Virus record (IMG/VR): IMGVR_UViG_3300037507_003208 | Span: 1-34,112 of that record | Strand: one strand, 5' to 3' | Source of the DNA: a virus | Length of the DNA: 34,112 nt | Made by a program: the position numbers and the translations under genes | Shown: positions 1-34,112 of the stretch, in pieces | Layout: each line of letters opens with the position of its first letter | Numbering within the stretch: position 1 is the first letter of the stretch | Notes under the pieces: generated by a model | Databases searched by the model: none | Seen by the model: the letters and a program-made list of their open reading frames with translations, nothing else | What the model was told of the DNA's origin: nothing

Positions 1-1
1 C

Positions 2-484
2 GGCAACCCTTTCAGCTTCGCCACCGGCGGCATCATGACCCCCCAGGGCCCGGTGCCCCTGCGCACCTATGCCCGCGGCGGGATCGCCACGGCCCCGCAG
101 GCGGCGATCTACGGGGAGGGCTCCACGCCTGAGGCCTTCATCCCCCTGCCCGATGGCCGCCGGGTACCAGTGGCCCTGAAGCAATACCCCGGCATCCCTG
201 GCGCCAGCGGCGCCGGAGGCCAGTTCGAGTCCACCGATCAGGTCGTCCAGCGGCTGGTCGAGACCGCTCGCCAAGAGTCCACCGCCCGGGCCGCGGCGGT
301 CGCCGCCAGCTCGCCGGATGGCACGGTGCGGATCAAGGTGGAGACGACCCGGATCAACTCGGTGGACTACGTCTCCGTCGAGCAGGCCGCGGCCCTGGCG
401 CAGGCCGCCGCGACCCGCAGCACCGCCCGTCAGCAGCGGGCCCTGCAGTCCAGCCCAGGGGCCCGCCGGAGCCTGGGGATCTGA
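2..484 (+). CDS. Tail tape measure protein, C-terminal part (5' end outside window)
   Basis: The frame is open to the left edge of the window, so only the last 160 residues are visible. They contain a phenylalanine-alanine-x-GG motif, a YGEGSTPEAFIPLPDGR-type motif and a Pro-Val strand. This is the usual C-terminal signature of phage tail tape measure proteins (FAxGG...GExGPEAxxPL), the helical rulers inside the tail tube that set its length. The remaining tail is Ala/Gln/Arg-rich and ends in RRSLGI. Its TGA overlaps the next ATG (TGATG), so it is coupled to the tail tip genes that follow, the normal order in lambda-like tails. The ATG at 35 is internal, not a start. Family assignment is by recognised motif only. 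Confidence 0.8.
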   Translation, partial: GNPFSFATGGIMTPQGPVPLRTYARGGIATAPQAAIYGEGSTPEAFIPLPDGRRVPVALKQYPGIPGASGAGGQFESTDQVVQRLVETARQESTARAAAVAASSPDGTVRIKVETTRINSVDYVSVEQAAALAQAAATRSTARQQRALQSSPGARRSLGI

Positions 485-957
485 TGGACCACGACATCTC
501 CGAAGGCGTCTACGTGCAGCTGCTGACCCGCGACGGGGCCCCGACGGGCTATGCGTTCCAGCAGTTCCACACCGGCGAGACCCGCACCTACCAGGGAGTG
601 GACTACATGCACGCCGGCTTCGCCTACTCAGGCGCGACGGTGGACCTGGGCTTCCCCAACGCCGAGGCCGTGCTGGCGTTCAACGCCGACGTGCTGGGCC
701 TGAACATCTGGAAGCAGGCGGCCGATGATCTGTGGATCGCCAAGATCCGCACCGTCTGGCTGGATCCTGTCACCCTTGACGAAACGGGGATTGAGATGAT
801 CGACACCTACGCGATCACCGCCTATGTGCAGGATCTGCAGCAGGTCTCGGTGACCCTCGGCAGCCCGCTGGATGCGATTGGCGGCGACTGGCCGCGGCGG
901 GTGCTGACGCAGGCGATGGTCGGCGCTCTGCCTCCAAGCGCAGACCTGAGGTTCTGA
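484..957 (+). CDS. Minor tail protein, gpL-like (tail tip)
   Basis: 157 residues. The C-terminal part has the signature of phage minor tail protein L and related tip proteins: a strand ending in VSVTLGSPLDAIGGDWPRR (substrate-like SPLD...PRR motif around residues 126-144). The N-terminal half reads as a beta-rich domain (FAYSGATVDLGFPNAEAVLAFNAD region). Lambda gpL is longer and has a cysteine-rich metal-binding C-terminal domain; this protein has no cysteine at all, so only the N-terminal type domain is present. It lies between the tape measure and the gpJ-like gene with TGATG overlaps on both sides, fitting a tail tip assembly role. A DUF1833-type tail protein is an alternative family name. 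Confidence 0.6.
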   Translation: MDHDISEGVYVQLLTRDGAPTGYAFQQFHTGETRTYQGVDYMHAGFAYSGATVDLGFPNAEAVLAFNADVLGLNIWKQAADDLWIAKIRTVWLDPVTLDETGIEMIDTYAITAYVQDLQQVSVTLGSPLDAIGGDWPRRVLTQAMVGALPPSADLRF

Positions 958-3900
958 TGCTGGGGAATCGCCGCCACCGACTGCTGCTGCCGATCGATCG
1001 GCAGATCATGACCGCCCTGGGCTTGAGCGAGACCCAGTACCGGCAGTTTCAGCTCGAGCAGGAGCGGCTGAGCCGGCTGCGGCCGGCGGAGGGGCCCCAG
1101 GCGTTGGATCCGCTGACCGGATTCCTGATCAACCTCGCCATCTCGGCCGTCCTGTCGGCCGCGGCCTACCTGCTGACGCCCCGCCCGCGCCTCAAGCAGC
1201 GCAACGCCCCCCGCCCGGGCGAGCTGCGGCAGGAGCAGCAGCAGGGCCAGCAGCTGGTCTCCAGGACCGAGTTCGCCCCGAAGCAAGGCATCTCAAGCAC
1301 CCAGGACACCGTCGAGCTGGGCGCCACGATCCCGATGGTCTGGGCCCACCGCGAGACCATCAACGGCATCACCTACGGGGGCGTGCGCGTCAACTGCCCG
1401 CTGCTGTGGAGCCAGATGGTCAGCCTCGGCGGTTCGCAGATGCTGCGGGCCGTCTACCTGGTCGGTGAGGCCCCGATCACAGGCATCGATCCCCAGCAGT
1501 TCGCGTTCGGGGAGAACCTGCTGTCCGCCTATGACCTGGGCGCCGCAGGCGAGAGCAGCGCGAGGGTGACGATCTATCACCGTCCGGGCGGCGGCCGGAT
1601 TCGCGCGACCGACCGCATCGCGGGCCGGCTGGCGGCGAACGATCCGGGCAATGCCGAGACCGCTGGTGCTGGCGACGTGTTCCAGGTGCGGGGGCTGAAC
1701 AACCAGCACGTGCCGGCGACGTGCTACAGCTACCAGCCCAGCAGCCAGACGGCGTTCGGCGTCTACGCCCCGATCGGCAACGGTCTGGCATACCGGGTGA
1801 ATCCGCAGATCCGCCCGATCACGCAGGCGAACCTCAAGACGCCGAAGGATGAGAACCTGGTCAAGCAGGGGATCAGCATCATCGTCTGCAGCCGCGACAA
1901 CGCCGCGACGGCGCAACGTGAGAAGTCCGACGCGATCAGCTCGAGCCGCTGCGGGCTGACGGCCCACCGGCGGGGCGGCAGCAGCGTGACCGACAACACC
2001 CTGCTGGTCGACGACGAGGTCGACATGCACATCGACGCCGGCACCGACGCCGGAGGATTCTTCACCAGCGGCGACTACTCCGAGGGCAAGGGAGACATCG
2101 GCTCAGCCGTCGCTGGCCGCCAGCGGGCGTGGGATGACGCGATCGTCGTGGGGGAGCTGTATCGGATCGGTTCGGCGGTGTGCGTCTGCTCAGGACGCAG
2201 CCCGTCCGATGACGTGTTTCGCTCGGACGTGGACCAGCAGCCGATCGGCGGCGGGATTAGCGTGACCGCGACGTTCCGGGTGGTGGAGGCCGGCGCTGCT
2301 GACTTTCCCGGCACCGGCGGCACCAGGTCGGGCACCGCGGCGCCGCATGTGCTGCGGATGGCCCGGGCAACCGTTGCGATTCCGCAGCCGGCGCAGGTGA
2401 TCGAGCTGGGCATCCGCTCCACCGTCGGGATCCGGGTGTCGGGCCTGATGAACTTCCGCGACGCCATGCCTTACGCGGAGGTGGACGGCCGCGCCTGTGA
2501 CTACTACAACCTCAGCTACCTGCTGGCCCAGCAGATCCTGCGGGTGACGCAGTATCAGTCGGGCACGATTACCCAGATCGAGACCCGCTACTCATTCTGG
2601 CGGCTGCGCTACCGAATCGCCGGCAGCACCAGCGGCTGGTCCAGCCTGCCGCAGCTGTTCGGCGTCAGCGGCAGCACCCAGCAGGCCCAGTTCAACTTCC
2701 TGCGGATCGAGTTCCCCACCCGTCAGCGATGGGAGGTCCGGCTGGACCCGGTGAGCGGCTGGGAGGTGCGCAGCGGCACGGCGAGCGGTGACCTGATCGT
2801 CATTGATGCCCGGCTGTCGTCGCTGCAGACCGTTGGCGATGGGTCGGTGGTCGTGCGGGTCGCGGGGGACTACGTGCAGCGCCAGGCCTCCACGTTCACG
2901 ATGCCCTGCACCGTCAACACCCGCGGCGGGATCGGGATGCCCAACGTCGACGGCGGGAACTACGTGGATGAGTGGGCCCGCCTGGCGGAGCAGTTCGTCT
3001 ACGACGAGATCACGACCAGCGCCAGCAGCCCCGAGCACGAGATCACCTACGTCAACGTGATCGACACGGCACCGACGACGCCGACCTACCCCGACATGAC
3101 ACTGGTGGGCGTCAACATCCGCAGCGGCACCGAAGCGCAGCAGCTGGGGCAGCTGAGCGTCTACGTGAACGACGGCCCTTACGCCAGCCATTCATTCCCG
3201 GCACTCCTGGCCGCTGGGCTGCTGAACCAGCGCTATGGGGTGGGATCGATCCTGAGCCCGCTGCAGGTTGACGAGGCGAGTTTCGCCAGTGCAACGGACT
3301 GGACCCGGACTCGCGGCTACTTCTGGGACGGGGCCCTGCCGAAGCCGGTCAACATCCGCACCTGGGGCAACGACACGGCGGCCCTGTTTCTGCTGGACCT
3401 GATCACCCGCAACGGCGTGAGCTATCTGCAGCCGGCGGTGCTGTTCGGCGCACCGGAGCAGATCACGGGACTGTTCAACGCCGGCAACATCGTGCCGGGC
3501 AGCTTCAAGCTGAGCTACCTGGACCAGACCGAGCGCCAGCCGGTGCGGGTGTCGGTGAAGTGGCGGGAGGAACGACGAGCCGAGGGCGACGGCAGCAACC
3601 GGGGGCTGTTCCCTGTGACGAGGGAGGTGACGGTCCGCGAGATCGGGGTGAGCGAGACGGCACCGCTTGAGGTGATCGACATGAGCGACTTCTGCACCAG
3701 CGAGCGGCACGCGATCGACGTGGCCAAGCTGAAGTGCCGCATGAAGCGGCTGGTGACCCACCAGGTCACGTTCGAGACGATCCCGCAGCAGGCGACGCTG
3801 AGCCCGGGCCGCTGCTGCCGCCTGGCGATGGAGACCGTCGCCTACGAGACCGCCCGCAACGGCGCCATCCTGGCGGACGGCACGATCGTCAGCAGCGAAC

Positions 3901-5021
3901 CGATCGCCGACGGCACCTATGACGCGCTGCTGTGGAATGGCAGCAGCCAGACCCAGGAGGTGGGGCTGGTCATCCTCGGCGGCCGCGCCGTGAACCAGGG
4001 CCAGGTGGTGTTCTGCCTGGCGGAGCGCAACGCGACGGAGATGACCTACAAGGTCCAGTCCATGGCGTTCAACGATGCCGGAAACATCGCGGTGACGGCC
4101 CTGCACTGGCCAACCGATGACGATGGCCTGTCGCTGATCTCCGACGGGTTCGACGTGGCGCAGAACTGGGTCATCGAGGGCGCGATCGGTTCGACCGATG
4201 CGCCGGGGACGATCACCGCGAGCTTCACTGGCGTCACGATCACCGGGCCCTCGACCCTGACCGTGAATGTGGCCGGCAGCTATGCGGCGGTGGTGTCCGG
4301 GACCGGGACGGGCTTCACCTACAGCTGGACCGGTGCGGGCCTGACGTTCGGCACGCCGACGGCGGCAGCAACGACGATCACGGCGACCAGCAGCGGCAGC
4401 AAGACCGCCAGCTGCGCTGTGACGCGAGGCGGGGTGACGATCACCGACACGCACCCGATTCTGGCGGTGGCCGCGCCGACGAGCACCACGATCGGGACCG
4501 TGACGATCACCGGCAGCACGACCGGCACCAGCCCGGCGACGATCACATCGACCGCTGGGATCAGCGGCACGGCGACCGACCTGGTCTACAGCTGGACGGC
4601 CCCGGTGATTCCGGCGGGCGGGACGGTCGACTGGATCTCCACCAGCACCGCGAGCGCGACGGCGACGTTCACCGGCGTCGGCACCTACCAGATCGAGTGC
4701 CGGGTGACCAGCTACGTGGCGACCGATCGCATCGTCGACAAGGCGGTGACGTTCAACCTGGCGACGGACACGGCAACGGCGACGGCCCATGGGTTCGCGG
4801 CGGGCGATCAGGTGACGTTCACCGCGACGAGCGGCGACCTGCCGACGGGGCTGCTGCAGCAGACCACCTACTGGGTGCGCAGCGGCGGGTTGACGACCGA
4901 TGAGTTCACGGTGGCATCAGAGCCTGGGGGTGCGTTGCTGGCGCTGTCTGGCACCGCCAGCGGGTCGTATCGGGTGACCAGACTGGGCAAGTCGGACCTG
5001 CAGCAGGTGGTGATCTCATGA
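957..5021 (+). CDS. Central tail tip / host specificity protein, gpJ-like, with Ig/PKD-like C-terminal domains
   Basis: 1354 residues. An N-terminal hydrophobic stretch at about 50-70 (LINLAISAVLSAAAYLL) followed by a pro/arg-rich linker and a 'straight match to named template' region (TVELGATIPMVWAHRE) is typical of lambda gpI/gpJ-type tail assembly and tip proteins. The middle 800 residues are the expected beta-rich hub. From about residue 1083 there are two immunoglobulin/PKD-like repeats, each with a YSWT motif (around 1121 and 1207), then a further beta domain (about 1262-1345). It probably forms the tail tip that contacts the host and guides DNA ejection; the added Ig-like domains probably bind surface sugars weakly. 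Starts by TGATG overlap with the gpL-like gene and ends by an ATGA overlap with the next gene. Confidence 0.8.
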   Translation: MLGNRRHRLLLPIDRQIMTALGLSETQYRQFQLEQERLSRLRPAEGPQALDPLTGFLINLAISAVLSAAAYLLTPRPRLKQRNAPRPGELRQEQQQGQQLVSRTEFAPKQGISSTQDTVELGATIPMVWAHRETINGITYGGVRVNCPLLWSQMVSLGGSQMLRAVYLVGEAPITGIDPQQFAFGENLLSAYDLGAAGESSARVTIYHRPGGGRIRATDRIAGRLAANDPGNAETAGAGDVFQVRGLNNQHVPATCYSYQPSSQTAFGVYAPIGNGLAYRVNPQIRPITQANLKTPKDENLVKQGISIIVCSRDNAATAQREKSDAISSSRCGLTAHRRGGSSVTDNTLLVDDEVDMHIDAGTDAGGFFTSGDYSEGKGDIGSAVAGRQRAWDDAIVVGELYRIGSAVCVCSGRSPSDDVFRSDVDQQPIGGGISVTATFRVVEAGAADFPGTGGTRSGTAAPHVLRMARATVAIPQPAQVIELGIRSTVGIRVSGLMNFRDAMPYAEVDGRACDYYNLSYLLAQQILRVTQYQSGTITQIETRYSFWRLRYRIAGSTSGWSSLPQLFGVSGSTQQAQFNFLRIEFPTRQRWEVRLDPVSGWEVRSGTASGDLIVIDARLSSLQTVGDGSVVVRVAGDYVQRQASTFTMPCTVNTRGGIGMPNVDGGNYVDEWARLAEQFVYDEITTSASSPEHEITYVNVIDTAPTTPTYPDMTLVGVNIRSGTEAQQLGQLSVYVNDGPYASHSFPALLAAGLLNQRYGVGSILSPLQVDEASFASATDWTRTRGYFWDGALPKPVNIRTWGNDTAALFLLDLITRNGVSYLQPAVLFGAPEQITGLFNAGNIVPGSFKLSYLDQTERQPVRVSVKWREERRAEGDGSNRGLFPVTREVTVREIGVSETAPLEVIDMSDFCTSERHAIDVAKLKCRMKRLVTHQVTFETIPQQATLSPGRCCRLAMETVAYETARNGAILADGTIVSSEPIADGTYDALLWNGSSQTQEVGLVILGGRAVNQGQVVFCLAERNATEMTYKVQSMAFNDAGNIAVTALHWPTDDDGLSLISDGFDVAQNWVIEGAIGSTDAPGTITASFTGVTITGPSTLTVNVAGSYAAVVSGTGTGFTYSWTGAGLTFGTPTAAATTITATSSGSKTASCAVTRGGVTITDTHPILAVAAPTSTTIGTVTITGSTTGTSPATITSTAGISGTATDLVYSWTAPVIPAGGTVDWISTSTASATATFTGVGTYQIECRVTSYVATDRIVDKAVTFNLATDTATATAHGFAAGDQVTFTATSGDLPTGLLQQTTYWVRSGGLTTDEFTVASEPGGALLALSGTASGSYRVTRLGKSDLQQVVIS

Positions 5022-5398
5022 GCGTGGCATTCCCTGCGATCCGCCCGGCAGACCGGCAGTTCACCCCGCCGTCGGTGCCGGTGACCGAGACCCGCAGCGA
5101 ATCGGGACTGACGTTTCGGCGACGCCGCGGCAGCCTGGCGGTGGATGCCGCCCTGGCCCTGCGGTTCGACGCCCGGCCGGTGGCGGACTGGGTGGCGATC
5201 GAGGCGGCCTGGCTGGCGAGCGGCAGCGGGATGGAGGAGCTGCTGCTGCCGGCCGAGATCTGGGCGCCCGGCGTCGCACCGGAGCTGCCGGGGCTGCAGT
5301 GGCGGTTCATCCCCGACCGGCCGCCACAGAAGGCCGAGCCGCGGGAGCTGATCGGGCGGGTGAACATCACGGTGGAGCTGCGAGCCGTAGCGGTGTGA
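5018..5398 (+). CDS. Tail-associated protein of unknown role
   Basis: 126 residues, started by an ATGA overlap with the gpJ-like stop, so it is translated together with the tail tip. The sequence has an alternating arginine-rich strand (SGLTFRRRRGSLAVDAALALRF) and a helix-like segment (VADWVAIEAAWLASGSGMEELLLPAEIW), ending in strands around INITVELRAV. No transmembrane segment or catalytic motif is visible. Short beta-rich proteins at this place in siphovirus tail operons are usually minor tail or tip components. I do not recognise a named family; the role is inferred from position. Confidence 0.6.
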   Translation: MSVAFPAIRPADRQFTPPSVPVTETRSESGLTFRRRRGSLAVDAALALRFDARPVADWVAIEAAWLASGSGMEELLLPAEIWAPGVAPELPGLQWRFIPDRPPQKAEPRELIGRVNITVELRAVAV

Positions 5399-5446
5399 CA
5401 GTCACGGCACTGGCATAGGGGTGGTGGGCTGTAGCTGGTGTGAGGG

Positions 5447-5452
5447 TAGGGT
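5447..5452 (+). promoter_or_regulatory. -10 box TAGGGT for the 5481 gene
   Basis: TAGGGT ends 28 nt before the ATG at 5481 and lies in the 82-base gap behind the tail tip genes. It is followed at 5460-5471 by GTTGAGCTTCCC, a 12-mer that recurs in the same place before the gene at 18656. No good -35 is seen. Confidence 0.5.
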
Positions 5453-5480
5453 CTGGGGTGTTGAGCTTCCCCGACAAATC

Positions 5481-5825
5481 ATGAATGAATGGATCACCGA
5501 CCGCCTGCCGACGGCGGAGGATGCGGACAGGGATGGCGACGTCAGAATCCGCTACGAGATAGGCGGCGCACCTGAAGATGGCGTGTATGCCCATTACTCC
5601 GTGGTCGTCCCTGGCCAGCCGTGGTGGAGCCACAAAGCTGCCGCCCGTGCCGCCCAGCCCACCTCACGGCCTGCGCCGGCCCCGGCCCGCGTGGTGACGG
5701 CGATGGCGGCTACCCAGTATCGGGTCTTTGTCGCCTGTAGTGATGGCACGATGTGGGACTGGCCCCCCGCCGGTGGCGAATGGAGGCAACTCCCCTCCAT
5801 CCCCCAGGAGGCCCCCGATGCTTGA
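5481..5825 (+). CDS. Small hypothetical protein with DUF551-like N-terminus
   Basis: 114 residues from the ATG at 5481. A GTG-type start further upstream in frame at 5421 would place the N-terminus before the promoter box, so 5481 is preferred. The N-terminus (NEWITDRLPTAEDADRDGDV) resembles DUF551-type domains (WIxxxDRLPxxx...V) common in phages, and it resembles the C-terminal domain of the gene at 20191 (RRLPEPEDRDAKGRCWW). The middle is a Pro/Ala-rich linker, and the C-terminus (YRVFVACSDGTMWDW) looks like a single beta hairpin module. First gene of a small accessory cassette sitting between tail genes. Function unknown. Confidence 0.65.
   Translation: MNEWITDRLPTAEDADRDGDVRIRYEIGGAPEDGVYAHYSVVVPGQPWWSHKAAARAAQPTSRPAPAPARVVTAMAATQYRVFVACSDGTMWDWPPAGGEWRQLPSIPQEAPDA
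5806..5811 (+). promoter_or_regulatory. Strong Shine-Dalgarno AGGAGG
   Basis: AGGAGG six bases before the ATG at 5818. It stands out because most starts in this window have no clear Shine-Dalgarno sequence. It lies inside the end of the preceding gene and supports the overlapping start. Confidence 0.7.
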
Positions 5826-5994
5826 GCTTTACTGCTGGGCCGGCGCATTCACCGCGATGAGCGTCGTGCGGCCCCACGAATGCCGCGAGCCTCTCGAATG
5901 GGCTGCCGCCTTGATCGCTGGGGCCGTCTGGCCCCTGTTGATCGCCGTGCGCCTCACCATCTGGGTACGCCGTCGGCGGAGGGGGAGGGGGTGA
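5818..5994 (+). CDS. Small single-pass membrane protein
   Basis: 58 residues, starting inside the preceding gene (8 nt overlap) behind a perfect AGGAGG. A hydrophobic segment at about 28-49 (AAALIAGAVWPLLIAVRLTIWV) is followed by an arginine-rich tail (RRRRRGRG), giving a predicted inner-membrane anchor with a cytoplasmic C-terminus by the positive-inside rule. Its TGA overlaps the next ATG. No family recognised; it could be a membrane peptide that modifies the host envelope or a superinfection factor, but nothing proves this. Confidence 0.6.
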   Translation: MLELYCWAGAFTAMSVVRPHECREPLEWAAALIAGAVWPLLIAVRLTIWVRRRRRGRG

Positions 5995-6386
5995 TGGCCC
6001 GCACCATTGAGCTGCGCTTCCAGGTTCGCGACCACGGCGAAAAGCGCATCAAGATCACGCCGGCATGGGCCGGCAAGGGCATCGCCATCCACAAGCCGAT
6101 CAGGTTTGATTCAGACGATGGCCAGTTTTACTTGCAGGAGGCTCAGGGAGTGTGGCGACTGAGCCACATCAACTCCGGCATGTCGCTGGGCAGCTGCATG
6201 GGCAACCTAGACCGCGCCAAGAGCTTCGCCCGAGCGTGGGACGGCGAGTTTGCCGCGCTGCAGTCGGGTGCCGACATGGCGCCTGATCGCATGAAGGCCT
6301 GGAAGGCCGTGGTCCAGGAGATGCACGTCGAGCCGCCGCGGAAGCCCCGCCAGCCCGCGATCCGCCGCGGTCGGGAGGTGGCGTGA
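5994..6386 (+). CDS. Hypothetical protein
   Basis: 130 residues beginning MARTIELRFQVRDHGEKRIK at an ATG that overlaps the upstream stop (TGATG), behind a purine-rich GGAGGGGGAGGGGG stretch that can serve as ribosome binding site. N-terminal half is beta-like, the C-terminal half helical and basic (RKPRQPAIRRGREVA). No known catalytic motif is visible. It is the third member of the small coupled cassette between two tail gene groups. Confidence 0.6.
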   Translation: MARTIELRFQVRDHGEKRIKITPAWAGKGIAIHKPIRFDSDDGQFYLQEAQGVWRLSHINSGMSLGSCMGNLDRAKSFARAWDGEFAALQSGADMAPDRMKAWKAVVQEMHVEPPRKPRQPAIRRGREVA

Positions 6387-6781
6387 TGGGAGAGTCGAAG
6401 CGCAGGAAACAGATGCTCGGCGATCTCTATTGGACGCCGGAAGCCAGGAACAGTCGCCTTGTTGTTATCAAGAGATCTGTGCAAGCGAAAAGCGATGCCA
6501 TTGCGCTGGCGAGAATCAAAGAAGCCATGTCGACGGGGCAGCCCGTAACTCTGATAGGTTCGGCGCTTGCTCGCCCATTGGCTGCCGCCGCTGGCATCCA
6601 GTGGCTGCATGAGATGCCAATGGGGGAGTCAATCCCTAGCTGCATCGCATGGGATCCTGAACTGGCGGCTCAGGGTGGCCCAATGCTCCCTGCGTACCGC
6701 GACCATGGCATTGTCGTATTAGGCGCAGGGTCTGCTGAATTCATCGAGGATGCACTTGAGGAGATGGTGAACAAACCATGA
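6386..6781 (+). CDS. MGESKRRK-type cyanobacterial small protein
   Basis: 131 residues. The start ATG at 6386 overlaps the preceding TGA; a GTG three bases earlier would add one residue only. The N-terminus MGESKRRKQ matches a motif (MGExKRRK) that I recall from small proteins in cyanobacteria and their phages. The rest is an alpha/beta sequence ending in an acidic helix (EFIEDALEEMVNKP). Base composition is lower in GC than the tail genes around it, which fits an acquired cassette. Function unknown. Confidence 0.6.
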   Translation: MGESKRRKQMLGDLYWTPEARNSRLVVIKRSVQAKSDAIALARIKEAMSTGQPVTLIGSALARPLAAAAGIQWLHEMPMGESIPSCIAWDPELAAQGGPMLPAYRDHGIVVLGAGSAEFIEDALEEMVNKP

Positions 6782-6933
6782 CCACCAATCCACAACCCCC
6801 CATCTTCTGCATCAACGACCATTTCGGCTGCATCGGCCGCTTCTGGTGGGTCAACACCATCCAGCAGCCGAGCCAGGCATGGAATCCGATGCTGTTCCCC
6901 ATCTGGGGTGCGGTTCGGTGGTTTCGGGGGTGA
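6778..6933 (+). CDS. Small hypothetical protein, 51 aa
   Basis: 51 residues (MTTNPQPPIFCINDHFGCIG...), started by an ATGA overlap with the preceding gene. Rich in aromatic residues (FWW, WNPMLFPIWGAVRWF), with two cysteines. It is too short to place in a family. The tight coupling and clean end just before the next promoter support it as a real gene. Confidence 0.5.
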   Translation: MTTNPQPPIFCINDHFGCIGRFWWVNTIQQPSQAWNPMLFPIWGAVRWFRG

Positions 6934-6948
6934 CCGCGATTCAGCCGC

Positions 6949-6954
6949 TACCCT
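6949..6954 (+). promoter_or_regulatory. -10 box TACCCT for the tail tube genes
   Basis: TACCCT ends 25 nt before the ATG at 6980. It decides that start over an in-frame GTG at 6908, which would lie upstream of the box and overlap the preceding gene. Confidence 0.5.
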
Positions 6955-6979
6955 GACCCTATCCCCTCCAGCCGCCCTG

Positions 6980-7360
6980 ATGGCCGTCCTGACCTCACGC
7001 GACGCCGAGGTGCGCCTGGACGGCATCGGGATTGCCAAGGCCCGCGACATCTCGCTGCAGCTGTCCTCCGAGACCCCGGAGGACACCGCCCTGGGCGACA
7101 CGACCCGCAGCTACGTCTACGGCCTGCGGGCCTACTCCGGGTCCATGACCCTGCTCTATGACCGCAGCAGCCCCGTCAGCCAGCTGCTGCAGCAGCAGAT
7201 CACGACCGATGACACCATCCGCGATCTGGAACTGATCCTGCTTGACCGCAACATCCGCGGGCCCGTCCTGTTCCAGAACACCGGCATCTCCACCAGCGTC
7301 GGCGACGTGGTCAGCTGCCAGGTCAGCGTGGTCTTCAATGCCATCAGCGGGACGGTCTGA
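6980..7360 (+). CDS. Tail tube-like protein 1
   Basis: 126 residues from ATG 6980. The pattern (N-terminal strand with an EVRLDG motif, ISLQLSSETPEDTALGDTTRSYVYGLRAYSGSMTLLYD, and a final strand) matches the major tail protein/tail tube fold, where a TTxLGD loop and a GxxxxSGSxxxxxD hairpin recur. Such proteins stack as hexameric rings around the tape measure to form the conduit for DNA. It is coupled by TGATG to a larger protein that repeats the same domain. Position downstream of the tip genes, rather than upstream of the tape measure, is unusual. Confidence 0.65.
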   Translation: MAVLTSRDAEVRLDGIGIAKARDISLQLSSETPEDTALGDTTRSYVYGLRAYSGSMTLLYDRSSPVSQLLQQQITTDDTIRDLELILLDRNIRGPVLFQNTGISTSVGDVVSCQVSVVFNAISGTV

Positions 7361-8400
7361 TGAGCCTGCTGGGCACCGGCGGGGAGATGGAGCTGAGCCG
7401 TGAGTGGCCACCGCTCACGGTGCTCACCGATGCCCGCTTCGACAACGGCCGCCTGTGGCTGGCCCAGCCGGGTTTCTGGCCTGGCGATCGAGTGATCATC
7501 TCCTGTGCCCGCGGGCTGCCGATCGACGCCAACCTCAACGGCTACGCCGACTGCCCCGATGGCCACCGCCACTGGGGCGGCCTGGGCACCGCTGGGCCCG
7601 CAACGGCGCACCGGACCGACGACGCCGGCCCCTACTGGGCCGCCAGCGACGCCGCGGCCTACTGGGAGGCGCCGGCGACGACTGGCCTGACTCAGCAGCT
7701 GACCTGCTACGCCGGCCGCGACACACTGGGCCGGCTAGCGTTCTACGACTCCGAAATCAACGGCGTGAACGGTGGCACCACTGGCCGGCTGCCACTGGCT
7801 GGCGTGGCGTTCGGTGCCCTCGTGCTGGCCCCCTACGCCGCTGAGGCGGCCTATCAGGCGGCCCTGCTGACCCTGGCTCAGTCGGTGCTTGCGGTGCTGC
7901 CCCTGGCGGAGCCGGAGCTGCCTGCCGATCAGGTCGCCACCATCCCCTCGGCCGCGGCCGGCACTGAGCTGATCGGATGGAAGCTGCAGGCCCAGCTGGC
8001 CCGCTGGACCCTGGACCAGGAGGCCGCCACGGCTGACACCACCGCCCTGGCCGAGCCCTACGGGGATTCAGTGAAGGCCTTGGTGCGCGGCAGCGGCACC
8101 CTGCAGTTCGACCTCGAGCGCAGCTACCGGGCCGGCAGCCAGGATTCGACGGCCCTGCTGCGGCTGGTGATGATGCTGGACCGCGGCTGCCGGTGCCGGG
8201 CCCGGTTCTACCTACACCGCGAGCGGCCGGCGGAGACACCCGGGAGCAACCCCTGCCGCGATCCACGGCTGGGCGGTGCGCTCTGGTATGAGGCCGACCT
8301 GCTGCTGGCCCGCACCGGCGTCGAGACCGGCGCGAGGGAGCTGATCAGCGGCAGCGCGGCGTTCCTGGTGCTCGGGGAGACGCAGCTGCGGATGGGCTAG
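7360..8400 (+). CDS. Tail protein 2 with C-terminal tail tube-like domain
   Basis: 346 residues, started by a TGATG overlap. The N-terminal about 200 residues are a domain I do not recognise (LTVLTDARFDNGRLWLAQPGFWPGDRV near the start, Trp/Gly/Ala-rich middle). The C-terminal half, from about 205, repeats the tail tube pattern of the preceding gene (ARWTLDQEAATADTTALAEP, then VKALVRGSGTLQFDLERSY, then ELISGSAAFLVLGETQL). This suggests duplication of the tube fold, as seen for tail tube/terminator or tube-decorating proteins. Stop codon TAG is itself part of a TAGAAT box. Confidence 0.6.
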   Translation: MSLLGTGGEMELSREWPPLTVLTDARFDNGRLWLAQPGFWPGDRVIISCARGLPIDANLNGYADCPDGHRHWGGLGTAGPATAHRTDDAGPYWAASDAAAYWEAPATTGLTQQLTCYAGRDTLGRLAFYDSEINGVNGGTTGRLPLAGVAFGALVLAPYAAEAAYQAALLTLAQSVLAVLPLAEPELPADQVATIPSAAAGTELIGWKLQAQLARWTLDQEAATADTTALAEPYGDSVKALVRGSGTLQFDLERSYRAGSQDSTALLRLVMMLDRGCRCRARFYLHRERPAETPGSNPCRDPRLGGALWYEADLLLARTGVETGARELISGSAAFLVLGETQLRMG

Positions 8401-8403
8401 AAT
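8398..8403 (+). promoter_or_regulatory. -10-like TAGAAT embedded in the stop codon
   Basis: The best match to TATAAT in this gap. Its TAG is the stop codon of the preceding gene. Transcription from it would run about 45 nt into the terminator at 8440-8461. A clear -35 is missing. Confidence 0.35.
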
Positions 8404-8439
8404 CTGCGCGTGGGAAGTGGCAGGTCTGATGGGCGTGGT

Positions 8440-8461
8440 GGCCTGTCAGGCCTTTTTTCTT
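8440..8461 (+). terminator. Rho-independent terminator
   Basis: GGCCTGTCAGGCC (8440-8452) forms a GC-rich hairpin of five to six base pairs, directly followed by six T residues and CTT. It sits after the tail tube genes and before the fibre genes, so it closes the tail transcript. Confidence 0.75.
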
Positions 8462-8468
8462 GCCTCGC

Positions 8469-8474
8469 TACGCT
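8469..8474 (+). promoter_or_regulatory. -10 box TACGCT for the fibre operon
   Basis: TACGCT ends 26 nt before the GTG at 8501 and lies just behind the terminator, so the fibre genes start a new transcript. A seven-codon ORF (MTLSAQR, 8481-8504) starts in the leader and its TGA overlaps the GTG. Confidence 0.5.
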
Positions 8475-8500
8475 GAGGGCATGACCCTGTCGGCGCAGCG

Positions 8501-11500
8501 GTGACGACTATCAAGAAGGCGGCCGAGGCCGGCAGCTGGCCCCTCGCCACCAGCCAGGCCGATGTCAAGGCTCAGCTCAGCGCGATGCTGGACGGGCTGC
8601 GGCAGCTGCTGGGCAATGCCAACATCCTCGCGGGATCGGGGGAACTGAACGATCCGCTCAACGCTCCGTTCCAGCTCTACGTCAACCCATACATAGGGTC
8701 GGACGCCTTCGCCGCCGGATCGTTCGCGTCCTACGACCCAGATCCTTCTGGCACCAATCCGACGACGGCGAACATTGACGCCAAGATCCGCCGAATTGAC
8801 AACCAGCGGCTGACGTGCGGCTACAGCGAGATGCGGCCGTTCAAGACCATCAACCGGGCCCTGATTGAGGCGGGGCTGATCACCAGCAAGAGCTGGTTCA
8901 ACTACAGCCAGGAGGCTGCCCATCTGGATTGTGTCAGCATCCGCCTGTCGGCTGGCGTTCACACCCTCTACAACGATCCCGGCAACACCGGCACCACGCC
9001 TGCCGTCTGGGCTGACGGCAAGGTGCCAACCATCGCCGAGCTGATCGGGTTCAACCCGAACGAGGGCGGCTGCATCATGCCCCGCGGCTGCACCATGTGG
9101 GCGCCGGACTATCGGAAATGCAGCATCCGCCCGAACTACGTTCCTGCCGACGCTGACGAGGCCTACAGCGAGGCCGGCGGGGTGGCAACGATCACGAATC
9201 GCAGCTGCATGTTCCGCACGACCGGGACTGGCTACACGTTCGGCTACACCCTGATGGACAAGCTGGGCAGCACCAGCAGTCACCACCTCCTCTCGGGCTA
9301 TGAGTTCGCATCTGAGGCACAGCTGACGGGCTTCTACGGCAGGATCAACACCGCCCTGGCGCCGAATGGCAACGGGTCGGCGGCCCTGCTGGTCGCCAGG
9401 ACGTCAGAGCACCAGATCGTCGGCCCGATCAGCGGCAGCCCGTCGGAGGCGTGGGACACCGTCGGGTCGGCGTCGTTCTACATCCTCAACGTCGGCATCA
9501 GGACGGTCCGGGGCCTCTGCGGGGCCCTGATGGATGGCAGCAAGGTCACAGGCCTGCGGTCCATGGTGACGGCCCAGTTCACGAACACCAGCAACCAGAA
9601 GACCCTCAGCTGCTGGCAGATCTACGCGGATGGCAGCTGGGCGACGCCCGCGACCTATCAGGCGCTGATTGATTCATCGCCGGACTCGCGGCGGATGAAG
9701 CCCGGCCGGCGGTCGTTCCACATCCGCGTCATCAATGGCGCTTTCGTCCAGGAGGTGTCGGTGTTCAGCATCGGCGCTGGTGTCCACAACTGGGTGCAGA
9801 CCGGCGGCGAGCTGGACTCGACCAACGGCAACACCAGTTTCGGTGGCATCACCGCCCTGGCTGAGGGGTACCGGTCGGCGGCATTCCCGATCGACAAGAG
9901 CTGGACGCTCTCAGCGTTCCGCGTGCCCCTGCGGCCTGACGCGAAGGCCCCCGCGATCCGGCGGATCTTCCTCGGCACCGTCAGCAGCGCCACCTCCGGC
10001 GCCATCACCCTGTCGGCTGCACTGGATCCGGCTGTGCTCGAGTCCTTCACCCTGCGGCCCGACTCCTACATCTGGGTCGAGAATCCCCAGGGCCCCGACT
10101 GGCGGGCTCAGCTGGCCAACCCGTCATGGAGTGCCGGCAGCCCGACCATCATCAACATCGCAGCGGCCCTGGCCGATGAGAACGGCGCCGCTGGCGGCTC
10201 AAGCGTCAATGGCCGCCGGGTCTACATCCGTCGCATCGCCGACAACCGGACGAAGGAGGAGCGCCGGCTGGTGCTCAAGCTCGCAAACACCACCAACGCC
10301 AGGACCCCGCAGCGGCACCAGATCCTGCAGCTGGATCCAACCCGTGCTGGCGTCAGCGGCGCCCTGCCGGCAGCCACGACCTTGGCGGTCACCTCGACCA
10401 CGGCGACAACCCCCGTGGGTGCCGGCGTGCTGCGGTCGGCGCTGATCTCCCTGCGGCGCTCCAACCCTGACCAGAACTACGCCAACAGCACCTACTACCG
10501 CAAGGGCACGGTGGTGAAGCACGCCAACAAGCACTGGGCGGCGATCAGCGATCTGACGACAGCGACCGCAAGCCCTGACCCTGCGCTGTGGTCCGAGTGC
10601 TACGTGGGGATGCCGGAGGCGTTCAACGCTGAGGACCCATTCGTCAACGAGGCCCCCAGCCTGGTGTTCGACGACGATGCGAGCGGCACCGAGGCATCAA
10701 CAACCCTCGGCTGGAACTGGTCGATGGCCTTCACCAGCAGCTCGGCAACGGCCGCGGTGTGGCTGCGGACCCAGTACCGCTCCGGCGTCGACTACCTGGC
10801 CGCCCATGCCCTGCTGGTGGCCCTGGGCCTCAGTTCGGCCGATGCTCACACCGCCCTGGCCCCGCAGCTTGAAGCCAGCCGCCTGCGCGATCCGGCGTCA
10901 TCGTCCGATTTCCCGGTGGCGCCCGCCGGCGGCCTGGCGACCGGGCGCGCCAACTACCCGGTGGAGTTCCGCCGCCCCTCGACACTGGCGATGGCCCCGC
11001 ATCGCACCGCATGGTCGGGCTGGGGCAACTACTCGACGGCCCTGCCGCAGGTCCAGCAGGACATGGCGGCCCGCAACCGGTTCAGCTACCTGTTCACCAA
11101 CAGCGGCGGCGGGTTCGTCGCCTGCGATGGCACCCAGGAGGACATGCTGCGCTTCACACCCGCCGGCTTGGAGGACCTGACGACCGGTGAGGTGGCGCAG
11201 GTCGGCGACATCGGGGCCCCGGACGTGGCGATCGGATCCTCAACCACGTTCAGCGGCACCATCATCGATTCGGTGTTCCAGGGCGTGATGGACTTCACCG
11301 GCGCGACGCTGCAGGGTTTCCCGCTGGCCAACAGCTCAACCGCTGGCCTGATCGAGACCGCAACGATCGCCGAGGTGCTGACCGCCATGACGACGGTGGG
11401 CACGGGCGGCCTGGCGATCACGACCGATGCCATGCCGGCTGCGATGCGATCCAATGCCGTCGATCTGGGATCTGCCACGGCACTCGACCTGAGCCTGGGA

Positions 11501-11743
11501 TCATTTTTCTTCCGCACAGTCAACGGAAACGTGACATTCACGTTCACGAATGTTCCGGCCAACGGCATCACCCTATTCCTGTTTGAGTTCCTTTACACCT
11601 CCGGCACGATCACCTGGCCGGCGATTCTGTGGGCCGACGGGACGGCGCCAACCCTTGTGGCCGGCTACACCTACACCGTCGCCTTCTACACCAGGAATGG
11701 CGGCACCACCTGGCGCGGCAGCCGCCCCACCATCTGGACCTGA
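8501..11743 (+). CDS. Large virion structural protein / tail fibre (cyanophage type)
   Basis: 1080 residues from a GTG; the frame upstream is closed at 8474 and holds no other start. Around residue 110 it has RPFKTINRALIEAG, and around 185-205 GGCIMPRGCTMWAPDYRK followed by an IRPNYVPA motif. I recall this combination (PFKTINRAxIEA, then GGxIxPRGxSxxGxDLRK) from large structural proteins of marine cyanophages. The C-terminus (NGNVTFTFTNVPANGITLF ... TYTVAFYTRNGGTTWRGS) is a common beta-sandwich tip of phage fibres. Probably a long tail fibre or baseplate-attached adhesin. TGATG overlap with the next gene. Confidence 0.7.
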   Translation: MTTIKKAAEAGSWPLATSQADVKAQLSAMLDGLRQLLGNANILAGSGELNDPLNAPFQLYVNPYIGSDAFAAGSFASYDPDPSGTNPTTANIDAKIRRIDNQRLTCGYSEMRPFKTINRALIEAGLITSKSWFNYSQEAAHLDCVSIRLSAGVHTLYNDPGNTGTTPAVWADGKVPTIAELIGFNPNEGGCIMPRGCTMWAPDYRKCSIRPNYVPADADEAYSEAGGVATITNRSCMFRTTGTGYTFGYTLMDKLGSTSSHHLLSGYEFASEAQLTGFYGRINTALAPNGNGSAALLVARTSEHQIVGPISGSPSEAWDTVGSASFYILNVGIRTVRGLCGALMDGSKVTGLRSMVTAQFTNTSNQKTLSCWQIYADGSWATPATYQALIDSSPDSRRMKPGRRSFHIRVINGAFVQEVSVFSIGAGVHNWVQTGGELDSTNGNTSFGGITALAEGYRSAAFPIDKSWTLSAFRVPLRPDAKAPAIRRIFLGTVSSATSGAITLSAALDPAVLESFTLRPDSYIWVENPQGPDWRAQLANPSWSAGSPTIINIAAALADENGAAGGSSVNGRRVYIRRIADNRTKEERRLVLKLANTTNARTPQRHQILQLDPTRAGVSGALPAATTLAVTSTTATTPVGAGVLRSALISLRRSNPDQNYANSTYYRKGTVVKHANKHWAAISDLTTATASPDPALWSECYVGMPEAFNAEDPFVNEAPSLVFDDDASGTEASTTLGWNWSMAFTSSSATAAVWLRTQYRSGVDYLAAHALLVALGLSSADAHTALAPQLEASRLRDPASSSDFPVAPAGGLATGRANYPVEFRRPSTLAMAPHRTAWSGWGNYSTALPQVQQDMAARNRFSYLFTNSGGGFVACDGTQEDMLRFTPAGLEDLTTGEVAQVGDIGAPDVAIGSSTTFSGTIIDSVFQGVMDFTGATLQGFPLANSSTAGLIETATIAEVLTAMTTVGTGGLAITTDAMPAAMRSNAVDLGSATALDLSLGSFFFRTVNGNVTFTFTNVPANGITLFLFEFLYTSGTITWPAILWADGTAPTLVAGYTYTVAFYTRNGGTTWRGSRPTIWT

Positions 11744-13257
11744 TGAGCCTCAACGCCCGCCGACACTTTGCCGTCAGCTCTGGATTGACGGCGGACAGCA
11801 TCATCGCTGATGCTTCATTCCGATTCGACTTCAGCACTGGCACGATCAATGATCTGGTCAGCAACACAAACGTGCTGACGGTGACGAGGCCGTATGAGAA
11901 GTATCACATCAGCAGCAGCAAGCGGTACACCAGAACAGCTGCCGGCACTGTGGTCTACGACCATGACAGCAACGGCAACAATCTCGGTGTCCTGGTTGAG
12001 GGGCAGTACGGGCAGAGGTTTCAGGGGATCAGGTACAGCAACCGCTTTGCGGGAACTGGCGGATGGGAGGCCCCGAACGTTGCATGGGGCGGCAATCAGG
12101 GCGCAGGCGGCGGCGGCTATCTGAAGGGCTGCACCATCACCGGCGGTTTTCCGGGCCCGATTGACGGGCTGGAGAACACGGCCGGATACCAGGCCAGCCG
12201 ATTGATGCTGGACACATCCTATGGCCACCACTACATCGGCAAGTTCGGCCTGTGGAACATCTCAACCTATCAGTCGTACACCATCGCTATCAAGGGATTT
12301 GGCGACACGGCCAACCATGCGGTAAGGATTGAATCAGCGGGATCCGGCACTGAAGGCGAAGGCGCAATCTGCATCACCCTTGATCTGCAGAATGGGCAGA
12401 TCCTGGACTTTCGGACTGCCATCTCCAGCGGCCAGGAGAGACTGATCGCTTATCCGCACATCCGAATCACGCAAGACGGCTGGTTGCTGGTTTCATTTCA
12501 GGTCGGCAATAACTTCCTTTCGGGCGGCGGGACCAGCTACTCGCAGCCGCGAATCCGCATCGTCAGGAAGATTGGTAACAGTGTGGTTTATCCGGCCGAG
12601 CAATTCTTCGGAGATGGCGCCAGCGGCGTCTACCTGTTCGGCTTCATGCGTGAGTACAACCAGCTGCTGCCCAGCAGCTACGTCCATTCCGACGGCCCGG
12701 TCAGCCCGATCAGCCGCCCATCCGATGGCCTGTCCTGGACCCTGCCAAACCCGATCAATCCCAACCTGCGCGCGGTGTTCGTTGAGGTGTTCGGCCACGT
12801 TGATACGTCCAGCCTGCTGACCCTGGACGACGGCACTGCATCTGGCAGCACCTTCGCCGGGAACTACATCGACCTGCAGGCCCAGGCCAGCCAGTACCGA
12901 GTAGCGATGCGCCGCAATTCCGGCACTGAGTTCCTGGCCGCGGCTGGTATGGCCCCGGCAGTCATCACGACCGGATCATGGACGGGGGTGTACCAGGGCC
13001 CCCGCGCCGGGGCGGGATTGCTGCCAACCCGTCAGCGGTTCGTGGTGTCATGGAACAGCTCTACCGTGTCCGCCCTGGCGGGCGGTGGGCCCGGCACCCA
13101 GCAGATCTCGCATGACCTGGGAGGGCTGCCGACGATCTCCCGACTGATGATCGCCCAAGGCAACAACGGCCACACCAACGTCCCGATCGCCCGAGTGATC
13201 GGCTGGAACCGCGAGCTGACCGGCCTCGAGCAGTTCACCCTGATGTCCGCACGATGA
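11743..13257 (+). CDS. Second tail fibre / receptor-binding protein
   Basis: 504 residues from the ATG at 11743, which overlaps the upstream TGA; the longer in-frame reading from 11629 would translate the end of the preceding gene in a wrong frame. The sequence is Gly/Ser/Thr-rich and beta-rich. A segment LGVLVEGQYGQRFQGIRYSN resembles the 'GLLIEEQRTNLLxYSxxF' motif that precedes jelly-roll domains in phage fibres. The C-terminal end (ARVIGWNRELTGLEQFTLM) looks like the last strand of a concanavalin/laminin-G-like lectin domain. Likely a glycan-binding fibre. Composition is slightly less GC-rich than its neighbours. Confidence 0.6.
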   Translation: MSLNARRHFAVSSGLTADSIIADASFRFDFSTGTINDLVSNTNVLTVTRPYEKYHISSSKRYTRTAAGTVVYDHDSNGNNLGVLVEGQYGQRFQGIRYSNRFAGTGGWEAPNVAWGGNQGAGGGGYLKGCTITGGFPGPIDGLENTAGYQASRLMLDTSYGHHYIGKFGLWNISTYQSYTIAIKGFGDTANHAVRIESAGSGTEGEGAICITLDLQNGQILDFRTAISSGQERLIAYPHIRITQDGWLLVSFQVGNNFLSGGGTSYSQPRIRIVRKIGNSVVYPAEQFFGDGASGVYLFGFMREYNQLLPSSYVHSDGPVSPISRPSDGLSWTLPNPINPNLRAVFVEVFGHVDTSSLLTLDDGTASGSTFAGNYIDLQAQASQYRVAMRRNSGTEFLAAAGMAPAVITTGSWTGVYQGPRAGAGLLPTRQRFVVSWNSSTVSALAGGGPGTQQISHDLGGLPTISRLMIAQGNNGHTNVPIARVIGWNRELTGLEQFTLMSAR

Positions 13258-13529
13258 TCATCTACAGGCTGGAGCCAACACCGGCGCCGATCACCATGGA
13301 ACAGCTGCAGGCCGAGAATCCGAGGACGTGGTTCCCTGCATTCCCGACAGCCGAAGATCTGCTGCCGTTCGGCGTGGTCATGGTCCTTCCCACGAGCCCG
13401 CCGCCGCACAGCTTGGCGGATGGGTCCTACACCTGCGAGATCGTTCAGTCCGAGACTGGCGACTGGGTCCAGGCCTGGACGTGGGTGCCGAACCCTGATC
13501 TCAGTAGCCTGTCCACAGAGCCAGGCTGA
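13254..13529 (+). CDS. Tail fibre assembly-like protein
   Basis: 91 residues, started by an ATGA overlap with the fibre gene. The pattern AENPRTWFPAFPTAEDLLPFGVVMV followed by a Pro-rich stretch and a C-terminal strand with two or three Trp (GDWVQAWTWV) matches small proteins encoded right behind phage fibres that act as fibre assembly chaperones or distal fibre caps. No catalytic motif. Assignment comes from pattern plus position. Confidence 0.55.
   Translation: MIIYRLEPTPAPITMEQLQAENPRTWFPAFPTAEDLLPFGVVMVLPTSPPPHSLADGSYTCEIVQSETGDWVQAWTWVPNPDLSSLSTEPG
13505..13510 (+). promoter_or_regulatory. -10 box TAGCCT for the lysis genes
   Basis: TAGCCT ends 23 nt before the GTG at 13534, inside the end of the fibre assembly gene. 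It supports GTG 13534 as the start of the first lysis gene. Confidence 0.5.
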
Positions 13530-13533
13530 GTCA

Positions 13534-13815
13534 GTGGACGCCGAGCGCATCAACCACCTAGACCTGCTGCGCGAGGTCGTGGCGGTGCGGACGCTGGTTG
13601 ACCGGCTGGTCACCGACATGAGCGAGCTGCGGCAGCAGCTGGGCGAGCCCGAAAATGGCATCTATGCCCGCCTGAATCGGCTGGAGCAGTCCCGAGCGCA
13701 GCTGATGCTGGTGGCCGTGCTCAGCGGCCTGGTGCTGCCCGTGCTGGTCACTGTGGGCATGGATCGGGCCTTTCCTAGAGTGGATGCAGCCCCTGCTGCG
13801 GTGTCGCACCCATGA
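13534..13815 (+). CDS. XhlA-like coiled-coil membrane protein (lysis cassette)
   Basis: 93 residues from GTG 13534 (MDAERINHLDLL...). In-frame extension to 13420 is possible but would precede the promoter box and overlap the fibre assembly gene heavily. Residues 1-50 form a heptad-like amphipathic helix (LREVVAVRTLVDRLVTDMSELRQQL), then a transmembrane segment at about 55-75 (LMLVAVLSGLVLPVLVTVGM). This topology matches XhlA/hemolysin-type accessory holins, which sit at the membrane beside the endolysin. Overlaps the next ATG (ATGA). Confidence 0.6.
   Translation: MDAERINHLDLLREVVAVRTLVDRLVTDMSELRQQLGEPENGIYARLNRLEQSRAQLMLVAVLSGLVLPVLVTVGMDRAFPRVDAAPAAVSHP
13776..13781 (+). promoter_or_regulatory. 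-10-like TAGAGT inside the XhlA-like gene
   Basis: TAGAGT ends 30 nt before the ATG at 13812, at the upper end of the spacing range seen elsewhere. It would give separate expression of the holin candidate and endolysin. It may be chance. Confidence 0.35.
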
Positions 13816-13982
13816 GCAACGTCAGCCTGACCGACCTGGTCGAAATCGTCCTGGCGCTCCACGGCGCTGCTGTTCTGATCGTCAACCTGACGAACACTCC
13901 GAAGGACGACGACCTGGTCAGCCGGTTCTATCGCGCCATCGAACTGTTCGCCGGCCTTGTGACCCCCCTAGCCAAGCGATGA
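13812..13982 (+). CDS. Small hydrophobic protein, holin candidate
   Basis: 56 residues, overlapping the preceding stop and the following start by ATGA. It begins MSNVSLTDLVEIVLALHGAA and has one hydrophobic stretch (about 7-26, LVEIVLALHGAAVLIVNLTN), an acidic loop (TPKDDD), and a second weakly hydrophobic helix (about 43-53). Small proteins of the form NLTxTPKDDxLVxRxYRxIE occur next to endolysins in many prophages. Holin function is inferred from size, hydrophobicity and place between an XhlA-like gene and an endolysin. Confidence 0.6.
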   Translation: MSNVSLTDLVEIVLALHGAAVLIVNLTNTPKDDDLVSRFYRAIELFAGLVTPLAKR

Positions 13983-15142
13983 GCAGCCAACTGGTCGACG
14001 CGGCCCGGTTCACGCCGAATCCGCCGGAGCCGCATCAGGCCGCGGCATGGAACTGGCTGCATGAGCAGCTGACCCCCGAGCAGCTCGCCAGGTTCTTCGA
14101 GCTGTTCCGGGCGGCCCCGCTGCCGAAGCCGGCCGACGATCCGGCGGTGAAGCTCGCCCTGCCGGTGATCAAGGAGTTCGAGGGGTGCCGGCTGTTGGCC
14201 TACCCCGATCCTGAGACCGGCGGCGACCCCTGGACGATCGGCTGGGGCAACACCACTCATTTCGATGGCACCCGCGTCAAGCCGGGCGACACCATCACCC
14301 AGGCGGTCGCCGATCAGATGCTCGACACGTTCGTGCGGTTCACCGTCGCTGGCGGACTGGCGCGGTCGATCCCGACCTGGCGGCAGATGTCGGCCCGGCA
14401 GCAGGCGGCACTGATCTCGTTCGGCTACAACGTCGGCGAGGGGTTCTATGGTGCCGAGGGCTTCGAGACCATCACTCGAGTCCTGCGTGACCGTGACTGG
14501 CCGGCGGTGCCCGCCGCCCTGCGGCTCTACGTCAACCCCGGTGGACCCAGCGAGGCCGGTCTGCGGCGCCGTCGTGAGGCCGAGATCAAGCTGTGGGGTG
14601 AGACCCAGCGGCCGACCGAAAAGATCCTGAAGGTCCAGTATTTCAGCCAGAACGACAACACCAGCGGCACCGGCTACCGCGAGTGCTTCAGTTCGACCAG
14701 CGCCATGATCGCGGCGCTCTACGGGCGGGTGCGGAACGACGACGCCTACAACGCGATTCGGGCGAAGTTCGGCGACACGACCGACAGTCAGGCCCAGGTG
14801 CGAGCCTTGCGCTCCCTGGATCTGGACGCCAGATTCGTCACCAATGCCGCCGTGGGGCTGCTGGAGGCCGAGATCCTGGCCGGCCGCCCCGTCGGTGTTG
14901 GCTGGCCGCACCAGGGCCCCGTGCAGGCTCCGACCGGCGGCGGCCATTGGACGCTGTGCATCGGCTTCACTCCCGAAGCGATCGTGATGAACGACCCCAA
15001 CGGGGAGGCCGACATGGTCGCCGGCGGCTACGTGAACCACTCGAACGGCGCCGGGATTCGCTACTCACGGCGCAACTGGCTCCGGCGGTGGGAGGCCGAT
15101 GGGCCTGGGACTGGGTGGGCGTTGCTGGTCAAGCCGCGCTGA
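13979..15142 (+). CDS. Two-domain endolysin: GH24 muramidase + C39-like peptidase
   Basis: 387 residues from the ATG at 13979 (ATGA overlap); the reading open further upstream runs through the lysis genes in a wrong frame. Residues about 55-205 are a T4/RrrD-type lysozyme: catalytic Glu68 in FEGCRLLAY, Asp77 in YPDP and Thr86 in PWTIGWG keep the E-D-T order, with three residues inserted relative to T4 lysozyme. Residues about 220-387 are a papain-like C39-type peptidase: Cys236 in RECFSSTSAM, His323 in GGHWTLCIGF, Asp339 in NDPNG. It should cut both glycan strands and peptide stems of the wall at the end of infection. No signal peptide is seen, so it needs a holin. Confidence 0.88.
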   Translation: MSSQLVDAARFTPNPPEPHQAAAWNWLHEQLTPEQLARFFELFRAAPLPKPADDPAVKLALPVIKEFEGCRLLAYPDPETGGDPWTIGWGNTTHFDGTRVKPGDTITQAVADQMLDTFVRFTVAGGLARSIPTWRQMSARQQAALISFGYNVGEGFYGAEGFETITRVLRDRDWPAVPAALRLYVNPGGPSEAGLRRRREAEIKLWGETQRPTEKILKVQYFSQNDNTSGTGYRECFSSTSAMIAALYGRVRNDDAYNAIRAKFGDTTDSQAQVRALRSLDLDARFVTNAAVGLLEAEILAGRPVGVGWPHQGPVQAPTGGGHWTLCIGFTPEAIVMNDPNGEADMVAGGYVNHSNGAGIRYSRRNWLRRWEADGPGTGWALLVKPR

Positions 15143-15290
15143 GGGCTGGTCGATCCGGGCTGGCCTGGTACTGATGCAGCCACACCATCAGCTGCCAGGT
15201 GTCCGGCGTCAGGCGGATGCGATCCGGCAGCACGATGGCCCACATCGCATCGAGACGGACGATTCTGGGACAGCGGCGCGACTGGCACAT
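15129..15290 (-). CDS. Small minus-strand protein, 53 aa
   Basis: 53 residues (MCQSRRCPRIVRLDAMWAIV...), ATG at 15290 and TGA at 15131-15129, ending 14 nt inside the endolysin 3' end. Protein-like features: a hydrophobic strand (MWAIVLP), then IRLTPDTWQLMVWLHQYQ, an amphipathic helix with ordinary codon use. A TACGCT box lies 24 nt upstream on the minus strand. It fills what would otherwise be a gap of almost 200 nt. Function unknown. Confidence 0.6.
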   Translation of the reverse strand: MCQSRRCPRIVRLDAMWAIVLPDRIRLTPDTWQLMVWLHQYQASPDRPALSAA

Positions 15291-15314
15291 CTATCGGCGG
15301 CAGGGCAGCATCCC

Positions 15315-15324
15315 AGCGTAGGGT
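15315..15324. promoter_or_regulatory. Overlapping divergent -10 boxes (TAGGGT on plus, TACGCT on minus)
   Basis: AGCGTAGGGT reads TAGGGT (15319-15324) rightward and TACGCT (15320-15315) leftward, sharing the central TA. The gap to the plus-strand ATG at 15350 is 25 nt and to the minus-strand ATG at 15290 is 24 nt. One site therefore appears to serve two small genes in opposite directions. Confidence 0.55.
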
Positions 15325-15349
15325 CGTCGGCATGGAACCTCATTCAGCC

Positions 15350-15499
15350 ATGCAGATCGGCGCTCAACACGAGCGCGACCGCCTGCGCCTGCTACTCGAG
15401 ACCCGCCGCGACATGCTGGCCTCCGCCAATCCCCGCGGCACCACCTCTCGCGTGGCAGAGATCGATCGGATGCTCAACATGCTGCAGCCGGAACCATGA
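15350..15499 (+). CDS. Small helical protein upstream of the sigma factor, 49 aa
   Basis: 49 residues starting MQIGAQHERDRLRLLLETRR. An in-frame ATG at 15332 would add six residues but lies only 7 nt behind the -10 box, so 15350 is preferred by the spacing seen elsewhere. The protein is a basic, all-helical sequence with leucine heptads (RLRLLLETRRDML, VAEIDRMLNML). Its TGA overlaps the ATG of the sigma factor (ATGA), so the two are translated together. A small coupled helical protein beside a sigma factor could modulate it, but that is only a guess. Confidence 0.6.
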   Translation: MQIGAQHERDRLRLLLETRRDMLASANPRGTTSRVAEIDRMLNMLQPEP

Positions 15500-16506
15500 C
15501 GGCCGGGGCAGCTGCTACCTCCTGTGATGACGCAGGTCTGACCGCGGACCGGATTCCTGGTGAGGCGCCGGCAAGGCAGCAGCGTAAGACCCCCTCTACC
15601 CCCGCCACACCACACATGCACAGCTATCTGGCCAGCATCGGCCGCGTGCCGTTGCTCACGCCTGCCGAGGAAATCCAGCTCGGGAATCAGGTCCAGGCCG
15701 CCGCCGCCCTGGCTGATCGGGCCGATCGGGCCGACCTGACGCCCGACGAGCGCCGGGCCCTGAAGGCCGGGCAACGGGCGAAGAAACGCATGATTGAGGC
15801 CAACCTGCGGCTGGTCGTGGCCGTGAGCCGCCGCTACCCGCATGACGGCCTTGATCAGATCGACCTGATCCAGGAGGGCACCATCGGCCTTGTGCGGGCC
15901 GTTGAGAAGTTCGATCCCGGCCGCGGCTACAAGTTCTCCACCTACGCCTTCTGGTGGATCCGTCAAGCCATGCAGCGAGCGCTGGATCAGCAATCGCGGG
16001 TGATTCGCTCCCCGGTCCATGCCGCCGATCTAATGCGCAAGGCCCGGAAGATCGCCCGCGAGATCCACCAGGCCACCGGCCGCGAACCGAACCTGCGCGA
16101 TCTGGCGGAGAAGGTCGGCGTCACCGAGGCCAGCCTGCAGTCGGCCGCGATGGCCAACGCAGCGCCGGCCAGCCTGGACGCCCGGGTCGGCGGCGGCGAG
16201 ACCGACCGCAGCAGCCTGGTGGAGCTGATCGCCGGCGACGGACTGACGCCAGAGGCCGAGGCGATGGAGAACGAACGGCTGGGCATGATCCGCTCCACCA
16301 TTGAGCAAGCGATGACGCGGATGACCGAGAACCAACGCGAAGTGCTGGTCAGACGGTTTGGGCTCTATGGCCACGAACCGCAGACCTTGAACACGATCGG
16401 CGCCGATCTGAAGCTCAGCCGGGAGCGGATTCGGCAGCTCGAGTCGGCCGCCATGGGAATCGTCAAGGCCTGGGCCAGTCAGGTCCGACTGATGCTGCGG
16501 GAGTAG
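15496..16506 (+). CDS. RNA polymerase sigma-70 factor, group-2-like
   Basis: 336 residues. A variable N-terminus (1-37) is followed by region 1.2 (about 38-70, HSYLASIGRVPLLTPAEEIQL), region 2 (about 96-175) with the polymerase-binding LIQEGTIGLVRAVEKFDP and the -10 recognition helix FSTYAFWWIRQAMQRAL, region 3 (about 176-250) and region 4 (about 270-336) with the -35 recognition HTH (TIGADLKLSRERIRQLE). All regions are intact. This layout matches cyanobacterial primary-like (group 1/2) sigma factors, which lack a long region 1.1. Encoded inside a phage, it probably redirects host RNA polymerase to phage promoters. The stop TAG is part of the next TAGCCT box. Confidence 0.9.
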   Translation: MTAGAAATSCDDAGLTADRIPGEAPARQQRKTPSTPATPHMHSYLASIGRVPLLTPAEEIQLGNQVQAAAALADRADRADLTPDERRALKAGQRAKKRMIEANLRLVVAVSRRYPHDGLDQIDLIQEGTIGLVRAVEKFDPGRGYKFSTYAFWWIRQAMQRALDQQSRVIRSPVHAADLMRKARKIAREIHQATGREPNLRDLAEKVGVTEASLQSAAMANAAPASLDARVGGGETDRSSLVELIAGDGLTPEAEAMENERLGMIRSTIEQAMTRMTENQREVLVRRFGLYGHEPQTLNTIGADLKLSRERIRQLESAAMGIVKAWASQVRLMLRE

Positions 16507-16509
16507 CCT
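16504..16509 (+). promoter_or_regulatory. -10 box TAGCCT (shares the sigma factor stop codon)
   Basis: TAGCCT ends 21 nt before the GTG of the HNH gene at 16531. The TAG is the sigma factor stop codon. Confidence 0.45.
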
Positions 16510-16530
16510 CGGGCAGCGGCAGAACCAGCG

Positions 16531-16851
16531 GTGGGCCACGAGATCGACGGCTCAGTGCTGGTCACGCGCAGGGAAGGAAAGAGCAGGTTTCGGCGCCAGA
16601 TCCTAGAGGACTGGGGCCGGACCTGCTATTTGTGTGGCGCCCAACCGGAGCATCTGACCCTTGACCACCTGGTACCGCGGCGCCGAGGCGGGGAGACATC
16701 CCGGCACAACCTGGCCCCGGCATGCGCCCCATGCAACCGGCGCAAGGGCTGCGCTGACCTGTGGGAGCACTGGTGCGGTTCGCCGAGCTGGAATCTTGAG
16801 CGGGCCGTCAGGCTGATCAGGTGGCTGCGGGCAACAGCTGCCGAGGACTGA
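16531..16851 (+). CDS. HNH endonuclease
   Basis: 106 residues from GTG 16531. It has the full HNH layout: a zinc-binding CYLCG at about 32-36, the catalytic LTLDHLVPRRRGG (His-containing beta strand, about 43-55), an Asn in TSRHNLAPAC and a second CAPCNRRKG pair. HNH proteins of this size cut DNA with one metal ion; in phages they act in DNA packaging next to terminase or as free-standing homing nucleases. No terminase is in reach here, so homing or host DNA attack are as likely. Its 3' end overlaps the convergent HTH gene by 35 nt. Confidence 0.85.
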   Translation: MGHEIDGSVLVTRREGKSRFRRQILEDWGRTCYLCGAQPEHLTLDHLVPRRRGGETSRHNLAPACAPCNRRKGCADLWEHWCGSPSWNLERAVRLIRWLRATAAED

Positions 16852-17254
16852 AGGCGCCGCAGTACCGCGGCGACCAATCGTCCGGCGGGAATCCAACGGT
16901 GCAGCCGTCAGGGCCCCAGTGGCAGCAGAGTCTGGCGCACGCCGCCGCCCGGATCTTCCGCGGGCGCATGATCATCGGGCCGCCGTCGGCCCTGCGGGTG
17001 CGCCCCCAGACCCAGTCGCAGACGGTCCCGTGCGGGATCTGCAGCTGCCTGGAGATGTCGATGATCTGCTCACCGGCGGCGAACCGCTCACGCACCTCAC
17101 GCACCGTCTCAGGCGGGTGCTGCGGCGGCACGGGGGAAGGGCCCAGCCAGCGGCGCACCTGAACATGAGAAAGCCCGAGCTTCCGTCCGATGGCGCGGAG
17201 GCTCAGGCCCTGGGCCCGCAGATCGCGGGCACGCTGCAGCTGCTGTTCAGTCAC
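16817..17254 (-). CDS. DNA-binding protein with two helix-turn-helix motifs
   Basis: 145 residues from GTG 17254. Two homeodomain-like HTH units in a row: RARDLRAQGLSLRAIGRKLG (with SHVQVRRWL as recognition helix) near 8-38 and RERFAAGEQIIDISRQLQ (with PHGTVCDWVWG) near 54-85. This resembles the tandem HTH of resolvase/transposase DNA-binding domains. The C-terminus is Cys/Trp-rich (CARLCCHWGPDGC, SPRYCGAF) and might bind zinc. Likely a transcription regulator, though a small terminase subunit is not excluded. Start overlaps the end of the upstream minus-strand gene by 8 nt. Confidence 0.7.
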   Translation of the reverse strand: MTEQQLQRARDLRAQGLSLRAIGRKLGLSHVQVRRWLGPSPVPPQHPPETVREVRERFAAGEQIIDISRQLQIPHGTVCDWVWGRTRRADGGPMIMRPRKIRAAACARLCCHWGPDGCTVGFPPDDWSPRYCGAFSPRQLLPAAT

Positions 17255-17405
17255 CCGGGGCTGTGCCGTCGGGCCAGACTATCCGGTCCCAGACGTGGCT
17301 GAATAGGATCCTGACCTGCCGGCGCAAGTCGCGCAGGTCAACAGCATCGATCGGGAATGGTGCCAGCTTGCCTGATGGAGTGGGCACCTGCAGGATGTAT
17401 TTCAT
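17247..17405 (-). CDS. Small minus-strand protein, 52 aa
   Basis: 52 residues (MKYILQVPTPSGKLAPFPID...), starting with an ATGA overlap with the upstream minus-strand gene and ending in an overlap with the GTG of the double-HTH gene. Ordinary amino-acid mix with strands at the start and a helix in the middle (AVDLRDLRRQVRILFSHVW). Three minus-strand genes in a coupled row support it as real. Function unknown. Confidence 0.65.
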   Translation of the reverse strand: MKYILQVPTPSGKLAPFPIDAVDLRDLRRQVRILFSHVWDRIVWPDGTAPGD

Positions 17406-17581
17406 TTGTCCACAATGGGCTTGATGGACAGGCGCTGCTGGATAACGGGGTAGTCAATTCCGGCCAGCATGTAGTACGGCCAGCTGTTGATGCTCTGCCA
17501 TCCCATAACACGAACCTGCTGGGTTTCGCTGATGCCGCGGACGAAAACTTTATCGCCCGGTTGAAACTTGAATGGAATCAT
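17402..17581 (-). CDS. Small minus-strand protein, 59 aa
   Basis: 59 residues (MIPFKFQPGDKVFVRGISET...). The opening PGDKVFVRG followed by VRVMGW has the look of a small SH3-like beta-barrel. It overlaps the downstream gene (ATGA) and its own ATG overlaps the stop of a 13-codon leader ORF (17578-17619). No named family recognised. Confidence 0.65.
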   Translation of the reverse strand: MIPFKFQPGDKVFVRGISETQQVRVMGWQSINSWPYYMLAGIDYPVIQQRLSIKPIVDK

Positions 17582-17619
17582 AATGCTGCCTCGTTGGTGG
17601 TGGTGAAATGGGGAGTCAT
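17578..17619 (-). CDS. Possible 13-aa leader peptide
   Basis: MTPHFTTTNEAAL, ATG at 17619, TGA overlapping the next ATG (ATGA). It contains three Thr codons encoded by ACCACCACC. It lies in the leader between the minus-strand promoter at 17658-17687 and the 59-aa gene. It may act only to bring ribosomes to the next start. Confidence 0.35.
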   Translation of the reverse strand: MTPHFTTTNEAAL

Positions 17620-17657
17620 GACAGAAAGCTGGCCCTCACACAATCCCGCCGTTGCGC

Positions 17658-17687
17658 AGTATTCGCTGCCGTGAGTGGACAGGTCAA
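17658..17687 (-). promoter_or_regulatory. Minus-strand promoter TTGACC-N18-AATACT
   Basis: Read on the minus strand, TTGACC (17687-17682), an 18-bp spacer and AATACT (17663-17658) form a sigma-70-type promoter for the 17581-16817 minus-strand operon, with a leader of about 70 nt. Confidence 0.5.
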
Positions 17688-17690
17688 GGA

Positions 17691-17717
17691 TTGGCACCTA
17701 TGCCGCGGTCGTAGGCT
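17691..17717 (+). promoter_or_regulatory. Plus-strand promoter, TAGGCT -10
   Basis: TAGGCT (17712-17717) ends 24 nt before ATG 17742. A possible -35 TTGGCA (17691-17696) lies 15 bp upstream, back to back with the minus-strand -35. Confidence 0.5.
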
Positions 17718-17741
17718 GCTGTCGCAGCCCACTGCCACGCC

Positions 17742-17972
17742 ATGATCTGCACCGTGCTCGACATCCGCTATTGCGATCGATTCGCAGAACTGGATCTGCA
17801 GCCTGTCAACACCCCGCAGCAGTTCAAGGCCCGGGCGCCGCTGCCTTTGGCGCTCGAGGTGGCGATGCACATCAGCCCGGGCGATCGGGTGGCGGTTGAC
17901 GCCGAACCAGCGGGGCCGTCGGCCGCGATCATCAACCTCGCCGGGCTGCGCCGGCTGGGGCCGGTAGCCTGA
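17742..17972 (+). CDS. Hypothetical protein, 76 aa
   Basis: 76 residues (MICTVLDIRYCDRFAELDLQ...). Mixed alpha/beta: an N-terminal strand, a middle stretch ALEVAMHISPGDRVAVDAEP that reads like a small beta domain, and a final short helix. Own TAGGCT box upstream; TAGCCT for the next gene lies in its 3' end. No family recognised. Confidence 0.55.
   Translation: MICTVLDIRYCDRFAELDLQPVNTPQQFKARAPLPLALEVAMHISPGDRVAVDAEPAGPSAAIINLAGLRRLGPVA
17965..17970 (+). promoter_or_regulatory. -10 box TAGCCT for the 17992 gene
   Basis: TAGCCT ends 21 nt before ATG 17992 and overlaps the last codons of the preceding gene. Confidence 0.45.
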
Positions 17973-17991
17973 AGCGGTCGCCGGAATCGTC

Positions 17992-18222
17992 ATGGAACAG
18001 CTGCAGCTGACCCGAGTGGTCGTAGCGATCCATGATCGCAGCACGCACCCGACCGATCCCGGGACGATTGAGATGCGGCTTGGCCCCGGCCCCGACGGGA
18101 TCGTGTTCGAGCTGACCGAGATCGGCAACGAAGACGGCACCGTTCAGCTCACCGAGGCCGAGCTGGCGGCGTTGCCGAGGGCGCGGGCCGATCTGCTGGA
18201 CCAGTTCGCCGCAGGAGGCTAA
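17992..18222 (+). CDS. Hypothetical protein, 76 aa
   Basis: 76 residues (MEQLQLTRVVVAIHDRSTHP...). Predicted beta strands (RLGPGPDGIVFELTEIGN, DGTVQLTEAELAAL) followed by an acidic helix. It converges on the minus-strand gene 18491-18219 with a 4-nt overlap of the two stop codons (CTAA). Function unknown. Confidence 0.55.
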   Translation: MEQLQLTRVVVAIHDRSTHPTDPGTIEMRLGPGPDGIVFELTEIGNEDGTVQLTEAELAALPRARADLLDQFAAGG

Positions 18223-18491
18223 GCCACGCAGCAGAGCTGCCCCAGGGTGGCAACAAGGTCCAGGATCTCGTTCGCCTGCTCAAATGACGCGGCAGGAATC
18301 CCAACCGCTTGCATCCGGTCGTTGTGATGCACCAGCACCAAGTAGCACGGGTGCAAGTAGATGCCCTCTACTGAACCGACCTGCGCGAGATCGAACACGA
18401 ATCGGCGGGCCTGATCCTCGCTGCGGATCCATGGCGGCAGGTCAATGCGGTGGATGGTCTGGTCCAGGTCAATGATCAGGTGGAAGGTCAT
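18219..18491 (-). CDS. Hypothetical protein, 90 aa
   Basis: 90 residues from ATG 18491 (MTFHLIIDLDQTIHRIDLPP...). The frame is open much further upstream, but that extension is Arg/Pro/Ala-rich shadow sequence. Features: an N-terminal strand pair, EDQARRFVFDLAQVGSVEGIY, LHPCYLVLVHHNDRM, and a final helix ending in LCCVA. It is an alpha/beta sequence without a recognised family. A TACAGT box lies 65 nt upstream on the minus strand. Confidence 0.55.
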   Translation of the reverse strand: MTFHLIIDLDQTIHRIDLPPWIRSEDQARRFVFDLAQVGSVEGIYLHPCYLVLVHHNDRMQAVGIPAASFEQANEILDLVATLGQLCCVA

Positions 18492-18556
18492 GGGAGTGGA
18501 AGGTGTGAATGGCTGGCGGCCGGTCCCTGCTGGGGCCGTGGTGCTCGCGCCACCGG

Positions 18557-18562
18557 ACTGTA
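18557..18562 (-). promoter_or_regulatory. -10-like TACAGT for the minus-strand 18491 gene
   Basis: On the minus strand TACAGT precedes ATG 18491 by 65 nt, a longer leader than for the TAGNNT class but like the TACAGT promoters near 32800 and 33516. No convincing -35. Confidence 0.3.
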
Positions 18563-18605
18563 GGACCGAGCCGGCTGGTCCAGGCTTGGAACTGTCACAA
18601 GAATG

Positions 18606-18653
18606 TTGCGGGCGGTGGTGGCGGGGATAGGGTTCGGTGGCGTTGAGCTTCCC
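18606..18653 (+). promoter_or_regulatory. Promoter TTGCGG-N16-TAGGGT with GTTGAGCTTCCC leader
   Basis: TAGGGT (18628-18633) ends 22 nt before ATG 18656; a weak -35 TTGCGG lies 16 bp upstream. The leader contains GTTGAGCTTCCC (18642-18653), identical to 5460-5471. It heads the long coupled operon 18656-21285. Confidence 0.55.
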
Positions 18654-18655
18654 AC

Positions 18656-18910
18656 ATGCTCTTACTGAGAATCCTGAGGTTTCTGCACGATGCCCAGCCG
18701 GGCGACAGCCTGGCTTTGAGCACCGATGCCTGCTGCGAGATGCGGCAGGGGATCTGGCTGCAGGCTGAGCGGGCGATCGACCTGCGGCGGCGGCTGTTCG
18801 TCTACTGCCAGAACGAGGTGCCTCGAGTGGTGCGCCACGGCGGGGCTGCCGAGGTGCTGCGGACGGCGGGGCAGCTGGCGGAGCGAACGGACAGGCAGCT
18901 CGAGCCGTGA
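18656..18910 (+). CDS. Hypothetical protein, 84 aa
   Basis: 84 residues (MLLLRILRFLHDAQPGDSLA...). Mostly helical and basic (GIWLQAERAIDLRRRLFVYC). First gene of an operon in which each stop overlaps the next start; here GTGA joins it to the next gene. No family recognised. Confidence 0.6.
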   Translation: MLLLRILRFLHDAQPGDSLALSTDACCEMRQGIWLQAERAIDLRRRLFVYCQNEVPRVVRHGGAAEVLRTAGQLAERTDRQLEP

Positions 18911-19155
18911 AACCCCCGCAGCGGTACCAGGTGCCGGGCCTGTGGGTCGAGGCATGCGGGGGTGGGTTCAACGCCTGCTACCGGGGCAGCGCCCGATGGT
19001 TCGCCAACCGAGCGGACCTGGTGGCGTGGCTCAAGTGGCCGAAGGGTCCATCAAAGGACGCATTGAACACCTGGCTGGACGAGATCGAAGCACCTGCTGC
19101 TGCCGCCGAGGCGGTGGAGCAGGACCCAACAGCAAACACTCGCACGATCATCTGA
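18907..19155 (+). CDS. Hypothetical protein, 82 aa
   Basis: 82 residues from a GTG overlapping the preceding TGA (GTGA). It begins MKPPQRYQVPGLWVEACGGG, followed by SARWFANRADLVAWLKWPKG and a helical, acidic C-terminus with an Ala/Glu stretch. TGATG overlap to the next gene. No family recognised. Confidence 0.6.
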   Translation: MKPPQRYQVPGLWVEACGGGFNACYRGSARWFANRADLVAWLKWPKGPSKDALNTWLDEIEAPAAAAEAVEQDPTANTRTII

Positions 19156-19433
19156 TGACTGACATCAATGCAACGCTGGCCGAACGTGGCGCACGCTACG
19201 GGGACTTCATGGGCCACGCTGAGGTGACCCAGGAGCTGAAGAACTGCCTGCGGGATCACCTGGAAGCACGAAGCAAGATCCTGTCGCCGGACCAGCTGGA
19301 AGCGCTGGACATGATCTGCCACAAGATCGGCCGGATCATCAACGGTGACGCCGACTATGCCGACAGCTGGCACGACATCGCGGGCTATGCGCAGCTGGTA
19401 GAGAACCGCCTCCTAGGCAAGGGGGTGCTGTGA
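19155..19433 (+). CDS. DUF6378 family protein
   Basis: 92 residues from ATG 19155 (TGATG overlap). It matches the pattern RGxRYGDFxxHAxxTQxxK ... LEALDMICHKIGRIINGD ... DSWHDIAGYAxLVExRL, which I recall as the phage/bacterial DUF6378 domain. It is all-helical with conserved His and Asp residues (HKIGRI, DSWHD) that recall MazG-like or HD-type helical folds, but no biochemical function is known to me. A longer in-frame reading from 18726 is shadow. It is one of the few recognisable members of this operon. Confidence 0.8.
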   Translation: MTDINATLAERGARYGDFMGHAEVTQELKNCLRDHLEARSKILSPDQLEALDMICHKIGRIINGDADYADSWHDIAGYAQLVENRLLGKGVL

Positions 19434-20194
19434 TGTGGGACCCAAGAGAGGACAGCTACATCCAGGAGCTGGCCGCCCGCATCGAGGCGCTGGAGGCCGC
19501 GCAGCAGCCGCAGCAGCTGGATCAGTCGCTGGCCCCGCCGATTGGCGTCAAGCCGCAATGGCTGGTGGATGAGCAACGTCTAGGCGATCTAGAGGCTGCC
19601 ATCAAGCGGCGCGAAGACAGAGGCGTCCCGGTGCCACTCGACTGGGTGATAGAGGTCTGCGAGATCCGTGACAGGCAGAAGGAGCGACGGAAGGGCCGCG
19701 GGCTCAGGGAGAAGGTTGATCTCATTGTCCAGGTGAAGGAACACGGGCAGCAGCCCCCACCCGCGCCTGCGCAAAGGACGGCAGAAACGCGATCGTTCAA
19801 GCTGCCAAATCAGGAGGCTCAGCATGAGCCAATCTTGAAAGGCACCAGGTATGAATCCACTGCAATGCCACCCGCCCCGCCCGCGCCTGCCGGTGTGCAG
19901 CGCCGCTACCCTTCGCCGGCCACCATCGCCGAGTGCGGTGGCCCGTGCGATAGCCAAGGACCTGAGGCCTGCGACTGCGGTCTGCTCCAGGAGCTGAACC
20001 ATCCTTCGCCCGCGCCTGCCGGTGAGCTGGTGAAGCGGGTGGCTCACCTGCTGGCCATGCGGTTCAGCGAGTCCCGCCCTAGCGCCGACTGCACGCCGTT
20101 CGCCTGCGACGTGCTCCGCGAGGTGGCGAAATGGCTGGACGGACAGATCGAGATTGGTGCTGCTCACATGCTCCGCCAGGAGGCCGACCTGTGA
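19433..20194 (+). CDS. Hypothetical protein, coiled-coil N-terminus
   Basis: 253 residues from ATG 19433 (TGATG overlap; a GTG three bases before would add one Met). N-terminal helix with coiled-coil potential (IQELAARIEALEAAQQPQQL), a basic helical middle (RDRQKERRKGRGLREKVDL), Pro/Ala linkers containing three PAPAG-like units, a Cys cluster (CGGPCDSQGPEACDCG) and a final helix. Linker repeats suggest a fusion of short modules. Function unknown. GTGA overlap to the next gene. Confidence 0.6.
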   Translation: MWDPREDSYIQELAARIEALEAAQQPQQLDQSLAPPIGVKPQWLVDEQRLGDLEAAIKRREDRGVPVPLDWVIEVCEIRDRQKERRKGRGLREKVDLIVQVKEHGQQPPPAPAQRTAETRSFKLPNQEAQHEPILKGTRYESTAMPPAPPAPAGVQRRYPSPATIAECGGPCDSQGPEACDCGLLQELNHPSPAPAGELVKRVAHLLAMRFSESRPSADCTPFACDVLREVAKWLDGQIEIGAAHMLRQEADL

Positions 20195-20814
20195 CCACCG
20201 ACTTCCGCGCCTTGCTTGACGAACTGCTGGCCTGGGCTGAACGGACCAGCGCCCACTACGTCGCGCCGCCTGATGTAATCGTCCGCGTCCGCGCCGCGCT
20301 GTCCGCCCCGGAGCAGGGGCCGACGGATGAGGAGCTCTACGACTTGGCTAATGATTGCGACCTAGATCGGTTTGAAGGGGAGCGGTCTTCTCCGGATGGA
20401 GTCGTTGTAAAAGAAGGCTGTTGGGAAGCGTGGGACCATCAGTTAGTGGCATTTGCTCGCGCCGTGCTCGCCCGCTGGGGCCGCCCTGCCGTCGAGCCGG
20501 TGGCGGAGGGGCCGACGTATGAGGAGCTGGTAGAGCTGACAGATAGCTACGGGGTCTCGGTAGATGATATCGGCCCTTTGGTCTCAACCGTCCTCACCCG
20601 CTGGAGCCGCCCTGCCGTCGAGCCGGTGCCGGTCGCCAGGCGTCTGCCGGAGCCGGAGGATCGCGATGCGAAGGGGCGGTGCTGGTGGCTGTCCCAACCG
20701 GCCCGCTACGCCCCGACCTGGGTGCTGCAACGTCCGCGTGGCAGTCTGCTGAGTCCGTTCATCGCTTGGGCCCCCCACTGGGCACTGCCGCTACCGCCGG
20801 AGGGCGAGCCGTGA
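20191..20814 (+). CDS. Modular cyanobacterial protein with RWGRPAVEPV repeats and DUF551-like end
   Basis: 207 residues from GTG 20191 (GTGA overlap), preferred over upstream in-frame starts in the preceding gene. Two internal repeats: QGPTDEELYDLAND / EGPTYEELVELTDS and VLARWGRPAVEPV / VLTRWSRPAVEPV. The C-terminal part (VARRLPEPEDRDAKGRCWWL ... HWALPLPPEGEP) is DUF551-like. I recall this architecture from many small genes in Synechococcus/Cyanobium genomes and phages; no function is known to me. The repeat count differs between relatives, which fits expansion by duplication. Confidence 0.65.
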   Translation: MTTDFRALLDELLAWAERTSAHYVAPPDVIVRVRAALSAPEQGPTDEELYDLANDCDLDRFEGERSSPDGVVVKEGCWEAWDHQLVAFARAVLARWGRPAVEPVAEGPTYEELVELTDSYGVSVDDIGPLVSTVLTRWSRPAVEPVPVARRLPEPEDRDAKGRCWWLSQPARYAPTWVLQRPRGSLLSPFIAWAPHWALPLPPEGEP

Positions 20815-20897
20815 TGGTCAACATCGACAGCGATTCCGTCCTAAACGTCATCGTCATCCTGGCGTTTCTGTATTACTCCTCGCGCAAATCACGATGA
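20814..20897 (+). CDS. Very small membrane protein, 27 aa
   Basis: 27 residues, MVNIDSDSVLNVIVILAFLY then YSSRKSR. One transmembrane helix (about 9-21) with a basic C-terminal end. ATG overlaps the preceding TGA (TGATG) and its own stop overlaps the next ATG (ATGA), which supports real translation despite the size. Function unknown. Confidence 0.5.
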   Translation: MVNIDSDSVLNVIVILAFLYYSSRKSR

Positions 20898-21025
20898 CGG
20901 ACAAACAGTTATACACTCTCTGCGGAGTGATTCTTCTGACTGGTGGCTGGGCTTCAGGGTCTGTGCCGCTGTTTGCATTGGCGTCAATGTATTTTCTCGG
21001 TTCTTTGTTCGCTAAAACGAAATGA
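20894..21025 (+). CDS. Very small membrane protein, 43 aa
   Basis: 43 residues (MTDKQLYTLCGVILLTGGWA...) with two hydrophobic helices (about 6-20 and 24-39) and a basic end AKTK. Coupled by ATGA on both sides. GC content is clearly lower than in neighbours. Together with the 27-aa gene it forms a pair of tiny membrane proteins; a holin/antiholin-like or host-modifying pair is possible but unproven. Confidence 0.5.
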   Translation: MTDKQLYTLCGVILLTGGWASGSVPLFALASMYFLGSLFAKTK

Positions 21026-21285
21026 AACAACCCCTCTCCCCCGCCGCTGCTGCTGTCTGGCAAGCCTTCAACGAAACCGCTGACCGAGTCGGAGTGTTCG
21101 AGGACTACGGCGATGCCCTCGCCGCTGCCCTCCGCGCCGTGGCGGATCAGGTGGTGCCGATTGAGAGGCCAGTTGGTGGAGGTTTCCGTCAGCACCGCTC
21201 AGCTACTGCAGAGCGCCTTGAGAATCGCCGCCGGATCCTCGCCATCGCCACCGAGCTGGAGGGCACCAGCCCCCGGCCCGCCTGA
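21022..21285 (+). CDS. Hypothetical helical protein, 87 aa
   Basis: 87 residues from ATG 21022 (ATGA overlap). Pattern PLSPAAAAVWQAFNETADR, ALAAALRAVADQVVP, and a final NRRRILAIATELEG helix. I recall this helical pattern as a common small gene in picocyanobacterial genomes. Last gene of the 18656 operon. Confidence 0.6.
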   Translation: MKQPLSPAAAAVWQAFNETADRVGVFEDYGDALAAALRAVADQVVPIERPVGGGFRQHRSATAERLENRRRILAIATELEGTSPRPA

Positions 21286-21329
21286 GCCGGACCCAATCAG
21301 GCACCATCCAACCGCTCACCTCTCATCCA

Positions 21330-21905
21330 ATGGCTCTCATTTCTGGAACCAGATCCGCCGACACCCTGACCGGCATCGCCGGCGAGACCGACCAGTTCAT
21401 CATCAACAACGCCGGCGATGTGATCCTCAATTCTGAAGGCCGCGACGTCGTCGTGGCGTCGATCAGCTTTGACATGGCAGCTAGCCGGGCCCAGTGGCTG
21501 GTGCTGACCGGCCGTGCTGCCATCAACGGCACCGGCACCGACCGGGCCGAGGTGCTCGGCGGCAACAGCGGCGACAACATCCTCAACGGCGGCGGCGGCC
21601 AGGACCGCCTGATCGGTGGCCGTGGAGCTGACACCTTCATGTTCGACGCCTACGGCCAGCTCAACGCCGACATCATCGAGGACTTCTCCCAGTCTCAGGG
21701 TGACACCATCGCCCTCAGCGGCGCGGCGTTCGGCCTTGCCGCTGGCACCGCCCTGGCCTTCGCCGAGGGTGCTGCCCTGGGGGCAGGGCCCTCGGTGTTC
21801 AGAGATTCGACCGGCCAGCTGTGGTTCGACGACGGTGCCGGCGCTGCGGTGGTGTTCGCCCAGTTCCGGGGCAGCCTCGACTCCAGCAGCTTCGCGGTGA
21901 TCTGA
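21330..21905 (+). CDS. RTX-type calcium-binding protein
   Basis: 191 residues (MALISGTRSADTLTGIAGET...). Residues 77-103 contain three consecutive nonapeptide units GGNSGDNIL, NGGGGQDRL, GGRGADTFM, i.e. the GGxGxDxUx calcium-binding beta-roll, followed by an FMFDAYGQ strand and an acidic C-terminal domain (about 110-191) ending in hydrophobic SSSFAVI. This is the usual C-terminal layout of type I secreted proteins in cyanobacteria, here as a stand-alone domain without a catalytic part. There is no TANNNT box before it. In a phage it could be a decoration or adhesion protein or a captured host gene. Confidence 0.8.
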   Translation: MALISGTRSADTLTGIAGETDQFIINNAGDVILNSEGRDVVVASISFDMAASRAQWLVLTGRAAINGTGTDRAEVLGGNSGDNILNGGGGQDRLIGGRGADTFMFDAYGQLNADIIEDFSQSQGDTIALSGAAFGLAAGTALAFAEGAALGAGPSVFRDSTGQLWFDDGAGAAVVFAQFRGSLDSSSFAVI

Positions 21906-21943
21906 TCCAGCGGGGGTCCTGGCGGCTGTGACGGTCTGCGGAC

Positions 21944-22092
21944 TGTTACGCTGCTAGGGCCTTGCTGTGACCGTAGCGTTATTGTTGGTGCATCGGGAGG
22001 CAACCGCCTCTCACGGGGCACTGACCCCTGGCCCGCAGGGAGCCTGCCAGATCGTCGGCAATCCCTGCACCATTCCATCGCCACTGCCAGCC
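21944..22092 (+). promoter_or_regulatory. Extended -10 (TGTTACGCT) and structured 140-nt leader
   Basis: TGTTACGCT (21944-21952) is followed by about 140 nt before ATG 22093. The leader can form three tandem hairpins: GGGAGGC-AACC-GCCTCTC (21995-22012), GGGG-N6-CCCC (22015-22028) and GCAGG-GAG-CCTGC (22035-22047). It may be a regulatory leader. An alternative reading as coding from GTG 21967 gives a low-complexity N-terminus. Confidence 0.4.
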
Positions 22093-22368
22093 ATGAACGT
22101 CCTCCAACAGCGCATCGTTGACCGGACGGCCAAAGTCCACAAGATCGCCGCCAATCAAGCCGGCCGCCGCTTCGCCCTTGCTCTCGATAGCCGCATGACC
22201 GGCAAGCCCTGCGCTGGCACCTATGGCGTCTGGTCTGAGTCGCTGAACTATGCCGGTCACGCCCGCGGCGGAATCGCCCGCAACTGGGGCTACTGCCAAA
22301 TGGGCATGAGCCTTGAAGATGCCGAAGATCTGTTCGCTCGCAAGATCGCCGGCAAACAGCGTCCCTGA
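22093..22368 (+). CDS. Hypothetical protein, 91 aa
   Basis: 91 residues from ATG 22093 (MNVLQQRIVDRTAKVHKIAA...); GTG 21967 is possible but would translate the hairpin leader. Basic N-terminal helix, a central region with SRMTGKPCAGTYGVWSES and GGIARNWGYCQMGMSLED, and an acidic helix at the end. Its first six residues equal those of the gene at 31041. No family recognised. Confidence 0.55.
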   Translation: MNVLQQRIVDRTAKVHKIAANQAGRRFALALDSRMTGKPCAGTYGVWSESLNYAGHARGGIARNWGYCQMGMSLEDAEDLFARKIAGKQRP

Positions 22369-22375
22369 CACACCC

Positions 22376-22408
22376 CACGGCCCGCCGGGAGCCTATCCCG
22401 GCCGTTCC
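22376..22408 (+). terminator. Hairpin, possible terminator
   Basis: ACGGCC..CCGGGA-GCCTA-TCCCGG..CCGT forms a strong stem just behind the 22093 gene, followed by TTCCTTC instead of a full T-run, so termination would be weak. Confidence 0.35.
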
Positions 22409-22425
22409 TTCACCACCACGTCACC

Positions 22426-22617
22426 ATGACCACCACCCTCTGCCTCCTGGCCACCCTCTTGGCCATCCTCACCATCCCCGTCCTGGTGCTGCTCTACATC
22501 ACCGAGACCCAGCAGCAGCGGGCCCGCCGCTGGCGCGCCGCCGGCTGGACCCAGCAGCGCATCGCCGATCGACTGGGCTGCAGCCGCACCACTGTTCGGC
22601 GGATGCTGGCGGCATGA
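22426..22617 (+). CDS. Small membrane-anchored HTH protein
   Basis: 63 residues. An N-terminal hydrophobic helix (about 4-25, LCLLATLLAILTIPVLVLLYI) is followed by a short basic linker (QQQRARRWRAAG) and a compact HTH (WTQQRIADRLGCSRTTVRRM, about 41-60). DNA-binding HTH joined to a membrane helix in so few residues is unusual; it could tether DNA to the membrane or sense the membrane. The leader carries TTCACCACCACG. ATGA overlap to the next gene. Confidence 0.65.
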   Translation: MTTTLCLLATLLAILTIPVLVLLYITETQQQRARRWRAAGWTQQRIADRLGCSRTTVRRMLAA

Positions 22618-22820
22618 CAATTGTCATCCATCTCCAGCCTGGCGAAACCATTGGCCAGGCTTTACTTAGGACAGGGTTGATAGTGCCGCCAGTGGGTGAA
22701 GATCCTGAAGCGATCACAATTCCACCCGGTACCTACATCGAAGGCCAAAACATCAGAAAGACCCGCATGATTCAGCGGCGCACCACCGGAGTCGCATTCC
22801 TCAATCCCTCTGACCCATGA
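22614..22820 (+). CDS. Hypothetical protein, 68 aa
   Basis: 68 residues (MTIVIHLQPGETIGQALLRT...). Reads as a small beta domain with VPPVGEDPEAITIPPGTYIE. Coupled by ATGA on both sides. No family recognised. Confidence 0.55.
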   Translation: MTIVIHLQPGETIGQALLRTGLIVPPVGEDPEAITIPPGTYIEGQNIRKTRMIQRRTTGVAFLNPSDP

Positions 22821-22998
22821 AAGCAACCATCGACGCAAACGGACTGCTGACCGTCATCCCAGACAACGAGACCGAGGCCTATGCGCTGCGACAGTGGCTG
22901 GCGAACTACAGGCCGGCTAATGCCATCGATGCCCCACCATCAACACCCCCAGCGCCCTGTGCATCGCATGGGACGCCCTTACCGACCCCGCCGCCTGA
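22817..22998 (+). CDS. Small gene with apparent frameshift
   Basis: Starts at ATG 22817 (ATGA overlap) with a plausible N-terminus: MKATIDANGLLTVIPDNETE, then AYALRQWLANY. From about 22921 the same frame becomes Pro/Ser/Thr-rich shadow sequence running into the next two genes (to 23566). The -1 frame from about 22930 instead reads INTPSALCIAWDALTDPAA and stops at 22996-22998, four bases before ATG 23002, the usual junction in this region. I therefore read one gene of about 60 residues with an indel between 22921 and 22940, or a programmed -1 shift near ACCCCCA (22954-22960). Confidence 0.45.
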
Positions 22999-23001
22999 TC
23001 C

Positions 23002-23217
23002 ATGCCCATCTCCAACACCGAGCGACAGCAGCTGTTCCGACTTCGCAAAGCCGGCAAGCTCCCCCCGTATCAGCCGCCGAGCTGCTCCACCTGCGGCGCC
23101 CCCCACCGTGGCGCCCACGGCAGCATCTGCCGGTCCTGCTGGCGCAAGACACCAGACGGCCTCGAGTACGTGCGGCAGACGGTCGCCGCATCCAGGGCCC
23201 GTAGACTCACCCCGTAG
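23002..23217 (+). CDS. Small zinc-ribbon protein
   Basis: 71 residues from ATG 23002 (MPISNTERQQLFRLRKAGKL...). N-terminal basic helix, then two CxxC knuckles, CSTCGAPH at about 28-35 and CRSCWRKT at about 43-50, making a four-cysteine zinc site, then a basic helix. Such small zinc-ribbon proteins are common in phages and probably bind nucleic acid. The TAGACT box of the next gene overlaps its 3' end. Confidence 0.65.
   Translation: MPISNTERQQLFRLRKAGKLPPYQPPSCSTCGAPHRGAHGSICRSCWRKTPDGLEYVRQTVAASRARRLTP
23202..23207 (+). promoter_or_regulatory. -10 box TAGACT for the phosphoesterase gene
   Basis: TAGACT ends 25 nt before ATG 23233, within the end of the zinc-ribbon gene. Confidence 0.5.
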
Positions 23218-23232
23218 GCATGCTGCCGATCC

Positions 23233-24084
23233 ATGCTCGAACTGCGGCGACACTCGCCCGAGCTGCTGGAGCTGCGCATCCCCTACACCCGCGACATTCC
23301 GCACGACTTCCTCCTGGTCTCGGATGTCCATCTCGACAACCCCCACTGCGACCGGGAGCTGCTGCGGCGCCACCTCAACCAGGCCCAGGGCCGTGGCGCT
23401 CCGGTCCTGTGCTTCGGTGACCTGCTATGCCTCATGCAAGGCCGCCGCGACCGCAGGGGCAGCAAGTCGTCTCTCAGGCCCGAGCACGCCGGGTCCAACT
23501 ACTTCGATCTGGTGTTCGACGAGTGCGCCGAGTGGCTCAGCCCTTGGGCCAGCAGCCTCGCACTGATCTCCGACGGCAACCACGAAACCGCCGTCCTCGG
23601 CAACCAGGAGATTGACCCGCTCGAGAACCTGACTCGGCGTCTGCGCGGCTACGGCTCCAAGGTGGAGCACCTGCCGTACCAGGGCTGGGTCTGGCTCACG
23701 TTCTACCGACCCGGTGCCAGCCGGCAGGGGCGGACCCGACGGGTCACCATGTTCTTCCACCACGGCGCCTGGGGCGGGATCATCTCGAAGGGCGTCATGG
23801 GCGGCGGCCGGTACGCCAGCATTGCCCCTGAGGCCGACGTGATCGTCAACGGCCACAACCACGAACGCACGGCCGTGTCGCACGCCTGCTATCGGGTCAC
23901 GCAGCGCGGGCAGCAGCGGATCCAGCAGCGATGGCATCTGCAGCTCGGCACCTACAAGGAGGAGTTCCAGGCCGGCTCAGGCTGGGCCGTGGAGCGCATC
24001 GTGATGCCAAAGTCGCTCGGCGGCTTCTGGCTTCGCTGCACGCCGCGGGATGAGGGGGTGGAGATCGGCTGCGAGCCGGCGTGA
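23233..24084 (+). CDS. Calcineurin-like metallophosphoesterase
   Basis: 283 residues. All five metal-site blocks are present in order: SDVHLDNPH (Asp31, His33), FGDLLCLMQG (Asp63), SDGNHE (Asn116, His117), FFHHGAWGG (His176/177) and NGHNHER (His208, His210). This is the two-metal site of the calcineurin/Mre11/Icc fold. It hydrolyses a phosphodiester or phosphomonoester; substrate cannot be told from sequence. In phages such enzymes may act in DNA end processing or as 2',3'-cyclic nucleotide phosphodiesterases that blunt host defence. It ends 14 nt from the convergent exonuclease gene. Confidence 0.85.
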   Translation: MLELRRHSPELLELRIPYTRDIPHDFLLVSDVHLDNPHCDRELLRRHLNQAQGRGAPVLCFGDLLCLMQGRRDRRGSKSSLRPEHAGSNYFDLVFDECAEWLSPWASSLALISDGNHETAVLGNQEIDPLENLTRRLRGYGSKVEHLPYQGWVWLTFYRPGASRQGRTRRVTMFFHHGAWGGIISKGVMGGGRYASIAPEADVIVNGHNHERTAVSHACYRVTQRGQQRIQQRWHLQLGTYKEEFQAGSGWAVERIVMPKSLGGFWLRCTPRDEGVEIGCEPA

Positions 24085-24098
24085 CCCATACATCCCCA

Positions 24099-24950
24099 TC
24101 ACCCCATCCCCAGCGCTCGCGTCACCGTCCACTCCCCACAGCCCGGTGGTGGTGACGCCTGCCTCAACGCCTCAGGATGAAGCCGCAGCAGATGCTGTAG
24201 CGCTCCGGCGGCGTCACGATCCCCACGGGTCGCCTTGACCGCATGGGCCCAGGCGGCATGGCCGACAAACTGATCCCGCAACGTCGCAATCTCGTCGGCC
24301 CCATAGAACACTTCCTGGCAGCCGCCAGGCCAGACCATCAGATTGCACGCACCCTCGAGCTGCAATCCGTACACCTCCCTCGCCAGCAGGTCATAACCCG
24401 CCAGCTGCAGCGGCCAAGCAGCATCCGGTTTCGCCTTCTCCTGGCTCACCTTCGTCTTCCAATCGACCCCCAGCCATCGACCGCTGACCCTTGCGATCAG
24501 GTCCGGCGTGCCGGTGTAGAACAGCTGACGACTCGCCAATGGCGTTTCACAGGCGATCACCTGTTCAATCTGCGGCAGGAACTGCTGCCGCCAGGTGGCC
24601 AGCAGCATCAACGATTCGGCGAACTGCACCCGCGGGGCAGCGATGCCAAGCAGCTCCTGCCGGATCAGCGCATGAAGTTCAGTGCCAATCCTGGCCCGGC
24701 CGTCGCGGTGAAGCTCCATGAACGATTCCGCCTCGTCGTGGCGCAGCCCGTCCTTCTCGATCAGCCGCCGCCGCCAGTGCCGCGGGTCAAAACCCTTGGC
24801 ACCAGCCAGCGTAAGCACCTGAGAGCAGCTGGGGGGCTGCATCCATCGGCCGCGACGATCGGACCACAACCAGTAGCGATGGTTTGGCTCATCGAACGCA
24901 ATGCCCCCCTGCGATGGCAGGAGGGCAATCTGTGGCTGCCGAGTGATCAA
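24099..24950 (-). CDS. PD-(D/E)XK exonuclease (RecB/Cas4-like)
   Basis: 283 residues from a TTG that directly follows the preceding stop (TGATTG); no ATG or GTG is close. Core motifs: GTELHALIR (His93), TGTPD (Asp150), LGVDWKTK (Asp163, Lys165) and LQLAGYDLL (Gln182, Tyr186), i.e. the H, D, DxK and QxxxY signatures of RecB-type nucleases. Last gene of the minus-strand recombination operon; with the ERF annealing protein it should form an exonuclease/annealase pair like lambda Exo/Bet, resecting double-strand ends for single-strand annealing. Confidence 0.85.
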   Translation of the reverse strand: MITRQPQIALLPSQGGIAFDEPNHRYWLWSDRRGRWMQPPSCSQVLTLAGAKGFDPRHWRRRLIEKDGLRHDEAESFMELHRDGRARIGTELHALIRQELLGIAAPRVQFAESLMLLATWRQQFLPQIEQVIACETPLASRQLFYTGTPDLIARVSGRWLGVDWKTKVSQEKAKPDAAWPLQLAGYDLLAREVYGLQLEGACNLMVWPGGCQEVFYGADEIATLRDQFVGHAAWAHAVKATRGDRDAAGALQHLLRLHPEALRQASPPPGCGEWTVTRALGMG

Positions 24951-25448
24951 TCAGGCGCCCCAGCCACCAGGTGCAGGTGCCCCCCAGGCCGGTGGCGCCG
25001 CAGGCGGGGCGGGTGGCGCCATGGGGGCAGCAGGGGGCGCATAGGGAGCAGCCTGCTGGGGCGGTGCCTGCGGCGGATAGCCAGCGGGTGGCTGCTGCAT
25101 CGGCGGCCCATAGGCTGGCTGCTGTGGCGCAGCACCAGGGGCGCCCCACTGCTGGCCGCCCTGCTGCTGCGCCTTCTGGGCCAGGTAGGCGGCACGCTCA
25201 GACGGGCTTTCGATCTGCCCGTTCAGCACCGGCCCGTTGTTCTCGCCGGTGCCACGCCAGACGCTGATTCGCAGCTTGAAGAACTGCTCACCGGTCTGCT
25301 GGTTCACTTCCATCCCTTGGCCCTGCTGCATGGCCTGGGCCAGCTCCCACACCAGCTGAGCCGGCAATTCAACGGCACCATTGAGCATCGGTGCTTTGGG
25401 ATTCTGGGACGGCTGAGCCGTCCATAGATTGAGACGTGCGGATTTCAT
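24951..25448 (-). CDS. Unknown protein of the recombination operon, Pro/Gln-rich tail
   Basis: 165 residues from ATG 25448, two bases behind the ERF stop; a longer in-frame reading from 25490 would overlap ERF. The N-terminal 90 residues are a beta-rich domain (ARLNLWTAQPSQNPKAPMLN ... EQFFKLRISVWRGTGEN). The rest is a disordered tail of Gln, Pro, Ala, Gly and Tyr ending GGWGA. Position between annealase and exonuclease, a compact beta domain and a disordered tail resemble single-stranded DNA-binding proteins, but I see no OB-fold signature, so this is only a suggestion. Confidence 0.6.
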   Translation of the reverse strand: MKSARLNLWTAQPSQNPKAPMLNGAVELPAQLVWELAQAMQQGQGMEVNQQTGEQFFKLRISVWRGTGENNGPVLNGQIESPSERAAYLAQKAQQQGGQQWGAPGAAPQQPAYGPPMQQPPAGYPPQAPPQQAAPYAPPAAPMAPPAPPAAPPAWGAPAPGGWGA

Positions 25449-25450
25449 GG

Positions 25451-26092
25451 TCAGACGTAAGCGGATGGATCGGTCGGGGCGGGTTGCCACTGCAACGCAT
25501 TGGTGGGCGGCGCCTGCTGCGGCGGTGCTGCCATCGTCATGTCATACCCCTGCTGTGGCGGTGCGGCATAGGCTGGTGGCGCGGCCGCGGCCGGCGGCTG
25601 CCATGGCATCGGCGAAGGAGCAGCGGCAGGTGCTTGAGGTGCCACCTCGTGCGCTGCCTCCTCGTCAGAAGCGCAGATGCCAAGGAGCAGCTGCAGGTTC
25701 ACCCGGAACCCACTGGTCGCAGCAGAACCGATGGCGCTGTTGCTGGTCAGGCTCAGGACTGGAAACTGCGATAGCCGCCAACCACCACCGGAATGGCGGA
25801 GGGTGGTCGCCACCACAAACCCACCCGGCACGAGGCCGATCGAATTGGTGATGATGACCTGCTGCGCCAGCAGTGCCGGCCGGACCGCCTCGAGCAGCCC
25901 CGGCAGGTTGAGGTAGGAATGCTTGCGACCCTTGATGTCTGCGCTTGCGTTCGGCGCCAGGCTGCCAAAGGCAGGAATGGCCGCCGCGATGGCAGCATCA
26001 AGGATCGCGAGCTGCTGTGTTGTGGGGCCGCAGTTGGGCGGCAGCTGATCAGCACCACGATCTGGTGCTGGTGCTGGAGTTGATGCAGGCAT
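25451..26092 (-). CDS. erf: ERF family single-strand annealing protein
   Basis: 213 residues from ATG 26092. The ERF core (about 25-125) shows IKGRKHSYLNLPGLLEAVRP followed by LLAQQVIITNSIGLVPGGFV and TTLRHSGGGWRLSQFP, the recognisable K-x-Y-x-x-L-x-x-x-L-x-x-x-x-P and T-x-L-x-H-x-x-G-x-W pattern of Erf from phage P22 and relatives. The C-terminal 75 residues are Pro/Gln/Ala-rich. Erf forms rings that anneal complementary strands and helps circularise or repair phage DNA. It is followed by a tight coupling to the next two genes. Confidence 0.8.
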   Translation of the reverse strand: MPASTPAPAPDRGADQLPPNCGPTTQQLAILDAAIAAAIPAFGSLAPNASADIKGRKHSYLNLPGLLEAVRPALLAQQVIITNSIGLVPGGFVVATTLRHSGGGWRLSQFPVLSLTSNSAIGSAATSGFRVNLQLLLGICASDEEAAHEVAPQAPAAAPSPMPWQPPAAAAPPAYAAPPQQGYDMTMAAPPQQAPPTNALQWQPAPTDPSAYV

Positions 26093-26094
26093 GG

Positions 26095-26304
26095 TCAGGT
26101 GGCGGTTGAGGTGGAATGCGGCGATGGCTGACGAGAGAGCCCATCTTCGATGAGCAACGCAGCCATGCTGCTGTTTGACCGTCGATCAGCGGTCGCGGCC
26201 GAGGCCAGCCGATCAAACAGGTCATAGGAGAGCCGCAAGGTGAGGATGCGACTCCGGGGCCCTGGCAGAGCCGGCGGCCCGGGCGTGGCGGGAGGTTTGG
26301 TCAT
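26095..26304 (-). CDS. Ribbon-helix-helix DNA-binding protein (repressor candidate 2)
   Basis: 69 residues. A Pro-rich N-terminus, then SRILTLRLSYDLFDRLASAA and TADRRSNSSMAALLIEDGL, the beta-strand, helix, turn, helix order of Arc/CopG proteins with the strand ILTLRLS carrying the DNA contacts. It lies two bases before the ERF gene and behind a pair of direct repeats (26311-26328) that overlap its own -10 box, so it probably represses the recombination genes and itself. Confidence 0.7.
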   Translation of the reverse strand: MTKPPATPGPPALPGPRSRILTLRLSYDLFDRLASAATADRRSNSSMAALLIEDGLSRQPSPHSTSTAT

Positions 26305-26310
26305 GTGTGA

Positions 26311-26330
26311 TTACAACCGCTTACAACCTA
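26311..26330 (-). promoter_or_regulatory. -10 box TAGGTT with tandem operator GGTTGTAA x2
   Basis: On the minus strand GGTTGTAA occurs twice (26328-26321 and 26318-26311), ten bases apart, i.e. on the same face of the helix. TAGGTT (26330-26325), including the helicase stop TAG, ends 20 nt before ATG 26304. Direct repeats spaced one helical turn are the usual binding mode of RHH dimers. Confidence 0.6.
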
Positions 26331-27794
26331 GCACGCATGCAGCAGCGCCTGCAGCCGCTTCGTCGCGGCCAGAATCTGCCTTGGAGTCAGCAGCATCCGC
26401 AGCATCATCTGCCCCTGTGCCCATCCATCCGACATCCCCAGCGCAGCACCCAGCAGTGGCAGCGTCTGATCGTCGAGCACGTCCAGATGCTGCAGCCATC
26501 GACGCAGATCGTCTCCGCCTTGCAAAATCTCCGCTCGGCACATCTCGTTCAGCAGTCGCCGCGCCATCACCGGGTGGGCCGCCGCCAACATGCTTCGGGT
26601 GATCTCCACTAGGTCCTCGCCGGTCTCCTCAACCTCCACTGGTTCGGCCTCCGTCACCTCGTTAGTGTCTGGGTTGACCACCGCTTCGCGCTTGTCCTTC
26701 GGCTGCTGCACCTCCGCATTGAGCTTCCAGTCCATCACCGCATCCGGCGGTGGCAGCCGCCGCCAGTTGTCGGTGTGATCGATGATCAACGCGAACTCCT
26801 TGCCCGGCGACGGCCGCAGCACACGACCGATCAGCTGTCGCCACAGCCGCAGGCTGGCCGTAAACCGCAGGATCTGAAGGCAGGTGGCCTCTGGCACGTC
26901 CAGCCCCTCGTCGATCACGGCGCAGGCGCATAGCACCGTGATCTCGCCGCGACGGAACCGCTCGAAAATCTCGCGCCGTTCCGCCTTCGGGGTGTTGCCG
27001 TCAACCGCTGCCGCCGCAATGCCCTCGTCCTGATACAATCCCGCAACTTCGTGGGCATGCTCAACGCTTACCGCGACGCAGATCGTCCGTTCACCGTTTG
27101 GATTCAGCAGCTTCCAGTCCCGCACGATCTGGCCCTGGATCTCCACCACACGCCGTTCCATGTCGGCGACGCTGAAGTCTCCGCCGCGCTTGCGGAGGCC
27201 TTTCGAGTCGATGCGATGCGGCGCCGCAAACAACCGGTAGCGGCAGAGCTTACCGGCGGCCATCAGCTCATTGGCCTCGGGTCCATTGAGCAGCAGGTCA
27301 AACATCTCTTCATCACCCAACCCCTTGCCGTCAGGCCGGACCGGAGTTGCCGTCAGCCCACCGAATCGCCGCGGCCGGGCTGCCTCGATCACCTTTCGCC
27401 AGGTGGCCGATGGCGCATGGTGGCATTCGTCTGCCAGCAAGGTGCAGCCCGTCAGCTGCTCGAGCAGCTTCAGACGTCGCACCATCGTCGGCACCATCCC
27501 CACCACCACACGTCGGTCCATTCGCGGCCGGCTGCCGGCGGTCACCATCGCAATCACCACCTGATCCCCCAGGTGGCGCTGCAGGCTGGCGACGATCTGA
27601 GTCAGGATCTCCTCTCGATGGCAGATCACCACGACCTGTTCGCCGCGCACGAGGGCCCGTCTGGCCAGCTCAGCGATGATCACGGTCTTGCCTGCACCGG
27701 TTGGTGCGACCAGACAGGGCCGTTTCCCGTCAAGCATGGCCGCATCGCCGGCATCTGCCAGGCGGGTCTGGTAGCCGCGAAGCTCAAACGACAT
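26328..27794 (-). CDS. SF2 DEAD/DEAH-type helicase (RadD/SSL2-like)
   Basis: 488 residues from ATG 27794. Motifs: Q-like RGYQ near residue 6, Walker A APTGAGKT (Lys36), motif II DECHH (122-126), motif III TATPVR (148-153), motif V region CAVIDEGLDVPE (about 291-302) and motif VI QLIGRVLRPS (320-329). It is an ATP-driven DNA translocase of the kind found in phage recombination or repair modules. The C-terminal 150 residues are an acidic region (EVTEAEPVEVEETGEDLVEI) and a helical domain, possibly for partner binding. First gene of the minus-strand operon. Confidence 0.88.
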   Translation of the reverse strand: MSFELRGYQTRLADAGDAAMLDGKRPCLVAPTGAGKTVIIAELARRALVRGEQVVVICHREEILTQIVASLQRHLGDQVVIAMVTAGSRPRMDRRVVVGMVPTMVRRLKLLEQLTGCTLLADECHHAPSATWRKVIEAARPRRFGGLTATPVRPDGKGLGDEEMFDLLLNGPEANELMAAGKLCRYRLFAAPHRIDSKGLRKRGGDFSVADMERRVVEIQGQIVRDWKLLNPNGERTICVAVSVEHAHEVAGLYQDEGIAAAAVDGNTPKAERREIFERFRRGEITVLCACAVIDEGLDVPEATCLQILRFTASLRLWRQLIGRVLRPSPGKEFALIIDHTDNWRRLPPPDAVMDWKLNAEVQQPKDKREAVVNPDTNEVTEAEPVEVEETGEDLVEITRSMLAAAHPVMARRLLNEMCRAEILQGGDDLRRWLQHLDVLDDQTLPLLGAALGMSDGWAQGQMMLRMLLTPRQILAATKRLQALLHAC

Positions 27795-27810
27795 GACGCC
27801 CGTTGCCTGC

Positions 27811-27839
27811 TAAGGTTCTACAGATACTGCGCAACCTTA
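27811..27839. promoter_or_regulatory. Inverted-repeat operator TAAGGTT-N15-AACCTTA with -10 TAAGGT
   Basis: Perfect 7-bp arms at 27811-27817 and 27833-27839. The left arm contains TAAGGT, which ends 27 nt before ATG 27844, so a bound protein would cover the promoter. It lies between the divergent helicase and RHH genes and could control both. Confidence 0.6.
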
Positions 27840-27843
27840 CTAC

Positions 27844-28008
27844 ATGCAGGCCACAGCTCGCAGCACCCCTTTGAACGTCATGGTCAAGCCCTTCCACATC
27901 GTGGCCCTTGATCGGATCGTTGCTGCCACGCCAGGCGTTGACACCCGCAGCGCTGCGATCCGTATGCTGATCGAGCAGGCCGCTGCGGCCATCGCCGCCA
28001 AGGCGTGA
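27844..28008 (+). CDS. Ribbon-helix-helix DNA-binding protein (repressor candidate 1)
   Basis: 54 residues: MQATARSTPLNVMVKPFHIV, then ALDRIVAATPGVDTRSAAIR and MLIEQAAAAIAAKA. Strand NVMVKPF, helix HIVALDRIVAA and helix TRSAAIRMLIEQ follow the Arc/CopG plan with almost nothing else. It sits three bases before the primase gene and directly behind a perfect inverted repeat, so it is a good candidate for an autoregulator of the replication operon and perhaps of the divergent recombination operon. Confidence 0.7.
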   Translation: MQATARSTPLNVMVKPFHIVALDRIVAATPGVDTRSAAIRMLIEQAAAAIAAKA

Positions 28009-28011
28009 ACA

Positions 28012-30522
28012 GTGCAGACACCCCCTACGGCCGCGGCTGGGCCCTACGACCACGACCGCTGGCGCCGCGAACGCCTGCCGATGCTCGCCGGTATCGGCCC
28101 CCTACTGCCCGGCGCACCAGATAAGCGTCCACTCGTCGGCAACGACTGGGAGACCCATAAAGGCCTCTCCATTCCTGATCTCCAGGCCGCCGCTCCCCAA
28201 TGCGTCTGCTGGCACATCGGTGCTGCTCCGGGTCACATCGCCATTGACATCGATGGCCCTTCGGCCGCGGCGTTCTGTCAGCAGCACGGCTGCGAGCCTC
28301 ACACCGCCGACACCTGGCGCATCGTTCGCACCAGCAACACCGATCGCCTCAAGCTCGTCTACACCGTCACCCCGGACCAGAAGGCGCAGCTCGCCGCCGG
28401 CGGCAAGACCGTCAAAATCAACGGTGAGGAGCTGGCCGTCTTCGCCAAGCCCGGCACCCAGATCGTCGTCCTCGGGCAGCACTACACCAAGGAATCCAAC
28501 TACACCCACAACGACGACCAATACGCCTGGGCCGGCCGCCCACCATCCGAGGCGCAGCCCCTGCCGCCCGAATGGTTCGATCTCCTTCATGGCGTCTTCT
28601 GTGGTGATCGGCCCCTCAGGCCCGCCACCATGCGCAAGCTGGAGCAGCCATCCAGCCGCAAACACCGCAGCTACAGCAGCACCTCCACCAGCTGGGTGAA
28701 CAGCAGTCAGCGGCGGCCATGCCCCATGTGTGGCCGCGACCACTCCGGCGCATGCAGCATCCATCAGGACGGTGATTCGGTCTGGTGCTGCCATGGCCAG
28801 ACCAAATCCGCACCCGACTGCAGCGCCAAGGGGGAGCAGGTCGCCGGCCATGACGGCCGCGCCTGGGCCTATGTCCGCTCCGAAGATCACGACAGCTTCG
28901 GCGAACGCTCCCTGTTCGTCCTTCACAAACCCAAGCCCAAGCCCGATCCGCCGACCCAGCCCCTCGATGGTGAGCCCTTCATCCCCGCTGATCCGCCAGC
29001 CGAGCCGCAGCCCTGGCAGCTGGACACCGTCGACGATGAAGACGCTGCCCTCGAGCGCCAGGAGCTGGCGGTCGAAATCCGTCACTACCGCGACGTGGCC
29101 GCGGCGGCTGACCTGGCATCCCTGGATCTCGCATTCCCCCCGGGCATGGCCCGCATGCTCAACACCTACGCCAGCGAGAACCGGCTGAAGCCCTGCGGTT
29201 TCCTCCTGCCGATCCTCTGCAGCGTCTGCTCTGTCATCGGCAACCGCGCCAAGGTCGCCATGACGCCCAACCACGCATGGAAGGAAGCATGCGTCCTCTG
29301 GGGTGCCAACATCGCCACCGCCAGCTCCGGCAAGTCGCCAACATCTGGCCCGACCACCATGCAGGCATTCAAGCCGTGGCAGAAGCAGGAGCGGAAGCGG
29401 CACGCCGACGCGCTGGCGGACTGGAAGCATCGGCGAGCGCAAGCGGAACGCGATGCAAAGGCTGCAGCTGCAGAATCAGGCGGCGATCAAGGTGATCGCC
29501 TCGCTGACTTTCTATCGGAGAATCCTCAACCTGAGCTGCGCCACCTGCTGGTCAGTGACGCCACCTTCGAGCGGATTGAAATGATCCTCAGCAATGGCTC
29601 AAACCCAGGGCTATTGGCTGTGCATGATGAACTCGCCGGCTGGTTCAGTCAGCTTTGCCGCGCCCCCAATCGCAGTGATCGAGCCAAGTGGCTCAGTCTG
29701 TATCCAGGTGAACAGATCATCACTGATCGCGTCGGCCGCGACTCTATATTTGTCCCAAATCCTGCCGTCTCATTGTTCGGCAGCCTTCAGCCTGCACGTC
29801 TTGAAGGCCTCTGGAAAGCTGATGCCGAAGCGAATGAAGGAATGGCCGATGCTGATGGCCTCTGGAGTCGCTTCCTGATGTTTGACCTAGGCGAATGGGT
29901 TTATGACTATCAGGATTCAACTGTCCTCATTTCTGATGCCGTCAATAGCCTCTACAAACAGGTGGATGCAGCAGCCTCGAAACTGCCGATCAGTGAAGAT
30001 GGAGAACCAGTAATCATTACCCTCGCCGAAGATGCCAAAGCCACCATGATCGACTGGATCAGGCAGGCGGAATCTTTCAAGCTCGCCGCCACTGACCCAT
30101 CCGATCGCCAGTATTGGGGAAAGCAGCGTGGCACGACCCTGCGCATCGCCCTGGCGATCCACGCGATCCGACAGGCCTCCGCAGGCCTCAACCTCAACAC
30201 CCCCATCCGGTTGGAGGTGGTCAAAGCCGCCATCGTCCTGACCGCCCTCTTCGCACGCGAACGGGACAAGGTGCTTGGCCCCGTCCGCACAGGCGCCGGC
30301 GGTGCTCTCAAGCGGTTGATCGATAAAGGCCGGGAGTGGCGCCGCAGCCATGGCAGCCGCCCTGTCCCACAGTCCCAGATCCGCGCATGGTCCCTCCCCG
30401 CGCGCCGCACCCCTGCCGCCGAGGTCCGCGCTTGGCTGCTGTCCGTTGTCGCCGAAACCCCTGACTGCGGCCAGGTGGTCCGCAAGGGTAAGTCCGTCGA
30501 GTGGGTCCCGCCTGGCGACTGA
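28012..30522 (+). CDS. Primase-polymerase fused to DUF3987 domain
   Basis: 836 residues from GTG 28012. The N-terminal about 200 residues are a bifunctional primase/polymerase (archaeo-eukaryotic primase type): catalytic IAIDIDG (Asp79, Asp81) and GQHY (His157). Next is a zinc-binding cluster (CPMCG at 237-241, then Cys248, His251 and Cys259/260). From about 370 to 760 it is a DUF3987 domain, with SSGKS (Lys441) in a P-loop-like position and VHDELAGWF as acidic motif; this region resembles phage replication helicase-like proteins. It should prime, and perhaps initiate, replication. The repeat array that starts 36 nt downstream is a likely target. Confidence 0.8.
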   Translation: MQTPPTAAAGPYDHDRWRRERLPMLAGIGPLLPGAPDKRPLVGNDWETHKGLSIPDLQAAAPQCVCWHIGAAPGHIAIDIDGPSAAAFCQQHGCEPHTADTWRIVRTSNTDRLKLVYTVTPDQKAQLAAGGKTVKINGEELAVFAKPGTQIVVLGQHYTKESNYTHNDDQYAWAGRPPSEAQPLPPEWFDLLHGVFCGDRPLRPATMRKLEQPSSRKHRSYSSTSTSWVNSSQRRPCPMCGRDHSGACSIHQDGDSVWCCHGQTKSAPDCSAKGEQVAGHDGRAWAYVRSEDHDSFGERSLFVLHKPKPKPDPPTQPLDGEPFIPADPPAEPQPWQLDTVDDEDAALERQELAVEIRHYRDVAAAADLASLDLAFPPGMARMLNTYASENRLKPCGFLLPILCSVCSVIGNRAKVAMTPNHAWKEACVLWGANIATASSGKSPTSGPTTMQAFKPWQKQERKRHADALADWKHRRAQAERDAKAAAAESGGDQGDRLADFLSENPQPELRHLLVSDATFERIEMILSNGSNPGLLAVHDELAGWFSQLCRAPNRSDRAKWLSLYPGEQIITDRVGRDSIFVPNPAVSLFGSLQPARLEGLWKADAEANEGMADADGLWSRFLMFDLGEWVYDYQDSTVLISDAVNSLYKQVDAAASKLPISEDGEPVIITLAEDAKATMIDWIRQAESFKLAATDPSDRQYWGKQRGTTLRIALAIHAIRQASAGLNLNTPIRLEVVKAAIVLTALFARERDKVLGPVRTGAGGALKRLIDKGREWRRSHGSRPVPQSQIRAWSLPARRTPAAEVRAWLLSVVAETPDCGQVVRKGKSVEWVPPGD

Positions 30523-30682
30523 CGCCAGAACCACCGCTGCAAGCACGGCCGCGGCTTTGGGACGTGGGCTGGCCGCCTTTTGGGACACGTCCCAAAGCCG
30601 CCCAGCGGTTGTCCCATGCGGTCAAAACCCTGTCCCTGACTGGCGTTTGCGGCGCCGGGTGGGGTGCCTCATGGTGCCCGAC

Positions 30683-30967
30683 TGGGACGTTTTGGGACAT
30701 TTGGGACACTTTGGGACAGGTTTGTCCCAGAGCAAATCGACTGCGGCGCAAGGGATCTGGGCCTGTTTTGGGACGTTGGGACACCCCTAAGAAGCATATT
30801 TTTCTATTATTTATTTAAGTATTTGTACCTAGTCCCATAGGGCACAGGTGGATACCCCCCTAGAGGTGTCCCAACGTCCCAAAATCGGACCACTTCGCCA
30901 GTGCCAGCGCGGCTTCTGCTCTGGGACAAGCCCGTCCCAAGTTGTCCCAAAGTCCCAAAACGTCCCA
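30683..30967. repeat. Large inverted repeat centred near 30825
   Basis: The left group (30683-30734) and the right group (30917-30967) are near-perfect mirror images: TGGGACGTTTTGGGAC...GTCCCAGAGCA on the left equals the right group read backwards. Inside them 30766-30789 and 30861-30884 match on opposite strands with one mismatch (TTTTGGGACGTTGGGACACC core). The axis is about 30825. Confidence 0.85.
30789..30829. other. AT-rich core, candidate DNA unwinding element / origin of replication
   Basis: About 80% A+T in 40 bases (ATATTTTTCTATTATTTATT and following) within very GC-rich DNA, placed inside the inverted iteron groups and directly behind the primase gene. This layout is what an iteron-type origin looks like; no experiment supports it here. 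Confidence 0.55.
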
Positions 30968-31013
30968 AACCGCCGAAATCCGGGCGTTTCAGGCTGTCCC
31001 ACTGGTTTCGCCC

Positions 31014-31019
31014 TAGGCT
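31014..31019 (+). promoter_or_regulatory. -10 box TAGGCT for the 31041 gene
   Basis: TAGGCT ends 21 nt before ATG 31041, next to the last GTCCCA copy (30996-31001), so a protein on the array could affect this promoter. Confidence 0.5.
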
Positions 31020-31040
31020 CCCCTCACCCACCGCCGCCCC

Positions 31041-31493
31041 ATGAACGTCCTGCAGCAGATCCGCGCCTCCGTGGCTCAGGAAGCCCTGCCTGCCCCTCCG
31101 CCGATGCCATCCACCACCCCATCGCCGGCGGGGGCATCAGGGGCGCCTCCGGGGCCATCCGCGGGCCATCGCGCCCATGGGGCCATCGCGCCCATGGGGC
31201 CATCCGCGGGCCATCCGCGCCCCTGCCCCTTCGCCTTCGGCGATTGGCTGCCCCGCACCGACCACGAGGCGCAGCCCGGTGAGGCCCAGCGGGCCGTGCT
31301 GCTGGGGGGCTTTCTCGTGGCATGGTGGCGCCGCGAATGGGTGCCACCGCTGCCCATCCCCACCTACACCCCGCCGCTGACGCTCGAGCCGTTTCAGCGC
31401 CACGCCATCTATCTGCCCGACGGCCGCGAGGTGGAGGCCAGCTGCTGCCCCCAGACTGTCCTTGAGCGATTCGCCGCACGCCTCGGCGTCTGA
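31041..31493 (+). CDS. Hypothetical protein containing an in-frame repeat insertion
   Basis: 150 residues (MNVLQQIRASVAQEALPAPP...). Residues about 35-62 are encoded by copies of the GGGGCCATC repeat and read PSAGHRAHGAIAPMGPSAGH. The C-terminal part (DWLPRTDHEAQPGEAQRAVL, then LTLEPFQRHAIYLPDGREVE) is a normal folded-looking domain. The repeat has kept the frame and lengthened a linker. The first codons match the gene at 22093. No family recognised. Confidence 0.6.
   Translation: MNVLQQIRASVAQEALPAPPPMPSTTPSPAGASGAPPGPSAGHRAHGAIAPMGPSAGHPRPCPFAFGDWLPRTDHEAQPGEAQRAVLLGGFLVAWWRREWVPPLPIPTYTPPLTLEPFQRHAIYLPDGREVEASCCPQTVLERFAARLGV
31151..31230 (+). repeat. GGGGCCATC repeat inside a gene
   Basis: Several GGGGCCATCCGC and GGGGCCATCGCGCCCAT units in a row, same core and same orientation as the arrays at 32541-32687 and 33915-34112, here within coding sequence. 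Confidence 0.8.
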
Positions 31494-31496
31494 CCC

Positions 31497-31814
31497 ATGG
31501 CCAATCCACAGAAGCGCAAGGGCTCCGCCTTCGAGCGACTCATCGCCGACTATCTGGCCGAGCGCATCCCCTGTGAGCGCATCCCCGCCGGGGCCACACT
31601 GGACCGCGGCGATCTGTGGACATCGGCCGCGGCGATCCAGTGCAAGAACCACCGCGCCCTCAGTCTCGGCGCTTGGCTGCGAGATGCTGTCCAGCAGCAG
31701 GCCAATGCAGGCAAGCGCTTGCACGCCCTGGTGGTGAAGCGCAAGGGCGTGACGGACCCGGCAGAGCAGTTCGTGGTGATGACCCTCGAGCAGTTTCGCG
31801 ATCTGATCTCGTAG
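31497..31814 (+). CDS. Holliday junction resolvase-like PD-(D/E)XK nuclease
   Basis: 105 residues (MANPQKRKGSAFERLIADYL...), three bases behind the preceding stop. It shows KGSAFERLIADYL (Glu13), LDRGDLW (Asp39) and AAIQCKN (Gln48, Lys50), the E, D, QxK order of Hjc-type and related small endonucleases, then a helix ALSLGAWLRDAV. Expected to cut branched DNA such as four-way junctions made during replication and recombination, which fits its place near the presumed origin. Confidence 0.75.
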   Translation: MANPQKRKGSAFERLIADYLAERIPCERIPAGATLDRGDLWTSAAAIQCKNHRALSLGAWLRDAVQQQANAGKRLHALVVKRKGVTDPAEQFVVMTLEQFRDLIS

Positions 31815-31823
31815 CCTGACGTC

Positions 31824-32540
31824 ATGGCTATTCGCGTTGATGCCACCGGACTGACAGGCCTGTCCCAGCGCCTGCAGCTGCTGACGGGCGATCAGGTCAA
31901 CCGCGACGTGGCCCGGGCCTTGAGGGCCACCGGCGTGGCGGCACGCGACTATCTCAAGGCTGAGCTGCAGAAGCCCTCCGGCGGCCCGATCGAAGGCGGG
32001 GCCACCCGCTGGACCCTGGGCGGCACCTATGCCCAGCGGCTGGTCGATCCGGGCCGCCTCGAAACCGAGGTGGGCTTTGCGTCAACGCAGCCCCGCGCCG
32101 CCGGCCGCTATCTGCGCCCGCTGCTGACTGGCACCCCGCCGGTGATCAAGGGCATCGATCTGAAGTTGGCCGCAGGGCAGCGGCTCAGCTACCTGCCGGG
32201 GCCTGACATTCCCCGGACGCCGCAGGGCAACGTCAGCCGGGCGACTTTGGGCAGCAAGGTGTTGAAGGGTTTCAGATTTAAGGCGGAACTGAAGACAGGG
32301 GCCATTGGCCTGTTTGTGCGCTTGCCGGGTGCATCAAGTGGCGGCCAGAGGAGCCTGTCGCTGCAGCCCGGTGAGCCGCGCAGGGATCCTGCAGTGAGGT
32401 TGGTTGGCATCATCGCCCGGGGCCGCCCCCGTCGACAGACGCTGGATCTTGAGCGAATGCTGGCGCCGGTGGCGCAGGCGGAGTTCCAGCGGCAATTCGC
32501 TGAGCAGATCGCCCGGACGCTGCGCAAGGTAGGGCTGTAG
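31824..32540 (+). CDS. Minor tail / neck protein (gpZ-like)
   Basis: 238 residues (MAIRVDATGLTGLSQRLQLL...). N-terminal helix with VNRDVARALRATGVAARDYL, then PSGGPIEGGATRWTLGGTYA, VGFASTQPRAAGRYLRPLLT and a basic C-terminal helix region. This order (small helical N-terminus, a P-x-x-WTLxGT motif, a G-R-xYL strand) matches phage minor tail/tail completion proteins related to lambda gpZ. It signals that head-tail genes may resume to the right of the window. The stop is followed at once by a tandem repeat array. Confidence 0.6.
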   Translation: MAIRVDATGLTGLSQRLQLLTGDQVNRDVARALRATGVAARDYLKAELQKPSGGPIEGGATRWTLGGTYAQRLVDPGRLETEVGFASTQPRAAGRYLRPLLTGTPPVIKGIDLKLAAGQRLSYLPGPDIPRTPQGNVSRATLGSKVLKGFRFKAELKTGAIGLFVRLPGASSGGQRSLSLQPGEPRRDPAVRLVGIIARGRPRRQTLDLERMLAPVAQAEFQRQFAEQIARTLRKVGL

Positions 32541-32687
32541 GGGCCATCCGGGGGCCATCGCGTCCGCTGGGGCCATCCGGGGGCCATCGCGTCTGCTAGG
32601 GCCATCCGGGGGCCATCGCGTCTGCTAGGGCCATCCGGGGGCCATCGCGTCTGCTAGGGCCATCCGGGGGCCATCGCGTCCGCTGGG
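32541..32687 (+). repeat. Tandem array of five 29-bp GGGCCATCCGG units
   Basis: Unit pattern GGGGCCATCCGGGGGCCATC followed by GCGTCYGCT, period 29 bp, with ggccatccgg at 32542, 32571, 32600, 32629 and 32658. It begins at the base after the stop codon of the preceding gene. Confidence 0.9.
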
Positions 32688-32771
32688 GCCGCTGCTGCTG
32701 CTGCCCCTGCTGCTGCTGCCCCTGCTGCCGGAGGCGCCCCTGCCAGGGGTGCCCCGGCCCGGCCCGGCCCG
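32688..32771 (+). repeat. GCTGCTGCCCCT repeats, hairpin and CCCGG repeats
   Basis: Low-complexity GCTGCT/GCCCCT stretch, then a hairpin GGCGCCCCT-GCC-AGGGGTGCC (32733-32753) and three to four CCCGG units. Non-coding in appearance; it joins the repeat array to the promoter at 32777. Confidence 0.65.
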
Positions 32772-32776
32772 ATCGC

Positions 32777-32805
32777 TTGCCATCCGTAACGGGATGGACT
32801 ACAGT
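32777..32805 (+). promoter_or_regulatory. Promoter TTGCCA-N17-TACAGT
   Basis: TTGCCA (32777-32782), 17-bp spacer, TACAGT (32800-32805). A textbook sigma-70 layout. The 56-nt leader to ATG 32862 contains CCACCACCACCACCACCACC. Confidence 0.65.
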
Positions 32806-32861
32806 TGACGGCATGCGGGCCCGACCGGTCCGCCACCACCACCACCACCACCCCCGATGCC

Positions 32862-33215
32862 ATGACCACCCTGACGCTTCTGACTGAGCCGCACATGCAA
32901 TATGTGTTCAATGCGTTGCACGACCGCAGCGGGGCTGAGATTCGCCTTTTAGATCAAATCCTGGCCGGCGATCTGCTGCTGTGCTGGACCGATCCCTGGA
33001 TCGGGCTGTCGCCTGCCGGTTGCCCACAAAACAAGCTCTTAGCCGATTCCCTGCGCTGGCGGGGTGAAGACGATGCCGTAGCCGGTTTGCAAAACACTGC
33101 CCGGGATTGCTTCTGGTTGGCTTCCAAGGTCAGTGGTGGCATGCTGCAACTGGTGACCCGTGATCGGGCCCAAGCTGCTGACGCTGCCCACGCTGAGGCA
33201 CTGGCACTCGCCTGA
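32862..33215 (+). CDS. Hypothetical protein, 117 aa
   Basis: 117 residues from ATG 32862 (MTTLTLLTEPHMQYVFNALH...). An in-frame TTG at 32805 lies inside the -10 box and can be excluded as a start. Mostly helical, with Trp/Cys-containing LLLCWTDPWIGL and a C-terminal acidic-Ala helix (AADAAHAEALALA). First gene of the three-gene cassette between the repeat arrays. Not recognised. Confidence 0.55.
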   Translation: MTTLTLLTEPHMQYVFNALHDRSGAEIRLLDQILAGDLLLCWTDPWIGLSPAGCPQNKLLADSLRWRGEDDAVAGLQNTARDCFWLASKVSGGMLQLVTRDRAQAADAAHAEALALA

Positions 33216-33244
33216 TCAGCACCACCACCACCCCACTACCCGCC

Positions 33245-33505
33245 ATGTCCGACCTGTTCATTTGTCACACGGCCACAGGCCTTGGCTATTCAGATCGCAG
33301 CCGCGAGATCCATGGAGACTATGCGCCTGTGGGCTGGCTGTTCTGGCGCGACTTGACCTTTCAGCCCGCGAAAGGTGCCAACCGGGAACTGCTGTCGGAA
33401 GCACGGCGCCATGCTGCTACCTATCAATCCCGCCGCGGCGAGGTTGAGCAGGTGAGCGCTTCTGGCCAAACGACAATTCTGGGCTATGCGCTTGACAGCC
33501 AGTAA
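33245..33505 (+). CDS. Hypothetical protein, 86 aa
   Basis: 86 residues (MSDLFICHTATGLGYSDRSR...), 29 nt after the preceding stop, behind the leader CACCACCACCACCCC. Mixed alpha/beta, Trp and Arg rich (GWLFWRDLTFQPAKGANREL). No promoter box is seen before it, so it is probably cotranscribed. Its last codons overlap the -35 of the next promoter. Not recognised. Confidence 0.5.
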   Translation: MSDLFICHTATGLGYSDRSREIHGDYAPVGWLFWRDLTFQPAKGANRELLSEARRHAATYQSRRGEVEQVSASGQTTILGYALDSQ

Positions 33506-33521
33506 CGCTATGGCTTACAGT
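33492..33521 (+). promoter_or_regulatory. Promoter TTGACA-N18-TACAGT
   Basis: TTGACA (33492-33497), 18-bp spacer, TACAGT (33516-33521). The -35 is perfect. The 39-nt leader to ATG 33561 contains CCACCACCACCCCGACGCC, like the leader before 32862. Confidence 0.7.
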
Positions 33522-33560
33522 CAGCACAAGCCGACACGGCCCCACCACCACCCCGACGCC

Positions 33561-33911
33561 ATGAACAAGCAAGATGAAGTTGATGCGCTGCGCGATCTTG
33601 CGTGCCGCTTTGGTCCAGAGTCTTACCTTGGCCCATGGAACCTAGATTCCCTGCCATGGCTTGCCGATCAGATCCTCAGCGACATTCAGCCGCAGACGGC
33701 CGCCGCCATGGCGCTGGATGCCGAGCGGATTCGGCAACGCATTATCGAAAATGCGAAAGACACCGCGGAGTCGATCGTTAGACAAGCGGAGGCGCAGGCT
33801 GCCGTATTGATCGCCGATGCAAAGCGCAACGCTGCGGCTGAGCAGTTCAGAATTGACAGATGGCGCAGCCAAGCGCAAAGCGACTTGGCCCGATTGTCTG
33901 CGAGCCTGTAG
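33561..33911 (+). CDS. Hypothetical coiled-coil protein, 116 aa
   Basis: 116 residues from ATG 33561 (MNKQDEVDALRDLACRFGPE...); an in-frame start at 33486 lies before the promoter. After a 35-residue N-terminal part (WLADQILSDIQPQTAAAM) it is one long charged amphipathic helix (about 50-116) with AxxxA heptads (RQAEAQAAVLIADAKRNAAA), giving a coiled-coil prediction. The segment resembles the C-terminal coil of DivIVA-type proteins, but likeness of coils is weak evidence. Followed immediately by repeats. Confidence 0.55.
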   Translation: MNKQDEVDALRDLACRFGPESYLGPWNLDSLPWLADQILSDIQPQTAAAMALDAERIRQRIIENAKDTAESIVRQAEAQAAVLIADAKRNAAAEQFRIDRWRSQAQSDLARLSASL

Positions 33912-33914
33912 CAA

Positions 33915-34112
33915 GGGGCCATCCGCACCCAGGGGCCATCCGCACCCAGGGGCCATCCGCACCCAGGGGCCATCCGCACCCAGGGGCCATCCGCACCCAG
34001 GGGCCATCCGCACCCAGGGGCCATCCGGGCCCGATCGGGGGCCATCCGGGCCCAGGGGCCATCCGGGCCCAGGGGCCATCCGGGCCCAGGGGCCATCCGG
34101 GCCCAGGGGCCA
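33915..34112 (+). repeat. Tandem array of 17-bp GGGGCCATCCG units, open at window end
   Basis: Six copies of GGGGCCATCCGCACCCA (33915-34016), one 21-bp variant (34017-34037), then at least four copies of GGGGCCATCCGGGCCCA (34038-34105) and a partial unit cut by the window end. The frame seen on the opposite strand (MAPGCGWPLGADGPW...) is only repeat translation. Confidence 0.92.

Follow-up and report, generated by a model that had tools for sequence, protein, structure and literature searches.

In the replication origins of PICI satellites, two sets of iterons flank an AT-rich region 3′ of rep, a layout called unique among known bacterial replicons, and an example from a Gram-negative PICI drives plasmid replication (PMC6092414). 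In SaPI Rep and SCCmec Cch2, the C-terminal domain of the protein binds iterons located directly downstream of the helicase gene (PMC7581432). For the RepA_N-origin modules of Vibrio PLEs, only cognate initiator-origin pairs replicate (PMC7145576, PMC8263062). P4 alpha and its ori are also named in this context (PMC6092414).

The viral locus considered here lies in a 34,112-bp IMG/VR viral record (IMGVR_UViG_3300037507_003208; 66% GC), referred to in its full length as the window, in which an array of short repeats follows a primase-helicase gene. Its features are as follows:

28012-30522, plus strand: primase-helicase gene, 836 amino acids, the presumed initiator (DUF3987 match; two-domain modularity in relatives)
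28012-29046, plus strand: N-terminal half, type N1, presumed AEP/PrimPol-like primase, swapped independently of the array
29203-30279, plus strand: DUF3987 helicase-like domain, amino acids 398 to 756, with P-loop-like and acidic ATPase-like motifs (SSGKSP and HDELAGW)
30262-30519, plus strand: C-terminal 86 amino acids, a winged-helix domain predicted by AlphaFold2, the presumed iteron reader
30558-31001, no strand: whole iteron array, 20 TGGGAC copies, proposed replication origin (motif count and shuffles)
30551-30601, no strand: left accessory element, a perfect 16-bp inverted repeat around two TGGGAC copies, off the main symmetry
30683-30717, plus strand: left outer arm, four TGGGAC iterons spaced 10, 9, and 10 bp
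30724-30729, minus strand: opposed iteron closing the left outer arm, mirrors 30922
30769-30782, plus strand: left inner arm, two iterons 8 bp apart
30788-30827, no strand: AT-rich segment (85% AT), proposed melting site at axis 30825, conserved in relatives
30868-30881, minus strand: right inner arm, two inverted iterons
30922-30927, plus strand: opposed iteron opening the right outer arm, mirrors 30724
30934-30967, minus strand: right outer arm, four inverted iterons spaced 10, 8, and 10 bp
31041-31493, plus strand: next gene, 150 amino acids, no family found
31497-31814: RusA-like resolvase gene, after the 150-amino-acid gene

As in PICI and SaPI origins, two sets of short iterons with an AT-rich region between them lie immediately 3′ of a primase/helicase initiator gene (PMC6092414, PMC7581432); the iteron sets and AT-rich center are found in the window and in its relatives, and the array starts at 30558, 36 nt past the primase stop codon ending at 30522, the distance given in a preliminary description of this DNA. 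That description regarded the two-armed form as unusual, but this is how PICI/SaPI origins have been described (PMC6092414). As for PICI/SaPI Rep, we propose that the C-terminal domain of the initiator reads the iterons. Unlike in PICIs and SaPIs, the array sits in a phage with tail and lysis genes and behind a DUF3987 initiator, and it has 20 copies, outer arms that enclose inner arms, and an inner gap of 85 bp, with helicase-ori cassettes seen to be exchanged; S-LBS1, a phage with a similar array, also has terminase and capsid genes. SCCmec Cch2 likewise binds direct repeats just downstream of its own gene, through its isolated C-terminal domain (PMC7581432), but it is a D5/Primase_Cterm-type helicase acting on three 5-nt iterons, whereas the locus described here has a DUF3987 protein and a two-armed array. 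The PLE modules resemble this locus in that the DNA-binding domain of the initiator varies together with the iteron type, and both are swapped as a module (PMC7145576, PMC8263062). They differ in having a RepA_N initiator, semipalindromic repeats of ~30 bp, and no primase-helicase fusion, and in belonging to satellites. Phage P4 alpha, like the protein studied here, is a fusion of primase, helicase, and origin-binding parts that acts on iterons (ori/crr), but its primase is of the TOPRIM type, its helicase belongs to SF3, and ori and crr are separate. In pRN1, an essential cis region also lies directly downstream of a primase-helicase-winged-helix gene, ORF904, but a stem-loop without iterons is reported there and the helicase is of the SF3 type (PMC4234260).

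PICI satellites are small and lack full structural genes; the window encodes tail, tail-fiber, endolysin, and sigma factor genes, and its relatives among cultured phages are complete siphophages. No head or packaging genes were found among the open reading frames scanned, and the record looks like a fragment. When compared with a phage collection, the large tail protein has matches solely in cyanophages (S-LBS1, S-CBS1, S-CBS3, and Mic1), and the phage-encoded sigma factor (15496-16506) resembles, among others, sigma factors of Synechococcus siphophages, specifically of group 2. These tail-protein and sigma factor matches make a freshwater picocyanobacterium the most likely host. Within the 31041 gene, short tandem repeats (GGGCCATCGCGCCCATG and relatives; 31143-31215) appear to be repeat-rich coding sequence.

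Architecture and conservation of the iteron array

TGGGAC or its complement GTCCCA occurs 36 times in the window, counting both strands, and 20 of these copies fall within 30558-31001. In 2,000 dinucleotide shuffles of the array region, TGGGAC occurs 0.44 times on average (maximum, 4), and the window outside the array averages 0.19 copies per 444 bp (maximum, 2); the 20-copy cluster and the chance level of ~0.2 in the preliminary description are thus both borne out. All 20 copies share TGGGAC by definition, with TT preferred just before the core, and spacing in the arms is 8 to 10 bp, giving the near-identical repeats at about helical-turn spacing of a classical iteron origin.

For seven of nine plus-strand sites, a minus-strand site lies at the mirrored position, to within 1 bp, about a single axis at 30825, so that 14 of 20 copies are paired: four pairs in the outer arms (30683/30962, 30693/30952, 30702/30944, and 30712/30934), two in the inner arms (30769/30876 and 30777/30868), and a reverse pair (30922/30724). 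When the gaps were permuted with strand order kept, the same pairing arose in 0 to 0.02% of trials. The arms had been described as mirror images about 30825; their pairing to within 1 bp holds, but the symmetry is inverted (dyad), not mirror-image. An AT-rich 40-mer had also been placed beside the axis, and segment 30788-30827, the most AT-rich 40-mer in the entire window, indeed reaches it. Outside the main symmetry lie the outer copies at 30558-30616, a near-axis copy at 30832, and the last copy at 30996; the copies at 30558 and 30589 are paired with each other in a separate, perfect 16-bp inverted repeat. In the window, an apparent fragment, GC skew does not clearly change direction at 30825, and Rfam and tRNA scans found nothing.

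Two further GTCCCA copies, 8 bp apart and oriented like the right arm, lie inside the 3′ part of the primase gene (30364 and 30372; 30364-30377), and one of them is kept in some type-A relatives (L011, L014, and L020). Inverted symmetry also extends past the iteron cores at 30730-30734/30917-30921 and 30745-30749/30901-30905, where it is conserved and without explanation.

A search with the primase as query identified 17 related contigs. In the 15 contigs that we call type A (C-terminal half 88 to 100% identical), 14 to 22 TGGGAC copies are kept at matching positions after the gene, together with the axis symmetry, the AT-rich center, and the accessory-region copies at 30581 and 30589; a conserved leader follows the array in relatives. 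A check for TGGGAC clusters behind the same primase in relatives, as the preliminary description had suggested, therefore finds the cluster kept where the helicase is the same. Sequence between the iterons of type-A arrays has drifted, with indels, as expected for a noncoding array of binding sites. A repeat artifact or coding repeat is contradicted by the indels between relatives and by conservation in 15 contigs. A DNA search with the array in known phages returned no match, and scans of genome contigs returned no close relative and one distant relative.

The C-terminal half of the protein matches DUF3987 (PF13148) with an E value of 2.4e-51 and 175.5 bits, against a curated cutoff of 27; for this family, helicase function is only a prediction (PMC5862659). 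A PDB sequence search gave no match, including for the N-terminal half, which also has no Pfam match. AlphaFold2 predicts three helices and a beta hairpin, a winged-helix topology, for the C-terminal 86 amino acids (pLDDT 79), and Foldseek returned weak, nonsignificant matches only, several of them winged helices. The full-length model (pLDDT 42, with too shallow an alignment) was not used.

Exchange of the helicase half together with the array

The DUF3987 half occurs in two types, A (15 phages, TGGGAC arrays) and B (6 phages, TGGAAT arrays), which are 42 to 45% identical (43 to 44% for L017, L021, and L022 against type A). Type-B iterons are of the TGGAAT type (ATTCCACCC, GGGTGAAAT, and variants in L017, L021, and L022) and form inverted inner and outer blocks around an AT-rich center, as in type A. 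N-terminal type N1 is found with type A in L010-L015 and with type B in L017, L021, and L022, which have a nearly identical N-terminal domain yet no TGGGAC array. N2 is found with type A in L018-L020, which join an L173-type N-terminal domain to a type-A C-terminal half and TGGGAC arrays, and with type B in L173 and L175; N3 occurs with type B in L174, and L173, L174, and L175 thus carry the type-B C-terminal half and array type with other N-terminal domains. Array type follows the C-terminal half, not the N-terminal half, in 21 of 21 contigs, which are related and do not represent 21 independent events. A type-A C-terminal half with a B array, or the reverse, was never seen (15 and 6 contigs); in terms of recombination, N- and C-terminal halves occur in all four combinations, C-terminal half and array in only two.

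The N1 half is 99% identical between phages that differ in helicase half and array. In the pairs L014/L022 and L018/L173, sequences are 92 to 100% identical until ~1,540 bp before the stop codon, a left breakpoint that falls in the interdomain linker, at the shared sequence PPTPPLNGEQFIPPDAP. From there, identity is ~30 to 75% through the helicase half and at background across the array, and it returns to >90% shortly past the last iteron; by blastn, a segment of 66 to 68 bp with 91 to 100% identity begins directly behind the array. Between L022 and L173, identity is 94 to 100% over the stretch that runs from the linker to the end of the array; upstream of the linker, the two are unrelated. 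Because N1 and N2 each occur with both C-terminal types, these alignments indicate that helicase half and array move between phages as a cassette whose left edge falls in the linker and whose right edge closely follows the array.

Since the array and the C-terminal half are adjacent, linkage alone could hold both together; we argue for more than linkage because both edges lie at module borders and every iteron changed motif together. The preliminary description named the primase gene as the initiator partner, and the array does track this gene, through its DUF3987 helicase half and not through its N-terminal primase part. The latter as iteron reader is contradicted by the array type following the other half. 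In L022, ~270 bp with a small open frame (8940-9210) separate the array leader from the next gene; this region is common to L022, L017, and L021 and absent in L173.

Two-armed arrays behind other DUF3987 and VapE genes

We scanned 58 DUF3987 loci from genomes of Gammaproteobacteria and other Pseudomonadota for at least two heptamer copies (one mismatch) per strand, spaced 8 to 12 bp and no more than 240 bp from the stop codon. Arrays were found at 30 of 58 loci, compared with 1 of 58 in-gene windows and 9 windows 400 bp further on; at a stricter level, the counts were 19, 0, and 2, with none in 290 shuffles. A scan for exact hexamers was positive at 16 of 58 loci (controls, 0/58 and 1/57; shuffles, 0/5,800), and none of 11 terminase loci had a two-armed array. 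After clustering at 70% identity, 26 of 51 DUF3987 clusters were positive, versus 1 in-gene and 9 at +400 bp (2 at the stricter level), and about half of the clusters are without an array by this criterion. Iterons are most often spaced 9 bp apart, and their motifs vary greatly (CTGACA, GTCGCA, AATAGC, TACGCA, GTGTTA, and others). Compact two-armed iterons, in doublets or triplets at 9 bp, often lie behind the stop codon of these proteobacterial genes (L291-L348), with an inner gap that is often ~20 bp, and the arrays are sometimes apparently within the next open frame.

Among VapE-type primases of aquatic phages, two-armed arrays were present in 14 of 17 clusters and in neither control. Their motif changes between relatives (GTTGGCA, AGGTAGG, CCCTACC, AGGTTGG, AGGAACA, and others; L183-L262), making these arrays a good set for a study of iteron-initiator coevolution.

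In S-LBS1, a cultivated Synechococcus phage, CCTAACCT/AGGTTGGGC arms lie right behind the primase-polymerase gene (L179, 34237-34641). The gene order is primase, array, record end, with a small terminase gene at the record start, and the array is partly repeated at the record end. Detrended GC skew has its minimum at 34063, near the array, with a maximum that is not opposite, and counts as weak. A term search of the S-LBS1 genome paper turned up no reference to repeats or a replication origin at this site. No array was found near the helicase in the marine siphophages S-CBS1 and S-CBS3, which have AAA_25 helicases. In an unrelated viral contig, a family A DNA polymerase gene has a TGGGAC array of opposite polarity next to it (L139, 7012-7435), and further TGGGAC arrays lie beside primase or helicase genes in L047, L099, L136, and L154.

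The array as a probable replication origin

From sequence and predicted structure, we consider it highly probable that the array is the replication origin of this phage, that the C-terminal winged helix of the DUF3987 protein is its reader, and that helicase half and origin form one cassette. The preliminary description had proposed an origin, and this proposal is strengthened by the conservation of the cluster, the helicase-array exchange, and the arrays behind unrelated DUF3987 and VapE genes; the array is best read as a PICI/SaPI-like origin for a self-loading DUF3987 helicase. In such a model, the C-terminal winged helix of the DUF3987 half would bind the TGGGAC iterons, and because the arms are inverted, two helicase assemblies would load in opposite orientation around the AT-rich center. 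These assemblies would melt the center and, with the helicase activity predicted for them, unwind in both directions, after which the fused primase half would prime. Helicase half and origin would be coadapted and travel as one cassette, the primase half being exchanged separately. Given the predicted winged helix and the PICI/SaPI and Cch2 precedents, this two-helicase loading model is the most economical.

The array ends ~40 bp before the next gene, the conserved leader then follows in relatives, and a small Arc-like regulator is encoded nearby, as would suit a regulatory operator array through which a phage regulator controls the promoter of the 31041 gene or the end of the replication operon. 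We nevertheless judge this very unlikely, as no second such cluster exists in the window (at most 2 copies per 444 bp), a promoter scan found no sigma-70-type promoter, and an operator does not need dyad symmetry about an AT-rich center; moreover, the motif type tracks the helicase half, and DUF3987 genes unrelated to this one are followed by arrays built from other motifs, some of which apparently fall within the coding region that comes next. Iterons often autoregulate as well, and an added autoregulatory role of the array is possible.

About as improbable is a pRN1-like stem-loop origin, in which the long inverted repeat would fold into a large hairpin or cruciform in place of separate iterons. 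Although the arms are inverted repeats of 44 to 45 nt with 78 to 82% complementarity, some of it reaching past the iteron cores, the spacers between cores are often unpaired, and the 4 pairs with compensatory changes outside the cores do not exceed the 5 obtained in a control slid by 1 bp. The 8- to 10-bp periodicity and the repeated motif point instead to protein binding, even if a stem-loop downstream of a primase-helicase gene has been put forward for pRN1 and for some phages (PMC4234260). A packaging or genome-end site (pac/cos) is the least probable of these alternatives: it is suggested by S-LBS1, where the array directly precedes the terminase genes, but in the window the next genes encode the 150-amino-acid protein and RusA, the motif type follows the helicase half, and terminase loci are without such arrays (0/11).

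For the origin reading, the two-armed layout was already known from PICIs/phage satellites (PMC6092414) and initiator-origin module swapping from PLE RepA_N (PMC8263062). New within the searchable literature are the link between this layout and DUF3987, the occurrence of the layout in full tailed phages, and the exchange of helicase-origin cassettes independently of the primase domain; in the passages and titles on DUF3987 that could be searched, nothing was found on an origin or iterons. A layout called unique to PICIs (PMC6092414) thus occurs in ordinary tailed phages, including S-LBS1, which is cultivated and therefore makes direct tests possible.

In annotations, DUF3987 still counts as a domain of unknown function. 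The two-armed array behind its genes predicts a function for the family, that of an origin-binding helicase, and such arrays predict where many origins still unmapped in phages and mobile elements would lie. The cyanophages, as a family, represent a natural domain swap and point to the protein half that likely reads the origin. We tentatively suggest, as a conceivable extension, that DUF3987 may be a broad family of self-loading initiator helicases, each with its own two-armed origin behind the gene, and that phages may swap helicase half and origin to acquire a different iteron specificity. Satellites, defense systems, or competing phages that exploit or cleave the former origin could exert pressure for such swaps, in line with a proposal made for Vibrio PLEs and for ICP1 with its origin-directed nuclease (PMC8263062).
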